From assembly GCA_017415105.1 (NCBI GenBank), contig JAFQJD010000006.1:1-64000 (forward strand): a DNA stretch of 64,000 nucleotides. Direction: 5' to 3'. Of the stretch, positions 1 to 64,000 are shown piece by piece. The stretch is from Clostridia bacterium (GTDB taxonomy: Bacteria > Bacillota > Clostridia > UBA1381). How positions within the stretch are numbered: the stretch's first letter is position 1; each line of letters starts with the position of its first letter. The notes under the pieces were generated by a model. It searched no databases, was not told the DNA's origin, and saw nothing but the letters and a program-made list of their open reading frames with translations. Made by a program: the position numbers and the translations under genes.

Positions 1-92
1 ATATAAGAAATCAACTTGAGGAAGATTATGCAACAGATCAGATAAGTATAAAAGAATATATGGACCCGTTTACGGGTAACAAGAATATGTAA
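1..92 (+). CDS. C-terminal end of an unidentified protein (partial)
   Basis: An open frame enters from the left edge (first complete codon at 3) and stops at TAA 90-92, giving 29 residues that end in EYMDPFTGNKNM. The tail is charged and polar. No family can be recognised from so little. No in-frame stop occurs before the edge, so it is probably the 3' end of a plus-strand gene convergent with the MutS-like gene. It could also be chance open frame. Confidence 0.4.
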   Translation, partial: IRNQLEEDYATDQISIKEYMDPFTGNKNM

Positions 93-102
93 GCAAAAAA
101 GA

Positions 103-122
103 CAGCCGCACGTGAGCGGCTG
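103..122 (-). terminator. Rho-independent terminator for the minus-strand MutS-like gene
   Basis: A 7-bp stem (CAGCCGC / GCGGCTG) with a 6-nt loop is followed on the minus strand by TCTTTTTT. It lies about 100 nt beyond the stop codon of the MutS-like gene, after the hairpin cluster. The stem could also serve the short plus-strand frame, but no T-run follows it on that strand. Confidence 0.6.
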
Positions 123-143
123 CTTGAAATAGTAATGCGGTGC

Positions 144-225
144 CAGGCTTCGATGCCCCTTGTAGGGGTTAAGCCTGTAATAGCCCCTTATAGGGGCTGT
201 GCAAACCACCAGTTTACTGGTGGTT
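144..225. repeat. Cluster of three palindromes in the 3' region of the MutS-like gene
   Basis: Three inverted repeats follow one another. CAGGCTT/AAGCCTG (144-150, 171-177) encloses CCCCT-TGT-AGGGG. AGCCCCT-TAT-AGGGGCT lies at 182-198. AACCACCAG-TTTA-CTGGTGGTT lies at 204-225. The last overlaps the stop codon of the minus-strand gene. The two CCCCT/AGGGG hairpins resemble each other. None has a T-tail, so these look like dispersed palindromic repeat units or an RNA-stabilising 3' structure rather than terminators. Confidence 0.5.
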
Positions 226-1960
226 ATGATTGTAATTCCGTTTCGTTTACAAGCATTTCGTAGGTGACGCCGTATTTTTCTGCAATATCCCTTGCATATG
301 ACATCCCTTCCGGTGGTGCAATTTCCAATCTGAATGACCGTTTTCCGTCATCACTCCGCATTACGAGCGATGAAGCTTTAGCATCAGAGTTTTCATTGTT
401 AAGCTCGTTAACGTCATCGCCGAGCTTGTGCATATGAGTGTTATATATAGTCCTTACCGACTTTTTAAGAAGTGCTCTTACTGAATCCTTTGCGATGTAG
501 TAGCCCTCCTCAAAAGAGGTGGTTGAGAAGGATTCATTGAGCAGGTATAAGCTGTCTTTTGTGCAGGCGTTGAAGTCCTCTTTGAATCGGATGCACTCCT
601 CGCCGAGCCTTCCAAGGTCGAGCGTTTTATCCTCGTCTGCCGGAAAATGCGTATAGATACAGTCAAGGGGTTTATAGCAAAAATGCGTCGCAGGAACGGA
701 TATTCCGCCCTGTGCAAGAACATACATAATGCCGACAGCCTGCGTAATGGTCGTCTTGCCGCCACGGTTTGCACCGGTAAGGATATACACAGTATGCTCT
801 TTATCAAAATCAAGGTCGTTTGTTACAATATCGTCATTTTTTGTGCCTGAAACTGCAAGCCTGAGATTGTAAATACCACGTGATTGCATATACGTGCTGT
901 CATCATCAATAACGGTCGGCTCACAGAAAGTATAACCCTTTCCGGTTAACTTTTCAATGAATTGGGCAACTCTTATATAGTATATAAATTCCGGAATAAT
1001 CTGCGACACATTCAAAACCGCGACATTTGCGTATTTGTTAAGTGTGTCACGGAGTTTTCTTACAAGCATATCAAGCATTTTTGTTGCTGTATTTGAAAAG
1101 AAGAATGTGGAATTTGCCATTCCGTCACCCTCGGCAATGTTTGACATGGTCTCACGTGCTTCATCGCCTGCAAACCGCAATTTTTCCATAAGAGGCATAT
1201 TTATCGTCTTATCGAGAATGTCATATTTCCCATTTCCTCCGACCTCAACATTATGATAATGCATATCACCGTTCCAGTCGGTTGTATCTTGTATTTTTGC
1301 CTTTGCCCCTATGGCTTCTGCAAAGTTGCTTACTATACCTGATTTTTTAAAGTGCTTGTTGTTGATTGAAATAAGTCCTAATCCGGTCGCTTCAAATCTT
1401 TCGTTTACATTTATACCTATCGTTACACTTTTTACCTCAGAAGCCGGTATTTTTATTGATGCAATATCTGCTTTCATCTCACCGAAGCAGGCATCTGTGT
1501 ATAACTCATTTATGTATTCTTTAAACCCTCTGAGTCCCTCTGATTCAACTGCATTTTCAGTGAGACATTCCTGCATCGCCTCAACGCAGGTGATATAGTC
1601 ATTAAGTTCATCCATACGGCGGAGAAGGTGCCAGATTCCAGATTTTTCGTCGGTGCTTCTCTGAAGTGTGCCGAAGTTACGCACAAACTCAAACTTATCA
1701 AAAAGCTCAAGCATACGTTCACGAAGCTTTGGGAATTTTAAAATATCACAGAAAACCTTCTGGCGGTATTTTGCAACCTCGGGATTTGCCGTCATATTGG
1801 CTATTGTTTCCATTACGAGTCTTGCTTCTTTCGTGTCATCGGTTATTTTCTGACACAGCATATCAAGTGCCAGATCGTGGCACGCAGTATCCGATAGACG
1901 TTTATATTCTACGCCTTCAATATCGGGATAAAGAATGCTGTATGTTTTTTTGTGTTCCAT
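224..1960 (-). CDS. MutS-family ATPase (MutS domain V-like protein)
   Basis: A 578-residue protein whose C-terminal third is a MutS-type ABC ATPase. The Walker A motif is GANRGGKTT near residue 395, followed by a Walker B-like segment LYLLNESFSTTS and a conserved TIYNTHMHKL. The N-terminal two thirds resemble the core and lever part of stand-alone MutS-like proteins. There is no mismatch-recognition domain and no C-terminal Smr nuclease, so it is neither classical MutS nor full-length MutS2. The role is presumably DNA-structure binding or an unassigned repair or recombination function. I chose ATG 1960 with GGTGAG close upstream; an in-frame TTG at 1975 has no ribosome binding site. A TTGTCC-N17-TATACT promoter lies upstream. 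It is a monocistronic minus-strand gene. Confidence 0.85.
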   Translation of the reverse strand: MEHKKTYSILYPDIEGVEYKRLSDTACHDLALDMLCQKITDDTKEARLVMETIANMTANPEVAKYRQKVFCDILKFPKLRERMLELFDKFEFVRNFGTLQRSTDEKSGIWHLLRRMDELNDYITCVEAMQECLTENAVESEGLRGFKEYINELYTDACFGEMKADIASIKIPASEVKSVTIGINVNERFEATGLGLISINNKHFKKSGIVSNFAEAIGAKAKIQDTTDWNGDMHYHNVEVGGNGKYDILDKTINMPLMEKLRFAGDEARETMSNIAEGDGMANSTFFFSNTATKMLDMLVRKLRDTLNKYANVAVLNVSQIIPEFIYYIRVAQFIEKLTGKGYTFCEPTVIDDDSTYMQSRGIYNLRLAVSGTKNDDIVTNDLDFDKEHTVYILTGANRGGKTTITQAVGIMYVLAQGGISVPATHFCYKPLDCIYTHFPADEDKTLDLGRLGEECIRFKEDFNACTKDSLYLLNESFSTTSFEEGYYIAKDSVRALLKKSVRTIYNTHMHKLGDDVNELNNENSDAKASSLVMRSDDGKRSFRLEIAPPEGMSYARDIAEKYGVTYEMLVNETELQS

Positions 1961-1990
1961 TTTCTCACCGTCCAAAAAAAATATATATTA

Positions 1991-2019
1991 AGTATAACAT
2001 ACAAATTAAAAAAGGACAA
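1991..2019 (-). promoter_or_regulatory. Promoter of the MutS-like gene
   Basis: On the minus strand TTGTCC (2019-2014), a 17-nt spacer and TATACT (1996-1991) lie about 30 nt before the ATG at 1960. This matches sigma-A spacing. Predicted by eye. Confidence 0.6.
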
Positions 2020-2113
2020 TCTTTTTTTGAAAATTATTACTTTGAAGTTTCGGATGCTACAAAAGTGTCGCAAAAATATTACATAAAATGCATGAAAATT
2101 TATGTAATTCACG

Positions 2114-2273
2114 TTTTCCACGACTTATTAACAGGTTTCAGATAACAAAAAGTACATTTTAAAAGAGTTTTCAAAAAGTTTTCCACAAAAAAATCAAAAA
2201 AGTGGAAAAAATTTTTTTGTTGTCATATTTACATAAGTCTATTAACACAAGGTGTTGATAATTGTGTGGATAA
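2114..2273. other. AT-rich intergenic region with DnaA-box-like 9-mers
   Basis: No convincing gene lies between 1981 and 2342. This part holds five 9-mers at or near the DnaA box TTATCCACA on either strand: TTTTCCACG (2114-2122), TTTTCCACA (2179-2187), AGTGGAAAA (2201-2209), TGTTGATAA (2253-2261) and a perfect reverse-strand box TGTGGATAA (2265-2273). Long A and T runs separate them. It could be a DnaA-binding locus, a replication origin element, or chance in AT-rich DNA. The neighbouring genes are not the usual dnaA/rpmH set. Confidence 0.35.
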
Positions 2274-2290
2274 AACCGGCATTTTTGGGC

Positions 2291-2319
2291 TTTACATATT
2301 CAGGGATTTGTGGTATAAT
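2291..2319 (+). promoter_or_regulatory. Promoter for the small membrane ORF and surface lipoprotein
   Basis: TTTACA (2291-2296), a 17-nt spacer and a perfect TATAAT (2314-2319). Transcription would begin near 2326, just ahead of the small ORF at 2343. Confidence 0.7.
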
Positions 2320-2342
2320 ATTGCAGAATACGAAAGGATCTG

Positions 2343-2456
2343 ATGGTTTTGAAGATATTAAAAAAACTTTTTGTGTTTCTGATGTATCTTGTAATGTTTT
2401 TACTCGTGTGCATCTTTTTCACAGGAAACGGAGCATTTATATATGAGGCATTCTAA
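2343..2456 (+). CDS. 37-residue membrane peptide coupled to the downstream lipoprotein
   Basis: ATG at 2343 is preceded by AAAGGA four to five nt upstream. The peptide begins MVLKILKKLFVFLMYLVMFL and ends GAFIYEAF. It has a Lys-rich start and a single hydrophobic helix of about 20 residues, so it should insert in the membrane. Its last 14 nt overlap the start of the lipoprotein gene at 2443, which has no ribosome binding site of its own. Translation of the lipoprotein therefore probably depends on ribosomes finishing this ORF. It may be a true small protein, a leader peptide, or both. Confidence 0.55.
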   Translation: MVLKILKKLFVFLMYLVMFLLVCIFFTGNGAFIYEAF

Positions 2457-5367
2457 ACGCAGATTAACGGCGATAATACTTGTGTTGTCAGTTTGTTTCC
2501 CGGCATTGGCAATGCTTTGTTCGTGTGGGGAGGAACCGCTAACAGGCGGTGAGTGTAACATACGTGCGGCGGTATTCGGTTCAGAGCCTGGCAGTGAGGT
2601 TGCGTATAACCAGCTTCGCAATGGTATAATGGCAAATATCGATGTAAAAAGAATTTATGATACACAAAGCCTTGATGGCTACGATATTGTATATCTTGAT
2701 TCAGATGCGAAAAAGGTCGATAAAAAAGCCGTTATGGACTATGTATATAACGGCGGTACAGTTGTGCTTGACAATTCATTTGTAAAAAAATTCAGTAATA
2801 AATTCCTGGGTGCTGAGGATGTGGTAAAGCTTGAGGCAATGCCGCTTGATTTAAGCTATAGCTACACAGGAGAAAATCTTACAAATATAAGTGAGCTTTT
2901 GTATGATTATACATCTACAATAAAGCACTATGGCGAGCTTGATAATTATTATAAATATGATTACGGCTACGGCATAATTCCGTCAACCGCCAAAGTTATT
3001 GCAGGCGTTGGTGATACGGGCGTATACACCAAAAACAGCTATGGCGATGGTGATGTTTTTATAACAAACCCGATGTTGCCGTCAGATAACACTGTAACGC
3101 AGTTTACAGAGGGTGCAGAGGGCGAGCCGATGGCATTTTCAACCGTTGCGGCGGAGAATTTGTTAAGAAGCTACTTTGCAGAGTATGTTTCAAAGAAAAA
3201 ATACGGCTTTGCGGTTGAGAGAACATACGGTTCTTTTGCATCAAGTCCGGCGGCATGGGAGCTTCATTATGAGGATATAACCGGTATAGAAAACAAGTCG
3301 CTTATTGACTTTGCAGATTATTGTATAAAGAACAATCAGATGCCGTCATTTACACTTGTAAGAAATGCGTATACGTGGTTTAAACGTGCAGAGAGTGTAA
3401 CATATCTTGAGTATGATAACGGGTTTAAAAATGATGCATATGAGGGTGCGTACTGCAGCGGTACTCATATAGTGTCAGCCGGAGAGTGGCTTGAGCTTGA
3501 CAGCTATACGGATACAGAAAGCTATTTTGAGGACAATCAGAAGTATACAAAGCGTGCATATCCGTTTATAACAGACTGGAACGAGGACGGTAACTTTGAC
3601 ATTATATGTGGCAGTGCCGATGGTAGAATTTACTACTTTGAAGGTTACGGAATGAGGACCAACTACGAAACGGGTCCTGCAACTCATTTTACTGATGATG
3701 CGGGCGGTGACCTTGATGTGGGCGACTATTCGTCACCTGTTATATTTGATATTAACGGTGACGGAAAGGGCGAAATTGTATCGGGTGCTGAGGACGGTAT
3801 AATCCGTGCATATCAGTCACAGAAAACTGATAAAAACCCGAACTCAATGGCTTTTTCGTATATCGGTGAGGTATTAAACACCGGACTTACCGATTCAATG
3901 ATTTCCTGCGGTTTTTTGAATGATGATAATATAATGGATCTTGCTGTAGGTTCAAGAACCGGAGAAATGCGGGTTTATTACGGTTATACCGAGGATGGGA
4001 AGCATACACTTTACGGTGACTTTGTGCCGGTTGAAACAAACGAAAAATGGGTATCACCGTGTATTCATAACGGCAAGCTTTTTGGCGGTTCACTTGAGGG
4101 GTATGTTGCCGAATACTACTTTGATAACGGTATATATAAAAAGGGTGAATATTTAAAAGCAGACACTAATTCACGACGTGGAAATAAACGTGTTACAATC
4201 GGAATGAACAGCGTACCAAGGTTTTTCGATATTGACGGTGACGGTGATGACGACCTTCTGTGCGGCAGTCTTGAATATGGTATGGCATACCCCATAGACA
4301 GCGAGTATTTCCCATACAGTGATGAGCTTAATGCACAGCTTGACTATTGTATGGAAAAAGGCATATACATCGGTGCACACGGACTTACTCATAAGTATGC
4401 GTCACCTGAGCAGGAGATAAAGGAACTAAAATACCACAAGGCAATGTTTGATGCACTCGGACTGAAATGGGAGGGTGTCGGCATAAATCAGCATACGTGG
4501 TACACGAGTAACTATGGCTATGACGGCAGTGGTATAAACGGCTATAACCCCGACTATGACGGAACATTCAACTCACAAAGCCGTATGGGGCTTTTGTGGA
4601 ACAGTGGTTCGACGCTGCCGGAGAGTAGTTTTTATCCTCAGGACTGTGCCGAAAATGCAATTCCTATGCCAATGTATCTGTCCGAAACAGATTTTCTGGT
4701 GCTTGAAACGTGTAACACGCCTCACGGTAATGGTGCACACACATATGCAAGTGTGAAATATGAGATGCCGCTACTGTTCTATAATCACTGTGATTATATG
4801 TATGAGGATACAAAAAGTCAGAAGAAACTGTCTGATAAAGTCGGTGAGCTTGTTGATAAATACGATTATGTGTTTGTTCGTGAGGACCAGCTCGCAAAAT
4901 CAGTATCGGCGGCATATAACACCGATATAAAGGCTTCGGTAAAAGACGGTGTTATTAAAATCTCGGATAAGGTACGTAATGAAAACCGCAGGCTTTATGA
5001 TGAGGATTATACGGATTGTATAGGAGTCAGAATAGTTTTTGCTGATAAGGAAAAAGCATCAGCTTATAAGACGGACGCAAATGTGTATAAAGCAGAAGGC
5101 AACACATTGTGCGTATCGCTTGATAAAACCGTCACTGTAGAAAAGGGCAAAAACAACGGCCTTAATATCAAGGGCATAAATCTTCCGGCTACGGTAAAGC
5201 TTAAGGAGAAGAGTGCAGTTATTGACTTTAAAGACGGCGGCGAAATGATAGTAAGAGTTGCAGGTCGTGCAACAACAAAGAACAAGGGCTGGACAGTAGA
5301 AAAAGACGGTAATGATACCGTATTTATAAAGTTTGGCAAAGCCGAGAAGCTTAAGATTTCAAAATAA
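2443..5367 (+). CDS. Large surface lipoprotein with FG-GAP/VCBS-like repeats and a deacetylase-like domain
   Basis: A 974-residue protein with a lipoprotein signal peptide (lipobox-like LCSC, Cys at about residue 28), so it should be exported and lipid-anchored. Residues 40-260 look like a Rossmann or glutamine-amidotransferase-like alpha/beta domain (YDIVYLDSD, YNGGTVVLDN). At least four FG-GAP/VCBS-type propeller repeats follow, each with a DxNxDGxxD-like loop: DWNEDGNFD near 377, DINGDGKGE near 435, LNDDNIMD near 492 and DIDGDGDDD near 596. After about residue 635 comes a polysaccharide-deacetylase-like stretch (KGIYIGAHGLTHKY), then a beta-rich tail. The start has no ribosome binding site and overlaps the small ORF at 2343. 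A strong terminator follows. The substrate is unknown, but the domains suggest cell-surface carbohydrate handling. Confidence 0.75.
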   Translation: MRHSKRRLTAIILVLSVCFPALAMLCSCGEEPLTGGECNIRAAVFGSEPGSEVAYNQLRNGIMANIDVKRIYDTQSLDGYDIVYLDSDAKKVDKKAVMDYVYNGGTVVLDNSFVKKFSNKFLGAEDVVKLEAMPLDLSYSYTGENLTNISELLYDYTSTIKHYGELDNYYKYDYGYGIIPSTAKVIAGVGDTGVYTKNSYGDGDVFITNPMLPSDNTVTQFTEGAEGEPMAFSTVAAENLLRSYFAEYVSKKKYGFAVERTYGSFASSPAAWELHYEDITGIENKSLIDFADYCIKNNQMPSFTLVRNAYTWFKRAESVTYLEYDNGFKNDAYEGAYCSGTHIVSAGEWLELDSYTDTESYFEDNQKYTKRAYPFITDWNEDGNFDIICGSADGRIYYFEGYGMRTNYETGPATHFTDDAGGDLDVGDYSSPVIFDINGDGKGEIVSGAEDGIIRAYQSQKTDKNPNSMAFSYIGEVLNTGLTDSMISCGFLNDDNIMDLAVGSRTGEMRVYYGYTEDGKHTLYGDFVPVETNEKWVSPCIHNGKLFGGSLEGYVAEYYFDNGIYKKGEYLKADTNSRRGNKRVTIGMNSVPRFFDIDGDGDDDLLCGSLEYGMAYPIDSEYFPYSDELNAQLDYCMEKGIYIGAHGLTHKYASPEQEIKELKYHKAMFDALGLKWEGVGINQHTWYTSNYGYDGSGINGYNPDYDGTFNSQSRMGLLWNSGSTLPESSFYPQDCAENAIPMPMYLSETDFLVLETCNTPHGNGAHTYASVKYEMPLLFYNHCDYMYEDTKSQKKLSDKVGELVDKYDYVFVREDQLAKSVSAAYNTDIKASVKDGVIKISDKVRNENRRLYDEDYTDCIGVRIVFADKEKASAYKTDANVYKAEGNTLCVSLDKTVTVEKGKNNGLNIKGINLPATVKLKEKSAVIDFKDGGEMIVRVAGRATTKNKGWTVEKDGNDTVFIKFGKAEKLKISK

Positions 5368-5371
5368 CCGG

Positions 5372-5399
5372 AAAACAGGGCACACCGCCCTGTTTTTTT
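5372..5399 (+). terminator. Rho-independent terminator after the lipoprotein gene
   Basis: AAAACAGGGC - ACACC - GCCCTGTTTT forms a 10-bp stem running into seven T residues, starting 4 nt after the stop codon. Confidence 0.9.
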
Positions 5400-5477
5400 A
5401 TGTAAAGTTTGGATTTTGTCACTTGACAGGGGTATAACTGAATGGTAAGATTAAGAAAAACGCAAGGAGGAACGATT

Positions 5478-7154
5478 ATGAAAAGACCTGAAATAAATGA
5501 ACTTACACTTGAAGAAAAAATCGGACAGCTTCTTATGGTAGCACAGTATCCGTTATTTGTAAAAGTGGTTGACGGTGTGGAAACGCCAAGAACTGATGAA
5601 GAAATAAAAGAGATTATGCAGAAATGTCAGTTCGGAAGCATCTGGGGACAGGGCAAGCTCAAGATGAAAAATGTCAATCTGGCAGAAGAGGATGCAGACG
5701 GAAAGGCAAATGCTGTAGAATATAAAGAATTTCTCGAAGACCTCGGGAAAAATGTGCGTATTCCTATGCTTGTGGGTATGGACTGTGAAAACGGTGCAAC
5801 ACTTGTAGATGGCGGAACATCTATAAGCGGACCGCTTTCAATCGGTGCGGCAGATGACGAGAAGCTCACATTTGACCTTGCACAGTCTGTAGCAAAGGAA
5901 ATGCGTGCTGCAGGCGGAAACTGGCGTTGGTCACCGGTTGTTGATATTGCAAACCGTTTTTGTGGCGTTTGTTCAGGAAGAACCTTTTCGGATAATGCCG
6001 AAATGATAGTAAAGCATGCTGTTGCGGCTGTGAAGGGTACGGAGAGTGCAGGTGTAGCAAGCACAGTAAAGCATTTTCCGGGTATGGACCCGTACGAAAT
6101 CAGAGATGCACACTTTACAGAAACGAAAATAAATATATCACTTGATGAATGGCGTGAAGGTCAGGCAAAAACATTCCAGGGTGTTTTTGACGCAGGTGTT
6201 GACACTGTAATGGTTGGGCACATTTCTTTTCCGGCAGCGGATGACACAATAGTAAACGGCAGATATCTGCCTGCAACAATTTCGGAAAAAATAATAAAGA
6301 AACTGCTTCGTGAAGAAATGGGCTTTGACGGGGTTGTTATTACGGACGGTATCGGTATGGCAAGTCTGCAGACAATATGCCCGTTTGAAGAGGTGCTTAT
6401 CCGTGCGATAAACGCCGGAAACGATATTCTCTTAGGAGTTGCACCGTCTGCGGCAGATGTTGTGAAACAGGCAGTTCTTGACGGACGTATTCCGATGGAA
6501 AGAATTGATGAGTCGGCAGAGCGAGTGCTGAAGCTTAAGGAAAAAATCGGACTTTTTGATGATAAAGAGGAAGAGTTTGATATATATGCACAATCTGAAA
6601 TAACACGTAAAATCGACAGAGAAATTGCAGAAAAGTCTGTGACTCTTGTACGTGAAAGATGCAAGCTTATCCCGGTAAATAAAGAGGACATAAAGAAAGT
6701 CACAATTATATGCAGTTCGCATTATTCGGGTACAATAAAAGAGCTTGAAGCTATGAAAGCCGAATTTGAGGCAAGGGGTGCAAAGGTTGACATTATAGAA
6801 GACCTGCCCGAAAACGGTTCACAGGTAAAAATACTTGCAGAGGAGAATGACCTTCTGGTTTATGCGGCATATATTGCACCGCACAGACCGATGGGTATGC
6901 CGTCGCTTTACGGCAGTAAAATGGAAACATTCTTCAATGCATTCGCACACGGCAAGGAAAAGTCAATCGGTGTATCTTTGGGATATCCGTATATGCACAT
7001 TGATTTTATGGGTAATGCGGATGTATTCTTTAATCTGTATGCTCCGAACCCCGAAGCAATGCGTGCGTTTGTAATGGCAGTTTACGGCGAGATAGAGCCG
7101 ACAACAAAATCACCGGTAGATATTGAACCGAAGCTGAGATATGTGTTTGGTTAA
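5478..7154 (+). CDS. Glycoside hydrolase family 3 protein, beta-N-acetylhexosaminidase-like
   Basis: A 558-residue protein without a signal peptide, so probably cytoplasmic. The N-terminal GH3 TIM barrel contains KHFPG at about residue 198, an Asp-x-His dyad in RDAHF near residue 211, and the nucleophile segment VITDGIGMASL (Asp290). The DxH dyad is typical of the NagZ/hexosaminidase branch of GH3. The C-terminal 200 residues form a second alpha/beta domain, as in two-domain members. ATG 5478 is chosen because GGAGG lies 7 nt upstream; an in-frame ATG at 5442 has no ribosome binding site. The gene stands alone between two terminators. Substrate specificity (GlcNAc, glucose or xylose) cannot be read from the sequence. 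Confidence 0.88.
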   Translation: MKRPEINELTLEEKIGQLLMVAQYPLFVKVVDGVETPRTDEEIKEIMQKCQFGSIWGQGKLKMKNVNLAEEDADGKANAVEYKEFLEDLGKNVRIPMLVGMDCENGATLVDGGTSISGPLSIGAADDEKLTFDLAQSVAKEMRAAGGNWRWSPVVDIANRFCGVCSGRTFSDNAEMIVKHAVAAVKGTESAGVASTVKHFPGMDPYEIRDAHFTETKINISLDEWREGQAKTFQGVFDAGVDTVMVGHISFPAADDTIVNGRYLPATISEKIIKKLLREEMGFDGVVITDGIGMASLQTICPFEEVLIRAINAGNDILLGVAPSAADVVKQAVLDGRIPMERIDESAERVLKLKEKIGLFDDKEEEFDIYAQSEITRKIDREIAEKSVTLVRERCKLIPVNKEDIKKVTIICSSHYSGTIKELEAMKAEFEARGAKVDIIEDLPENGSQVKILAEENDLLVYAAYIAPHRPMGMPSLYGSKMETFFNAFAHGKEKSIGVSLGYPYMHIDFMGNADVFFNLYAPNPEAMRAFVMAVYGEIEPTTKSPVDIEPKLRYVFG

Positions 7155-7157
7155 TCG

Positions 7158-7189
7158 AAAAGAGGAACTCGGTCTGAGTTCCTCTTTTT
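7158..7189 (+). terminator. Terminator after the GH3 gene
   Basis: AAAGAGGAACTC - GGTCT - GAGTTCCTCTTT forms a perfect 12-bp stem followed by further T residues. It also lies downstream of the AraC remnant on the other strand and may act in both directions. Confidence 0.9.
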
Positions 7190-7196
7190 GGTGCGT

Positions 7197-7304
7197 TTAT
7201 TCCGGACGTGCATAGAATGTATAATATTTTCTCCATTCACGTGGTGACATGGAACAGAATTGTTTGAACTGCTTTGAAAAATAGCCTTCGTCCTCGACAC
7301 CTAG
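7197..7304 (-). pseudogene. C-terminal remnant of an AraC-family regulator
   Basis: Read on the minus strand from 7304 to the TAA at 7197-7199, the frame encodes GVEDEGYFSKQFKQF followed by CSMSPREWRKYY and a short tail ending in ARPE. This is the end of the second helix-turn-helix of an AraC/XylS regulator (EDEGYFSKQFK then SPREWRK). Upstream the frame meets a stop at 7311-7313, and the sequence switches abruptly to a plus-strand surface-protein fragment at about 7300. Roughly 240 residues of a normal AraC protein are missing, so it cannot be functional. Confidence 0.8.
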
Positions 7305-7903
7305 GAGGATTTATTGGCTCTGTCGAAAGAGCTGGTAATACTGTTACAAATTGTTATGTCGCAAATACGAAAGTTGATTCAGGAAATCAGGCGGCAGTTT
7401 ATCCGTTCATATTCAATAAAAACCTGGATATAACTCTTACAAAGTGTTATTCAGATCTTGCGCCGGTAGAAGGTTCAACGACAAATGCAGACAACAAATA
7501 TAACGCAGATTATGCTGATGGTACATATACAGCTGTAAAGTCTGATATAACAGGTGCATTTGAAACTGTTGAGGGCTTTAAGCTTGATAACGCTATAAAT
7601 GACGGCTATCCGTCGCTCTCATGGGAAACTGCTCCGGTTGTGGTAGTGCCTAATCCGTATGTAATTGCGGCTGTTAACACAAACGGTATGGTAAAGGTAA
7701 CAAACCTTGAAAACAGTGCAGTATCGGGTGCAAAGGTATATGTTGCATCATATGACGGATACGGCAGACTTCTTGGTGCTGATGTTCTTCCGGCAACGGC
7801 TGGAACACAGACATCAACTGTCGATGCAACAGGTGCAGCAACAATTAAGGTATTTGTGTGGAATCCTAACCAGATGCCAATTGCAAATATGTATAGCAAA
7901 TAA
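7299..7903 (+). pseudogene. C-terminal fragment of a GLUG-repeat surface protein (relative of cassette D)
   Basis: The readable protein starts at GGFIGSVERAGNTVTNCYVA, which is internal GLUG-type repeat sequence like that in the D proteins (GGF-G...NCYV...NDGYPSL). There is no signal peptide, promoter or ribosome binding site. The frame extends left only through antisense of the AraC remnant (a TTG at 7274). After about 100 residues a different C-terminal domain appears, with VYVASYDGYGRLLGADVL and VKVFVWNPNQMPIA. This resembles an Ig-like terminal module of clostridial surface proteins and is absent from the three intact D proteins. It is the 3' end of a fourth, otherwise lost gene of this class, or an assembly artefact. 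Confidence 0.7.
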
Positions 7904-7931
7904 AGTGTGTGTGGCTATACGGTAAAAGGAA

Positions 7932-7964
7932 AAACAGCATCGGGCTTTATGCCCGACGCTGTTT
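7932..7964. terminator. Bidirectional terminator between the surface-protein fragment and the AraC gene
   Basis: AAACAGC-AT-CGGGC - TTTAT - GCCCG-AC-GCTGTTT is a long stem with one internal mismatch. The AraC stop codon lies inside it (7947). It suits two converging transcripts. Confidence 0.75.
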
Positions 7965-8855
7965 ATCCCTATATTCCTTTGGTGTGAGCCCTGTGTGTTT
8001 TTTAAAAGCGGTGTAAAATGTCTTCGTATCATTATATCCACAGCTTGATGCAATATCGGAAACCTTGTTGTTTGTATCTACGAGTTGTCGGCAGATTTCG
8101 TTCATCCGTATTTCGCGAATAAATTCCGAGACAGGCATTCCTGTTTCCTGCTTAAATATTTTGCCGATATAGTTCTTGTTAAAGAACATTTTCTGCGAAA
8201 TATCCTCCATTCTTATATTGATATTGTAGTTTACTTTGATATATTCAATAACGCTGTTTACAATCTCTTTCTGAGAGCCGGAAAGCTTTGTCGTTTCGCT
8301 ACTTTCTATCTTTCGGAACAGCTTTATTATAAGCTCGGCAGTATAGACACGCATAAGGTTTATGTATCCTGTGCGACAGCTTTTGTATTCCTTATAAAGC
8401 TTGTCAAAAATCGAGCCGAACTCAAAATTACAGTTTTCGATAAGATTTAGTCGTTTTATGTATCCGTTCTCATCAGGGAAAAGCGAATAGAACAAAAACG
8501 ACTTTGACAGGGTGGAAAAATCCTCGCTGTCAAGGAGTGTGTCGTTAAGAAAATCGGGCGTGAACATAAGGTCATATGTAGAAAAGACCTCGCCGTTCTC
8601 ATTATCGGCACAAAAACAATGCTCCTCCATACGGTTTATAACTGAAATGTCTCCGGATTTGACGAAGTATTCTCTTCCGTCAATTATGTGCTTTGCCTTG
8701 CCGGATACAACATAGACAATCTCAATGAATTCGTGCTTATGCATTATGCCAATGTATTTGCTGAACTCATTTGAACGGTGTATATACACACTTTCATTTT
8801 CTCTGAAAAAATCGGATGCCGAGAATACACGCACATCTGTGTTTTTCTCTGTCAT
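7947..8855 (-). CDS. AraC/XylS-family transcription regulator
   Basis: A 302-residue cytoplasmic regulator. Residues 15-110 form a cupin sensing domain (HKHEFIEIVYVVSGKAKHII, DGREYFVKSGDISVI). The C-terminal 100 residues hold the two helix-turn-helix motifs typical of the family (MEDISQKMFFNKNYIGKIFK and VSDIASSCGYNDTKTFYTAF), ending KKHTGLTPKEYR. I chose ATG 8855 with GAGGTGG six nt upstream; the GTG at 8864 lies inside that ribosome binding site. It is divergent from the M24-unknown-esterase genes and probably controls them and itself through the 32-bp repeats in the shared region. The ligand is likely a sugar or sugar acid, which is inferred from the family. Confidence 0.92.
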   Translation of the reverse strand: MTEKNTDVRVFSASDFFRENESVYIHRSNEFSKYIGIMHKHEFIEIVYVVSGKAKHIIDGREYFVKSGDISVINRMEEHCFCADNENGEVFSTYDLMFTPDFLNDTLLDSEDFSTLSKSFLFYSLFPDENGYIKRLNLIENCNFEFGSIFDKLYKEYKSCRTGYINLMRVYTAELIIKLFRKIESSETTKLSGSQKEIVNSVIEYIKVNYNINIRMEDISQKMFFNKNYIGKIFKQETGMPVSEFIREIRMNEICRQLVDTNNKVSDIASSCGYNDTKTFYTAFKKHTGLTPKEYRDKQRRA

Positions 8856-8878
8856 TTTTTCCACCTCACTTTGTTTTT

Positions 8879-8908
8879 ATTTTAACATAAGTACATATGA
8901 AATGTCAA
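8879..8908 (-). promoter_or_regulatory. Promoter of the AraC regulator at 7947-8855
   Basis: On the minus strand TTGACA (8908-8903), an 18-nt spacer and TAAAAT (8884-8879), ending about 24 nt before the ATG. Confidence 0.7.
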
Positions 8909-8920
8909 TAATGGGGGTTG

Positions 8921-8952
8921 CAAAATCCTAATTATAAACTTTAATTTCCTAT
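8921..8952. promoter_or_regulatory. Candidate AraC operator, copy 1
   Basis: First copy of a 32-bp direct repeat of the form CAAAATCCTAAT-N(11)-AATTTCCTAT, located 12 bp upstream of the -35 box of the divergent araC promoter. It matches copy 2 at 26 of 32 positions by my alignment, and the copies are 106 bp apart. Confidence 0.6.
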
Positions 8953-9026
8953 TTAACACATATGTGTTTATGATAAAGTATAAACTCAACTCAAAAAACA
9001 AAAAAGAAAGGAAGTAGATAATAACC

Positions 9027-9058
9027 CAAAATCCTAATCGGAAGTTTAAATTTCCTAT
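9027..9058. promoter_or_regulatory. Candidate AraC operator, copy 2
   Basis: Second copy of the 32-bp direct repeat, in the same orientation. Its right end abuts the -35 position of the promoter of the M24 gene, where an AraC-type activator would touch RNA polymerase. Confidence 0.6.
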
Positions 9059-9086
9059 ATATTTCGAGACGGAAATATGATATAAT
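9058..9086 (+). promoter_or_regulatory. Activator-type promoter of the M24 gene cluster
   Basis: A perfect -10 TATAAT (9081-9086) has only a poor -35 (TATATT, 9058-9063) at 17-bp spacing. This is typical of promoters that need an activator, and the repeat copy at 9027-9058 abuts it. Confidence 0.6.
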
Positions 9087-9132
9087 GCTAACAGCTATGT
9101 AAATTTTAATTTAGAAGAAAGGAAATGTAAAA

Positions 9133-10302
9133 ATGGAAAGAATAATGATACCAAACGAGGATTTTAAGGAAAGAGTTAAAAAGCTTCAGGCGAGTATGAA
9201 GCGTGACGGCGTTGAGGTGTTTTTAGCATACGGAAACGAGGCAGAACCACAGTATGTGAGATACCTTGCAGATTACTGGCCGTCATTTGAAACAGCAGGT
9301 GTTCTTGTTGCACAGGAGGGTGAGCCGAAGCTTCTTATCGGTCCTGAATGCTTTACATATGCAACTGACCGATCAAGAATTCCGGAAATACGTATGTTAA
9401 AGGCGTTCCGTGAGTCATCAGACCCCGAATACCCCGGAAAACCGCTTGATACTTTTGCAGGACTTTTTGAGGAGATGTTCGGCAAGGATATGCCGAAGAA
9501 AATCCACGTTGCAGGCTACAGCCTTATGACAATCGGCGTTTTCTCGGCATTGAGAGAGCATTTTGCAGAAACTGATATAGTTAAGGCAGACTATCTCTTG
9601 AATGATTTAAGAATGATAAAGACCGAGAATGAATTGAAGTGTATGCGTCATGCAGCGGAAATAACAAGAAAGACATTTGACTATGTTCTTGAAAACATCC
9701 ACCCGGGAATGACAGAGACACAGGTTGTAGGTCTTGCACTCGGCAAGATGCACGAGCTTGGTGCAGAGCGTGAGAGCTATCCGATGTGGGTGCTCACAGG
9801 CGACGGCAGTGACCAGGCAATCAGCCGTGCACGTCAGAAAACAATCGAGAAGGGCGATTTCACATTCTTGCAGCTTGGTGCAAGATATGAGGGTTATGCA
9901 TCATCAATCGGCAGACCTGTTATATTCGGTAAGGCAACAGATGAGCAGAAAAAGCTTATCGAGGCAGGCTATATAGGTCAGAATACTGTATTTAACAACA
10001 TCCGTGACGGCTTGTGTGCAGGAGAGCTTGCAAGACTTTACGAGAAGAATATTGCAGATGCAGGCTTTGGTGACTGGCTGCTTTACGGACCGTGTCACGG
10101 TAACGGACTGATGGAGGGTGAAGCACCCTGGGTTGAGAATAATTCAGAGTGGATACTGAAAGAAAATATGACATTCTGCTGTGACATATTCCTCGGAAAT
10201 GGGGACATAAAACGTGGTCTGCGTATGGAAGACGTTATCCGTGTAACAAAGGACGGATGCGAGAACTTGACTAATTATCCTCAAAAAGTATTTGAAATAT
10301 AA
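9133..10302 (+). CDS. M24 (creatinase/prolidase-fold) protein lacking metal-binding aspartates
   Basis: A 389-residue cytoplasmic protein with the creatinase N-terminal domain (1-160) and a pita-bread C-terminal domain. In metal-dependent M24 peptidases two Asp residues lie 11 apart (D-G...SD-TR). Here these positions are Gln247 (TFLQLGARYEGY) and Ser258 (ASSIGR). The glycine-flanked His (CHGNG, His322) and a late Glu (RMEDVI) remain. The pattern fits creatinase-like, non-metal hydrolases rather than aminopeptidase P. It is the first gene of a likely AraC-controlled operon with the unknown protein and probably the esterase. An AAGGAA ribosome binding site precedes ATG 9133. It could act on a C-N bond of a small molecule; no substrate can be named. 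Confidence 0.82.
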   Translation: MERIMIPNEDFKERVKKLQASMKRDGVEVFLAYGNEAEPQYVRYLADYWPSFETAGVLVAQEGEPKLLIGPECFTYATDRSRIPEIRMLKAFRESSDPEYPGKPLDTFAGLFEEMFGKDMPKKIHVAGYSLMTIGVFSALREHFAETDIVKADYLLNDLRMIKTENELKCMRHAAEITRKTFDYVLENIHPGMTETQVVGLALGKMHELGAERESYPMWVLTGDGSDQAISRARQKTIEKGDFTFLQLGARYEGYASSIGRPVIFGKATDEQKKLIEAGYIGQNTVFNNIRDGLCAGELARLYEKNIADAGFGDWLLYGPCHGNGLMEGEAPWVENNSEWILKENMTFCCDIFLGNGDIKRGLRMEDVIRVTKDGCENLTNYPQKVFEI

Positions 10303-10305
10303 GGA

Positions 10306-10355
10306 CAATCCCTCCACCGTCTTCGACGGTCCCCCTCCCTTTACACAAGGGAGGC
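10306..10355. repeat. Dispersed palindromic repeat of a type common in Clostridia
   Basis: Two adjacent hairpins, ACCGTC-TTC-GACGGT (10316-10330) and CCTCCCTT-TACAC-AAGGGAGG (10334-10354), are preceded by CAATCCCTCC. From memory, this arrangement of CAATCCCTCC and CCTCCCTT palindromes recurs between genes in many clostridial genomes. It sits between the M24 gene and the next gene and may modulate operon read-through. Confidence 0.6.
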
Positions 10356-10397
10356 AGGAACGAAGGGAGACTTCAGAAAAGAGAAAGGGATATAAAA

Positions 10398-11183
10398 ATG
10401 GGACTAAAAGAAAACATCTGGCTTTGGGGACAGGTGCCGAATTCACATCATGAAGAATTAAACAATATATACAATCTACCCGGTGTTAATAAAATGACAC
10501 CGGCAGAGGCACTTGATTATTTTGGTATACAGAATTCCTGTATGATAGTAATGGAGAATAAGCCGGCACCGCCGTTTGATCCGTGGGCAGATGCGCTCAA
10601 GGGTGCAAAAAAGGTTGCATGGTCAATCCTTGGCAGCGGTGGCTCGGACCGTAACAACAACGGCGGCAGTGACATCGACGAGGTGTTGAAGCTCGTAGAG
10701 AAATACGACAACATCGTGGCCGGTGTTGCGGACGATTTTATGCGTCCCGAGAGAATGGCAGTTTATACGCCGGAGGTTGTTGCGGGATTCCGTGACACAC
10801 TTCATAACAAGGCTGCAAGAAAGCTTGATTTCTGGACGGTTATTTATGAGCACGAAATAAACGATAATGCAAAGCCGTATCTTGATGTCTTTGATGTGGT
10901 TTCGATGTGGACTTGGTGCGCAAAGAACCTCAAAGACCTTGACGAAAACTATAACAAGCTTAAAAAGTATCTCAAGGATCAGCCGGTTATGGCAGGCTGT
11001 TATATGTGGGACTACGGTGATCACCGGCCTATGACTATGGAGAATATGAAAATGCAGCTTGACAAGTACGGCAACTGGTACGAGCAGGGCAAGATTGACG
11101 GTATGATTCTGTGCTCAAACTGCATTGCAGACCTCGGTCTTGATACGGTTGAGTACACAAAGGAATGGATATCAAAGCTATAA
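10398..11183 (+). CDS. Conserved-looking protein of unknown function, possibly TIM-barrel
   Basis: A 261-residue soluble protein with no signal peptide. I do not recognise a family. Alternating predicted strands and helices (KVAWSILGSGG, DNIVAGVADDF, DFWTVIYEHEI, DVVSMWTWCA, PVMAGCYMWDY, IDGMILCSNCI) and the acidic-aromatic strand ends suggest a TIM-barrel sugar-processing fold. That is an inference. It is Trp and Met rich. AAAGGG precedes ATG 10398. Its place between the M24 protein and an esterase suggests a shared catabolic pathway. Confidence 0.6.
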   Translation: MGLKENIWLWGQVPNSHHEELNNIYNLPGVNKMTPAEALDYFGIQNSCMIVMENKPAPPFDPWADALKGAKKVAWSILGSGGSDRNNNGGSDIDEVLKLVEKYDNIVAGVADDFMRPERMAVYTPEVVAGFRDTLHNKAARKLDFWTVIYEHEINDNAKPYLDVFDVVSMWTWCAKNLKDLDENYNKLKKYLKDQPVMAGCYMWDYGDHRPMTMENMKMQLDKYGNWYEQGKIDGMILCSNCIADLGLDTVEYTKEWISKL

Positions 11184-11226
11184 GACAATATTTTCGGGTT
11201 TGTTTCTGATTTGGGCTATATTTTTA

Positions 11227-11255
11227 TAGACAAGTCGGAGAAAATGCGGTATTAT
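11227..11255 (+). promoter_or_regulatory. Possible promoter of the alpha/beta hydrolase gene
   Basis: TAGACA (11227-11232), a 17-nt spacer and TATTAT (11250-11255), preceded by GCGG as in the promoter at 13057. The hydrolase may therefore be transcribed separately as well as from the upstream operon. Confidence 0.5.
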
Positions 11256-11277
11256 ATCCGTATAAGGAGTGGTTGAT

Positions 11278-12303
11278 ATGAACGCATTTGAATATAACAA
11301 GATGCTTATAGCAAATCTTGAACCGACTATGTCATATAACGGCGGTGACCTTAAAGAGTGGCAGAGAACTGCAAGGATAAAGCTTTGTGAGCTTCTCGGA
11401 ATGGATAAATTCACAAAGGTTGAGCCGAAGCTGGAAATTGAATATGAAACGAAGATTGAGTGTGCAACGGAGTTCCGTTTTACATTTGAGAGTGAGGCGG
11501 GATACCGTGTGCCGTGTCATCTGCTTTTGCCTGACGGCGTAGACAATCCGCCGGTTATGATTTGCCTGCAGGGACATACAACAGGTATGCATATCTCACT
11601 CGGCAGAGCAAAAACGGGTGAGGGTTATGAAAGAGACCAGTGGCGGATAGATAACCGTGACAGTGATTTCTGTGTAAGAGCCGTAAAGGAAGGCTTTGCG
11701 GCGGTTGCACTTGAGGAGAGGAACTTTGGTGAAAAAGGCTATCAGTCTGCTCCGTGGCCTGAATGTCACAATGAAGCATTGACAGCATTCCTTATGGGGC
11801 GTACAACAATCGGCGGACGCATATGGGATGTAGACAGGCTGATTGATGTACTTGAGTCGGATTTTTCTGACCGTGTGGATGTAAAAACGATTTGTTTAAT
11901 GGGTAATTCCGGCGGCGGTACTGCAACGGCATATGCGGCGGCAGTTCTTGACAGGCTAACGCTTGCGATGCCTTCGTGTGCGATGTGTTCGTTCACGGAT
12001 TCAATCGGGAAATTCAGGCATTGCGAATGTAACTATGTTCCCGGCATTGCAAACTACTTCACAATGGCTGACCTTATGGCAATGGCTTGCCCGAAATATT
12101 TCGTTCAGGTATCGGGCGTGGAAGATCCGACATTCCTTATTAACGGTGCGGTTGAGGTTTACGAAACCGGCAAAAAGGCATACGGCAAGGCAGGCGTACC
12201 AGAGAACTGTGCATTGGTTCAGGGACACGAAGAGGGCAACGGCGGACACGGTTTCTATGCCGATGATGCGTGGCCTGTAGTGCACAGCATGACGGGAAGA
12301 TGA
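11278..12303 (+). CDS. Alpha/beta hydrolase, acetyl-xylan-esterase or dienelactone-hydrolase-like
   Basis: A 341-residue cytoplasmic protein. After an N-terminal helical cap (1-70) comes the alpha/beta hydrolase core: PVMICLQGHTTGMH (oxyanion strand), VAALEERNFGEKG, the nucleophile elbow GNSGGGTA (Ser at about residue 209), a late acid strand YFVQVSGVEDPTF, and a final His in GHEEGNGGHGF. The pattern resembles the large esterase group that removes acetyl groups from sugars. ATG 11278 is chosen with AAGGAG eight nt upstream; the in-frame GTG at 11269 overlaps that site. It probably belongs functionally with the two genes before it. The exact ester substrate is unknown. Confidence 0.82.
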   Translation: MNAFEYNKMLIANLEPTMSYNGGDLKEWQRTARIKLCELLGMDKFTKVEPKLEIEYETKIECATEFRFTFESEAGYRVPCHLLLPDGVDNPPVMICLQGHTTGMHISLGRAKTGEGYERDQWRIDNRDSDFCVRAVKEGFAAVALEERNFGEKGYQSAPWPECHNEALTAFLMGRTTIGGRIWDVDRLIDVLESDFSDRVDVKTICLMGNSGGGTATAYAAAVLDRLTLAMPSCAMCSFTDSIGKFRHCECNYVPGIANYFTMADLMAMACPKYFVQVSGVEDPTFLINGAVEVYETGKKAYGKAGVPENCALVQGHEEGNGGHGFYADDAWPVVHSMTGR

Positions 12304-12323
12304 TATGTGATAAAGACATTCAT

Positions 12324-12352
12324 AAACACAGTCCGAAAGGGCTGTGTTTTTT
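12324..12352 (+). terminator. Terminator after the alpha/beta hydrolase gene
   Basis: AAACACAGTCC - GAAA - GGGCTGTGTTT with one G-T pair and a GAAA tetraloop, followed by T residues. Confidence 0.85.
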
Positions 12353-12408
12353 GCATATTTTTACAGAAAAAGCGAAAAACTAAAGAAAAAACGGAAAGAG
12401 GCTGAAAA

Positions 12409-12843
12409 ATGGCAGGTTTTATTTTTGCACTCATTGCAGGCAGTGCTATGAGTGTTCAGGGAGTTATGAATACACGTTTAAGTGATAAAATAGGCGTTTA
12501 TGAATCAAATGTAATTGTTCAGGGTACGGCGTTTTTGCTGTCGCTTCTTGTTGTGTGGTTCTTCGGCAAGGGTGATTTTAAGGCGATAGGCAGTGTAAAT
12601 AAATTCTATCTTTTAGGCGGTGTGCTTGGTCTTGTGATAACCATAACGGTTATGCTTGCAATCGGTAAGCTTTCCCCGACTGTTGCAATCAGCACTATTC
12701 TTATTGCACAGCTCACCGTTGCTGCGATAATTGATGCATTGGGTATTATGGGCAGTGAAAAAGTACCACTGCATTGGAATAACTACGTTGGTTTTGTTCT
12801 GATGGTGGGCGGTATGTTGCTCTTTAAATGGAATATTAAGTAG
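12409..12843 (+). CDS. DMT-superfamily small membrane protein (YdcZ/DUF606-like)
   Basis: A 144-residue integral membrane protein with four to five hydrophobic helices (FIFALIAGSAMSVQGVMNTR, VIVQGTAFLLSLLVVWFF, YLLGGVLGLVITITVML, ISTILIAQLTVAAIIDAL, YVGFVLMVGGMLLF). The N-terminal GSAMSVQGVMNTRL and the IAQLTVAAIIDALG segments match the YdcZ group, small transporters of unknown substrate that often work as dimers. AGAGG precedes ATG 12409. It stands alone between two terminators. Confidence 0.85.
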   Translation: MAGFIFALIAGSAMSVQGVMNTRLSDKIGVYESNVIVQGTAFLLSLLVVWFFGKGDFKAIGSVNKFYLLGGVLGLVITITVMLAIGKLSPTVAISTILIAQLTVAAIIDALGIMGSEKVPLHWNNYVGFVLMVGGMLLFKWNIK

Positions 12844-12873
12844 AATTTATAATTTTTAGCTTATTAAAATGAC

Positions 12874-12903
12874 GGCCACAGACAGTGTCTGGGGCTGTTT
12901 TTC
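12874..12903 (+). terminator. Terminator after the DMT-family gene
   Basis: GCC-A-CAGAC - AGT - GTCTG-G-GGC stem with one mismatch followed by TGTTTTTC. The remaining sequence up to 13146 holds only the cassette 1 promoter and AT-rich DNA. Confidence 0.65.
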
Positions 12904-13033
12904 TATGCGATAAGTACTTTTGTTGTTAAAAAAGCGAAAAAACAGGCGTGTTTTTTGTGCTGTATCACGGATAGAATAGAGTTGAAAATTATAAATAGTA
13001 AATTTTTGGGAATAGAAAAAGAATTTCAGATAA

Positions 13034-13062
13034 TTGACAAAACCACGTAAATGCGGTATAAT
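13034..13062 (+). promoter_or_regulatory. Cassette 1 promoter, perfect consensus
   Basis: TTGACA (13034-13039), exactly 17 nt, TATAAT (13057-13062). The untranslated leader of cassette 1 would be about 87 nt. This is the strongest-looking of the three cassette promoters. Confidence 0.88.
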
Positions 13063-13155
13063 TTCTATACAATAGCAAGAAACCCATATGTTTAAAATTA
13101 TAAATTTTCCAGATTATTACAATCAATTCATATATAAAAGAAAGGAGTGCTTTTT

Positions 13156-15819
13156 ATGAAGAAAAAGATAGCAGCATTTTTGATGTCGGCAGTAATGGCA
13201 ATCGGCACAGTGCCGGCACAACCCCACGTATTTGCGGAAGATTCTGCGGCGGATAAGGCAGAGTATGCCTATTTTATGAACACAGCCGAGGGAAGTGCGT
13301 ATGTATGGCTGGGAGAAACGATTGAGGGAGAGGGTCTTGAGTTTTTTGACGGTCAGGCAATGGGGATAACCGATTCAAATGACCCACTCTACAACGAAAC
13401 GGTTGTACTTGACGGTCTTACTGCACGAAAGCAGTACAGAGCAAACTCCTCATATTTTAAAATTGACGAGGACTTATACGATGCAGACGACCATAATGTT
13501 ATGTTCTCACTTGTATTTTATGATTTCGGTCCGTCAGAGGGTTGGTTCTACTTTGAGTATTACGCAACTGACGGTTCAATCAAGCAGGTAGCATTGAGAA
13601 AACCCGGTACAAACCCCGGCTGGTCGGTAAAGACAATATGTATTGATGATATCGACCTTACAAAAAAATACGAAAACGGTGCAAATGTGCGTATTCAGAA
13701 CGGTGCATACAATGCATTTAAGAAGCTTGAGTTTATAAACGTGACACGTGCAATGCGTGACAAGCAGGACATAAAAATCACAGCTATGGGTATTGAGCTT
13801 ATTGACGAGCTTGTATCACTGCGTATAATTCCTGGAAATGACAAACGGTTTACAAACCAGAATCTTGCAAATCCATGTACGGAATATGATGCACAAAGCT
13901 TAAAAAATAAAATTGCAAATAGTGGTGCATCAGCGTCTGCGAGCAGTAAAACGCTCACCCAGGGCGAGCTTGTAAAACTTTATATGGAAGCAATCGGGCT
14001 TTCAAAGAACGAAAACGAAAGCTGGGTAGAAGCTGCATCACGTTACGGTGTAACAGATGCAATGGATTTCTTCCTCTTTGATGAGGCACAGGCTACAAAC
14101 TATCATCTGATAAGTATCGTTCATGCGGCACTTACATATGGTGGCAATGAGGGAAAAGGACTTCTTGCAGACCTTATAAATGCAGGTTTTTATGATGATG
14201 TTGATATATCAACCGTAAAGAGTGAAACGTTCCAGACGGTGTATTATGCACAACCGAGAAAGCTTCCGTATGAGAGAATAACCGACAACGTAACCGGCAG
14301 AACATATAACTATATAAACCTTTTCGGACAGCAGATGGTAAGAGGCTATCTTGACGAGCAGGGCTGGTTGCCTGACGGTTCGGGATTTGTCTGCGGTTCG
14401 CCTGACGGACATCTCTATCTCTATGATATAAACACACAGATGCTTACATTTCTTGACAAGGGCGATAAGGTAACCGAGATTACAGGTGCGTTTGTTGCCG
14501 GAAACGGCTGGGTGTACTATACAAGAACAGAGGACGGTATAGACTCAATCCGCCGTGTGCATCCGAGAACGCTTGTAAAGGAAAAGCTTTTTGACCTTCC
14601 AAGAGGATTGGGTACATCATTGTTCAATGTAACAAATGACGGACATTATGCAACATTTGAAACATCGGATAAAGCATATGTTCTTGCTGACCGCCCGCCC
14701 AACACAGAGCCGATAATAAGAGTGGATTTGTGGGAGGGTACACTGGAATACCGCTACTATGGCTTTACGTGGGGCGGAACTACCGTTAACCATGAGCAGA
14801 TAAACCCTGAATATCCCGAGCTTATTGCATTCTCGCACGACTACCAAAGTCCATGGACGGCAAGTGATATATATGACCGATGCCTCATTATGAATATGGA
14901 AACGGGAGAGGTTACAATTTATAATCAGGGTTCAAGAGACGATGCAGGACGTCCTGCACAGGTTATAACGCACGAGGTGTGGTCTGCTAACGGCGAGCAC
15001 AGATATTTCTGCTCGTGGGCAGGCGATTCGGATATGGATAGCGGTGCAGTACCGGCGGTAGTAAGAATTGATAAGGACGGCACACACCGACAGTATTATC
15101 AGAATCCGTACGGTAACGTGGTTCACGCAAATATAAGCGGTGACGAAAAGATGATTTGTGCCGATCTTGGTACTATTTATCTCATGAGTACAGAAACGCA
15201 TCAGGTTTTCCCGATTGTAAAGCAGGGCCCGGTTATCGGCGACAGAAACCACCCGTACCATCCGCATCCGCAGGTTTCACTCGTTGGAAATCTTGCAAGC
15301 TGGGGTCATGTCCATAACGGAGTTCTGGGTGTTGCGTGGATTGACTATACAGACATTCTCGAAAACGAGGTTGCAAAGGGCGGACGCTATCCGTTTGGTG
15401 ACGATGTTTTAAGAGTAAGCTACAAGGGCATTGAATGTGAATCGTCAATAACCACAAGAGCGGGCGTTGAATGTGCAACGGCAAAGGCTGGCAAGGAAAT
15501 ATTCTTTGACATTAAGCCTGAGGTTATCGACACAGATAACGGTGCAGTGAAAATCACATTTGATTATTTTGACAATACAGACAGTGATATTGTAATGACT
15601 TATTCAAAGGGTGTTGAAGAGCCTAACGATGCATGGAAGTTCTTTAACAAAACAATCGAGATAGAAAGAACAAACACCAACAAATGGAAAACAGCAGAAA
15701 TCGTTATTGACTGCGGTAACTTTGAAAGCATCGGCAAGTTTGAGACAGACTTCAAGTTCCTGAGTAAGCAGAATAATGCATACATTGCAAATATAAAAAT
15801 TGAGCCTATAGAAAAATAA
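13156..15819 (+). CDS. Cassette 1 A protein: secreted PL22 oligogalacturonate-lyase-like propeller protein
   Basis: 887 residues with a Sec signal peptide ending near residue 28. Residues 36-205 form a beta-sandwich-like domain. Residues 210-360 are helical and contain segments resembling degenerate SLH repeats (LTQGELVKLYMEAIGL). Residues 365-750 form a propeller resembling PL22: NHEQINPEYPELIAFSHD (His546), THEVWSANGEHRYF (His606), VHANISGDEKM (His657) and HPYHPHP (His699, 702, 704). The HxxHxH cluster sits where oligogalacturonate lyase has its Mn-binding Gln-x-x-His-x-His. Residues 755-887 form a C-terminal sandwich shared with D proteins. Known PL22 enzymes are mostly cytoplasmic and lack these extra domains. 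Activity on pectic oligosaccharides is inferred. ATG 13156 follows AAAGGAG; GTG 13147 is too close to that site. Confidence 0.78.
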   Translation: MKKKIAAFLMSAVMAIGTVPAQPHVFAEDSAADKAEYAYFMNTAEGSAYVWLGETIEGEGLEFFDGQAMGITDSNDPLYNETVVLDGLTARKQYRANSSYFKIDEDLYDADDHNVMFSLVFYDFGPSEGWFYFEYYATDGSIKQVALRKPGTNPGWSVKTICIDDIDLTKKYENGANVRIQNGAYNAFKKLEFINVTRAMRDKQDIKITAMGIELIDELVSLRIIPGNDKRFTNQNLANPCTEYDAQSLKNKIANSGASASASSKTLTQGELVKLYMEAIGLSKNENESWVEAASRYGVTDAMDFFLFDEAQATNYHLISIVHAALTYGGNEGKGLLADLINAGFYDDVDISTVKSETFQTVYYAQPRKLPYERITDNVTGRTYNYINLFGQQMVRGYLDEQGWLPDGSGFVCGSPDGHLYLYDINTQMLTFLDKGDKVTEITGAFVAGNGWVYYTRTEDGIDSIRRVHPRTLVKEKLFDLPRGLGTSLFNVTNDGHYATFETSDKAYVLADRPPNTEPIIRVDLWEGTLEYRYYGFTWGGTTVNHEQINPEYPELIAFSHDYQSPWTASDIYDRCLIMNMETGEVTIYNQGSRDDAGRPAQVITHEVWSANGEHRYFCSWAGDSDMDSGAVPAVVRIDKDGTHRQYYQNPYGNVVHANISGDEKMICADLGTIYLMSTETHQVFPIVKQGPVIGDRNHPYHPHPQVSLVGNLASWGHVHNGVLGVAWIDYTDILENEVAKGGRYPFGDDVLRVSYKGIECESSITTRAGVECATAKAGKEIFFDIKPEVIDTDNGAVKITFDYFDNTDSDIVMTYSKGVEEPNDAWKFFNKTIEIERTNTNKWKTAEIVIDCGNFESIGKFETDFKFLSKQNNAYIANIKIEPIEK

Positions 15820-15832
15820 GAGGTATCTGACT

Positions 15833-17560
15833 ATGAAAAAATATTTGAGAAAAATTCTTTGCGGTCTTGTAAGTGTGGCAATGCTCATTTCGGGCATAAC
15901 TGCATTTGCACAGACTCCCATGCAGATGGAGTGGTACGGTGACTATTCAGACAATTCAAATCCGAAGCTGATTGTGACATTCAAACCATCTGCGAAGTAT
16001 ACACAGCAGGTTATAACTGTGGCATATCCTACGGCTGTTACAAACCCGACACTCTCAGATTATGTGAGAATGGAAGAGGTTGCAGTTAAAGAGGGTAAGA
16101 AAACGGATGTAGTATTCAACATAACAAACGCTTTCTCTGCTACAGGCGGTGCGTACACTGTTGAGGTTCAGGGTAACGGACACCTTCACGAAGTAAGTAA
16201 CGATAAGGTTGATGTATTTGTGATAAAGCAGGGCGATATCGCAGGTCTGCTCACAGAATTCAACTCTGCAACCGAAGCGAACTTTGCAACAGTTCTTGGC
16301 AAGGTAATTCCTGCACTTCAGCTTTCGGATGAGGCTGATGCAGACCGTAAAGCAAAACGAATAAGAGCTATGATTGGTATCAGAACAAGCGATTTTGGCG
16401 GAGCATTCTCTAACCTTGAAAATGTAAGAGATGCATGGCATACATCGGATATTCTTGTGTATATAGGACAGGCTGATGCAACAGTGGCAGGCGTTAAGCA
16501 AAGAATTCTTGCAAATGCACAATTGCTCGGAATTGACACAAATGATGCGGATTTTGTTGCACATACAGACGAAATGTGTCAGGACCTTCTTACATACGAC
16601 AGTGAGTACAACAATAATGCCGGAATACAGTCATTAAGCGACCTTAAGGACGCAATCGGCGAAGCACTCGGAACAATTGCGGTGAACAACGCAACAGAGC
16701 TTAATATGCCGGCTGTGTTTAGTAAATATAAGTCATATTTCAATATAAGCTCATCAGCACTTGCTGACTATAACTCATTAAGTGATACATATAAGAGCAA
16801 GGCATTAAGAGATTTGTATCAGAAGAACTTTAATAAAGCAAGCGAACTTGTAACTGCATTTGAGGGTGCAGTAACGACAATTAAGTCAGAGGAGGAAAGC
16901 GGCACTCAGACCCCGCCGGTAGTTATAATTCCGCCGACAGGCGGCGGTAACACCGGTGGCTCGGCACTTTCAGGTGCACCGTCAGCTCCGGCAACTACTC
17001 CGACTCCGACAGCAACACCAAACTTCAAGGATGTTCCGGCAAGCCACTGGGCATACAGCTATGTAACCGAGCTTGCAAAGAAAAACATTATCGGCGGTTA
17101 TGATGATAACACATTCAAGCCGAACAACAACGTAACACGTGAAGAGTTCGTGAAAATGATTATCGGTGCGGCAGGTCTTGTGTCACTTGATAAATCCTGC
17201 GAATTCACGGATGTTCCGGAAAGTGCGTGGTATTATGACTATGTTGCATCAGCATATAATGCAGGCATAGTTTCAGGTGTCAGTGATACGGTATTCGGCG
17301 TGGGAGCGAATATAACACGTCAGGATGTTGCAGTAATTGCAGCACGAGTGCTTTCATATCTCGGAAAAACACCGACAGCAACAGCAGAAACAACACTTAC
17401 AGATATTGACACAGTTGCAGATTATGCAACAGACAGTGTCAAGCTCTTAAACGGTATAGGAATAATAAACGGCTATGACGACGGTTCGTTTATGCCGAAT
17501 AATACTCTTACAAGAGCAGAAGCGGCTACAATTATCTGTAAGCTCATAAACAGCTTATAA
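15833..17560 (+). CDS. Cassette 1 B protein: S-layer-anchored protein with three C-terminal SLH domains
   Basis: 575 residues: signal peptide (cleavage near ITAFA-QT, residue 25), an Ig-like beta domain (about 28-125), an alpha-helical region (130-350) rich in Asp and Glu, a Pro/Gly/Thr linker (355-395) and three SLH domains (NFKDVPASHWAYSYV from about 397, CEFTDVPESAWYYDYV from about 457, TLTDIDTVADYATDSV from about 522). SLH domains bind pyruvylated secondary cell-wall polymer and hold proteins in the S-layer. It starts 13 nt after A. The conserved ratio of one B per cassette suggests it anchors or scaffolds A or D. The N-terminal region matches no family I recognise. Confidence 0.85.
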   Translation: MKKYLRKILCGLVSVAMLISGITAFAQTPMQMEWYGDYSDNSNPKLIVTFKPSAKYTQQVITVAYPTAVTNPTLSDYVRMEEVAVKEGKKTDVVFNITNAFSATGGAYTVEVQGNGHLHEVSNDKVDVFVIKQGDIAGLLTEFNSATEANFATVLGKVIPALQLSDEADADRKAKRIRAMIGIRTSDFGGAFSNLENVRDAWHTSDILVYIGQADATVAGVKQRILANAQLLGIDTNDADFVAHTDEMCQDLLTYDSEYNNNAGIQSLSDLKDAIGEALGTIAVNNATELNMPAVFSKYKSYFNISSSALADYNSLSDTYKSKALRDLYQKNFNKASELVTAFEGAVTTIKSEEESGTQTPPVVIIPPTGGGNTGGSALSGAPSAPATTPTPTATPNFKDVPASHWAYSYVTELAKKNIIGGYDDNTFKPNNNVTREEFVKMIIGAAGLVSLDKSCEFTDVPESAWYYDYVASAYNAGIVSGVSDTVFGVGANITRQDVAVIAARVLSYLGKTPTATAETTLTDIDTVADYATDSVKLLNGIGIINGYDDGSFMPNNTLTRAEAATIICKLINSL

Positions 17561-17575
17561 TAGGGAGGGAATGAA

Positions 17576-20287
17576 ATGATGAAAAAACGTATAACAGCAT
17601 TTTTCGTAATGCTTGTAATGCTTATGACATCAATCAGCGTTACATATGCAGAAAATGCAGAAGAAACTGCACCGATAGCAGAAACTCCCGTAGAGGTACT
17701 TGACACCGAAGAATTCAATGCACTTTACGCAATGGATTTTGTGGGTGACGAGTTATTAAATACTGACAAAAACACACTTATAACACGTGCACAGTTTACA
17801 GGCTGGCTCTTTAAGCTTTCGGGCTATTCGCTTAATGAGTATAAGGCATCAGAGATACCGTTCCGTGATGTGAGCATTGTGACACCGTACTATAACGAGA
17901 TTTGCACAATGCACGCACTGGGCGTTGTAAACGGTACGGATCCGGATATGTTCAGCCCTGATGCACACGTTACATATGCACAGGCGTGCAAGCTCATTAT
18001 TGATGTTTTAGGCTACAGAAGCTATGCCGAAATCAAGTACGGCGAATACCCCGAGGGCTACGTAATGATGGCGGGCGAGCTTGAAATCAACGATGGCGTT
18101 AAGGACGTTAAGTGGAACACAGAGCTTACAGCAGAAAATGCTGTAACAATGCTTTACAATGCAGGTCTTGCCGAGGTTCTTGCGTTCTCAGGTACGGATA
18201 AGAACGGCAACCCGACATATGATACAGACGGTACAACACTTTTTGCAAAGGGTAATGACATTTATCAGTCAAAGGGCGTTATGCAGAGTAACGGTATTGC
18301 ATCAATAGTTGCAGATGAGGCACAGGACGGTATAACCGTTATTGACGGCACAAACTATGCATCAGCCGATGTTGACCTTACAGGTCTTCTCGGTATGTCT
18401 GTAAAGTATTTCTACCGTGACGACAAAGTCACAAAGAAGCTTTTATGGGCAACTCCCGATACACGCATAAACCGCGTGCTTGATATTGAGGCAGAGGACC
18501 TTATCCTCACATCACCCCAGTATTCACTCACAAATGTTGTTTACTATGATGCAAACGGTAAAGAGGAGTCAGCAAAGCTTAAGCACATGGTCGATGTTAT
18601 CTATAACAACTCATTCTGTGCTATTCCGACAATTGACAAGGTACAGCCAAAAACGGGTAAAATGCGTCTTATAGACAATAATGACGATGAAATTTACGAT
18701 ACAGTTGTTGTTGAGGAATACAAAAACATATTCGTAAATGCAACTATTCCAGATACAAATACTATTGCGGATAAATACAACTATACTTTAAATCTTAACA
18801 GCTACGCTACTGCGAAAATTATAAAGGACGGCAAGGAAGTAGACATTAACGCAATCGGTAAAGGCGAACTGCTTTCATACGTTGAAAATGTTGAAAAAAC
18901 AAAGATAATTATATATGCACCCAACACAAAATTCACGGGTACGGTTAAGTCAGTTTCAAAGGTACGAAACAGAGACGTATATAATTTTGACGGTGCATCC
19001 TACAGACTTTCAAATACATACAAAGCACTTATGGACGCATCAGAGTATGTGACGGTTTCTCCAAAGCCCGGCAGTGAATACACTTTCTGGCTCGATATGG
19101 GCGGTGAAATCGCAGAAATCGAAGAATCGTCGGGCAATATGCAGTATGCATTGCTTATGAGCACAAGAGTGGGAGAAGTATATGAGGATGGTTCTGTATA
19201 TGTAAGACTTCTTATGCCCAACGACACAAAAATAACAGGTGAGATAGATAAAAAGATTGTTATTAACGGACAGCGTGAAGCTGCGTCAGAAGTAATTGCA
19301 CGTTCAAAGGATGCTTCAGGTAACCACAAGGTTCAGGTTGTAAAGGTGGCATTTAGTGAGGACGGAACGCTTCGTCAGATTGATTTTGCTACCCCGAATA
19401 CAGACCGCGATGCTAATCCGTACGGATACGACACAAGCCTGTTCACACTTGACACTGAGGGTTCCAAAGCTGTTGTATCAGACGGTTTCGTAAGAATAGA
19501 CGGTCGTTATATGGTAAGTGGAAGCACTGTTGTCTTTTCAAAGACTCCATTCGATGAGCCGGAACCGTATATCGCACGCTCAAAGAGCGAGATGAGTGAA
19601 GGAACATACAATGTTCAGGTTTATGATGCAGACGAGACAATGGGAGTAGGTGCTGTATACCGTGAGGGCAAGGGATTCCAGTCGTCAATCTTTGGCAGCT
19701 ACAACCGTGACGGTCTGATGCTCGTTGAGTCGATAGAGTATGTATATGACGAGAAAAACGATCAGGAGGTTAAGCAGATAACCGGCTATATTTCAGGTCA
19801 GAAGAGAACTGCGATAGAGCAAATGCCCGGTGCTATTAAGAGCAATATCGGAAAGGGCGATATTGTAAGACTTTTCCATTACAATAACCTGATAACAGAT
19901 AGTACGGTAGTGCTAAGCAAGGCACAGCTGATGAGCAGGACTCCCAGACTTGTATCATCATCGCTTGGCGGTGAAAATGGCTTAGTTTTTGCAGAGCTAT
20001 ACGTTGCAAGCAGTGATGGTATAACCATACTTACACCGAATGATCCTGCATTTGAATCCTATGGCAAGATTATGTCATTTGGTTACAGATCAGGCGGAGG
20101 TCAGGTGCCGGTAAGCATATATGACATTGAGGCGGATGAAATAACTCTGGGCGATTTCCGTGACCTATACCAGATATATTCTCCTGATGAAAATGGCGAT
20201 TTGCCGGATGAGGACAACCTTACAATGGTATTAGCAAGAGTACGCTATGCTCAGGGTCTTACAGAGGCAATAGTGATACGTTATTAA
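17576..20287 (+). CDS. Cassette 1 C protein: large surface protein with N-terminal SLH domains
   Basis: 903 residues with a signal peptide (cleaved near SVTYA-EN) and two SLH-like repeats in the first 200 residues (ITRAQFTGWLFKLSGY, FRDVSIVTPYYNEICTMHAL, VTYAQACKLIIDVLGYRSYA, TAENAVTMLYNAG). The remaining 700 residues are beta-rich with no family I recognise. Recurrent features are VKYFYRDDKVTKKLLWA, LIDNNDDEIYDTVVV and MQYALLMSTRVGEVYEDGSV. It could be a structural S-layer component or a carbohydrate-binding scaffold. GGGAGGG lies 7 nt before ATG 17576, with a second ATG directly after it. It starts 15 nt after B and is followed 16 nt later by D. Confidence 0.8.
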   Translation: MMKKRITAFFVMLVMLMTSISVTYAENAEETAPIAETPVEVLDTEEFNALYAMDFVGDELLNTDKNTLITRAQFTGWLFKLSGYSLNEYKASEIPFRDVSIVTPYYNEICTMHALGVVNGTDPDMFSPDAHVTYAQACKLIIDVLGYRSYAEIKYGEYPEGYVMMAGELEINDGVKDVKWNTELTAENAVTMLYNAGLAEVLAFSGTDKNGNPTYDTDGTTLFAKGNDIYQSKGVMQSNGIASIVADEAQDGITVIDGTNYASADVDLTGLLGMSVKYFYRDDKVTKKLLWATPDTRINRVLDIEAEDLILTSPQYSLTNVVYYDANGKEESAKLKHMVDVIYNNSFCAIPTIDKVQPKTGKMRLIDNNDDEIYDTVVVEEYKNIFVNATIPDTNTIADKYNYTLNLNSYATAKIIKDGKEVDINAIGKGELLSYVENVEKTKIIIYAPNTKFTGTVKSVSKVRNRDVYNFDGASYRLSNTYKALMDASEYVTVSPKPGSEYTFWLDMGGEIAEIEESSGNMQYALLMSTRVGEVYEDGSVYVRLLMPNDTKITGEIDKKIVINGQREAASEVIARSKDASGNHKVQVVKVAFSEDGTLRQIDFATPNTDRDANPYGYDTSLFTLDTEGSKAVVSDGFVRIDGRYMVSGSTVVFSKTPFDEPEPYIARSKSEMSEGTYNVQVYDADETMGVGAVYREGKGFQSSIFGSYNRDGLMLVESIEYVYDEKNDQEVKQITGYISGQKRTAIEQMPGAIKSNIGKGDIVRLFHYNNLITDSTVVLSKAQLMSRTPRLVSSSLGGENGLVFAELYVASSDGITILTPNDPAFESYGKIMSFGYRSGGGQVPVSIYDIEADEITLGDFRDLYQIYSPDENGDLPDEDNLTMVLARVRYAQGLTEAIVIRY

Positions 20288-20303
20288 GAAGGAGGAATGA
20301 AAA

Positions 20304-23300
20304 ATGAAACGATTTTTAAGTTTTATAATAACAATGGCGATTGTGCTTGGCACATTCCCGGCAGTTTTAGTTTCTGCTTCTGACTTTGACGGAACACCGG
20401 CAACAGCTTATGCAGGCGGTGACGGTTTAACAGCTGAAACTGCATATGAAATCGCAACTGCAGAGCAGCTTGCATATGCGGCATCAAAGGTTAATGACGG
20501 AACAGACAACACGAAGTATTTTAAGCTCACAGCTGACATCGACTACAATCTTCAGGAATGGGTGCCGATGGGTAATTCAACGAATTCTTTCCAAGGAAAC
20601 TTTGACGGTCAGGGACACGTTGTAAAGAATATTAAGATTACAACAGCTCGCCAATATATAGGATTTTTTGGTTCTATTAATGGCGGTACAGTAAAGAACC
20701 TTGGCCTTGAAGGAATGGATAGTAATTACAATAATACTTCTCAACCGGATATGGTAGGTGGTTTTGCCGCTCGTGTTGATAATGCAACTATAACTAACTG
20801 TTATCTTAAGAATTCAATTGTTAAGTATGCTAAAGGACAGGTTTCAAACTGTGTTGGTGTTTTTGCAGCTGTGGTATCTAACGGCTCTATGGTGGAGAAT
20901 TGTTATGTATATAACATCGAAACACTTTCACATGTAAATAATGTTAATGCAGCATTTGCAAATCAGCGTTTGGGAAGCGGCGGTGCAACATTCAAGAACT
21001 GTTATGCGGCAGAGATAAAATTGCCGTTTGACAGACATATATATAGCTTTGGTTCTGATAGCTTGGGAAATGTAAATGTTATTAACTGTTGGTCAACACG
21101 CAAAGCAGTAACGAGTGGTAGCTACTATAAGGCCGATTATGCATTTGGCAGCTACGTTGAAACAAAGGATGAGCTTGTAGCCAAATTTGAGGATGTTGAA
21201 GGCTTCGGTGTTCTATCGACAATCAATGACGGCTATCCGTGTCTTGTGTTTGAAGACGAATCACTAATGCCAACACCGACACCGACGCCGACATCGACAC
21301 CGACACCAACGCCGACAGCTACGCCGACGCCGACACCGACGCCGACACCAACACCGACGCCGACGCCGATACCGACGGCAACTCCGGTGGCTACACCGAC
21401 GGCAACTCCGGTAGCTACACCGACACCGGTTGTTACACCGGCAACAGCATATGCCGGAGGTGACGGTACAAAGGCTAATCCGTATCAGATTTCAACAGCA
21501 TCAGAGCTTCTCTATGCGGCAAATCAGATAAATGCAGGTATTGACAACGAAAAAGCATTCAAGCTCACAGCTGACATTGATTATCTTGGCAACGAATGGG
21601 CACCGATAGGTACTTCAGCAAATCACTTCCAGGGTAGCTTTGACGGTGACGGTCATGTTGTAAAGAATATTTCGATAACGGGTGATACAACATTTGCATA
21701 TGAAGTAGTAGGTTTCTTCGGCTATGTCGGAAACAATGAGAACGGTACAGTAATCACAAACCTCGGTATAGACAATATAACAATTTCGTTCAAGGGAAGA
21801 ACTGCGAATTTCGTAGGTGGATTTGTCGGTTATGTTGAAGCATATACAACTATATCGAACTGTTTTGTAAAGAACTCATCGGTATGCTATGCGGCAAACT
21901 TTGAATCAAAGGGCGGACTTGCAATCGGTTCGTTTGCAGGTCTTGTAAGAAACCTTCCGGGTGCAGCATCAGCAACATACGCTCCGTTGATTGAAAACTG
22001 TTACACATATAATGTTGAGATCAGAACAGCGGCAGACAGAGAGCTTTGCGGTTTTGCAGGATATATGTTCGATAATTATGCGGCAAAGTTTGTTAACTGC
22101 TATGCAGGCGGACTGAAATATCACGCAAACTTTGTCAACACAAATAATGCAAGTGGTGCAAAGTCAACGGTTTACGGTTTTATAAGCAAGCGTGGTCTTG
22201 CAGGGATAGAAGTAACGAACTGTTACTCAACCTTGGCTGGCGGTCAGGGCTCATACGGCACTTATAATGCATCATATTCGGTGGGTAACGTGGGTGCAAC
22301 GAAGGCATCAATCGTATCGGCATTTGAGAATATTGATGTATTTGGCGTAACTGATACCGTAAATGATGGTTATCCGTGTCTGAAGTATGAAGCAGAGGAT
22401 ATTTTAGGACCTATGCCAACTCCGACAGCAACACCGACAGCAACACCGACGCCGACACCGACACCGGTGCCAACACCCACACCAACTCCGGTTCCTACAC
22501 CGACACCCGTTCCGAGTTCGGCAAAGGTTGATATAGGTGAGCTACAGAAGACAGATAACGGCAATGGCACAGTAACAGCATCAGTTGCTGTTACATACAC
22601 AGACCTTGGATTTGACACTGTTACATTTACTGTGGTTGTAAAAGATGCAATGGGCGATATTATCGAGGCACAGAAAGAGACAAAGGCTGTTTCGGCAGGA
22701 ACAGTGAATGATACATTCTCTGTGATTGTGAATACCCCATCAGAGGGTGAGACGATAGACTACTATCTGTGCGGTGATGATAACATATCTCTTATTGATA
22801 ATGCACCGAACGACATCAAGAACTTCAGTGCATCATCAAAGGCAAAGGGTATCAGGCTTACATGGACTCCAAGTGCGGATGATGGCGGAACTGTTGCTTA
22901 TGAAATCTACAGAGACGGTACGCTTATAGACACGGTATATGAGGCGACGTATCTTGCTCCGGGTTCACTTGCAACTGCAAGCACATATAAGGTTATTCCT
23001 GTCGATGTGGCAGAACAGACAGGTGCTTCTGCAACCTCGTCTGCGTTAAAGACAATAGAGATGGATTATATCAATCCGATTGCGACAAAGGGACTAAGCA
23101 TTGTTGCAAGCGATAACAGGAGTGCTGATGCATACAGTAATATATGGGTCACGGGAGATGGCTATAATGTTTTCACCTGTGACACAGACCCCGACGACTT
23201 GCCTCCGGGCGGTGATGGTAACCCGAAATCACGTTTTATCTATTTTGCATTGAATAACGGTGCGATTTCCGGGTCCGATGCAGAGCTTGTATTTGAAATT

Positions 23301-23603
23301 GATTATCTTGACATAGGAACTGCTCCTCTTAAGATAAGATATAACAGTATTCAAGGTGCCGGTGACAGTGCATGGGGAGCGGCAACACGTAACGGAACAT
23401 TTGTGGCTGCACGAACAAATACAGGTGAAGTGAAGACTGCAAGATTTAAAGTCACAAACGCAAAACTTTCCAATTCAACACAGACCTCAGGTGCAAGCTT
23501 TGGAGTATATGTTCCGGTAGGTTCACCTGCATATAGTATATGCATTACAGAAGTAAGAATTTGTAAAGTATTAGATTACGGCGAGGATGTTCCGAACCTG
23601 TAA
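20304..23603 (+). CDS. Cassette 1 D protein: secreted GLUG-type repeat protein with Pro-Thr linkers, Fn3-like and sandwich domains
   Basis: 1099 residues with a signal peptide (cleaved near LVSAS). Two similar units start with AYAGG, near residues 36 and 383. Each begins with a sequence like [19 protein letters not shown], then [20 protein letters not shown], and contains GLUG-type beta-helix motifs (VGGFVGYV...NCFVKN). Pro-Thr linkers separate them (322-379 and 703-738). An Fn3-like domain follows (about 838-915), then a C-terminal sandwich (920-1099) resembling the one that ends the A protein. There is no SLH or LPXTG anchor, so attachment probably relies on partners. The layout suggests adhesion to polysaccharide; no catalytic motif was seen. 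AAGGAGG precedes ATG 20304. Confidence 0.8.
21267..21440 (+). repeat. Low-complexity Pro-Thr linker DNA in D1 (first)
   Basis: Tandem 6- and 12-nt units of ACACCG/ACGCCG type code for a PTPTPTP-rich linker between the two GLUG units. Such tracts change length easily by slippage. Confidence 0.85.
22412..22518 (+). repeat. Low-complexity Pro-Thr linker DNA in D1 (second)
   Basis: A second ACACCG-type tandem tract coding [13 protein letters not shown]-like sequence, between GLUG unit 2 and the Fn3-like part. Confidence 0.85.
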
Positions 23604-23617
23604 TTCACATTTAAAAA

Positions 23618-23655
23618 CCAAAAGCTGCAAGCAGAAATGCTTGCGGCTTTTTTTC
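23618..23655 (+). terminator. Cassette 1 terminator
   Basis: A 14-bp stem beginning AAAAGCTGCAAGCA with a GAAA tetraloop and a long T-run, 15 nt after the D1 stop. It separates cassettes 1 and 2 transcriptionally. Confidence 0.9.
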
Positions 23656-23688
23656 GTCTGGTAATTTCTTGTAATATCGCTTAACTAC

Positions 23689-23717
23689 TTTCATATTATG
23701 GCTGTTTTTGTTATACT
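23689..23717 (+). promoter_or_regulatory. Cassette 2 promoter
   Basis: TTTCAT (23689-23694), 17 nt, TATACT (23712-23717). The leader to ATG 23869 would be about 145 nt. I see no gene in this leader; an in-frame ORF extension from 23698 is only unbroken sequence. Confidence 0.6.
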
Positions 23718-23868
23718 AAAATCAAAAAAAGTTACCTCCATCGGAAAATATGTATCGACTTTTGGAAAATCTGTTACAGTTTTCGGCGGGAATATTGATT
23801 TTTTTGGTAATTTATTATATAGTTATTGTGAGATTATAGTCAGTAAATGTATGAAAGGAGAGTTATTT

Positions 23869-26529
23869 ATGCGAAAGAACAGAATCACATCATTTATAAT
23901 GGCAACGCTTATGTTTATCACAGCTTTGCCTGCATCAACTGTATTTGCGGTAGACCCGGCAGCGAATAAAGCCGAGTATGCGTATTTTATGAATACAGCA
24001 AAGGGCAGTGCATACGTGTGGATGGGCGAAGAAATTGAAGGAGAGAACATCGAGTTCTATGACGGTGTTGCAATGGGCATAACCGACAACAAAGACCCGC
24101 TCTATAATGAAATAGTTACGCTTGACGGTCTTGTTGCAAGAAAACAGTATAATGCCAACAACTCATACTTCAAAATAAGCGATAACTATTACGAAGAGGG
24201 CGACACAAAGTTTTTGATTTCTCTGGTATTCTATGATTTTGGTCCGTCAGAGGGTAAATTCTATCTTGAATATATCTCAACTGCGGGCACAACCAAACAG
24301 ATAACCATTATTAAACCGGGTACAAATCCGGGTTGGTCTGTTAAGACAATGCTTATAGATGACCTTGACTTATCAAAGTCTTATACAAACGGAGCACACC
24401 TTAAAATTATAAACGGTGCATATAACGCATTTAAGAAGCTTGAGGTTGTAAATATCGACAAGGCAAGACGTGAGAAAGCAAATGTTGCGACAACTGCTCT
24501 TAAAGCGGATATTAAAGCAGAGCTTGAGTCTTTGCTTATAATACAGCCGAATGACGAAAGATTTAGAAATGAAAATTTGTCAAAGCCGGTTACAGGAGCC
24601 GAAGCAAACAAGCTGAGAAACACAATCACAGGCAAGACCAATGCCGATACATACGGAAACCGTACAATTACCCAAGGCGAGCTTGTAAGTATGTTTATGG
24701 AAGCATTGGGACTTACGAAGCAGGATAATGAAAGCTGGGTAGAGGCAGCAGAGCGTTATGGTGTTGCAGATGTAGGCGAATACCTGTTCTTTGACGATGC
24801 ACCTGCTACATATTTTAACCTTTTAGGTATTGTACACGGTGCTTTGGTCTACAAGAACAGCAAGGGCGATATACTTCTTGCAAACCTTATAAACAACGGT
24901 TTTTATGAGGGAGTGAAAACCTCGTCAATAAACAGTGAAACGTTCCAGACGATTTACTATTCACAGCCGAGAAAGCTGCCGTATGAGGAGGTAAGAAACC
25001 CATTCACTAACAGAACGTACTATCACATAAACTTTTTCGGCGGTAATATGTTAAGATCATATCTTGGTGTACAGAGCTGGTTGCCTGACGGTTCAGGCTT
25101 TACTTGCGGAACAGCACAGGGTCATGTTTATCTGTACGATATAGCAACACAGATGCTCACATTCCTTGACCAGGCAACGCCTTCAGATACCGGTTTGAAC
25201 TGTGTGGTTTGTGCAAACGGCTGGGTATATTATCATAAGGTAGCAGATGCCCAGACAACAATCTGGAGAATACATCCGAAAACCCTTGAAAAAGAAGAAA
25301 TGCTCGTACTTCCTAAGGGATTTATTCCAAGTTATATGACAGTAACGAACGACGGAAGATATATGGCGTTCCAGCAGCAGACATGGGGCGGTGCATTTGA
25401 TGTTCCGGAGGGAACAACACCGGTAGTAAGAGCCGACCTCGTGGAGAAAAAGGTAGAATACAGATACCATACCTTTACAACTCCCGGCGGAAATCTCTTA
25501 AACCACGAACAGATAAATCCGGTTTACCCGAATCTTATAGCATTCTCACACGACTACAGATCCGGCTGGACAACATTCCATATCCTTGACCGATGCAATA
25601 TTATGAATTTTGACACAGGTGAGGTTGTTACATATAATTCAGGTCAGCTATATGACGGCAGAACAGAGCAGATGGTAACCCACGAGGTATGGGGACTCTC
25701 GGGTGAACACAGATGGTTCTCATCATGGGCAACTGAGGGAAGACAGCTTCATCCCGGTGAGCTTCCGGCAGTTGTAAGAATTGACAAGGACGGTACACAC
25801 CGTCAGTATTACCGCACATTGAGCGGTAACTCGGTTCACGCAGGAATAAGCGGTGATGAAAAGATGATATGCTGTGACTTTGACATTCGACTTATCGCCA
25901 CAGAAACACATCAGGTATTCCAGATAGTGAATCTTGCCTCTGTGGTAGGCACAAGAAACCATCCGTACCATCCGCACCCCCACGTTTCAAACAGCGGTAA
26001 TATGGCAAGCTGGGGAGAAGAGCGTAACGGTATTCTCGGAATTTCGTGGATCAATTATACAGACATTCTTGAGAATGAGGTTGCAAAGGGTGGACGTTAT
26101 CCGTTTGGTGATGATGTAACACGTGTAAGCTACAAGGGACTTGAGTGCGAATCCTCAATAACCACAAGAGCCGGCAAGGAATGTGCAGTTGCAAAACCGG
26201 GCACATCAATATTCTTTGACATAAACCCCGAAGTCATTGACGTTGACGACGGTGCGGCAAAGATAACATTCGAGTATTTCGATGACGGCACACAACCGCT
26301 TGTTCTGACATATACAAAGGGTGTTGAAGAGAAGAATGACGCATGGAAGGTATACAATAAAACAATCAACATCAGCCGTGACAACACCAAAAAGTGGAAA
26401 ACAGCAGAGGTTGTTATTGACTGCGGTAACTTTGAAAGTATCGGTAAGTTTGAAACTGATTTCAAGATAAGAAGTACAGAGAAAAACGCTTACATTGCCA
26501 ACGTAAAAGTAGAACCTATCGGGCATTGA
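23869..26529 (+). CDS. Cassette 2 A protein: secreted PL22-like propeller protein
   Basis: 886 residues with the same layout as A1: signal peptide (ends near STVFA), N-terminal sandwich (YFMNTAKGSAYVWMGEEI onward), helical SLH-like middle (LTQGELVSMFMEALGL), PL22-like propeller and C-terminal sandwich. The candidate active-site histidines are all kept: NHEQINP (His546), THEVW (His605), VHAGIS (His657) and HPYHPHP (His698, 701, 703). ATG 23869 is chosen because AAAGGAG precedes it and a signal peptide starts there; upstream in-frame sequence is leader. The last two codons (Gly-His) differ from the Glu-Lys of the other copies because a heptanucleotide repeat begins at the stop codon. Pectin-oligosaccharide cleavage is inferred. 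Confidence 0.78.
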   Translation: MRKNRITSFIMATLMFITALPASTVFAVDPAANKAEYAYFMNTAKGSAYVWMGEEIEGENIEFYDGVAMGITDNKDPLYNEIVTLDGLVARKQYNANNSYFKISDNYYEEGDTKFLISLVFYDFGPSEGKFYLEYISTAGTTKQITIIKPGTNPGWSVKTMLIDDLDLSKSYTNGAHLKIINGAYNAFKKLEVVNIDKARREKANVATTALKADIKAELESLLIIQPNDERFRNENLSKPVTGAEANKLRNTITGKTNADTYGNRTITQGELVSMFMEALGLTKQDNESWVEAAERYGVADVGEYLFFDDAPATYFNLLGIVHGALVYKNSKGDILLANLINNGFYEGVKTSSINSETFQTIYYSQPRKLPYEEVRNPFTNRTYYHINFFGGNMLRSYLGVQSWLPDGSGFTCGTAQGHVYLYDIATQMLTFLDQATPSDTGLNCVVCANGWVYYHKVADAQTTIWRIHPKTLEKEEMLVLPKGFIPSYMTVTNDGRYMAFQQQTWGGAFDVPEGTTPVVRADLVEKKVEYRYHTFTTPGGNLLNHEQINPVYPNLIAFSHDYRSGWTTFHILDRCNIMNFDTGEVVTYNSGQLYDGRTEQMVTHEVWGLSGEHRWFSSWATEGRQLHPGELPAVVRIDKDGTHRQYYRTLSGNSVHAGISGDEKMICCDFDIRLIATETHQVFQIVNLASVVGTRNHPYHPHPHVSNSGNMASWGEERNGILGISWINYTDILENEVAKGGRYPFGDDVTRVSYKGLECESSITTRAGKECAVAKPGTSIFFDINPEVIDVDDGAAKITFEYFDDGTQPLVLTYTKGVEEKNDAWKVYNKTINISRDNTKKWKTAEVVIDCGNFESIGKFETDFKIRSTEKNAYIANVKVEPIGH

Positions 26530-26553
26530 AAGTTGAAAGTTGAAAGTTGAAAA
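26526..26553 (+). repeat. Heptanucleotide tandem repeat at the A2-B2 junction
   Basis: TTGAAAG occurs three times followed by TTGAAAA, covering the A2 stop codon (TGA 26527-26529) and the space before the B2 ribosome binding site. Cassettes 1 and 3 have only 13-16 nt here and no repeat. Confidence 0.85.
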
Positions 26554-26572
26554 TGGAAAGGGATTAAGCATA

Positions 26573-28297
26573 ATGAAAAAGAATTTCAGAAAAATACTAT
26601 GCGGTATGATTTGCCTCGTAATGATGCTGTCGACTGTCAATGTGTTTGCAGCAACACCTATGCAGATTGAATGGAGCGGTGACTACAGTAACAGTGCAAA
26701 ACCGAAGCTTAACGTTACGTTCACTACTCCTGCTGAATATGTACAGCAGGTAACAGCCGTTATATACGATAAAGACATCACAAGCCCTGTATCATCAGAC
26801 TTTGTACGTATAACCGAGCTTACTGTAAGCGATGGCGAGACAAAGGATGTAGTGTTCAATGTAACAAATGCATTCTCTGAAGCAGATGGTGCATACACAC
26901 TAAGATTAAAGGGAAGCGGACATATGCAGGATGAATGTGTTGATTCAGCTACTGTATATGTTATAAAGCCTGCGGTAATCCCGGGACTTTTAAATGAGTT
27001 CAAGGGTGCTACATCGGTGACATTTGGCGGCGTGCTTGATAAAGTAGCTCCTGCACTTCAGCTTGAGGGTGAGGCAGATGCATCAAGAAAAATAAAGCGA
27101 ATAGATATAATGCTCAATATTCAGGCAAGCGATTTTGAGGGCGAATTTAAAAACCTTGAAGATGTCCGTGATGCATGGAAAATATCAGACATAATCGCTT
27201 ATATCACAGATAGCGGTGCAACGGCAGAAGGTCTCAAATCAAGAATTGAAAGCAACAAGGACCTGCTTGCAATAGACACAGGTGCTACAGATTATGTAAC
27301 ATACATAGACAACGTATGTCAGGATATAATCAACTATTCTGCAGAATACAATGGCAATGCAGGTGTGAAGTCGCTTAATGACCTTAAGGGCATAATAAAG
27401 CAGTATACAGGCTTAAGAGCAGTCAACGGTGCAAACGAGGACACACTCTACGGTGTATTTGAAGCTTACAAAAACTATTTTGAATTGCCGGAGGAAAGCT
27501 TTAATAAATATAACGGCTTTGCAAGAGAGACAAGAGACAAGGCATTAAGACTTCTTATTAAGAAAAACTTTGTAAAGAACAGTGATCTTGTAACAGCATT
27601 TATAGAGGGTGTTAACACTGCAGAGACAGCGGAGGATACACCCACAACACCGCCGGTAATTATAATTCCACCGACAACAGGCGGAGGCAACGGAAACGGT
27701 GGGGCAATTTCAGGTGACGTATCAGCACCGACAACCCCGACACAGCCGACAGTACCGACATTTATAGATGTTCCGGCATCTCACTGGGCAAACAGTTACG
27801 TAACAGCACTTGCATCAAAGAAAATCATAAACGGCTACGATGACAATACATTCAAGCCCAACAACAACGTAACACGTGAAGAGTTTGTTAAAATGATAGT
27901 TGGTGCAACAGGTATTCTGACAGACGGTGCAGAATGTGAATTTAACGATGTGGCAAAAACTGCGTGGTACTATGAATTCATTGCATCAGCATATTCAGCA
28001 GGCGTTGTATCGGGCATAACAGATACGGCGTTTGGCGTAGGCAGAAATATCACACGTCAGGATGTTGCAGTAATAGCTGCAAGAATTATACAGTATCTCA
28101 AGCCGGGAACAACAGCTCCGGCAGATACTACATTGACAGACATTGACACAGTATCAGACTATGCAGTATCAAGCGTGAAGCTTCTTAACGGTATGGGTAT
28201 AATAAACGGCTTTGACGACGGTTCATTTATGCCGCATAATGCTTTGACACGTGCCGAGGCTGCAACAATTATCAGCAAGCTTGCTGACAGCTTATAA
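26573..28297 (+). CDS. Cassette 2 B protein: three-SLH surface protein
   Basis: 574 residues, collinear with B1: signal peptide (ends near VNVFA-AT), Ig-like domain, helical region (about 130-350) with PGLLNEFKGATSVTFGGVL, Pro/Gly linker and three C-terminal SLH domains (TFIDVPASHWANSYV, CEFNDVAKTAWYYEFI, TLTDIDTVSDYAVSSV). It should be anchored to secondary cell-wall polymer through the SLH triad. ATG 26573 is preferred over the upstream ATG 26540 because the signal peptide begins there and AAAGGG lies about 10 nt before it. The intergenic heptamer repeat could change its translation. Confidence 0.85.
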   Translation: MKKNFRKILCGMICLVMMLSTVNVFAATPMQIEWSGDYSNSAKPKLNVTFTTPAEYVQQVTAVIYDKDITSPVSSDFVRITELTVSDGETKDVVFNVTNAFSEADGAYTLRLKGSGHMQDECVDSATVYVIKPAVIPGLLNEFKGATSVTFGGVLDKVAPALQLEGEADASRKIKRIDIMLNIQASDFEGEFKNLEDVRDAWKISDIIAYITDSGATAEGLKSRIESNKDLLAIDTGATDYVTYIDNVCQDIINYSAEYNGNAGVKSLNDLKGIIKQYTGLRAVNGANEDTLYGVFEAYKNYFELPEESFNKYNGFARETRDKALRLLIKKNFVKNSDLVTAFIEGVNTAETAEDTPTTPPVIIIPPTTGGGNGNGGAISGDVSAPTTPTQPTVPTFIDVPASHWANSYVTALASKKIINGYDDNTFKPNNNVTREEFVKMIVGATGILTDGAECEFNDVAKTAWYYEFIASAYSAGVVSGITDTAFGVGRNITRQDVAVIAARIIQYLKPGTTAPADTTLTDIDTVSDYAVSSVKLLNGMGIINGFDDGSFMPHNALTRAEAATIISKLADSL

Positions 28298-28316
28298 TCT
28301 ATGGGAGGAGAGCAAA

Positions 28317-31037
28317 ATGACTAAAAAACGTATAACGGCATTTTTAATGACACTTGTAATGCTTTTAACATCATTTAGTGTTACAATGGCAGAAAATGCA
28401 GAAGAAACAGCACCAATAGCAGAAGCTCCCGTAGAGCTTATAAATACCGATGAATACTATGCACTCGATGCGATGGGATTTTTAGGTGATGAACTCAACG
28501 AGACAGCAAAGGATGCTTTAATAACAAGAGCACAGTTTACAGGCTATCTCTTTAAGCTTGCAGGGTATACGGTTACAGAGTATAAAACATCAGAAATTCC
28601 GTTTCTTGATGTAAGCCTTGCAACACCGTATTATAACGAAATCTGTACAATGTACGAAATGGGTATCGTAAACGGAACTGAACCCGAAAAGTTCAGCCCG
28701 AACGCACATGTTACATACTCACAGGCGTGCAAGCTCATTATTGACGTTCTCGGCTACAGAAGCTATGCCGAAATCAAGTACGGTGAGTACCCCGAGGGCT
28801 ACGTGATGATGGCGGGCGAGCTTGAAATCAATGATGGAGTAAAAGATGTAAAGTGGAATACTGAGCTTACTGCAGAAAATGCAATAACAATGCTCTTTAA
28901 TGCCGGAAACACAGAAGTAATGGCATTTGCAGGAACGGATAAGAACGGTAACCCGACATATGACACAGACGGAACAACGCTTTTTGCAAAGGGAAATGAT
29001 ATATACAGTGCAAAGGGTACATTCCAGAGTGACGGAATATGCTCAGTAATCGGTGAGGAGCCGATGAAGGGCACAACAATTATTGACGGCGTAAGATTTG
29101 TCAGTGCAGACTGTGACCTTTCAAATCTTGTAGGCTGTAAGGTTGAATATTTCTACCGTGACAACGACATTGAAAAGAAGCTTTTGTGGGCAACACTCGA
29201 CACACGTTTTACTAATATGCTTGAGTTTAAGGCAGAGGAGCTTGCTGTAACATCATCAGCATATTCTCTGACAAACATTGTATATTACGAGTCTGACGGC
29301 GATACCGAGTCTGCAAAGCTAAACCCGATGGCAGATGTTATATATAACAATTCACGTTGCGGTATACCAAGACTTGAGGACGTAAAGCCGATGACCGGTA
29401 CAATGCGTCTTATCGACAATGACGATGACGAAATATATGATGTTGTTATAGTTAATGAGTATAAGAATATGTTCATAAAACAGACATCTACTGACGGTCA
29501 TCATCTTATCGGTAAATACAGTCAGACAATTGATATTGATAAATACGAGGATGTAAGAATTGAGAAAAACGGTGAGGAAATAGAGCCTGAAAAGATAGGC
29601 CACGGCGTTCTTATTTCATACATCGAGAACAAGGAAAAGACAAAGATATACATCTATGTACAGAGTGAAAAGACAAAGGCAACACTTGCAACAACACGTC
29701 TTTCAAGAGGCAGAATGCTTTATGGCATAGGAGATAAAGAATACCGCCTTTCTGCTACATACAGCAAGCTTCTGACAGATGCTGATGTATATGCAATAAC
29801 ACCTGTAATCGGAAAGGAATATACCTTCTATTTCGATATGGCAGGCGAGATTGCAGAGGTTCAGCAGACAACAGGAGATATGCAGTATGCACTTCTGATG
29901 AGCTCAAGAGCAGGCGAGCCGTATGAGGACGGCGAGGCGTATGTAAGACTTCTTTTGACAGACGGAAGTAAGGTTTCGGGCGTAATAGAGAAGAAGGTTA
30001 CAGTAAACGGACAGAGAAAGTCAGCGACTGAATTTCTGGCAGATACACGCCTTTGTGATGAATACGGCGAGCCGAAAACACAGGTGGTAAAGGTTCAGTT
30101 CGGAGATGAAGGAAACCTTGTAAAGCTTGATTTTGCAAACGATATAAGAAACGCAACCGATCTGTATCCGTATGGATTTGACGAAGAGAACTTCTCGCTT
30201 GACTACAGCGACAAGAGCTCATCAATAAGATCGCAGGACGGATATATTCTCTGTAACAACAGATATTCAATAAAGAATGATACTATTGTATTCGTTAAAT
30301 GGAATGACGGACAGGAAAAAGAACCGTATGAGGTTAAGTCAAACAGCTGGGTTGGCACAGGCTCATATTATAAGGAATTTTATGATGTTGCATCAGATAT
30401 GACAGTAAGTGCAGTATACCGTGAGGGACTTAACAGAACATCATACTGGATGGGCGACGGTTCAATGCTCGTAGATGAGATTGACTATATATACGAAAAT
30501 GACCAGGAGGTCAAGAGAGTCAAGGGTTATATGGGCGGTACATATATGAGCGTACCTGAAAGCGAACCCGGAGTATTCCCGGACGACTTAAAACGCGGTG
30601 ATATGATAAGAATATCGCATCAGAACTATAAGGCAACAAGAATTGTCTATGAAATGAGAGCAGAGGGCTTTAAGGATAAGACTTCAAGAGTTCTCCCTGA
30701 AACTGACGGAACGTATCCGACAAACACTTCGTCACGTGCGGCGTGCTTTGTTCCAATTTATAACGTAAGTGCATACGGAATAACAATATTTACTCCGGAT
30801 AAATGGCAGGGTACTTGCGGTGAAATTATGACAGCAGGAAAAGGAACCGGCGGTCAGGTTCCTGTAACTGTATATGATCTTAAAAATGATGAGATGTATA
30901 TAGGTGATGAAAATGATGTTTTCCAGATATATGCACCCAATAAGAAGGGCGAGCTGGAAAACGCAGAAGATAACGTAATGATTTATCTCAGACTCCGTTA
31001 TATGACGGCGAAAGAGATTGTACTCGTGCGGTATTGA
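28317..31037 (+). CDS. Cassette 2 C protein: large surface protein with N-terminal SLH domains
   Basis: 906 residues, collinear with C1: signal peptide (MTKKRITAFLMTLVMLL), SLH-like repeats in residues 40-200 and a long beta-rich region of unknown fold. The segment around KYGEYPEGYVMMAGELEIND is almost identical to C1 even at nucleotide level (about 18012-18100 versus 28753-28840), while flanking parts have drifted. ATG 28317 is chosen with GGGAGGAG upstream; an open frame extending back to 28251 overlaps B2 and lacks a ribosome binding site. It is probably a structural or binding part of the surface complex. Confidence 0.8.
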   Translation: MTKKRITAFLMTLVMLLTSFSVTMAENAEETAPIAEAPVELINTDEYYALDAMGFLGDELNETAKDALITRAQFTGYLFKLAGYTVTEYKTSEIPFLDVSLATPYYNEICTMYEMGIVNGTEPEKFSPNAHVTYSQACKLIIDVLGYRSYAEIKYGEYPEGYVMMAGELEINDGVKDVKWNTELTAENAITMLFNAGNTEVMAFAGTDKNGNPTYDTDGTTLFAKGNDIYSAKGTFQSDGICSVIGEEPMKGTTIIDGVRFVSADCDLSNLVGCKVEYFYRDNDIEKKLLWATLDTRFTNMLEFKAEELAVTSSAYSLTNIVYYESDGDTESAKLNPMADVIYNNSRCGIPRLEDVKPMTGTMRLIDNDDDEIYDVVIVNEYKNMFIKQTSTDGHHLIGKYSQTIDIDKYEDVRIEKNGEEIEPEKIGHGVLISYIENKEKTKIYIYVQSEKTKATLATTRLSRGRMLYGIGDKEYRLSATYSKLLTDADVYAITPVIGKEYTFYFDMAGEIAEVQQTTGDMQYALLMSSRAGEPYEDGEAYVRLLLTDGSKVSGVIEKKVTVNGQRKSATEFLADTRLCDEYGEPKTQVVKVQFGDEGNLVKLDFANDIRNATDLYPYGFDEENFSLDYSDKSSSIRSQDGYILCNNRYSIKNDTIVFVKWNDGQEKEPYEVKSNSWVGTGSYYKEFYDVASDMTVSAVYREGLNRTSYWMGDGSMLVDEIDYIYENDQEVKRVKGYMGGTYMSVPESEPGVFPDDLKRGDMIRISHQNYKATRIVYEMRAEGFKDKTSRVLPETDGTYPTNTSSRAACFVPIYNVSAYGITIFTPDKWQGTCGEIMTAGKGTGGQVPVTVYDLKNDEMYIGDENDVFQIYAPNKKGELENAEDNVMIYLRLRYMTAKEIVLVRY

Positions 31038-31063
31038 TAAAGAAAGGTAAGGAGGAAAAAGCA

Positions 31064-34000
31064 ATGAAAAAATTTATAAGCTTTATTATATCAATGGCAA
31101 TTGTGCTTGGAACATTTCCTGCCCTTTCGGTATCGGTAACTGCAACGGGATTCGACGGTACTGCAGCAGGAGCGTATGCCGGTGGTACGGGTACAACAGA
31201 CGATCCGTATCAGATTTCAACTGCCGGTGAACTTAAGTATGCACAGCAGATGATAAATGTAGGCACAGACAATAACAAAGCCTTTATCCTGACCGCAGAC
31301 ATCGACTTTAACGATCAGGAATGGACACCGATAGGAAAAGATGGTGGTATTTTTGGCGGCACATTTAACGGTGCGGGATATAAGGTTTCAAATCTTAAGA
31401 TAACAACGGTTACGCCTCATGTTGGTTTCTTTGGATATACATCGCAGAATGCAGTAGTAAAGGATTTTGGTATTGAAGATATAACCATCGAAATCACCAG
31501 AGGCGACGCAACTCTCTATACAATTGGCGGTATGATAGGAAACGCCGCAGGTACATTTGAGAGATGTTATGTAAGAGGTACAGATACACCTGCGACTATC
31601 CGTATAACAAATGTGGGTGCCGGACCGTCATACGGTATAGGTGCTTTTGCAGCATATGTTTGGGGTAAAGCAACATTCAAGGATTGTTACGCATATAATG
31701 TTCAGATGCGTAGTGCACAGTCAAGTCTGCAAGGCGGATTCTTTGGAGAGACAAAGGTTGGCTCAACAGCACAAGTGGTTTTCGAAAACTGTTATGCAGC
31801 TGATGTTATTCTTATGGATAATACTGACGAGATAAATGACCCGTTGGTATATGCGTTTGGATGTAGTAGCCTTGGAAATAATCTGACAGTAACAAACTGT
31901 TATTCAACAGGTGCAGACAAATATATTGCGTACCGATGGGCATCATCGGGCACAAGTGGTCGTAAGTATAACGGAGTTGAAATTAACAGCGTTGAGGATA
32001 TGACACAGTTCTCAAAAGCAACAGCATCTGCAACACAGGATACAATAGTATCTGCAATGTCAACAGAGGTCTGGGCGTCAAGTGAGAGTGTAAACGGTGG
32101 TTATCCGTATCTTGTATACATTGCACCGACACCAACGCCGACACCAACGGCAACACCAACGCCGACACCAACGGCAACACCGACGGCAGTACCGACGGCT
32201 ACACCGACAGTAGCTCCGACAGCTGTTCCAACAGCGTCTCCGACGGCTACACCGACGGTAGTACCGACAGCTACTCCCACAGCTACACCTACTGCAACGC
32301 CGACACCTACAGCAAAGCCGGTTATTGAGGCGGCAACTGCATATGCAGGAGGACAGGGTACAAAAGCTGATCCTTACCGGATTTCAACAGCAGGTGAGCT
32401 TAAATATGCACAGCAGAAGATAAATGCAGGTACTGACAATACGAAATATTTCATTCTTACAGCAGATATAGATTACTGTGACAACGAATGGACACCGATG
32501 GGTACTTCGAGTAAGCCCTTCAAGGGTAATTTTAACGGTGACGGACACAAGGTTTCAAACCTGGTGTTGACAACGTATATAAAGGATATGGGTTTCTTCG
32601 GATATACCGATAAAAGTGCCAATATACATGACCTTGGTATAGAGAACATAAATATAACTGTTCCTGTAACTACCGATAACCGACCGGACACACTTGGTGG
32701 TATGGTAGGTAATGCTGCAGGTACATTTGAAAGATGTTATGTAAAAGGTACAGGCGGTGCTATGACGCTTAAAACAAGTTCGCCTGCATTCAGTGTCAGA
32801 AACGGTATAGGCGGTTTTGCTTCTTACATTCGTGATGAGGCGACTTTCAAAAACTGTTATGTATATAACATAGCTATGCGTGATGCACAGGATAAGCTGG
32901 AGGGCGGATTCTTCGGACAGACAAATCCGTCAACAACTGCAAACATAGTATTTGAAAAGTGTTATGCGGCTAATGTATCTATGGCTCCTTTCGGAACTTA
33001 TGTTGCAGGATACAGAGAACCGTTGGTATATGCATTTGGTTGTAGTGCTTTAACAAGTAATCTGACTATAACAAACAGCTTTTCAACATGGGCGGATCAG
33101 TTTACGGTATATGAGTATGCAGCTGCAGGCACAAGCGGTCGTTCATATAACGGAACAGCACTTAACAGTGTAGAAGATATGGCACAGTTCTCAAAGGGAA
33201 CAAAGAGTGCAACAAAGGAGCAGATAACATCAGCTCTTGTTAAGCCGGAAAACATCGAATGGGCAACAGACAGTGCAAAGAATGACGGATATCCGTATCT
33301 GACATTTGCAACTCCTGCACCCACTCCGACTCCGACTCCCACACCGCCTCCGGTAGTACCGGGTGCAAAAATGGAGACCCCTGCGACAACAGTTCTTCCT
33401 GATGGCAAGATGACGGTGACAGTTAGCGTCACATATACATTGCCGGATAATGACACAATCAGGTTTATGGTTGTTAAGGAGAATGCAGACGGTGACGTTT
33501 CAGAGGTTAAGGAGCAGGAAAAAACTGTTCAGGCTGGACACGATATTGCTGAAACCTTTACAGTAACACTCGACTCTGCACCCGCAGCGGGCGAAACACT
33601 CAAATACTATCTATGGGGCGATGACGGTATTCCGTTGATTGACAATGCACCTACAAAGGTCAGAAACTTTGTTGCATCATCAAAGGTTAAGGGTCTCACC
33701 CTCACATGGGATGCAAGTGCCGATGACAGTGGTATGGCTGTTGTATATAATGTATATAAGGACGGACGGCTTGTAACACAGACTGATGCGACTTCATACT
33801 CGACTCAGGAAAAGCTTACAGGTCAGCATGTGTTCAGTGTAGAGGCTGTGGACCTTAAGAGCAACGCCGGTGCGGCGGTTGCTTCAGAAAAGCTGAGTGC
33901 ATTAAAGATGTATTATGCAAATGCAGACGGACCGACATACGGTCTTACATATAAGGTGGGCGGAACAACTGAGGATGCATATTCGGTTGTATCTAAGGTT

Positions 34001-34405
34001 GACGGTAAGAATGTTTATACATCTGAAACCTACTACGACGACAAGCACAGATATGTTTATTTTGCACTGACAGCGGATTGTAACATAACAGAGGACGATA
34101 GTGACCTTATCTTCGAAATTGATTATTACGATAAGGGAACTCTTAATCTTGTAATGGTTTACAACCGTATAATAAACAGCGGTGAAAAGGATGACTATGT
34201 TCCTGCACGTCAGCAGGCACTTGTTGCACAGCAGGAGGACAGCAGGACATGGAAGACAGCAGTTGTAGAAGTATCAAATGCTGCACTGCGTAACTCAGGC
34301 AACTCATCAGGTTCGAGCTTCGGTATACTTTTACCGTATAAGAACGATCCCGGACTTATAAACGTAAGAGAAATCAGAGTTATAAAGAAATCTGAGTATG
34401 AATAA
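31064..34405 (+). CDS. Cassette 2 D protein: secreted GLUG-type repeat protein
   Basis: 1113 residues: signal peptide, a first unit from residue 37 ([20 protein letters not shown]), a Pro-Thr/Ala-Thr linker (353-419), a second unit from about 426 ([20 protein letters not shown]), a short linker (749-765), an Fn3-like domain (about 866-945) and a C-terminal sandwich (952-1113) with [20 protein letters not shown] and [16 protein letters not shown]. The two units are closer to each other than to D1, judging by shared motifs such as [16 protein letters not shown] / [16 protein letters not shown], which suggests internal homogenisation. There is no anchor motif or catalytic signature. AAGGAGG precedes ATG 31064; the ATA-AAG stretch before it is not a start. 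Confidence 0.8.
32122..32321 (+). repeat. Low-complexity linker DNA in D2 (first)
   Basis: A tandem ACACCGACGGC-type tract coding [16 protein letters not shown]-like sequence, the longest linker of the three cassettes. Confidence 0.85.
33309..33360 (+). repeat. Low-complexity linker DNA in D2 (second)
   Basis: A short CCGACT/CCCACT tract coding [17 protein letters not shown], before the Fn3-like part. Confidence 0.8.
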
Positions 34406-34412
34406 TCAGTAG

Positions 34413-34447
34413 AATTACCGCAGGCAAAAAGCCTGCGGTAATTTTTT
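34413..34447 (+). terminator. Cassette 2 terminator
   Basis: AATTACCGCAGGC - AAAAA - GCCTGCGGTAATT is a perfect 13-bp stem followed by T residues, 7 nt after the D2 stop. The ACCGCAGGC core resembles that of cassette 3 (ACC-A-CAGGC). Confidence 0.92.
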
Positions 34448-34477
34448 ATGTAATATTTGGGAATGGCACCACAGATG

Positions 34478-34506
34478 TTGTTTTTGAAAATTTTTTCTGT
34501 TATACT
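34478..34506 (+). promoter_or_regulatory. Cassette 3 promoter
   Basis: TTGTTT (34478-34483), 17 nt, TATACT (34501-34506). The leader to ATG 34668 is about 155 nt with no ORF worth calling. The -10 matches cassette 2. Confidence 0.6.
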
Positions 34507-34667
34507 TAAAATGAACTGAATTGGCAAAATTGTAACAAACGTTGGCAATATTGACCCGTTTTTTGTTGAATATATTGATTTTAACATACAAATGATGTAT
34601 ATTAAAATCAGAGTAATTGGTGAAATTTTAAGAGTTATGTTTTGATATAAAGAAAGGAGTGCTTTGT

Positions 34668-37340
34668 ATGAAAAAGAGCAGAATTACAGCCTTGCTCATG
34701 GCGACACTTATGCTTATCGGCATAGTGCCGGCACACACTCCGTCAATAGCGGCGGATACAGAGGCGAACAATCCTGCGTATGCGTATTTTATGAATACCG
34801 CAGAGGGAAGTGCCCACGTATGGCTGGGAAGCGAAATTGAAGAAAGGGGTATCAAGTTCTATGACGGTCAGGCTATGGGAATAACCGACACTAAGGACCC
34901 GTTATATAACGAAACGGTTACTCTTGACGGACTTACTGCAAGGAAGCAGTATAACGCCAACAGTTCATATTTTAAGCTTGATGAAGAATATTATGACAAA
35001 AACGACAACGAGTTTCTGATTTCACTTGTTTTCTATGACTTCGGCCCGTCAGAGGGTAAATTCTATTTTGAATATATCTCAACGACAGGAAACAGAGAGC
35101 AGATAACCATCGTAAAACCCGGAACAAACCCCGGCTGGATGGTTAAAACAATGTGTATCGACGATGTGGATATGAAGGCTACATACGATAACGGTGCAAA
35201 TTTCCGTATCCAGAACGGTGCATATAACGCTTTTAAGAAACTCGAAATAATAAATGTTACAAAGGCAAAGCGTGATAAAAAGTCTGTGTCAATTACTAAT
35301 CTCGGTGCAGACGTAAGAACAGAGCTTGAATCGCTCAATATAATCAAGGAAGACGATGAAAGATTTACAAGTGCAAATCTTGGTAAACCGTGTACAGGCA
35401 ATGATGCAGTATCAATTTTAAATGTTATTACCGGTAGGACGAACACAAGCCAATTTTCCGGTAAGGAATTGACGCAGGGCGAGCTTTTAGAGATATGCCT
35501 TAATGCATTAAAGCTTTCAAAGGGTGCAGATGAAAGTTGGGTAGATGCGGCAAACCGTTGGGGTGTGATAGATTCACAGGACTTTTTCCTTTTTGATGAA
35601 GCTCCGGCATCGAATTTCAACCTTATAAATATTATGCACAGCACGCTCACATACGAAAACAGCAAGGGCGGAATGCTTCTTGCAGACCTCATAAACAACG
35701 GTTTTTATGATAATGCTGATATTCCGTCAATCAGAAGCGATGCATTCCAGAGAGTTTATTATGCACAGCCCAGAAAACTGCCAAAGAAAAAGATAATAAA
35801 CTCACAGACAGGCAGAACATATTACCATATTAACTTCTTCGGTACTACGCTTCTGAGAGGTTACACTGACTGTATCACTGTATTGCCTGACGGAAAAGGT
35901 ATGGTATGCGGTACTCCGCAGGGACAGCTTTACAGATACGATTTTGAATCGGAAATGATGTATTACCTTGACGATACTGTGGGATATACAACGCACCTTT
36001 CGGCGTATGCCTGCCCCAATGGCTGGGTGTATTATCAGAAGAGAGCCAACAACATAAGTGCGATATGGCGAATTGATCCTTACACATTTGAAAAAGAAGA
36101 GATTATGGATCTTCCGCTTGGCTTCTCGCCGTCATTCTATAATGTAACAAATGACGGACGCTATATGTCGTTTGAGTGTTACACATACGGTAGGTTTTTC
36201 CCGGTACCCGAGAATACCACAGCTATAGTAAGAGCTGATTTGGTTGAAAAGAAGGTAGAATATACATATTACGGTTTTGACTATGCACATAACCTGAACC
36301 ACCATCAGATAAATCCGGTATATCCGAATATCATTGCTTTTTCGCACGAATACACATCAGCGAAGGGAATGTCACCACATGACATCTATGACCGATGCAA
36401 TATAATGGACATAACGACAGGTGAAGTTGTAAAATACAATTCAGGCAGACTCCCGAACGGAAAATCAGTTGAGCTTGTAGCTCACGAAATATGGGGAATG
36501 TCGGGAGAAACCAGATATTTCACATCATCTCCTGTAGACAGTGGAACAACAAATTTAGCAGGTAGGTCAGTAGTAAGAATAGACCTTGATGGCAGACACC
36601 GTCAGTATTTTTCGTCAGGGGGATATGCTTCTGCAGGTAACCACGTAGGTGTAAGCGGTGATGAAAGGATGATATGCTTTGACGGCACAGTTACCCTCCA
36701 GTCGACAGAAACGCACCAGCTGTTCCCGATAGTAAATCCAAACAGAAAGAATTTCACGGGCAAAACCAACCACCCGTATCATGCACATCCGCATATTTCA
36801 TATACAGGCAATATTGCGACATGGGGTGAGGTAGATAACAACATACTTGGTATTTCGTGGATTGACTATACCGACATTCTTGAAAACGAGGTGGCAAAGG
36901 GCGGACGTTATGCGTTTGGCGAGGACGTTGTGCGTGTCAGCTATAAAGGACTTGAATGTGATTCATTAATAACCACCAAAGCAGGCGAAGAATGTGCAAT
37001 GGCAAAACCGGGTGCATCAATCTTCTTTGACATTAATCCCGAGGTTATTGATGTGGATAACGGTGCAGTAAAGATTACGTTTGATTATTTCGACAACGGA
37101 ACAAAGCCGCTTGTTATGACATACACCAAGGGCGTTGAAGAATACAACGATGTATGGGAGTTCTTCAACAGAACAACAGAAATACGTCGTAACGGTACAA
37201 ATAAATGGCAGACGGCTGAAGTTATCATAGATTGCGGTAACTTTGAGAATATAGGTAAATTTGAAACTGACTTCAAGATTAGAAGCGGTGAGAAAACCTT
37301 GTATATAACAAACGTCAGAGTAGAAGCAATAGAGAAGTAA
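34668..37340 (+). CDS. Cassette 3 A protein: secreted PL22-like propeller protein
   Basis: 890 residues with the same domain order as A1 and A2. Propeller motifs are kept with small changes: NHHQINPVYPNIIAFSHE in place of NHEQINP, AHEIWGMSGETRYF in place of THEVW, NHVGVSGDERM in place of VHANIS, and HPYHAHP (His702, 705, 707). The four changed spots suggest altered substrate recognition while the HxxHxH metal-type cluster stays. The C-terminal sandwich carries KITFDYFDNGTKPLVMTYTK. ATG 34668 follows AAAGGAG by 8 nt. Lyase function is inferred from family resemblance only. Confidence 0.78.
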   Translation: MKKSRITALLMATLMLIGIVPAHTPSIAADTEANNPAYAYFMNTAEGSAHVWLGSEIEERGIKFYDGQAMGITDTKDPLYNETVTLDGLTARKQYNANSSYFKLDEEYYDKNDNEFLISLVFYDFGPSEGKFYFEYISTTGNREQITIVKPGTNPGWMVKTMCIDDVDMKATYDNGANFRIQNGAYNAFKKLEIINVTKAKRDKKSVSITNLGADVRTELESLNIIKEDDERFTSANLGKPCTGNDAVSILNVITGRTNTSQFSGKELTQGELLEICLNALKLSKGADESWVDAANRWGVIDSQDFFLFDEAPASNFNLINIMHSTLTYENSKGGMLLADLINNGFYDNADIPSIRSDAFQRVYYAQPRKLPKKKIINSQTGRTYYHINFFGTTLLRGYTDCITVLPDGKGMVCGTPQGQLYRYDFESEMMYYLDDTVGYTTHLSAYACPNGWVYYQKRANNISAIWRIDPYTFEKEEIMDLPLGFSPSFYNVTNDGRYMSFECYTYGRFFPVPENTTAIVRADLVEKKVEYTYYGFDYAHNLNHHQINPVYPNIIAFSHEYTSAKGMSPHDIYDRCNIMDITTGEVVKYNSGRLPNGKSVELVAHEIWGMSGETRYFTSSPVDSGTTNLAGRSVVRIDLDGRHRQYFSSGGYASAGNHVGVSGDERMICFDGTVTLQSTETHQLFPIVNPNRKNFTGKTNHPYHAHPHISYTGNIATWGEVDNNILGISWIDYTDILENEVAKGGRYAFGEDVVRVSYKGLECDSLITTKAGEECAMAKPGASIFFDINPEVIDVDNGAVKITFDYFDNGTKPLVMTYTKGVEEYNDVWEFFNRTTEIRRNGTNKWQTAEVIIDCGNFENIGKFETDFKIRSGEKTLYITNVRVEAIEK

Positions 37341-37356
37341 AGAAAGGATAGTTACA

Positions 37357-39084
37357 ATGAAAAAACAGTTAAGAAAATTTCTTTGTGCTATGATATGCCT
37401 AATAATGATGTTATCGGGCGTAAACGTATTTGCACAGGGATCGCCTATGCAGATGTCGTGGTGTGGTGATTACAGCGATAACGCTGACCCGAAGCTCATA
37501 ATTGAGTTTAAGACTCCTGCACAGTATAGACAGCAGGTTACGATGGTTATATATCCGGCATCAATCACAAACCCATCTGCTACAGATTATGTGTATATAA
37601 AAGAAATTACAGTAAATGCAGGCGAAAAGAAGGAAATCGAGTTAAGCATACTTGATACATATACAGCAGCTGACGGAAAGTACAAGGTAGCACTTCGCGG
37701 AAACGGATATATGAGTGAAGCATCGGCTGATTCAAAAACAGTTGATGTTATAAAACCGGCATCAATCCCGGGACTTCTTGATGAATTTGCGGGAGCGACA
37801 ACTACAAGTTTTGCAGACGTACTCGATAAAGTTGCTCCGGCACTTCAGCTTGAAGCAGAAACGGATTCTGCACGTGAGACAAAGCGTGTAAATATAATGT
37901 TTAATATCCAGACAAATGACTACGACGGTGAATTCAAAAACCTTGAAAATATCCGAGATTCATGGAATCTGACAGATGTAATTGCATATATAAGCGATGA
38001 TGGCAGAACAGCTGAGGGTATCAAGAGCCGAATAGAGGCAAACAGTGCCCTTTTAGGTATAGATACTACTACTGATGAGTATGCGACATATATTGATGCT
38101 GTATGCGAGAATATCAGAGATTACGCATCAGAATATAATAACGGCACAGGCGTAAACAGTGCTACGGATGTTAAAGGCATTGTGTATCAGTATATAGGAA
38201 TGCATATGGTAAATGCGGCAAACGAGGAAACGCTTTATAACACGTTTGAAACCTATAAGAGTTATTTCCAGTTGCCCTCATCAGAGCTTTCAACGTATAA
38301 TTCATGGGAAAGAAATAATCAGGATAAGGCGTTGCGTTCGTTGTATCATCAGGGATTTACAAAGAATGCACTGCTTGTAACGGCATTTAAAAACGGTGTA
38401 ACAGGCGTTATAAACAACCCTGATGCATCTACAGATACACCGCCGGTTATAATTGTGCCGGGTGTGACAGGCACAAGCCCATCAAACTCTATGAGTGGTG
38501 GAGCTCCGACAGCTCCGACAGCTCCGACACAGCCGCCGGCACCGACATTTAAAGATGTTCCGTCAAGCCACTGGGCATATCCATATGTAACAAAGCTTGC
38601 AGCTAACGGAACAATCAGCGGTTATGATGATGGCACATTCAAGCCCAACAACAATGTAACTCGTGAAGAGTTTGTTAAAATGATAATCGGTGCAGCAGGT
38701 CTTTTGTCAAGCAGTGCGCAGTGTGAGTTTGCAGATGTTGCAAATGATGCATGGTTCTACAGCTACGTTGCATCAGGCTTTGAAAAGGGAATAATAAGCG
38801 GTGTTACAGACACAGAATTCGGCATTGGCAGAAATATCACACGTCAGGACGTTGCAGTTATTGCCGCAAGAATACTTACATATCTGGAAGCCGAAATTCC
38901 TGAGCTTACAGAGGTCACACTTACAGACATTGACACAGTTTCAGACTATGCACAGGAGAGCGTTAAGCTTTTGAACGGCATAGGAATAATCGGCGGATTT
39001 GATGACGGCTCATTTATGCCGCATAACGCACTTACACGTGCAGAAGCTGCTGCAATTATCAGCAGACTTACTGCGAATCTATAA
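37357..39084 (+). CDS. Cassette 3 B protein: three-SLH surface protein
   Basis: 575 residues: signal peptide (ends near NVFAQ), Ig-like domain (SPMQMSWCGDYSDNADPKLI onward), helical region, a Pro/Ala-Thr linker (about 360-395) and three C-terminal SLH domains (TFKDVPSSHWAYPYVTKLA, CEFADVANDAWFYSYVASG, TLTDIDTVSDYAQESVKLL). It starts 16 nt after A3 with GAAAGGA upstream. Predicted S-layer anchoring protein of cassette 3. The Ig-like N-terminus holds a Cys that is absent from B1 and B2. Confidence 0.85.
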   Translation: MKKQLRKFLCAMICLIMMLSGVNVFAQGSPMQMSWCGDYSDNADPKLIIEFKTPAQYRQQVTMVIYPASITNPSATDYVYIKEITVNAGEKKEIELSILDTYTAADGKYKVALRGNGYMSEASADSKTVDVIKPASIPGLLDEFAGATTTSFADVLDKVAPALQLEAETDSARETKRVNIMFNIQTNDYDGEFKNLENIRDSWNLTDVIAYISDDGRTAEGIKSRIEANSALLGIDTTTDEYATYIDAVCENIRDYASEYNNGTGVNSATDVKGIVYQYIGMHMVNAANEETLYNTFETYKSYFQLPSSELSTYNSWERNNQDKALRSLYHQGFTKNALLVTAFKNGVTGVINNPDASTDTPPVIIVPGVTGTSPSNSMSGGAPTAPTAPTQPPAPTFKDVPSSHWAYPYVTKLAANGTISGYDDGTFKPNNNVTREEFVKMIIGAAGLLSSSAQCEFADVANDAWFYSYVASGFEKGIISGVTDTEFGIGRNITRQDVAVIAARILTYLEAEIPELTEVTLTDIDTVSDYAQESVKLLNGIGIIGGFDDGSFMPHNALTRAEAAAIISRLTANL

Positions 39085-39105
39085 TCTGTGGGAGGAGGAA
39101 ATACG

Positions 39106-41844
39106 ATGAAGAAAAGAATTTTCGCATTATTTTTGACATTGTTAATGTCATTAACTTCGTTGGGTGCAGTTACAGCATACGCAGAAAATGAAACAGAAAC
39201 AGCACCGGCAGAAGAAGTTGTAATAAAACCTCTTGACACAGACGCATTTAATGCACTTTATGCAATGGGATTTGTGGGTGACGAGCTTAAAGGGGCAGAT
39301 AAGAACGCATATATCACAAGAGCACAGTTTATCGGATATCTCTTTAAGCTTGCAGGTTATACGGTAAATGAGCATAAAACAGACGATATTCCGTTTGTTG
39401 ATGTAAGCACAAAGACACCGTATTATAACGAGATTTGTACAATGTACGAGCTGGGCAGAGTAAACGGTACAGAGCCCGGTATGTTCAGCCCAGATAACCA
39501 CGTTACATACGCTCAGGCTTGTAAGCTTATAATTGATGTATTGGGCTACAGAAACTATGCCGAGATTAAATACGGCGAATACCCCGAAGGCTACATAATG
39601 ATGGCAGGCGAGCTTGAAATAAACGAGGGCGTTAACAATGTTTTATGGAACAGCGAGCTTACAGCCGAGAATGCAGTGCAGATGCTTTATAACGCAGGCG
39701 GTGCCGAAATATTTAAATTCGCAGGAACAGATGCAAACGGAAACCCGAAATATGAAACAGACGGCACAGACCTCTTTGCATCAAATGACATATACTACGC
39801 TGAAGGCACAATGGAAAGCAACGGCATATGCTCAATAAAGGACGATAATGCAACATTGGGTGTATTTATAATCAGCGGCAAGAAATATGCAGCAGCAGAC
39901 GTAGACCTTTCAAACCTTGTTGGTTGTGCTGTTAAATACTTCTACCGTGACGATAAGGTTTCACAGAAGCTTTTGTGGGCGACTTCAGATACACGTTTTG
40001 TAGAAGTAATCGACCTTAAAGCGGAGGAGCTTGCAGTTAATTCAGGCGAATATACTATGACAAATGTCGTTTATTATGAGCCGAACGGCAAACTTGAATC
40101 CGTTAAAATAAATCCGCTTGCTGATGTTATATACAATAACACACGCTGCGGTATTCCCACAATTGACGATATGAAACCGATGACAGGTACAATCCGTCTT
40201 ATTGACAATAACGATGATGAGCTTTATGATGTTGTTATTGTAAACGAGTACGACAATATGTTCGTAACGCATATAGTAGAAGAAAAAGAACAGATATTCG
40301 CAAAATATAATAAAGCAGTTTATTTTGACGATTACGAGGAAGTAGTAATAATAAAGGACGGCAAGGAAACTACAATAAATGATATTGACAATAAGTCTAT
40401 TATATCATTTATTGTTGATAAGGATAATAAAAAGCTTTATCTCTATCCTGTAAATGAGACATATAAGACTACCCTTAAAAAGTCAGAGACTTACAGAGGC
40501 AGAACAGTTTATGAGTTCGATAGTGGAAAATACCGTATGTCAAATGCATATAAGGCAATTGTAGACAATCCGGAGGAATACGCAGTTGTTCCGCAGATTG
40601 GCAAGACATATAACATCTGGCTTGACATATTCGGAGAAGTTGCAGAGGTTCAGGAGACTGCCGGAAATCTGCAGTATGCACTCTTAATGAGCGTAAGAGT
40701 AGGTGAAGCGTATGAGGATTGTGAGGCATATACACGTCTATTGTTGCCGGACGGAAATAAGGTAACGGGTGCAATTAACAAAAAAGTTCTTGTTAACGGT
40801 GTTAAAAAGACAGCAAGAGAATTTTTGGCAGATACACATCTTACCGATGAGAACGGCGAGTTTATGGTTCAGGTGGTTCAGGTTGCGTTTGATGATGAAG
40901 GCGACCTTAAGAAGATTGATTTTGCAAGCGATACATCGTCTATGGTAGAGATGGTAAATGGTCAGGAAGTACCATTATTCCCGTACGGATTTGACATATC
41001 TGCATTTTCGCGTGACTACAGAGCTTCAGAATCAAATGTAAGAAATCAGGACAGTTATGTCCTCGTGGCTAATAAGTATCTTGTAACAGACAATACGCTT
41101 ATATTCGGTAAATGGCATGATATGGATTCATCAGAGCCTTATGAGGTTGTCGCAAAGGGTACTGTCGGAAGCGGTACATACTTAAAAGATATATATGACA
41201 TTAACGAAAAACTCGAAATCGGTGCAATGTACCGTGAGGGACTTTACGTTAGGGGTAGCTGGCAGGCAGCTCCGCTGCTTGTTGACACCATTGAATATGT
41301 TTATTCAGATGACCAGGAGGTAAAGCAGATTACCGGTTATATGAACGGTACACAGGTAAGCTATGTTGAAGAAGAACCCGGTGTAATTCCTGAAACTATT
41401 GTTCATGGCGATCTTATAAGAGTGTCAGTGAAAAATAAGAAGCTCAATAAAGTGTTTATGACGCTCTCTTATGAAGATATCAAGAATAAGAATACACAGG
41501 TACTGCATAATCCTGACGGCAATGGCGAGGCATGGAATGGCGAGAAAGCTTCGGTATTTGCACCGTTATACAGAATGGATGCAAATTCTACAACAATAAT
41601 GACACCGGCTGATTGGCAGGCAAGTGTCGGAGAGCTGCTTACATCTCCGAAAGGTTCAAGTTCATTGCGTTTGACAATTTTTGATGTTAAGAACGATGAA
41701 ATATACGCAGGTGATTTCTACGAGATGTATAACAGGTACACAATTCTTGCAAATACCAAGGTTTCTGAGGAAACAGAAAAAGTAATGGTATTTATGAGAA
41801 TGCGTTATGTAACAACAAGTGAAATCATCGTAATGGTATATTAA
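39106..41844 (+). CDS. Cassette 3 C protein: large surface protein with N-terminal SLH domains
   Basis: 912 residues: signal peptide (ends near AVTAYA-EN), two SLH-like repeats (ITRAQFIGYLFKLAGY, VTYAQACKLIIDVLGYRNYA) and a 700-residue beta-rich region collinear with C1 and C2, with the conserved GEYPEGYIMMAGELEINEGV and LQYALLMSVRVGEAYED segments. ATG 39106 is chosen because GGAGGAGG lies 8 nt upstream; an upstream GTG at 39088 is within that region. The function is unknown and presumably structural or glycan-binding at the S-layer. Confidence 0.8.
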   Translation: MKKRIFALFLTLLMSLTSLGAVTAYAENETETAPAEEVVIKPLDTDAFNALYAMGFVGDELKGADKNAYITRAQFIGYLFKLAGYTVNEHKTDDIPFVDVSTKTPYYNEICTMYELGRVNGTEPGMFSPDNHVTYAQACKLIIDVLGYRNYAEIKYGEYPEGYIMMAGELEINEGVNNVLWNSELTAENAVQMLYNAGGAEIFKFAGTDANGNPKYETDGTDLFASNDIYYAEGTMESNGICSIKDDNATLGVFIISGKKYAAADVDLSNLVGCAVKYFYRDDKVSQKLLWATSDTRFVEVIDLKAEELAVNSGEYTMTNVVYYEPNGKLESVKINPLADVIYNNTRCGIPTIDDMKPMTGTIRLIDNNDDELYDVVIVNEYDNMFVTHIVEEKEQIFAKYNKAVYFDDYEEVVIIKDGKETTINDIDNKSIISFIVDKDNKKLYLYPVNETYKTTLKKSETYRGRTVYEFDSGKYRMSNAYKAIVDNPEEYAVVPQIGKTYNIWLDIFGEVAEVQETAGNLQYALLMSVRVGEAYEDCEAYTRLLLPDGNKVTGAINKKVLVNGVKKTAREFLADTHLTDENGEFMVQVVQVAFDDEGDLKKIDFASDTSSMVEMVNGQEVPLFPYGFDISAFSRDYRASESNVRNQDSYVLVANKYLVTDNTLIFGKWHDMDSSEPYEVVAKGTVGSGTYLKDIYDINEKLEIGAMYREGLYVRGSWQAAPLLVDTIEYVYSDDQEVKQITGYMNGTQVSYVEEEPGVIPETIVHGDLIRVSVKNKKLNKVFMTLSYEDIKNKNTQVLHNPDGNGEAWNGEKASVFAPLYRMDANSTTIMTPADWQASVGELLTSPKGSSSLRLTIFDVKNDEIYAGDFYEMYNRYTILANTKVSEETEKVMVFMRMRYVTTSEIIVMVY

Positions 41845-41871
41845 GGATAACGGAAAAAGGAGGAATTGAAA

Positions 41872-44800
41872 ATGAAAAAATTATTAAGTTTTCTTATAAC
41901 AATGTCAATTATGCTTGGTATGTTCCCGTCCGTTCCGGTATCCGCAGCATGGGACGGTACAGCGGCAACTGCCTTTGCCGGCGGTAGCGGTACAGAGAGT
42001 GACCCGTATCTGATTACAACCGCAGCAGAGCTTGCATTGGCAAGAGATATGATAAATGCAGGTACGGCAAACGAAGCACACTTCAAGCTTACAGCTGATA
42101 TTGACTACGAAGATAATGCATGGGAGCCGATAGGCAACTACAACGATAAAACAAGTACCGGATACAAATTCAAAGGAACATTTGACGGTAACGGTTATGT
42201 AGTAAAAAATCTTTTGATTGAACAGACCGGCACAGCAAAAACAGATTTTATCTACCGCAGAATAGGCTTTTTCGGTGTTACAAGCGGGGCAACTGTTAAA
42301 AACCTAGGTATTGACAAAATAATAATCAAGGTTAAAAACCATGACTATTATCCTAACGGCGAAAATGATTCTACCGGAAGATACAGAGCCGGTTATATAG
42401 GCGGTTTTGCAAGTGTTGCTGACGGTACATTTGAAAACTGCTACGTAGCAAATTCAGAAGTACGAAATCTCAAGAGAGATACAAATGACGGTGGACTTGC
42501 AGGATTTGCGGGTCACGTAGGCTCCAATACAACAGTTAAAAACTGTTATGTGTATGATACAACGATATGTGCAGGCTACTCTGCACCACAGGCGGGGTTT
42601 GTTGCAACAATCGGCGGTTCGGGTGTATCTTTCGAGAACTGCTATGTTGCAGGAGTAACGGTTGATGTAACAGACGCATCAAACTCAGCAACTGCTGTTT
42701 GCTCAAATTATGGTTTTGGTCATGACAGCAGTCAAGAAGTATCAGTTGTAAACTGCTACACTGAAATGGCTGACAGTCAGGGCACTACCACACTTACATG
42801 GCTTACTCTGTATGCTTATACAGAAGAAAGGTCTCTTATAACAACTACTTCAGATAAAGCCACAATCATTGCAGGTCTTGTAACAAACAATGCAGACACT
42901 GTATATACGTATGATGAGACAAGTGTAATAAACGACGGTTATCCGTATGTTGATTATGAAACGGTATTGGCGACACCGAGCCCGAGCCCATCACCAAGCC
43001 CGAGCCCGTCACCGTCACCTACGCCGACTGTTGATCCGAATGCAACAGAGACACCGTTGCCGGATATAAACCTCGTGCTGATGGGCGATTCGTTGATGGA
43101 CAAAGATAATAACACCATAGGAAGCCAGTATTCATGGACGAAGCGTGGCTGGGCAGGTCAGATAGGCAATTTTATAAAAAGCGATAAGATTACACTTGTC
43201 CATCACGGACACAACGGTCAGACGGTTAAGGATTTTATAGACGGACGCTCATGGCCACACAACTGTAGCTGGGATACAATCAAAACCGAATTTGGTGAGG
43301 GCGATTATGTGGTTATTGCTCTTGGTACAAATGATAAGAATAAGCTTGATGCATATAATGAAGACCCGACAACAGGCTACAGTGCAGAGCAGTTCAAGAC
43401 TTGGTATAAGCAGATTATAGCAGATACGAGAAGCAAGGGTGCAAAGATACTTGTTCTTACACCTCCACCTAACAACTGGAGTACTACGGGCAACAGCTTC
43501 AAAGGTACAGACACATGGTCATCAAGTGCGGCACTTCTTGAACTTGAAGATGAGGTTGATAACCTCACTGTTATAAACATAGGTGAGGCTTATGCTTCAA
43601 CTCTGAATGCATATATGAACGCTACCGGATATACAGCAACTCAGCTGAAAATGGATTATAGCAATAATACAATAACAGGCCCCGGAGTTATCTTTGTTGA
43701 CCATGTCCACTTCTCAGAAATCGGTGCAAACCTTCTTGCATGGACAGTAGCAAATGAAATTGCAAAAACAACAACCGGACTTGAGAATTATATGGTACCG
43801 GGTTCGATGCCTACAGCTACTCCGGCACCGACGGCTACACCTACTCCGACAGCTACAGCAACAACAGCACCGACAACGGCGCCAACGACGGCTCCGACTG
43901 CGACCGCAACTGCATCGACAGAGCCGACCGCAACTGCAACAACAGATCCGGAGGCCGGTTGGGACGGAACTCCTGCAACAAGCTTTGCAATAGGCGACGG
44001 TTCAGCGGGAAATCCGTATCTTATATCAGATGCGGCAGAGCTTGCATTAGCGGCTGCTAAAGTCAATGACGGTACTGCAAACACTGCTCATTTCAAGCTT
44101 ATGGCGGATATAGACTGCAGTGCTCAGACCTGGACGCCGATAGGAAATAGCACAAACTATTTCCAGGGATTTTTCGATGGTAACTACAAAACAATAAGCA
44201 ATTTCAAAATTGAAGGTGACGCTTCATCAACATATGAGGCAATGGGCTTGTTCGGCTATGTGGGAAATAGCTCAAGCGGAACAACAATCAGAAACCTCGG
44301 TATTGAGAATATAACTATTAAGTTTACAGGCAGTACAACAAAGTATCTTGGCGGTATGGCAGGATGTGTTTATGCATATACAACTATAGAAAACTGTTAT
44401 GTTAAGAATTCGTCATTAGAATTTAATTCAAACTACGGTGGAGGTAATCCTCTTAATGTTGGCTCGTTTATCGGACGTATAGGAAAAAATGCATCGACAG
44501 AAGCGTCAGCTCCTGTAGTTAAAAACTGTTACACATACGGTATGACACTCCGTACTGCCTATGACAGAATTTTAGGCGGATTTGTAGGTGCAGTTGACGG
44601 TACTTACCCCGGAAAATTCACTAACTGTTATGTAGCAAATGTAAGCTTCCCGTCAGGGTATACTAAATCTGACGCAGATAGCGGTATCAGATCTACACTC
44701 TATGCATTTGTCAGCAGTTCCGGAAAAGCAAATCTTAGCCTTTCGAATTGTTACTCAACGCTGACAAGCGGACAGGGTAATTGTACCGGAGTTCAGACAT

Positions 44801-46095
44801 TTAACAGCACAAATAATGTGGGAGAAACAGGTAAAACAGCAGCTGAGATAGTAACAGCATTTGCAGGTGTTGCAGAATTTGGAGTATCGGCAACTGTAAA
44901 CAATGGCGAATACCCGTGCCTGAAGTATGAGGACCCAATGTTGGGAGCAATGCCAACTCCGGCACCTACTCCGACACCGAGCCCGACTCCCGAGCCGACT
45001 CCGACTCCCGAGCCTACTCCGGCACCTACTCCGACTCCCGAGCCAATTCTTACAAAGATTGTCTTTGGCGAGCTTGAAACAGCTCCGGCTGCGGACGGAA
45101 AGCTGACAGCATCACTTGATGTTACATATACAGACCTTGACTATGATACAGCCAAGTTTATGGTAGTAAAGTACGGTGCTAAGGAACAGGTGCTTGAGGT
45201 TAAGGAACAGGTTAAGACTGTGCAGGATGGCGGATCGATTGATGAAACCTTTACTGTAACGCTTGATAGTGCTCCGGCAGAGGGAGAAACGCTTAAGTAT
45301 TATTTGTGGGGCGACGGGAACGTTTCGCTTATAGATAATGCACCGTCTGATATTTCGGGCTTTAGTGCTGTTTCAAAGTATAAGGGTGTAGGACTATCGT
45401 GGGCACCAAGCTATGACGACAGTGCAAACACCATAGAGTATCATATATACCGTAACGGTGTATATCACGGAAAAACAACAGATACTTACTATCTTGCTCC
45501 CGGATCGCTTACAACAGGGTCTGTATATTCAGTAGTTGCGGTTGATGCAAACAGTAACGAGACAAGTCCTGTAATATCTGATGCAATGAAAAAGATACAG
45601 ATGTTCTATTGTAATCCGAATAATGCATCCGGTCTTTCAAACTTCTCACAGGACAGAAACTATGATGCGTATTCAGCACCGGTGACAATAAACGGTGTTA
45701 AGGCGTATGCAGTACCCGAAGTTCAAGACAAGTTACATTATATTTACTTCAGGATGGATACTGCTGTCTGTGACATCACAAGTGATGATCATGATATAGT
45801 ATTTGAGATTGATTATCTTGACCAGGGTACAGGCGAAATCAAGATGATATACAACAGAATAATAAATGACGGCGAGACAGATAACCATGTACCTGCACGT
45901 CAGAGTGTAGTGGTTGCAACAAAACAAAATACCGGTACCTGGAAGACTGCAGTTGTAAGAGTTTCAAATGCGGCACTGCGTAACTCTGCACATTCATCAA
46001 GCTCCAGCTTTGGTATAACTGTACCGTCTAATACTCCGTTAAATGATATAGCGATTAAAGAAATAAGAGTTATACAGGCGGAAAAGTACGAGTAA
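41872..46095 (+). CDS. Cassette 3 D protein: GLUG-type repeat protein with an inserted CE12-like SGNH esterase domain
   Basis: 1407 residues: signal peptide, GLUG unit 1 (24-365), a Ser-Pro linker (367-388), an SGNH hydrolase domain (about 396-640), a Thr-Ala-Pro linker (646-693), GLUG unit 2 (695-1025), a Glu-Pro-Thr linker (1027-1060), an Fn3-like domain (about 1162-1235) and a C-terminal sandwich (1240-1407). The SGNH domain has VLMGDSLMD (Ser407), HNGQTVKDFIDGRSW, VIALGTNDK (Asn487) and FVDHVHFSEIGANLLA (Asp610, His613). The GRSW block and DxxH end fit rhamnogalacturonan acetylesterases (CE12), which deacetylate pectin. This domain is missing from D1 and D2. AAGGAGG precedes ATG 41872; TTG 41866 lies too close to it. 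It is the last gene of cassette 3. Confidence 0.82.
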   Translation: MKKLLSFLITMSIMLGMFPSVPVSAAWDGTAATAFAGGSGTESDPYLITTAAELALARDMINAGTANEAHFKLTADIDYEDNAWEPIGNYNDKTSTGYKFKGTFDGNGYVVKNLLIEQTGTAKTDFIYRRIGFFGVTSGATVKNLGIDKIIIKVKNHDYYPNGENDSTGRYRAGYIGGFASVADGTFENCYVANSEVRNLKRDTNDGGLAGFAGHVGSNTTVKNCYVYDTTICAGYSAPQAGFVATIGGSGVSFENCYVAGVTVDVTDASNSATAVCSNYGFGHDSSQEVSVVNCYTEMADSQGTTTLTWLTLYAYTEERSLITTTSDKATIIAGLVTNNADTVYTYDETSVINDGYPYVDYETVLATPSPSPSPSPSPSPSPTPTVDPNATETPLPDINLVLMGDSLMDKDNNTIGSQYSWTKRGWAGQIGNFIKSDKITLVHHGHNGQTVKDFIDGRSWPHNCSWDTIKTEFGEGDYVVIALGTNDKNKLDAYNEDPTTGYSAEQFKTWYKQIIADTRSKGAKILVLTPPPNNWSTTGNSFKGTDTWSSSAALLELEDEVDNLTVINIGEAYASTLNAYMNATGYTATQLKMDYSNNTITGPGVIFVDHVHFSEIGANLLAWTVANEIAKTTTGLENYMVPGSMPTATPAPTATPTPTATATTAPTTAPTTAPTATATASTEPTATATTDPEAGWDGTPATSFAIGDGSAGNPYLISDAAELALAAAKVNDGTANTAHFKLMADIDCSAQTWTPIGNSTNYFQGFFDGNYKTISNFKIEGDASSTYEAMGLFGYVGNSSSGTTIRNLGIENITIKFTGSTTKYLGGMAGCVYAYTTIENCYVKNSSLEFNSNYGGGNPLNVGSFIGRIGKNASTEASAPVVKNCYTYGMTLRTAYDRILGGFVGAVDGTYPGKFTNCYVANVSFPSGYTKSDADSGIRSTLYAFVSSSGKANLSLSNCYSTLTSGQGNCTGVQTFNSTNNVGETGKTAAEIVTAFAGVAEFGVSATVNNGEYPCLKYEDPMLGAMPTPAPTPTPSPTPEPTPTPEPTPAPTPTPEPILTKIVFGELETAPAADGKLTASLDVTYTDLDYDTAKFMVVKYGAKEQVLEVKEQVKTVQDGGSIDETFTVTLDSAPAEGETLKYYLWGDGNVSLIDNAPSDISGFSAVSKYKGVGLSWAPSYDDSANTIEYHIYRNGVYHGKTTDTYYLAPGSLTTGSVYSVVAVDANSNETSPVISDAMKKIQMFYCNPNNASGLSNFSQDRNYDAYSAPVTINGVKAYAVPEVQDKLHYIYFRMDTAVCDITSDDHDIVFEIDYLDQGTGEIKMIYNRIINDGETDNHVPARQSVVVATKQNTGTWKTAVVRVSNAALRNSAHSSSSSFGITVPSNTPLNDIAIKEIRVIQAEKYE
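42971..43035 (+). repeat. Ser-Pro linker DNA in D3
   Basis: Tandem AGCCCG/TCACCG units code SPSPSPSPSP, joining GLUG unit 1 to the esterase domain. Confidence 0.85.
43808..43950 (+). repeat. Thr-Ala-Pro linker DNA in D3
   Basis: A degenerate ACAGCTACTCCG-type tract coding [19 protein letters not shown]-like sequence, joining the esterase domain to GLUG unit 2. It uses different units from the Ser-Pro linker, so the two junctions arose separately. Confidence 0.85.
44951..45050 (+). repeat. Glu-Pro-Thr linker DNA in D3
   Basis: A CCGACTCCCGAG-type tandem tract coding PTPEPTPTPEPTPAPTP, before the Fn3-like part. Confidence 0.85.
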
Positions 46096-46098
46096 TTA

Positions 46099-46133
46099 AA
46101 AAACTACCACAGGCATCGCCTGCGGTAGTTTTC
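46099..46133. terminator. Terminator between cassette 3 and the minus-strand SDR operon
   Basis: AAAACTACC-A-CAGGC - ATC - GCCTG-C-GGTAGTTTT has one mismatch, with T-rich flanks on both strands. It probably ends both converging transcripts. Confidence 0.85.
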
Positions 46134-46134
46134 T

Positions 46135-46896
46135 TTATTTTTCGGGAATAATCGGATATAACTGTATCATATTACCACCGTCAACAACCAGCTCGGCACC
46201 GGTTGTATTGAGTGAATTGTCGCTTGCAAAGTACCAGACCGCATTTGCAATGTCCTCAAATGATGCAATATCACCGAGTGGTGTATAGTTTGACAACGCC
46301 TCACGGCAGTTATTGTAGTTCTTTTCCCAACGGTCGGTTTTAATCATACCGGGGAGGACAGCGTTAACACGGATGTTATACTTGCCAAGGTCAAATGCGA
46401 GTGCACGCATCATTCCGAGAGCTCCCGACTTTGATGCAGAGTATGCAATCCTGTCGGGGATTGCACGGTATGCAGTGTTTGAGTTTACAAATACCACCGA
46501 GCCACCGCCTTTTTTTATCATCTGCTTTGCGGCAGCACGTGTAATCATAAAGTTCCAGCATATATTGGTATTTATTACCTCGGCAAAATCTTTTATATCC
46601 ACTGTCAGAAACTCCTGACAGATACCGAGGTTTGCGGCGTTTAGCACGACTGCATCAACCGGGTAGCCGAGTGAAGCAATATCGTTAAAAATACTGTTCA
46701 CATTATTCTCATCACCGACTATCATATCATAGCCTTTTGAGAAGACACTATACTTTTCCTTAATAATTTCTGCAGTTTCTTTCGCGTGCTCACCGCTTCG
46801 GCTGCCGATAAATACGGCATATCCCTCTTTTGCAAATTTATGTGCAATACCCAGCCCCGTATTGGTCGTAGCACCTGTTATAAATACTGATTTCAT
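46135..46896 (-). CDS. Short-chain dehydrogenase/reductase
   Basis: A 253-residue classical SDR: cofactor loop TGATTNTGLG (residues 7-16), NAAN at about residue 88, and the catalytic Ser-Tyr-Lys set with YSASK near residue 155, then the PG motif (VLPGMIKTDRW) and a C-terminal VDGGNMIQL. It is a soluble NAD(P)-dependent oxidoreductase. It is the last gene of an operon with an enolase-superfamily dehydratase and a metallo-beta-lactamase-fold protein, so oxidation or reduction of a sugar acid or ketose is likely. GAGGAG precedes ATG 46896. The substrate is not readable. Confidence 0.9.
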   Translation of the reverse strand: MKSVFITGATTNTGLGIAHKFAKEGYAVFIGSRSGEHAKETAEIIKEKYSVFSKGYDMIVGDENNVNSIFNDIASLGYPVDAVVLNAANLGICQEFLTVDIKDFAEVINTNICWNFMITRAAAKQMIKKGGGSVVFVNSNTAYRAIPDRIAYSASKSGALGMMRALAFDLGKYNIRVNAVLPGMIKTDRWEKNYNNCREALSNYTPLGDIASFEDIANAVWYFASDNSLNTTGAELVVDGGNMIQLYPIIPEK

Positions 46897-46909
46897 TTTA
46901 TTACACTCC

Positions 46910-48070
46910 TCAAAAATAGAATTCTGTCCGGGCGGGGCGAATATCTGTCAATGCACCTGTGTAATGCCTCAATGTATGCAGCTGATAGGGGTGTGCAAGA
47001 CACGCCTCTTCGTTTATCTCAATTCCAAGTCCTGCTCTTTCAGGGATAGTGATATATCCGTCCTTATACTCAAGACTTTCGTTTGTTATATCCTTTCGCC
47101 ATTCTACGTCTGAATACATAATCTCAAGGATACAGAAGTTCGGACAGTTTGCCGCAAGTTGCAGAGTTGCTGCATTTGCAACCGGACCCGACGGGTTGTG
47201 CGGTGCAAACGGGATATATCTGCATTCTGCCTCTGCCGCAATCTTCTTAAGTTCCATAATACCGCCTGCGTGCGAGATATCAGGCTGTATGTAATCTGCC
47301 GCCATTTTGTCAAACATCGGCTTGTAGTCCCAACGTGTGTAGAGGCGTTCACCGGCTGATATTGCAACCGGTGATTTGTCTTTAACCTCTTTTAGTGCAT
47401 CAAGGTTATCCGGTGGAACAGGCTCTTCAAAAAACATAGGCTTAAACTGCTCAAGCTCTTTTGCTATTTTGATGCTTGTAGGAATGTTAAATCTGCCGTG
47501 TCCCTCAATGAGTAAATCAACCTCATTACCAACTGCTTCACGCACTGCCGATACGCAACGCAATGCCTTGTCAAGCTCCTTATTTGATATATCAAGATAA
47601 TTCTTGCCAAACGGGTCCCACTTCATTGCAGTAACACCACGTTCTACTGCAATTTTTGCCTTTTCTCCAAACTCCTCCGGCTCTTTTGCACCCGCAAACC
47701 AGCCGTTGACGTAAATTCGCACTTTGTCGTTTACTTTACCGCCTAAAAGTTGATATACAGGGACATTAAGGCTTTTTCCAAGTATATCCCATAGTGCCAT
47801 TTCAACTGCTGATAGTGCCGACATCAGAACCGCACCGCCACGCCAGTATGCATCACGGTAGATATTGTGCCAATGCTTTTCTATATCAAGCGGATTTTTG
47901 CCCACAAGATACTCCTTGATATGCTCAACAGCACCGATTAGTGCCTTTTCTTTATATTCAAGTGTTGCTTCGCCGACACCGTCAATACCTTCGTCTGTAT
48001 ATACCTTAACAAACACCCAGTTTGTTCTGAAGCAGTCAACTGCAAAGGTTTTAATATCAGTTACTTTCAT
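46910..48070 (-). CDS. Enolase-superfamily sugar-acid dehydratase (galactonate dehydratase/RspA-like)
   Basis: A 386-residue mandelate-racemase/enolase superfamily protein. The N-terminal capping domain (1-125) includes VKVYTDEGIDGVGEA and a RGGAVLMSALSAVEMALWD stretch. The barrel carries metal-ligand positions in LIEGHGRFN, FFEEPVPPDN and SAGERLYTRWDYK, followed by QPDISHAGGI and APHNPSGP. The GER-R-D-K and PHNPSGP patterns are typical of galactonate/mannonate-type dehydratases, which remove water from sugar acids and need Mg. It overlaps the upstream gene by four bases (ATGA), so the two are translationally coupled. Pectin breakdown yields galacturonate and rhamnose, and this gene may act on such acids; that is an inference. 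Confidence 0.88.
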   Translation of the reverse strand: MKVTDIKTFAVDCFRTNWVFVKVYTDEGIDGVGEATLEYKEKALIGAVEHIKEYLVGKNPLDIEKHWHNIYRDAYWRGGAVLMSALSAVEMALWDILGKSLNVPVYQLLGGKVNDKVRIYVNGWFAGAKEPEEFGEKAKIAVERGVTAMKWDPFGKNYLDISNKELDKALRCVSAVREAVGNEVDLLIEGHGRFNIPTSIKIAKELEQFKPMFFEEPVPPDNLDALKEVKDKSPVAISAGERLYTRWDYKPMFDKMAADYIQPDISHAGGIMELKKIAAEAECRYIPFAPHNPSGPVANAATLQLAANCPNFCILEIMYSDVEWRKDITNESLEYKDGYITIPERAGLGIEINEEACLAHPYQLHTLRHYTGALTDIRPARTEFYF

Positions 48071-48744
48071 TTGAATTTCACCTCTTTGTAAATTTGAGGA
48101 ACTGTTTTGGACTCATACTCAAAGCAATTCATATCAATTTCATCAAACATTCCGCAGTGTACGGGTACTGCAAATTCAGGTGCAACCCTTTCGCAAAAAG
48201 CCTTTGCATCTGCCATATTCATATTGTTTCCAACGCCGTTTACGGGCAAAAATACCGCATAAATATCGTTTGGAATATCAGCGAAGATATCCTCATTGTA
48301 CAGTGTGTCACCGGTTATGTAATACTTTTTCTCGCCGTCGTCTATGATTATGCCGATAGCACAGGGATCGCTGTGTTCTGCCTTTACAGCAGTGAATTTT
48401 ATATCGTTTTGCGTCCATGTTGTGTGACGGTTAAACTGAACATAGTTATTGCTGCCGCCAAGCTTTCTCACCTCTGTCCACACCGATGACGGCGAAAGTA
48501 CAGTAACGACTGTGTTTTCGTTTATAAAACGAGGTGCAGTTTCGGGATCATAGTGGTCAAGATGGTTATGCGTAAAAATCACCATATCAGGGGATATATC
48601 AAATAAATCCTCACTCACTGCCACCCGTCTGTAGTTTTTTGGCTCGAATTTTTTAACGCAGTCTGAAAGGTAGGGGTCAATCATAATTTTAAATCCGTCC
48701 TTTTCAAAAAGCAGTCCGGCTTGCCCAAGCCATGTTATTTTCAT
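48067..48744 (-). CDS. Metallo-beta-lactamase-fold hydrolase (UlaG-like)
   Basis: A 225-residue cytoplasmic protein of the MBL-fold superfamily: MKITWLGQAGLLFE start, HNHLDH metal motif near residue 60, a later AEHSDP, GDTLYN and HCGMFDE. The short length and GHAG-like N-terminus match the UlaG/RNase-Z-like single-domain group, some of which open lactones of sugar acids. Lactone opening would fit the dehydratase that overlaps it by ATGA. GGAGTG precedes ATG 48744. It is the first gene of the minus-strand operon, divergent from an AraC regulator whose likely operators lie between them. Confidence 0.85.
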   Translation of the reverse strand: MKITWLGQAGLLFEKDGFKIMIDPYLSDCVKKFEPKNYRRVAVSEDLFDISPDMVIFTHNHLDHYDPETAPRFINENTVVTVLSPSSVWTEVRKLGGSNNYVQFNRHTTWTQNDIKFTAVKAEHSDPCAIGIIIDDGEKKYYITGDTLYNEDIFADIPNDIYAVFLPVNGVGNNMNMADAKAFCERVAPEFAVPVHCGMFDEIDMNCFEYESKTVPQIYKEVKFK

Positions 48745-48761
48745 AAAATCACTCCACTCTG

Positions 48762-48790
48762 TTGACTTTTTGATAGATTTATTTTATAAT
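48762..48790 (+). promoter_or_regulatory. Promoter of the AraC regulator at 48859
   Basis: TTGACT (48762-48767), 17 nt, TATAAT (48785-48790), leaving a leader of about 60 nt before ATG 48859. The direct repeats at 48814-48844 fall inside this leader. Confidence 0.75.
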
Positions 48791-48813
48791 ATATTTTATC
48801 GGATGTATATAAT

Positions 48814-48844
48814 AATCTTACTAAATTTATTAGAAATCTTACTA
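48814..48844. promoter_or_regulatory. Candidate AraC operator: two direct repeats 21 bp apart
   Basis: AATCTTACTA occurs at 48814-48823 and again at 48835-48844, in the same orientation and exactly 21 bp (two helical turns) apart. This is the half-site spacing used by AraC-type activators. The pair lies 70-100 bp upstream of the MBL-dehydratase-SDR operon and downstream of the regulator's own start site, so it could activate the operon and repress the regulator. Confidence 0.65.
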
Positions 48845-48858
48845 TATGAGGAGTAATT

Positions 48859-49671
48859 ATGGAAATTGTATTGCCGGAGATTGTTTCTATAGGGGTTTTT
48901 AATGCACAAAATATCGCACAGAACAAAAACCTTACAAAAAAACGTACTACTACAATGTTTGAAATTGAAATCCCGATTGAAAACGGCGGAGTCTCTTATA
49001 TAAACTCTGATGGCATAGCAGTAGAACCGTCCTTTGTCATATGTGCAAAGCCGGGACAGACACGTCAGACACGGCTTCCGTTTAAGTGCTATTATATTCA
49101 TTTTATTTTAAATAGTGGTGTACTTTACGATACACTGATGAATATGCAGAGCTTTGTTAAAACGGACAGATTCGATAAGTACAAAGAGATGTTTGAGAGA
49201 ATGCATAGGTATTTTGAAACGGCAGTTGAGGCGGACGAGATAATCCTTCAGAGTCTTGTTATGGAGCTTATATACACTCTTTCAAAGGATTCACAAAGAC
49301 TCAAGAAACGTGAGCAGATAAAGACGAATAACTACGAGGTAATTGAACGTGCGATAAAGTACATAAAAGGCAATCTCACGTCTGATTTATCGCTTAATAC
49401 GGTGTCTCTCTATGCAGGAATGAGCCCGATACATTTTCATAACTGTTTCAAGACCGCCACTGCACGCACATTGCATCAATATGTCGAGGAGCAACGCATT
49501 AAAAAAGCGGCAAATATGCTTATTACAACCGATGCTACACTGACAGAGGTTGCGTACGAATGTGGGTTTTCTTCACAGTCATATTTCAGCTACGCATTCA
49601 AGCGGAAAATGAGTGTTACACCTCGTGAATATGCAAAGCGGGTTTTTGGCAGATATGAAAAAGAAATATAA
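48859..49671 (+). CDS. AraC-family transcription regulator
   Basis: A 270-residue protein with an N-terminal AraC-type sensing region (1-150; weakly conserved, contains IEIPIENGGVSYIN and an HFILNSGVLYD strand) and a C-terminal pair of helix-turn-helix motifs (LSLNTVSLYAGMSPIHFHNC and LTEVAYECGFSSQSYFSYAF) ending SVTPREYAKR. GAGGAG precedes ATG 48859. It is divergent from the sugar-acid operon and probably its activator, with AATCTTACTA repeats between. The inducer is unknown but is expected to be a sugar acid or similar intermediate. Confidence 0.92.
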   Translation: MEIVLPEIVSIGVFNAQNIAQNKNLTKKRTTTMFEIEIPIENGGVSYINSDGIAVEPSFVICAKPGQTRQTRLPFKCYYIHFILNSGVLYDTLMNMQSFVKTDRFDKYKEMFERMHRYFETAVEADEIILQSLVMELIYTLSKDSQRLKKREQIKTNNYEVIERAIKYIKGNLTSDLSLNTVSLYAGMSPIHFHNCFKTATARTLHQYVEEQRIKKAANMLITTDATLTEVAYECGFSSQSYFSYAFKRKMSVTPREYAKRVFGRYEKEI

Positions 49672-49679
49672 TTGTACTA

Positions 49680-49708
49680 TTGTAAAAAAGGGCAAAGTAT
49701 GGTAGAAT
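49680..49708 (+). promoter_or_regulatory. Promoter ahead of mosaic hairpin element 1 and the serpin gene
   Basis: TTGTAA (49680-49685), 17 nt, TAGAAT (49703-49708). If used, it would transcribe the whole hairpin element as the leader of the serpin gene (about 255 nt). Confidence 0.5.
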
Positions 49709-49732
49709 AGATTTAACAAAGTTAAATCTATT
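49706..49732. promoter_or_regulatory. Perfect 12-bp palindrome overlapping a promoter
   Basis: AATAGATTTAAC - AAA - GTTAAATCTATT. It overlaps the -10 box and probable start site, as an operator would. As RNA it is an AT-rich hairpin without a T-tail, so a terminator is less likely. Confidence 0.5.
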
Positions 49733-49733
49733 C

Positions 49734-49908
49734 AGCTAAATTCGCTTGGCAGCGAGCTAAATGTGCTGACGCACGCTAAATTACTTCGTAGCTAAATTGA
49801 CCTGCGGTCAGCTATTAAGCGAATTTAATTTAGCTACTCCGAAGGAGTTATTTAGCTATGGAACGAAGCGGAATAATTTAGCTTTGCAACTTGTTGCAAA
49901 ATTTAGCT
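49734..49908. repeat. Mosaic multi-hairpin element 1 (AGCTAAAT family)
   Basis: The 8-mer AGCTAAAT, or a close variant, recurs at 49734, 49755, 49774 and 49790. Its reverse complement ATTTAGCT recurs at 49828, 49850, 49876 and 49901. Between spacers sit small hairpins: CGCT-TGGC-AGCG, GTGC-TGAC-GCAC, TAC-TTC-GTA, TGACC-TGC-GGTCA, then ACTCC-GAA-GGAGT and TTTGCAAC-TT-GTTGCAAA. The whole is a large inverted repeat whose arms carry side hairpins, so its RNA could fold into a branched tree. No coding potential. Confidence 0.8.
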
Positions 49909-49971
49909 AAAATAAGTGTCATCTAAATCGTTCAATGATTCTATAATTATAAAAAATGCGGAGGTGATTCC

Positions 49972-51663
49972 ATGAAAAAAGTTATTTTGTTTTTACTCGT
50001 GGCTATGTTGTTTGTTGTAGGTTGTGCAACTGCAAAGGACGGTGTAGAAAACAATATAAATAAGCCAAGCGAATGGGCAGAGAGTTACGCGTCAAAAGCG
50101 ATAGAATTGGGTATAACTGATGGCGTGGATGCTTTATGGCTTGAGCCGGTAAATCGTGAGCATTTTTGTGAATTTGTGTACAATATGTTGGATAAAACAG
50201 GCGTAGAATGGACTGGAACGATAGAAAACCCGTTCGGTGATACCGATAATGAAAAGGTGATTGCCTTATACGGAAAGGGTATTATAGAGGGTAAATCAGA
50301 TGATACTTTTGTGCCTGAGGATGAACTCACACGTGAGGAAGCCGCAACAATTCTTTGCAGAATTGTGCGGTATATGAATCTGCCGTCTACAGAAATGTAC
50401 TATGTTTTTGACGATGAGTCTGAGATTTCAGAATGGGCAATGGATTCTGTTCAGGTAATATGCAACCTTGGCGTTATGAACGGCATTGGCACTAACAGAT
50501 TTAGCCCGAAAGGCAACTACACTGCCGAACAAGCTGTTACAACTTTGGTAAGGTTGTTTGATATTATCCCGGGCGAAGAAAATACAAATTTATCATTTGC
50601 TGACAGCCTTAATGGCGAAATGCCAGACGATGCGAATTATATGTTCTCGCCGTTGTCTATTAAAATGGCACTGGCACTTGCAGCAAACGGTGCTGAAGGT
50701 GAAACACAGCAGGAAATACTTGATACAATTGGAATAACAGATTTAGACCAGTATAATGAATCAGTAAAAAGTATGATTAAAAGCTATTCTGAATCAGATT
50801 TGCTGAAGATTGACATTTCGAATTCCATATGGATAAATTCTGATAATACGCCACAAAAATTTTCAAAAGAATATTCTAATAAGGTTACAGAGTATTTTAA
50901 TGCAGAATCCGATACGGTTACCAATAAAACGGCATTGCCCAGAATCAATGGCTGGGTAAATGATAAAACGCATGGGAAAATTCCAACAATTATCGGCGAG
51001 GACAATATAGACTTTGGTGCTATGCTTATAAATGCCGTATATTTTAACGGTAGATGGCAGAATGAGTTTTACAAGGGTGTAACTGAAAAAGATGTGTTCA
51101 TTGACAAGAATGGCAAAAAAACCGATATAGAGTTTATGAACAAAACATCAGATATGAGGTATGCAAATACAAATGATGTGCAAATCATTGAGCTTCCGTA
51201 TATGGTTGATGAGAAATCTGAAGATATGTATATCAGCATGTATTTAATGATGTCAGATGCAGAATTTGAGCCGGAGGCGGTATTAAATTCAGCGGAGCTT
51301 TCCTCAACGTATGTTGCACTGTCTCTGCCGAAGTTTAAAGTTGAATACAGTACAGGTTTGAATGATATTCTTAAAAAGAACGGAATACAAAAAGCTTTTA
51401 GCAGCAGGGCTGAATTCGGGAATATGTTTGATGGCGGAAATATGTTTATTAGTGACACTTTGCATAAGACATACATAGAAGTTGATGAAGAGGGAACAGA
51501 AGCGGCGGCTGTTACTGCAGTTACAATGAAGGCGACATCGGCTATGCCCACGCCAAAACCTGAACCTATAGAGGTTAAGTTCAATAAACCATTTACGTTT
51601 GTAATACGAGATAATTCAAACGGCGAAATCCTGTTTATGGGTGAATATTCATATGCAAAATAA
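49972..51663 (+). CDS. Surface lipoprotein: SLH domains fused to a serpin
   Basis: 563 residues with a lipoprotein signal (lipobox-like VVGC, Cys18). Residues 30-190 hold SLH-type repeats (WAESYASKAIELGI, LTREEAATILCRIVRY, ISEWAMDSVQVICNLG, YTAEQAVTTLVRLFDI). Residues 200-563 are a serpin: NYMFSPLSIKMALALAANGA, INGWVNDKTHGKIPTII, LINAVYFNGRWQNEF, the hinge EEGTEAAAVTAV and a C-terminal FNKPFTFVIRDNSNGEILFM. The Ala-rich hinge indicates an inhibitory serpin. Counting from the hinge, the cleaved bond would be Thr522-Ser523, suggesting elastase- or subtilisin-like targets. The ribosome binding site GGAGGTGAT is near perfect. It may protect surface proteins from host or microbial proteases. Confidence 0.9.
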   Translation: MKKVILFLLVAMLFVVGCATAKDGVENNINKPSEWAESYASKAIELGITDGVDALWLEPVNREHFCEFVYNMLDKTGVEWTGTIENPFGDTDNEKVIALYGKGIIEGKSDDTFVPEDELTREEAATILCRIVRYMNLPSTEMYYVFDDESEISEWAMDSVQVICNLGVMNGIGTNRFSPKGNYTAEQAVTTLVRLFDIIPGEENTNLSFADSLNGEMPDDANYMFSPLSIKMALALAANGAEGETQQEILDTIGITDLDQYNESVKSMIKSYSESDLLKIDISNSIWINSDNTPQKFSKEYSNKVTEYFNAESDTVTNKTALPRINGWVNDKTHGKIPTIIGEDNIDFGAMLINAVYFNGRWQNEFYKGVTEKDVFIDKNGKKTDIEFMNKTSDMRYANTNDVQIIELPYMVDEKSEDMYISMYLMMSDAEFEPEAVLNSAELSSTYVALSLPKFKVEYSTGLNDILKKNGIQKAFSSRAEFGNMFDGGNMFISDTLHKTYIEVDEEGTEAAAVTAVTMKATSAMPTPKPEPIEVKFNKPFTFVIRDNSNGEILFMGEYSYAK

Positions 51664-52150
51664 AGTGACAGTTCATCCGTTCCCGCCGCTATATGATGAA
51701 AACTCAAAAATACTTATTCTTGGTAGTTTTCCATCAATAAAATCCCGTGAGCAGATGTTTTTCTATGGGCATCCGCAAAATCGGTTCTGGAAAGTCGTTT
51801 CAACGGTATTTGATGATAAAATTCCATGCAGCATAGAGGAAAAGAAAGAGTTTTTGAGGCTGCACGGTATCGCATTGTGGGATGTTATTGCATCGTGCGA
51901 AATTGATGGTAGTTCAGATAGTTCGATTAAAAATGTGAAGGTAAACAACATTTCGGAAATTTTGAATACAGTAGATATAAAAGCGATTTTTGTCAATGGA
52001 AAAACTGCTGAAAAGTATTATAAAAAGTGTATGGAAAAAACAGTATGCAGAAGTGCAATATGCCTGCCGTCAACATCACCGGCAAATGCTGCATGGTCTA
52101 TAGACAGACTCATTAAAGCATGGAGTGTTATAAAGGAACAGGTAGTATGA
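51653..52150 (+). CDS. DNA-deoxyinosine/uracil glycosylase-family protein
   Basis: 165 residues of the uracil-DNA glycosylase superfamily, closest in motif to the hypoxanthine/deoxyinosine glycosylases: ILGSFPSIKSREQMFFYGHP and QNRFWKVV at the N-terminus, ALWDVIASCEIDGSSDSSI in the middle, and STSPANAAWS at the C-terminus. It removes damaged bases from DNA, probably in base excision repair. ATG 51653 overlaps the end of the serpin gene by 11 nt and has GGGTGA 8 nt upstream inside that gene, so it is translationally coupled to the serpin. That pairing is functionally odd and may reflect only gene packing. Confidence 0.85.
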   Translation: MQNKVTVHPFPPLYDENSKILILGSFPSIKSREQMFFYGHPQNRFWKVVSTVFDDKIPCSIEEKKEFLRLHGIALWDVIASCEIDGSSDSSIKNVKVNNISEILNTVDIKAIFVNGKTAEKYYKKCMEKTVCRSAICLPSTSPANAAWSIDRLIKAWSVIKEQVV

Positions 52151-52317
52151 TTTCAAGCAACGCTTGAAATCGTCGATGTAAATCTGTTGTGAGATTTTCG
52201 ATATGTGCTAAAGCACTCGATATGCCTGTCGGCTTGATATGTTGCTGACGCAACGGGATTTATATCATATCGATTTTACGAAGTAAAAATATTGAGCATT
52301 CGAAGATTGTATATCGA
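52150..52317. repeat. Mosaic multi-hairpin element 2 (TCGATAT family)
   Basis: It opens with ATTTCAAGC-AAC-GCTTGAAAT. The spacer TCGATAT (variant TTGATAT) then recurs at 52198, 52217 and 52234, and its reverse complement ATATCGA (variant ATATTGA) at 52267, 52289 and 52311. Side hairpins are GTGCT-AA-AGCAC, GCC-TGTC-GGC, GTTGC-TGAC-GCAAC and TTTTAC-GAA-GTAAAA. The architecture is the same as element 1 with a different spacer, and two hairpin tips are shared. It lies between the DNA glycosylase gene and a small membrane protein gene. Confidence 0.8.
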
Positions 52318-52396
52318 CAAAAATCAGTCGGCATCTAAATTGTTCATAAATTCAGGGATATCAATTCCTGACGGAATTTGATGAGGAGGTATAGAT

Positions 52397-52555
52397 ATGT
52401 GGAAGGCTTTGTTGGCACTTGCTGTTACATTTATTGCCGGTCTGCTCGGTATGGCTATTGGCTACGATGCAATGAACGGCTTTTCAGAAATGGGCAGTGT
52501 TGTCGCTGTTGCCGTAATGGGTGCATTTATAATATATTTTAACGAGAAGAAATAA
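52397..52555 (+). CDS. Small two-helix membrane protein
   Basis: A 52-residue ORF with a strong GAGGAGG ribosome binding site 7 nt before ATG 52397. It starts MWKALLALAVTFIAGLLGMA, has a short loop (YDAMNGFSEMG) and a second hydrophobic helix (SVVAVAVMGAFIIYF), ending NEKK. The glycine-rich hydrophobic helices predict an integral membrane peptide. I do not recognise a family. It lies 42 nt upstream of the topoisomerase gene and is probably co-transcribed with it. Confidence 0.6.
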   Translation: MWKALLALAVTFIAGLLGMAIGYDAMNGFSEMGSVVAVAVMGAFIIYFNEKK

Positions 52556-52597
52556 GCTTTCAGATTTAACCGGAATGGCAGAAAAGGGGAAATTGAT

Positions 52598-54706
52598 ATA
52601 AAAGTTATAATCGCAGAGAAGCCGAGCCTTGCCCGTAATATTGCGGCAAGTATCGGGAATATGAAAAGAGCTGACGGATATTTGATTGGTGGGGAATACA
52701 TAATTACGTGGGTTTTCGGCCACTTGTTTTCGTTGGCTGATATTGAATATTATTCTCCGAACCCCGACGGAACTAACCGATGGTCGATAAAGAATATTCC
52801 GTGTTTCCCCGAAAAGTTTGTGTTTGAGCTGAAAAAAGACCAGAGAACAAAGCAGGTTGATCCGGGTGTTAAAAAACAGTTTGAGACGATAAAAGCACTT
52901 ATCGGTCGTGACGATGTTGATATGATAATAAACGCAGGCGATGCCGACCGTGAGGGTGAAATAATAATCAGAATATGTGTTGAGGAGGCAAACTCAAACG
53001 GAAAACCCTTCAAGAGGTTGTGGCTACCTGACCAGACCCCCGAAACAATACGTCAGGCACTTTCAGAAATGAAAGACGAAAGCGAATATGAAAACCTTGC
53101 AAACGAGGGTTATGCAAGAACGTATATTGACTGGCTTTACGGTGTGAATCTTACACGTTTTGCTACGCTCAAAAACGGTAAGCTTTTAAGAGTGGGACGT
53201 GTTATTGTGCCGATAGTTAAAGCTATTTATGACCGTGATATGGCAATCCGTAACTTTAAGCCGGAGATATACTACGGAATAGTGAGTAAAGCCATTACAA
53301 ACGGTGAAGAAATCGAGCTTACCAGTAAGGAAAAGTTCGATAAGAATGAGTTTTCAAAGGCACAGGCACTTTGTGATAAATACAATGCATCAGATGCGAT
53401 AGTAATTGAAAAAAAGAAAAAGAAAGATACTTTAAAACCGGGCAAGCTGTATTCGCTTACAAAGCTTCAGAATGTGCTCGGCAAAAAATATAAAATGTCA
53501 ATGGAACAGAGCCTGAAAATAGTTCAGGACTTGTACGAAAAAGGGTACGTGACATATCCGAGAACGAACTCGGAATATCTTGCAACTGCGGAAAAGGACA
53601 AGATAAAAACAATACTTACTTCAGTTTCAAAGATAGGCTATCCCGTAAAATTCAAGGATGGAAAGACCATATTTGACGATTCAAAGATTGAATCGCATTC
53701 AGCACTTACGCCGACATATAAAATACCGAAAAAGGACAGCTTAAGTCCGGATGAATATACTGTTTATTCGACCATAATGCGTAGGTTTGTTGCGGTATTC
53801 TGTGCAGAGGATTGTGTGGTTGAAAAAACTGAAATTAAGATTGATGTCGGTGGATTTGAGGAGTTCACCTTAAAAGGAACGGTCATCGCAGAGCCGGGCT
53901 GGACAAAGTATGATGACTATTCTAAAAAGGACAAAATTTTGCCCAAGCTTGAAAAGGGCGATAAAATCAATGTGGATTTTAAGCCCACAGAAAAGGAAAC
54001 ACAGCCACCCAAGCATTATACAATAGAAACCCTTAATAACTATCTCAAAAACCCGTTTAAGGAGGACAAAAAGAAAGCCTCGGAGGATGATAGTGATGAG
54101 GAAGAATACAGAGCAATTTTTGAGGGACTTGAGCTTGGAACAGAAGCAACAAGAACAGGCATAATAGATAACGCAAAAAAGAGCGGATACATTGAGCTGA
54201 AAAAGGACGTATATAAAATTCTGCCTGACGGCGAAAATCTGATAGAGTCACTTATCAGAATGAATATAAGTATGGATAAATACAAAACGGCAGAGGTTGG
54301 TAAAGCTCTCAAGAAGGTTTTTAGGGGAGAGTTTACTATAGACGACAGTATAGCTATTGCAAAGAGTGAAATAAAAACGGTTTTTGCAAAAAAGAACGTG
54401 CCGCCGGAGCTTGATACAGATGACGGATTTATCGGCGATATTATCGGTAAATGCCCGATGTGCGGTGCTGATGTAATACGCACAAGTTTTGGCTATGGCT
54501 GTTCGGGATATAAGGAGAATGGCTGTAAATTCGGAATAAAGAATGTTATCTGTTCAAGAGTTATATCAAAAGCCAATGTACAAAAAATGCTCGAAACAGG
54601 AATAAGCTACAAGATAGACGGTTTTGTTTCGCCAAAAAGCGGAAAAACATTCCAGGCGTATCTGAAACTTGAAAGCGGCAGAGCAGTATTTGATTTTAAC
54701 GACTAA
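52598..54706 (+). CDS. topB: DNA topoisomerase III (type IA) with an apparent ATA start codon
   Basis: About 702 residues. The N-terminal Toprim motif KVIIAEKPSLARNIAASIG starts immediately after an ATA at 52598. In-frame upstream codons back to the stop at 52553 contain no ATG, GTG, TTG or CTG, and the first internal ATG (52661) would delete this essential motif. GGGG lies 8 nt before the ATA. Further motifs are ADREGEIIIR, the catalytic Tyr320 in TYPRTNSEYL, and a C-terminal Cys cluster (CPMCGADVIRTSFGYGC...C). The enzyme relaxes or decatenates single-stranded DNA. The start is either a genuine AUA initiation or a one-base change of ATG. It follows the small membrane gene by 42 nt. Confidence 0.92.
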   Translation: MKVIIAEKPSLARNIAASIGNMKRADGYLIGGEYIITWVFGHLFSLADIEYYSPNPDGTNRWSIKNIPCFPEKFVFELKKDQRTKQVDPGVKKQFETIKALIGRDDVDMIINAGDADREGEIIIRICVEEANSNGKPFKRLWLPDQTPETIRQALSEMKDESEYENLANEGYARTYIDWLYGVNLTRFATLKNGKLLRVGRVIVPIVKAIYDRDMAIRNFKPEIYYGIVSKAITNGEEIELTSKEKFDKNEFSKAQALCDKYNASDAIVIEKKKKKDTLKPGKLYSLTKLQNVLGKKYKMSMEQSLKIVQDLYEKGYVTYPRTNSEYLATAEKDKIKTILTSVSKIGYPVKFKDGKTIFDDSKIESHSALTPTYKIPKKDSLSPDEYTVYSTIMRRFVAVFCAEDCVVEKTEIKIDVGGFEEFTLKGTVIAEPGWTKYDDYSKKDKILPKLEKGDKINVDFKPTEKETQPPKHYTIETLNNYLKNPFKEDKKKASEDDSDEEEYRAIFEGLELGTEATRTGIIDNAKKSGYIELKKDVYKILPDGENLIESLIRMNISMDKYKTAEVGKALKKVFRGEFTIDDSIAIAKSEIKTVFAKKNVPPELDTDDGFIGDIIGKCPMCGADVIRTSFGYGCSGYKENGCKFGIKNVICSRVISKANVQKMLETGISYKIDGFVSPKSGKTFQAYLKLESGRAVFDFND

Positions 54707-54753
54707 AAATCTGAATTTTAAACTTTTTAATATGTATGGAAAGGAATATAGAT

Positions 54754-55626
54754 ATGTACTTATCCGATAAATGGGAAGATTACAGAATAATAGACGCATC
54801 AGGCGGTGAAAAGCTTGAGTACTGGGGTAAATACCTTCTGCGTCGTCCTGACCCGATTGCGGTGTGGGATGATAAGGTGGATATTGCACGCTGGAACAAG
54901 GTTGATGCGTGGTATCACCGTTCAAACAAAGGCGGCGGAAGCTGGCAGGTGTTTAATAAATCAATCCCTGAAAAGTGGCAGATAAAATACCGTGACCTTG
55001 TGTTCAATGTCCGCCCGACAGGGTTCAAGCATACGGGACTGTTCCCCGAACAGGCGGTTAACTGGGATTTTATATCAGACCTTATAAAGTCGGCAAACCG
55101 ACCGATAAAGGTGCTTAATCTGTTTGCATATACAGGCGGTGCAACGGTCAGTGCATTGGCATCAGGTGCTGAGGTGTGTCACGTTGATGCATCAAAGGGC
55201 ATTGTCACATGGGCAAAAGAAAACGTTGTATCATCAGGACTTGGCGATGCAAAGGTCAGATATATTGTAGATGATGTTGTGAAGTTTGTAAAACGTGAAA
55301 TCAGGCGTGGCAACAAATATGATGGAATAATAATGGACCCGCCATCTTACGGCAGAGGTCCGTCGGGTGAAATGTGGAAGATTGAAGATGCACTCTATCC
55401 TCTTATCTGCGACTGTATGGAAATACTTTCGGATAATCCGTTGTTTCTGCTTATAAACTCATACACCACCGGACTCTCGGCAACGGTATTGAAGAATGTA
55501 ATGACAGTAACTGCACAGAAAAAATTCGGCGGTGAATTTGATGCAGACGAGATAGGATTGCCGATAGAATCAAACGGACTCGTTCTGCCGTGCGGAATAA
55601 CCGGCAGATGGTACAGAAAGGACTGA
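54754..55626 (+). CDS. SAM-dependent rRNA methyltransferase-like protein (RlmI/YccW-type domain)
   Basis: 290 residues. The SAM-binding motif is VLNLFAYTGGATVSALASGA followed by VDASKGIVTWAKEN, and the catalytic-type motif IIMDPPSYGRGPSGEMWK is characteristic of class I RNA cytosine methyltransferases of the RlmI/RlmK group. The N-terminal 110 residues form a beta-rich domain instead of a PUA domain. ATG 54754 is preferred because AAAGGA lies 9 nt upstream; the ATG at 54736 precedes it but overlaps that site. Probable 23S rRNA modification. It is followed 4 nt later by coaBC. Confidence 0.85.
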   Translation: MYLSDKWEDYRIIDASGGEKLEYWGKYLLRRPDPIAVWDDKVDIARWNKVDAWYHRSNKGGGSWQVFNKSIPEKWQIKYRDLVFNVRPTGFKHTGLFPEQAVNWDFISDLIKSANRPIKVLNLFAYTGGATVSALASGAEVCHVDASKGIVTWAKENVVSSGLGDAKVRYIVDDVVKFVKREIRRGNKYDGIIMDPPSYGRGPSGEMWKIEDALYPLICDCMEILSDNPLFLLINSYTTGLSATVLKNVMTVTAQKKFGGEFDADEIGLPIESNGLVLPCGITGRWYRKD

Positions 55627-55630
55627 TGAT

Positions 55631-56827
55631 ATGCTAAAAGGAAAAACAGTTGTGCTTGGTGTTACAGGTTCTGTTGCGGCGTATAAGACCGCAAACCTTG
55701 CACGTATGATAAAGAAGCTTGGCGGTAATGTTCATGTGCTTATGACAAAGAATGCAGAGAATTTTATAAATCCATTCACATTTGAAACACTTACGCAGAA
55801 CAAGTGTCTTGTGGATACATTCGACCGCAATTTTCAGTACAGTGTCGAGCACGTTGCAATTGCAAAGCAGGCAGATGTTGTTATGATAGCACCGGCAAGT
55901 GCGAATGTAATCGGCAAGATTGCAAACGGAATTGCTGATGATATGCTAACAACTACTGTTATGGCGTGCCCGTGTACAAAGATAATAGCACCGGCAATGA
56001 ACCATAATATGTACCATAACCCGATAGTGCAGGATAATATAGAAAAGCTTAAGAGATTCGGATATACTATAGTTGCCCCGGCTCACGGGATGCTTGCAAA
56101 CGGTGATATGGGGGACGGCAGAATGCCTGATGAAGAGGAGCTTCTGGAATACATTCTCCGTGAGGTAAGCCATGAGAAGGATATGGCAGGCAAGCGTGTG
56201 CTTGTAACTGCAGGAGCAACACGTGAGGCGATTGATCCGGTGCGGTTTATAACAAACCGTTCAACCGGCAAAATGGGCATAGAGCTTGCACGTGCGGCGA
56301 TGTACCGTGGTGCGGAAGTTACACTTGTTAAGGGTGCAACTGAGGTCAAAGCACCGATGTTTGTTGATGTGGTTAATGTGGAATCTGCGGAGGATATGTA
56401 TAATGCAGTGGAAAAGCACGCACCAGACTGTGATATAATAATAAAGGCGGCGGCAGTGGCTGATTATACGCCTAAAACCGTTGCAGAGCAAAAAATCAAA
56501 AAATCAGACGGTGACAGTGTGATTGAACTGACACGCACAAAGGATATTTTAAAGTCGCTTGGCGCAGCAAAAAAGGCAGGTCAGTTCATATGCGGTTTTT
56601 CAATGGAAACAGAAAATCTGCTTGAGAACTCAACCAGAAAGCTTGAGTCAAAAAATGCCGATATGATTTGTGCAAACTCTCTTACAGACGAGGGGGCAGG
56701 CTTTGGTGTTGATACCAACGTAATAACACTCATAACAAAAGAGGGGGCAGAAAAACTCCCGAAGCTTTCAAAGTTTGAGTGTGCAAACGCAATACTTGAC
56801 ACAATTATAAAAGGAGAAAACGCATAA
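55631..56827 (+). CDS. coaBC: Bifunctional phosphopantothenoylcysteine decarboxylase/synthase
   Basis: 398 residues, the usual length of CoaBC. The N-terminal CoaC flavoprotein half includes VVLGVTGSVAAYKTANL, MIAPASANVIGKIANGIADD and the PAMNHNMYHNP motif. The C-terminal CoaB half begins at about residue 185 with KRVLVTAGATREAIDPVRFI and TNRSTGKMG, then AAAVADY and KIKK. It makes 4'-phosphopantetheine from 4'-phosphopantothenate and cysteine in CoA synthesis. AAAGGA precedes ATG 55631. Its TAATG overlap with trmB indicates translational coupling. No unusual feature. Confidence 0.97.
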   Translation: MLKGKTVVLGVTGSVAAYKTANLARMIKKLGGNVHVLMTKNAENFINPFTFETLTQNKCLVDTFDRNFQYSVEHVAIAKQADVVMIAPASANVIGKIANGIADDMLTTTVMACPCTKIIAPAMNHNMYHNPIVQDNIEKLKRFGYTIVAPAHGMLANGDMGDGRMPDEEELLEYILREVSHEKDMAGKRVLVTAGATREAIDPVRFITNRSTGKMGIELARAAMYRGAEVTLVKGATEVKAPMFVDVVNVESAEDMYNAVEKHAPDCDIIIKAAAVADYTPKTVAEQKIKKSDGDSVIELTRTKDILKSLGAAKKAGQFICGFSMETENLLENSTRKLESKNADMICANSLTDEGAGFGVDTNVITLITKEGAEKLPKLSKFECANAILDTIIKGENA

Positions 56828-57462
56828 TGCGAATGAGAAAAAAGAAAAACTGTGCCGCAAGAATTGAGCGGTGCGGTGATATACGCATAACTGACCCTGA
56901 AGCTCACAAGGGTAAATGGAACGAAGTTTTTGGGAACGATAACCCCATACACGTTGAAATCGGATGCGGTAAGGGCAGCTTTGTTGTGGGTATGGCAAAG
57001 ATGTACCCTGACGTGAACTTTATCGCAATTGAAAAGGTTGAGGACGTCATAGTTATGGCAATGGAAAAGGCGATAGAAAACGAGGTAAAAAACGTACTTT
57101 TTATGGACCTTGACGCCGAACGTATTGAGGACTTTTTTGAAAAAGGCGAGATTGAAAGAATTTACTTAAACTTCTCGGACCCGTGGAAAAAGAGCAAGCA
57201 GGCAAAACGCCGTCTTACTCACAAAAATTTCCTTGACCGATACAAAAAGGTACTTAACAGCGGCGACTTTATATGGTTTAAGACTGACAACCGTAAACTC
57301 TTTGAGTTTTCACTCAACTCATTCTGTGCAGAAGGGTTCAGATTACAAAATATAACTCTTGATTTACACGATTCGGGATTTACTGGCAATGTTATAACCG
57401 AATACGAGCAACGGTTTATAGATTTGGGACAGCCGATATACAGGTTAGAGGCTACATTTTAA
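56827..57462 (+). CDS. trmB: tRNA (guanine-N7-)-methyltransferase
   Basis: 211 residues, normal for TrmB. The SAM site is HVEIGCGKGSFVVGMAKMYP, with FIAIEKVEDVIVMAMEKA following, the catalytic motif LNFSDPWKKSKQAKRRLTH and a C-terminal YEQRFIDLGQPIYRLE. It methylates G46 in tRNA variable loops. The start overlaps the coaBC stop (TAATG), with AAAGGAG just upstream. A long perfect palindromic terminator follows, shared with spo0A on the other strand. Confidence 0.97.
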   Translation: MRMRKKKNCAARIERCGDIRITDPEAHKGKWNEVFGNDNPIHVEIGCGKGSFVVGMAKMYPDVNFIAIEKVEDVIVMAMEKAIENEVKNVLFMDLDAERIEDFFEKGEIERIYLNFSDPWKKSKQAKRRLTHKNFLDRYKKVLNSGDFIWFKTDNRKLFEFSLNSFCAEGFRLQNITLDLHDSGFTGNVITEYEQRFIDLGQPIYRLEATF

Positions 57463-57464
57463 TA

Positions 57465-57499
57465 CAATCTAAAAAAGGGCATTGCCCTTTTTTAGATTG
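57465..57499. terminator. Bidirectional terminator between trmB and spo0A
   Basis: CAATCTAAAAAAGGGCA and its complement TGCCCTTTTTTAGATTG form a nearly perfect palindrome with A and T tracts inside the stem. The spo0A stop codon (57492-57494) lies in the stem. Confidence 0.9.
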
Positions 57500-58268
57500 C
57501 AATATTATGTTTCAGTCTCAAACGTAAATCGTCTGCAAGCATAGCTATGTATTCGGAGTTAGTGGGGTATCCGTGACAGGCATTTTCGGGGGAAACACCG
57601 AAAATGTCATAAATCACCTTTTTGTTTCCTCTGTTCCACGATACCTTGATTGCGTGGCGGATGGACCGTTCAATGCACTGTGGTGATTTGTTGTATTTTT
57701 TCGCAACCATCGGGTAAAGCTTTCGTGTTATCGGGTCAAGTGTCGATATGTCATCTATCGCAAATTTGAGTGATGAACGGATATAATTGTAGCCGTTAAG
57801 ATGTGCCGGCACGCCCATACAGTGCAGGAAATGTGTAATCTTAACATCAATACTGTCATTTGAGGGTGGAGTGACGGGTGATACAGAACTCTCATCTGCA
57901 AGCTCTGCGATTGTATTACATATCTCTGAATATGACTGTGGCTTTATCATAAAATAATCAGCACCATGGCTTCCGGCACTTTTTATCATACTTGGGGTTA
58001 TTGTGAGTGAGTTTATTATGACAAATGGCTTTGGCTTTTTATAGCTGTTTTTTAAATGTCTCAGAAATCCCATAACATCAAATCCCGGCATAAGAAAGTC
58101 AGTTATTATAAAAGTCGGGTTTATAATTTCAAGCATCCTGAGCACCGATGCACCGTCCGTTACATAGGCGGCGTCGAAAAATGCCGGGTGCGATTTTGCG
58201 GTATCTGTGAGACCGTGTGCGTATTCCTCATCTTTGTCAATTATGAGGAGTGTGATTTGTTTTTTCAT
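57492..58268 (-). CDS. spo0A: Sporulation response regulator Spo0A
   Basis: 258 residues: an N-terminal receiver (1-125) with the acidic pocket DKDEE, phospho-acceptor Asp in IITDFLMPGFD and a Lys in YFMIKP; then a C-terminal Spo0A DNA-binding domain (from about 145) with ITHFLHCMGVPAHLNGYNYI, CIERSIRHAIKVSWNRGN and GYPTNSEYIAMLADDL. Phosphorylated Spo0A switches cells to sporulation. The receiver is more divergent than the DNA-binding half (D-K-D-E-E in place of a plain DD pair). GGAGAAA precedes ATG 58268. It indicates a spore-former or a lineage descended from one. Confidence 0.95.
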   Translation of the reverse strand: MKKQITLLIIDKDEEYAHGLTDTAKSHPAFFDAAYVTDGASVLRMLEIINPTFIITDFLMPGFDVMGFLRHLKNSYKKPKPFVIINSLTITPSMIKSAGSHGADYFMIKPQSYSEICNTIAELADESSVSPVTPPSNDSIDVKITHFLHCMGVPAHLNGYNYIRSSLKFAIDDISTLDPITRKLYPMVAKKYNKSPQCIERSIRHAIKVSWNRGNKKVIYDIFGVSPENACHGYPTNSEYIAMLADDLRLRLKHNIAI

Positions 58269-58427
58269 TTAAGTTTCTCCTTTTTTTGAAATCTGTTGAA
58301 AGTATATCATCAAATATGCACGAAATCAATAGAAAAACAGGAACTGTAAAGAACTTTTAAACTCACCTACACGGAGTTACAAAATGTTGTTTTTTGTGTC
58401 CGGATATGACAATTTTTACGAACGAAA

Positions 58428-58457
58428 AAATCAGCTCTGCAACGGCAGAGCTGATTT
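58428..58457 (-). terminator. Terminator of the minus-strand lipoprotein gene
   Basis: AAATCAGCTCTGC - AACG - GCAGAGCTGATTT is a perfect 13-bp stem. On the minus strand it continues into TTTTTTCG. It lies 10 nt past the lipoprotein stop. Confidence 0.9.
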
Positions 58458-58467
58458 ATAACTGTCA

Positions 58468-59058
58468 TTATTTGTAACTGATAAAGGTATCGACCACTGT
58501 ATTCAGATTTGTCATATTTATATCGTCACCGCCGTTGGGGCTCGATGCTGTAACGATGTATGCTGAACGGTCATCGGCAAAATATACACTCTTGATGCTC
58601 TTGAAATCAGGGTCATTCATTGCGGTGAAGGTGTATTTGTAACCTTCGTACGAGCCGTCTTTGTTGAGCAGGAAGAAGCCTGTTATGTCGATTGAATTAT
58701 CATCCTTTAACATATCCATAAGCTGTGTTTCAGTGTCTATAACCTGTGCATTTGTTGCATACTTTATATTGACTGTGTTAGGATGACCCGAGTCGTTCTG
58801 GATAGTGACGATAACATTATCGGGGTCCTCGTCGTTAATTTCACAGATTTCAGGTAACTGTATTGAATACGCATTATCTTTGCCCTGATACAGTGTATGA
58901 CCTTCAAGCAGTGCGTAATCACCAAGGACTGTCTGTACTGCTGCCGGTTTTTCGACCGGTACAGGTGTGGGTGCTACCTCTGCTGTCATTGAACAGCCTG
59001 AAAATGCGGCTGTGATAAGTGCCGTTGCTATTGTGGTATATACTATGTTTCTCTTCAT
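58468..59058 (-). CDS. Small lipoprotein of unknown function
   Basis: 196 residues with a lipoprotein signal (FSGCSM, Cys21) followed by a short Pro-rich spacer (APTPVPVEKPAAV). The rest is a compact alpha/beta domain: NAYSIQLPEI, VIVTIQNDSGHPNTVNIKYA, GYKYTFTAMND, IKSVYFADDRSAYIVTASSP and DDINMTNLNTVVDTFISYK. This arrangement resembles PsbP/DUF1795-type domains that bind or sense unknown partners at the membrane surface. ATG 59058 has AGGAGG six nt upstream; the longer frame to 59094 lacks one. It lies near spo0A and the YetF-type genes on the same strand, but with its own terminator. Confidence 0.7.
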   Translation of the reverse strand: MKRNIVYTTIATALITAAFSGCSMTAEVAPTPVPVEKPAAVQTVLGDYALLEGHTLYQGKDNAYSIQLPEICEINDEDPDNVIVTIQNDSGHPNTVNIKYATNAQVIDTETQLMDMLKDDNSIDITGFFLLNKDGSYEGYKYTFTAMNDPDFKSIKSVYFADDRSAYIVTASSPNGGDDINMTNLNTVVDTFISYK

Positions 59059-59162
59059 GTAAAACCTCCTGTGGTTTTTGTGTGTTTTTGTCAAAATATC
59101 GCAAAAAACATAACCATTTATATATATAATACACTAAAAGGCATAGTTTGTCAAGGTTTATT

Positions 59163-59543
59163 TCATAATATATTACCTATATGAACTTCTGTGCTGTGTG
59201 GCAGATGCCTGAATAAAAATTCAAGCACATATATTTTTGAAAGTGCATCACTTTTCATTTCGTGCTTTGCAAAGGATTTGAGCTCGGCAAGGTTCATGCG
59301 TATGTTGTCGATTTCAATATGGTCGCCTGTTGCGAGAAAAAACTTTTCAAACTCTGAGAGACTTTTACTGAGCTTGTCAATCTGTTTTTTGGCTGCGTCG
59401 TAGTTTTCGTTATTCACAGACACTTTGATTTCAGTTGTCATATCTGAAAGCTTTTTTGCCTCGGAGGAGAGGTGCTGTGAATAAAAAATACTTCCGGAAA
59501 CTATAACCGCACCAATTATGAGCGTCACTACAAAGCTCTTCAT
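59163..59543 (-). CDS. DUF4363-family membrane-anchored protein
   Basis: 126 residues: one N-terminal membrane helix (FVVTLIIGAVIVSGSIFYS) followed by an all-helical extracytoplasmic part with heptad-like spacing (EAKKLSDMTTEIKVSVNNEN, AKKQIDKLSKSLSEFEKFFL). This matches the DUF4363 type found next to YetF/DUF421 genes in spore-forming Clostridia. It overlaps the upstream DUF421 gene by four bases (ATGA) and is therefore translationally coupled. The function is unknown, possibly in the sporulation membrane. Confidence 0.82.
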   Translation of the reverse strand: MKSFVVTLIIGAVIVSGSIFYSQHLSSEAKKLSDMTTEIKVSVNNENYDAAKKQIDKLSKSLSEFEKFFLATGDHIEIDNIRMNLAELKSFAKHEMKSDALSKIYVLEFLFRHLPHSTEVHIGNIL

Positions 59544-60232
59544 TTCTTTTTACCTGCTCTTTCCTTGAGTTGCATAAACATTTCACCCTCGGCATCCACA
59601 GAAGCAATAAAAACATCCGAAATCTTTTTGGCTCCACGTTTTTTCAGTTCTTTCATAATCTGCTCCTCGGTTTTGCCGGAACGTGCAAGCTCGCACTTGT
59701 TGAACTTGCCGTCCAGTATCACAGTAGAGGGTAATCCCTCGTGACGCACATTTTTGAGTTGTAAATCTTCGACTGTTGCTGCACGTGCGTTATCTTTGGG
59801 AATAACCGAAAGCTTGCCGTTAGTTTCAAGCACAGCAACAAAAACATCTGATATATCAAAACATCCCAGAACCCGAAGCTCCTCTAAAAGGTCACTGAGA
59901 TTAAACCTCTGCTTCATAAGCTCTTTTTCGCATATCACGCCGTTATACACCACTATTGACGGCTCACCCATAAAAAACTTCCGTAATGTTCTGCTTTTTA
60001 TGCTTATATACGAAGTTACAACCTCGGCAAAAAGCAACGTAAGAACAGGGATAATACCGAGAAGCAGCGGTATATCAAGTGACTGCATCGGCACTGTTGC
60101 TACATCTGAAATCATTATTGCGACAACGAGTTCTGATGGCTGCAACTCGCCAATCTGACGCTTGCCCATTATCCGCAGTGAGAAAACTACGGTTGAATAT
60201 AAAATTAAAGTTCGTATTATAATTACCAGCAT
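59540..60232 (-). CDS. YetF/DUF421-family membrane protein
   Basis: 230 residues: three membrane helices at the N-terminus (LVIIIRTLILYSTVVFSLRI; LVVAIMISDVATVPM; PLLLGIIPVLTLLFAEVVTS) with the family signature MGKRQIGELQPSELVVAIMI, then a cytosolic domain (SRTLRKFFMGEPSIVVYNG, LLEELRVLGCFDISDVFVAV) with a second similar half (ISDVFIASVDAEGEMF). Such proteins are spore- or stress-associated in Firmicutes. I place the start at ATG 60232 with GGGAG 8 nt upstream; the frame continues to a TTG at 60262 without a site. It is coupled to the DUF4363 gene. Confidence 0.88.
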   Translation of the reverse strand: MLVIIIRTLILYSTVVFSLRIMGKRQIGELQPSELVVAIMISDVATVPMQSLDIPLLLGIIPVLTLLFAEVVTSYISIKSRTLRKFFMGEPSIVVYNGVICEKELMKQRFNLSDLLEELRVLGCFDISDVFVAVLETNGKLSVIPKDNARAATVEDLQLKNVRHEGLPSTVILDGKFNKCELARSGKTEEQIMKELKKRGAKKISDVFIASVDAEGEMFMQLKERAGKKK

Positions 60233-60305
60233 ATTGCACACTCCCATACGCAGTATCTGCAAAAATATAGGTAATTATTCAGGTTGAATTTTTTTAGAAA
60301 ACCTC

Positions 60306-60334
60306 TTGACAAAACATTGATAAAATGGTAAAAT
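60306..60334 (+). promoter_or_regulatory. Promoter of rpsB-tsf
   Basis: TTGACA (60306-60311), 17 nt, TAAAAT (60329-60334), with a leader of about 106 nt before rpsB. Confidence 0.85.
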
Positions 60335-60356
60335 GATTCGGTATGGAAATACGCAC

Positions 60357-60414
60357 GCATAATGTATGTACCTGTTGCCCATTTGCCGGGGTTGGTGCAT
60401 AGTAAGATTTATGC
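60357..60414 (+). promoter_or_regulatory. Candidate structured leader of rpsB (S2 autoregulation)
   Basis: GCATAA (60357-60362) can pair with TTATGC (60409-60414), closing a 46-nt interior that contains CCATTTGCCGGGG. The closing stem ends just before GGAGGATTTAAA and the real site AAGGAGG of rpsB. Ribosomal protein operons often control themselves through such leaders. The match to a known S2 leader family was not established. Confidence 0.35.
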
Positions 60415-60446
60415 GGAGGATTTAAAAAACAAGGAGGAAATTTAAA

Positions 60447-61226
60447 ATGGCAAACGTAATTTCAATGAAACAGCTTTTAGAAGCAGGTGTTCATTTCGGA
60501 CACCAGACAAGAAGATGGAACCCTAAAATGGCTCCGTACATCTTCACAGAGAGAAATGGTATCTATATCATCGATCTTCAGAAGACAGTTAAGAAGGTAG
60601 AAGAGGCTTACTACTTCGTTCGTGACATCGCTGCAAGCGGTAAGAGCGTATTGTTTGTAGGTACAAAGAAGCAGGCTCAGGACTCAATCAAGGAAGAGGC
60701 AGAGCGTGTAGGTATGTACTACGTTAACAACAGATGGCTCGGCGGTATGCTCACAAACTTCCAGACAATCGAGAAGAGAATCGAAAGACTTGCTCAGATC
60801 AATGCTATGGAAGAAGAGGGCACATTCGATCTTTTGCCGAAGAAGGAAGTTATCAACCTTAAGAACCAGAGAGACAAGCTCGAGAAGAACCTCGGCGGTA
60901 TCAAGGACATGAAGGAGCTTCCGGGCGTTATGTTCGTTGTAGACCCGAGAAAAGAAAAGATTGCTATTTCAGAGGCAAAGAAGCTTGGTATCCCAGTTGT
61001 AGCCATAGTTGATACAAACTGTGATCCGGATGAGGTTGATTACGTAATCCCGGGTAACGACGATGCTATCCGTGCAGTTAAGCTTATCGCTTCAACAATC
61101 TCAAATGCTATCATCGAAGGCAGACAGGGCGAGGACGCTTTAGCAGCAGTTGTTGAGGCTGACGATGAGGAAGTTTCAATGGACGCTGTAGTTGAGACAG
61201 AAGAGCCGGCTGAAGACGCTGAATAA
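60447..61226 (+). CDS. rpsB: 30S ribosomal protein S2
   Basis: 259 residues with all S2 hallmarks: [75 protein letters not shown] and [20 protein letters not shown]. The acidic tail ([21 protein letters not shown]) is common in Firmicutes. AAGGAGG lies 9 nt before ATG 60447. It is co-transcribed with tsf 33 nt downstream. Codon usage differs from the surface-protein genes, with more C-ending codons, as expected for a highly expressed gene. Confidence 0.99.
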
Positions 61227-61259
61227 TATTCGTATATAAAAATATAGGAGGAAATAACA

Positions 61260-62177
61260 ATGGCATTTACAGCAAGTGATGTTAAAGAATTAAGAGAAAT
61301 GACAGGCTGCGGTATGATGGACTGTAAGAAGGCTCTTACAGAGACTGACGGCGACAAGGACAAGGCTGTTGAGCTTTTAAGAGAAAAAGGTCTTGCTACA
61401 GCAGCTAAGAAGTCAGGCAGAATCGCATCAGAGGGTATCGTTAAGTCATATATTGACGGTGGCGTAGGCGTTGTTGTTGAGGTTAACTCAGAGACAGACT
61501 TCGTTGCAAAGAACGCAGACTTCCAGGATTTCGTTGCTGATATCGCAAAGACAGTTGCAGTAGCAGCTCCGGCTGATGTTGAGGCTCTTAAGGCAGCTGA
61601 GTGCAACGGCACAACAGTTGGCGAGCTTCTTACAGAGAAGATCGCAAAGATTGGCGAGAATATGAACATCAGACGTTTTGCAAGAATAGATACAACAGGT
61701 GTTGTTGTTGACTATATCCACGCTGCAGGTAAGATTGGCGTTCTCGTTGAGGCAGACGCTCCTGCAACAGACGATGTTAAGGAAGCTTTGAGAAACGTTG
61801 CAATGCAGGTTGCAGCACTTAACCCGAAGTACCTTTCAAGCGACGATGTTCCGGCAGAGTACAAGGAGCACGAGAAGGAAATTCTTATTGCACAGCTTAA
61901 GAACGACCCGAAGAATGCTTCAAAGCCGGATGAGATTATCGAAAAGATGATCGGCGGACGTCTTGCAAAGGAGCTTAAGGAAGTATGTCTTTTAGAGCAG
62001 CTTTACGTTAAGGCTGAGAACAAGGAATCAGTTGGCAAGTACCTTGAAATGGTATCAGCTAAGGTTGGTTCACCTATCACAGTTAAGAGCTTCGTTCGTT
62101 TTGAAACAGGCGAGGGTCTTGAGAAGAAGGAAGACGACTTCGCAGCAGAAGTTGCAGCAATGGCTGGCAAGAACTAA
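61260..62177 (+). CDS. tsf: Translation elongation factor Ts
   Basis: 305 residues. The N-terminal UBA-like domain and conserved motif read DVKELREMTGCGMMDCKKAL, then GIVKSYIDGGVGVVVEVNSE and TDFVAKNADF in the core, and IHAAGKIGVLVE in the second subdomain. It recycles EF-Tu by nucleotide exchange. AGGAGG lies 7 nt before ATG 61260. It is the second gene of the rpsB operon and ends at a strong terminator. Length and motifs are typical. Confidence 0.99.
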   Translation: MAFTASDVKELREMTGCGMMDCKKALTETDGDKDKAVELLREKGLATAAKKSGRIASEGIVKSYIDGGVGVVVEVNSETDFVAKNADFQDFVADIAKTVAVAAPADVEALKAAECNGTTVGELLTEKIAKIGENMNIRRFARIDTTGVVVDYIHAAGKIGVLVEADAPATDDVKEALRNVAMQVAALNPKYLSSDDVPAEYKEHEKEILIAQLKNDPKNASKPDEIIEKMIGGRLAKELKEVCLLEQLYVKAENKESVGKYLEMVSAKVGSPITVKSFVRFETGEGLEKKEDDFAAEVAAMAGKN

Positions 62178-62186
62178 TATTGAAAT

Positions 62187-62212
62187 AAAAGAGCACTTCG
62201 GTGCTCTTTTTG
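62187..62212 (+). terminator. Terminator of the rpsB-tsf operon
   Basis: AAAAGAGCAC - TTCG - GTGCTCTTTT with an ultra-stable UUCG tetraloop and extra T residues. Confidence 0.95.
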
Positions 62213-62221
62213 GTTTTTCGC

Positions 62222-62250
62222 TTGCAAAATGGTGAAATATATAGTATAAT
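62222..62250 (+). promoter_or_regulatory. Promoter of the RbsD/FucU-family gene
   Basis: TTGCAA (62222-62227), 17 nt, TATAAT (62245-62250), about 30 nt before ATG 62281. Confidence 0.75.
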
Positions 62251-62280
62251 ATAATAAAATACCGAAAGGAAATAAAATCT

Positions 62281-62703
62281 ATGTTAAAAGGAATACCAAG
62301 TATAATTTCACCGGAGCTTTTAAAAATTATGATGGAGATGGGCCACGGTGACGAGATAGTAATCGGTGACGGCAATTTCCCGGGCAAAAGCATCAATGCA
62401 AACTGCGTAAGATGTGATGGACACAATGTTCCGGAGCTATTAGAGGCAATGCTTAAGCTTTTTCCGCTTGATACATATGCAAAGCCGGTATATATTATGG
62501 AAAAAGTTCCGGGTGACGATGTAGAAACACCGATATGGAACGAGTACAGAAAAATTGTAAAGCCGTATACTGATGAAGAGCTTGAACAGGTAGAGCGATT
62601 TGCGTTCTATGAGCGTGCAAAGAAAGCATATGCCGTTGTAATGACAGGCGAGAGTGCTTTGTATGCAAACATAATCCTTAAAAAAGGAGTAGTAACGGAT
62701 TGA
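62281..62703 (+). CDS. RbsD/FucU-family sugar mutarotase
   Basis: 140 residues, typical of FucU. Motifs are MLKGIPSIISPELLKIMMEM, GHGDEIVIGDGNFPG, an R-CDGHNVPELLEAMLKLFPLD stretch and a C-terminal YERAKKAYAVVMTGESALYA followed by NIILKKGV. These enzymes interconvert anomers of fucose or ribose for catabolism. The GDGNFPG and Tyr-Ala-Asn end (YANIILKKG) favour the FucU branch. AAAGGAA precedes ATG 62281. No fucose or ribose transport genes adjoin it in the window. Confidence 0.88.
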   Translation: MLKGIPSIISPELLKIMMEMGHGDEIVIGDGNFPGKSINANCVRCDGHNVPELLEAMLKLFPLDTYAKPVYIMEKVPGDDVETPIWNEYRKIVKPYTDEELEQVERFAFYERAKKAYAVVMTGESALYANIILKKGVVTD

Positions 62704-62705
62704 TA

Positions 62706-62740
62706 ACATAAAAAGCAAGTCAATGACTTGCTTTTTATGT
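62706..62740 (+). terminator. Terminator after the RbsD/FucU-family gene
   Basis: ACATAAAAAGCAAGTCA pairs with TGACTTGCTTTTTATGT over 17 bp, with a T-run inside the right arm. The right arm also contains the -35 box of the next promoter. Confidence 0.85.
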
Positions 62741-62756
62741 GTTTTTGGTATATAAT
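62728..62756 (+). promoter_or_regulatory. Promoter of the nicotinamidase-like gene, overlapping the preceding terminator
   Basis: TTGCTT (62728-62733) lies in the terminator stem, then 17 nt, then TATAAT (62751-62756). The GTG start at 62775 is 19 nt after the -10, so the transcript would have a very short leader. Confidence 0.6.
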
Positions 62757-62774
62757 GGAAATGAGGTGATATAC

Positions 62775-63278
62775 GTGAAAAAAACATTGATTGTTGTTGA
62801 TATGCAAAACGATTTTATAGATATGGCACTCGGAACAAAGGAAGCAGCAGCGATAGTCCCGAAAGTGAAAGAAAAAATTTCGGAGTATATAAGAAATGGC
62901 GATGAGGTAATCTATACACGTGATACTCACGGTGAGGATTATCTCGATACGACGGAGGGGAAAAAGCTTCCGGTTGTGCATTGCGTGAAGGGCACGAAAG
63001 GTTGGGAGATTGCTGACGGACTGTATATAGAGGGATGTAAGATAATAGACAAGCCGAATTTCGGATGGCCAAACTGGAATGAGGAAAAGCTTGAAGATGT
63101 TGAGATTATCGGCTTGTGTACGGATATATGTGTTGTGTCAAATGCACTTATTATAAAAGCTGTATTTCCCGATGCGGTTGTAAAGGTTGATAAAGACTGC
63201 TGTGCAGGCGTGACGCCAGAAAGCCATAATGCGGCACTTATGACGATGCAGATGTGTCAGATAGAAATTGCAGATTGA
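62775..63278 (+). CDS. Isochorismatase-fold cysteine hydrolase, probable nicotinamidase
   Basis: 167 residues: TLIVVDMQNDFID with catalytic Asp, an RDTHGEDY stretch typical of nicotinamidases, then HCVKGTKGWEI containing the active-site Lys, and the nucleophile Cys in IIGLCTDICVVSNAL. Nicotinamidase converts nicotinamide to nicotinate for NAD salvage. Its position 10 nt upstream of nadE supports this over isochorismatase. The start is GTG 62775 with GAGGTGAT 4-5 nt upstream; the longer frame from 62739 overlaps the -10 box. Confidence 0.85.
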   Translation: MKKTLIVVDMQNDFIDMALGTKEAAAIVPKVKEKISEYIRNGDEVIYTRDTHGEDYLDTTEGKKLPVVHCVKGTKGWEIADGLYIEGCKIIDKPNFGWPNWNEEKLEDVEIIGLCTDICVVSNALIIKAVFPDAVVKVDKDCCAGVTPESHNAALMTMQMCQIEIAD

Positions 63279-63288
63279 GGTGGAAAAA

Positions 63289-64000
63289 ATGTTTGATGCG
63301 AACAAAGTTAAAAACGATTGTGTAGAATGGATAAGGGACTTCTTTGAAAAAAACGGTCCGGACTGCAATGCAGTTGTCGGAATATCAGGCGGTAAAGACA
63401 GCTCTGTAGTTGCGGCATTGTGTGTTGAGGCACTGGGCAAGGACAGGGTTATAGGCGTACTTATGCCGCAGGGCGAGCAACACGATATAGATATGGCGTA
63501 TATGCTTGTAAACCATCTTGGGATTAAGCATTATGAGGTGAATGTCAAAGCTGCAGTAGACGGTATTTTAAACAGTTTTCCGGCAGAACTTGACATTACA
63601 CCGCAGACACGGCAGAACATACCTCCAAGAATACGTATGGCAACTCTTTATGCAGTGTCACAGAGCTGTAACGGCAGGGTTGCAAACACCTGCAATCTGT
63701 CAGAGGACTGGGTAGGCTATTCCACGAGATACGGCGATTCGGTAGGCGATTTTTCGCCGATGTCAAATCTGACAGTAACAGAGGTTAAAAAAATCGGACA
63801 CCTTCTCGGATTACCAAAGGAGTTGGTTGAAAAAACACCGATAGACGGACTGTGCGGTAAAACTGATGAGGAAAACCTCGGCTTTACGTATGCTGAGCTT
63901 GATAAATATATCCGTACCGGAGAAATTGCAGATAAAGCAAAAAAAGAGCTTATCGACAAAAAGCATAAGGCAAACCTGTTCAAGCTTGAGCTGATGCCGG
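63289..64000 (+). CDS. nadE: NAD synthase (partial, runs off the right edge)
   Basis: The first 237 residues are present. The ATP pyrophosphatase loop is VVGISGGKDSSVVAAL, followed by VLMPQGEQHDIDMAYML, a PPRIRMATLYAVSQS segment, NTCNLSEDWVGYSTRYGD (synthase signature) and VGDFSPMSNLTVTEVKK, then LGLPKELVEKTPIDGLCGKTDEENLGFTYAELDKYI. It makes NAD from deamido-NAD, here using ammonia since no glutaminase domain precedes it. GAGGTGG lies 6 nt before ATG 63289, forming a unit with the nicotinamidase-like gene. Only the last part is cut off. Confidence 0.95.
   Translation, partial: MFDANKVKNDCVEWIRDFFEKNGPDCNAVVGISGGKDSSVVAALCVEALGKDRVIGVLMPQGEQHDIDMAYMLVNHLGIKHYEVNVKAAVDGILNSFPAELDITPQTRQNIPPRIRMATLYAVSQSCNGRVANTCNLSEDWVGYSTRYGDSVGDFSPMSNLTVTEVKKIGHLLGLPKELVEKTPIDGLCGKTDEENLGFTYAELDKYIRTGEIADKAKKELIDKKHKANLFKLELMP

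Follow-up and report, generated by a model that had tools for sequence, protein, structure and literature searches.

The IVS of 23S rRNA genes, reported from Leptospira and Coxiella, carry an IVP/S23 gene between inverted-repeat flanks and have been called selfish or mobile by an unknown mechanism, a mobility that has stayed unsettled since the early 1990s (PMC4990558). BOX elements of Streptococcus are small interspersed repeats composed of a variable number of modules and structured if transcribed (PMC3049150). The REP/BIME sequences linked to RAYT (Y1) are many-copy intergenic palindromes, and Avd of diversity-generating retroelements works with a reverse transcriptase.

The elements described here resemble each of these systems in part. 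IVS sit in rRNA hairpins (PMC4990558), and one subgroup of our elements sits in terminator loops, but IVS are single long stems within rRNA genes that RNase III removes from the transcript, whereas the present elements are dispersed and multi-copy, have arrays of 4+4 spacers and hairpins upstream of the gene and include gene-less derivatives. They share with BOX, compared by description only, the organization in small modular interspersed repeats; there are no coding copies of BOX, in contrast to the spacer subfamilies presented below, which have a cognate gene. They are many-copy intergenic palindromes as are REP/BIME, from which they differ by a host genome devoid of Y1 transposase and by a constant part that consists of the spacers and not of the stems. 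The first-pass annotation of the locus had designated an already catalogued repeat family as the observation that would speak against it. None was found in Rfam (no match in the window at gathering threshold) or in the open-access literature searched, which contained no description of the family and nothing for GCTAAATTCGC or for IVP together with a mobile element or MITE. This family of jumping elements in gut bacteria is apparently undescribed.

The window, a stretch of 64,000 nucleotides of Clostridia bacterium contig JAFQJD010000006.1, contains a cluster of hairpins of about 230 bases ahead of a serpin gene, in which the spacer-hairpin array proper occupies positions 49735-49907 (features of the window are on the + strand). 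The layout described at first pass, four direct and four inverted spacers each parted by its own hairpin, is confirmed. The direct spacers GCTAAAT begin at 49735, 49756, 49775 and 49791 (49735-49797) and are separated by hairpins L1 (49742-49755), L2 (49763-49774) and L3 (49782-49790). Hairpin L4 (49798-49810) and a middle segment follow (together 49798-49827); the latter contains GCGAATTTA (49819-49827), in which TAAATTCGC from the array start returns in inverse orientation, as is also the case in other spacer subfamilies. The inverted spacers ATTTAGC begin at 49828, 49850, 49876 and 49901 (49828-49907) and are separated by R1 (49835-49849), R2 (49857-49875, with G.A mismatches) and R3 (49883-49900). 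Strict spacer identity, also claimed earlier, holds for the 7-mer GCTAAAT and fails for the 8-mer, the third direct spacer reading CGCTAAAT. All seven exact matches to AGCTAAAT in the 64-kb window fall in these 175 bases, the window-wide chance expectation being 3.35.

The limits initially set at 49734-49908 are slightly short for the unit, which runs from a left-end hairpin with 13-bp perfect arms and an AAA loop (49705-49733) to the end of a conserved 40-nt right tail, TAAAATAAGTGTCATCTAAATCGTTCAATGATTC followed by TATAAT (49908-49947). This tail recurs at C23:23205-23243 in the host genome and follows the IVP gene in autonomous copies. The unit does stand between a promoter and the serpin start: upstream, beyond which lies an AraC-type gene, a native host promoter (TTGTAA-17-TAGAAT with TG before the -10; 49680-49708) overlaps the left hairpin with its -10 box, and downstream a gene encoding an SLH domain and a serpin (49972-51663) is a host gene outside the element. 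The copy is not inside a 23S rRNA gene, and the window contains no rRNA match. A second element, IVP-less and degenerate, is found 2.2 kb downstream of the first (52148-52353); it belongs to the (T)CGATAT spacer subfamily, and its left hairpin and tail (GGCATCTAAATTGTTCATAAATTC) are related to those of the first. In the region 13147-46095, the window holds a succession of ORFs of very large size, SLH domains being present in some of them, and coding CCGACN-type repeats, for example at 21205-21420.

A genome search for the spacer-hairpin pattern, advised by the first-pass annotation, returned 29 occurrences versus none for the reversed control pattern; this count and the clustering of spacers in 175 bases rule out chance or low complexity. 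The family is represented six times in the host genome: by C12 (the window copy), C22, two copies in C23, C26 and C33. A search of species genomes with a 22-base pattern recovered no fewer than 116 stretches; the matches listed are all MAGs, most of them from gut or rumen, labelled Ruminococcus, Oscillospiraceae, Ruminococcaceae, Clostridia/Clostridiales/Eubacteriales or Bacillota, and many copies of the family are known from metagenome assemblies. The GCTAAAT array is missing from all 15 congeners searched. Twelve of 95 genomes in the order do have it; they represent six of 27 genera and include another family, as expected of a horizontally moving element. The phages and plasmids searched contained no similar DNA. 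Of 120 stretches from viral contigs that match the bare pattern of three spacers, only L327 has hairpins between them. It is the sole contig labelled viral to hold a true GCTAAAT hairpin array, is 4.4 kb long and may be a misassigned bacterial contig. Long direct-only GCTAAAT-hairpin arrays of 8-13 spacers, intergenic and without the inverted half, were also encountered (L086, 3627-3875; L121, 5258-5531; L078, 4014-4230).

Several copies can be compared with their insertion sites. C33 lies in the promoter of a gene that we take to be hprK from reading its protein sequence, and 13 congeners have this promoter uninterrupted. TATAAT is found on both sides of C33 and also of C23b. C22 follows the CCA of a tRNA-Lys(CTT) gene and CCA is found again after its tail, an arrangement with CCA at both ends also seen in another family; congeners with readable downstream sequence have this tRNA gene without the element, followed by unrelated terminators. 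Directly behind this GCTAAAT element (G000:C22 right of 9110, - strand; L030) stands an array whose spacer is ATGAATTG and which has a terminator-like left hairpin of its own, so that a single tRNA carries two subfamilies in tandem. Comparison of the window locus, another check proposed earlier, gave homology with the congener G015 through the AraC-type gene and the promoter, up to TA.AATA at the element start; the gene beyond is a different one, so that the locus is only a partial empty site. The end repeats of the window copy are not identical (TAGAAT/TATAAT). The TATAAT and CCA repeats may well reflect a target duplication, but they are short, context-dependent and sometimes unequal.

In a rumen subgroup, most copies are flanked by the left and right arms of an intrinsic terminator and so sit in its loop (mean of 9.7 for the flank arms versus 6.3 for mismatched flank pairs, inflated by A/T tracts); terminator-arm flanks are not clear for L123, L132 and L076. 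Native promoters immediately precede C33, C23b and the window copy. The idea that the element brings its own promoter was rejected for the serpin and hprK sites, where the promoters are native. A left hairpin representing an inverted copy of the target flank was rejected for the promoter type, because this hairpin has the same sequence at unrelated loci in other species (L038, L042, L043 and L077).

The C23 locus contains, in order, the array, a 119-aa ORF, a 158-aa ORF and the tail that directly follows the array in the window copy. The 119-aa product matches PF05635 (E 2.9e-28) and TIGR02436 (E 4.7e-33), above the cut-offs. The AlphaFold model of IVP is a four-helix bundle (pLDDT 95.7) close to the S23 protein 2rld (TM 0.92) and with the same fold as Avd (4dwl, TM 0.79), from which it is set apart by a host genome devoid of reverse transcriptase. 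The 158-aa ORF has the look of a membrane protein by sequence. IVP and the tail are likewise separated by a further small ORF, hydrophobic at its start, in L032 (4530-5006), L225 and L214; no known-family relative was found for it in the copy tested. L038 and L178 keep a truncated IVP start and are intermediates towards gene-less copies. IVP is present in all 12 array-bearing genomes versus 22 of 83 array-less ones (Fisher p 1e-6, the genomes being treated as independent though related). The gene follows the array by 25-30 nt on the same strand in seven of 61 elements and is never upstream or antisense. A direct-plus-inverted spacer array precedes 20 of 41 IVP genes, versus 0 of 820 shuffles and 5 of 922 random places; some of these genes were chosen by the GCTAAAT pattern, but it was a search for IVP alone that gave the matches with other spacers. 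IVP genes of another clade (L201, L207, L217, L218 and L220) have no arrays and are flanked by AT-rich repeats, TTGAAAATTGAAAGT and ACTTTCAATTTTC, apparently inverted; they possibly constitute a second, IVS-like element type.

Sister subfamilies were found by starting from IVP genes and not from arrays. The same layout precedes many of these genes, with the spacers CGATAT (TCGATAT), GTGATATT, TGAAAT, ATGAATTG or ATGAAG. Left hairpins (TGATTTCATC-GAA-GATGAAATCA and TGAATTCAAGC-AAA-GCTTGAATTCA) and the CATCTAAAT tail are common to several subfamilies, direct and inverted spacers are complementary in every one, and the first hairpin word recurs inverted mid-array in most. In a tree of 39 IVPs, the proteins associated with GCTAAAT (12), GTGATATT (7), TGAAAT (3) and CGATAT (3) form single clades that cross different host families, and no spacer type with several members is split. 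The tree requires six changes of spacer label, which is the minimum (shuffled mean 22.3, 0 of 200), a clustering to which closely related rows add and which joint descent as a unit would produce even without recognition. We take these spacer-matched clades as the best evidence that IVP belongs to the array, which it probably recognises. The perfect co-segregation of spacer type and IVP clade lends indirect support to the protein-binding array suggested at first pass.

The + strand of the window array folds better than any of 200 shuffles as RNA and as DNA, with z values of -5.7 (RNA, +), -7.0 (RNA, -) and -7.9 (DNA, +). Stems vary between copies yet stay complementary: in 116 distinct left hairpins from 77 elements, 499 of 510 stem pairs (98%) are Watson-Crick, in line with the modular, non-random build noted at first pass, and the right hairpins of 77 elements have 799 such pairs out of 910. 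At individual positions of the stems, as many as four types of pair occur. Mismatches in distinct right hairpins are G.A in 65 cases versus C.T in 3 and G.T in 13 versus A.C in 4, and the large excess of G.A over C.T designates the + strand as the structured one. A nested structure was scored on 26 aligned copies by pairing spacer n with its mirror spacer, with every junction flanked by a hairpin on either side; 97.3% of the cells are paired versus 89.0% when shuffled, and two-sided changes number 143 versus 50.5 in shuffles (0 of 500). RNAalifold returns a related nested structure. We infer that left-right spacer pairing yields a nested chain of four-way junctions; as GCTAAAT spacers are nearly invariant within their own subfamily, the evidence for spacer pairing comes from the comparison between subfamilies. 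G.T accounts for about 1% of stem pairs, a rarity suggesting that selection may act on DNA or that template switching renews the stems.

The best explanation, which we consider probable, is that the window carries an IVP-less copy of a mobile-element family with a cognate array-recognising protein. A complete element comprises, in order, the left-end hairpin, the 4+4 inverted spacer-hairpin array, the IVP/S23 four-helix-bundle gene, often accompanied by a small membrane ORF, and the conserved tail. One strand would fold so that the spacer duplexes form a trunk, each junction bearing a hairpin to either side. IVP is probably oligomeric, as its solved relatives are, and would bind its own spacer type and thereby recognise cognate arrays in cis and in trans. 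Movement would need a further host or unlinked enzyme and would favour promoter -10 boxes, tRNA 3' ends and terminator-hairpin loops. We read the window copy as a derivative inserted at the -10 box of the native promoter, which should now transcribe the element as a serpin leader; a regulatory-leader function, and with it the branched regulatory RNA suggested at first pass, is possible. The mobile palindromic element proposed at first pass is well supported by the many copies, the empty orthologous sites, the patchy distribution across families, the constant ends and fixed part order, and the presence or absence of the gene. To these are added the compensatory hairpins, the left/right complementarity kept when the spacer changes and the equivalence of IVP clade and spacer type.

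The element encodes no recombinase and none was identified in trans by searching Y1 transposases and reverse transcriptases. Y1 transposase has no match in the host assembly, which is 94% complete, and RVT_1 none in the host genome or in nine of the 12 array-bearing genomes; RAYT/Y1 and reverse transcriptase were rejected as drivers, both being absent from the host genome. We tentatively raise the idea, somewhat less probable than not, of a new kind of mobile element without transposase or reverse transcriptase of its own, in which the chain of four-way junctions, encoded by the spacers, would be recognised by the S23/IVP oligomer that matches it and would be inserted into melted or hairpin DNA such as -10 boxes, tRNA 3' ends and terminator loops; the rRNA IVS would be a specialised branch. 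Several IS families are compatible with a TA or TATAAT target, and gene-less short copies, a palindromic make-up and short end repeats would also suit a MITE- or REP/BIME-like passenger moved wholly by a conventional transposase in trans, with IVP as a cargo gene. We find such a passenger unlikely given the host genome without Y1 transposase, the lack of IS-like terminal inverted repeats noticeable by eye and, against the cargo role, the match between IVP clades and spacers.

The array might instead be a cis-regulatory RNA, an IVP-bound leader, the scattered IVP-less arrays forming a trans-controlled regulon and the IVP gene being autoregulated. The window, hprK (C33) and IVP (C23b) copies would be leaders by their position, and the strand-biased mismatches of the right hairpins fit RNA; this reading is nevertheless doubtful, as other copies lie behind tRNA-gene terminators or in terminator loops, the loci are not common to congeners and the proportion of G.T pairs is low for a selected RNA. 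Static 'selfish' hairpin arrays, growing by slippage or template switching and spreading by ordinary gene transfer, would explain the direct arrays of 8-13 units (L086 and L121), and template-switch repair could generate near-perfect, ever-changing stems. They would not be expected to display a fixed 4+4 layout with constant ends, clean empty sites and IVP co-segregation, and we hold this explanation to be very improbable.

The mobile-element family bears on the S23/IVP proteins, which are widespread and structurally solved and have had no known function since the 1990s. It offers cognate DNA or RNA sites and, in spacer type versus IVP clade, classes of specificity, together with empty sites and derivatives that lack the gene. 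With such sites and classes, S23/IVP function becomes directly testable by binding assay. One kind of intergenic clutter made of palindromes in the genomes of gut Clostridia is explained by the family as well.
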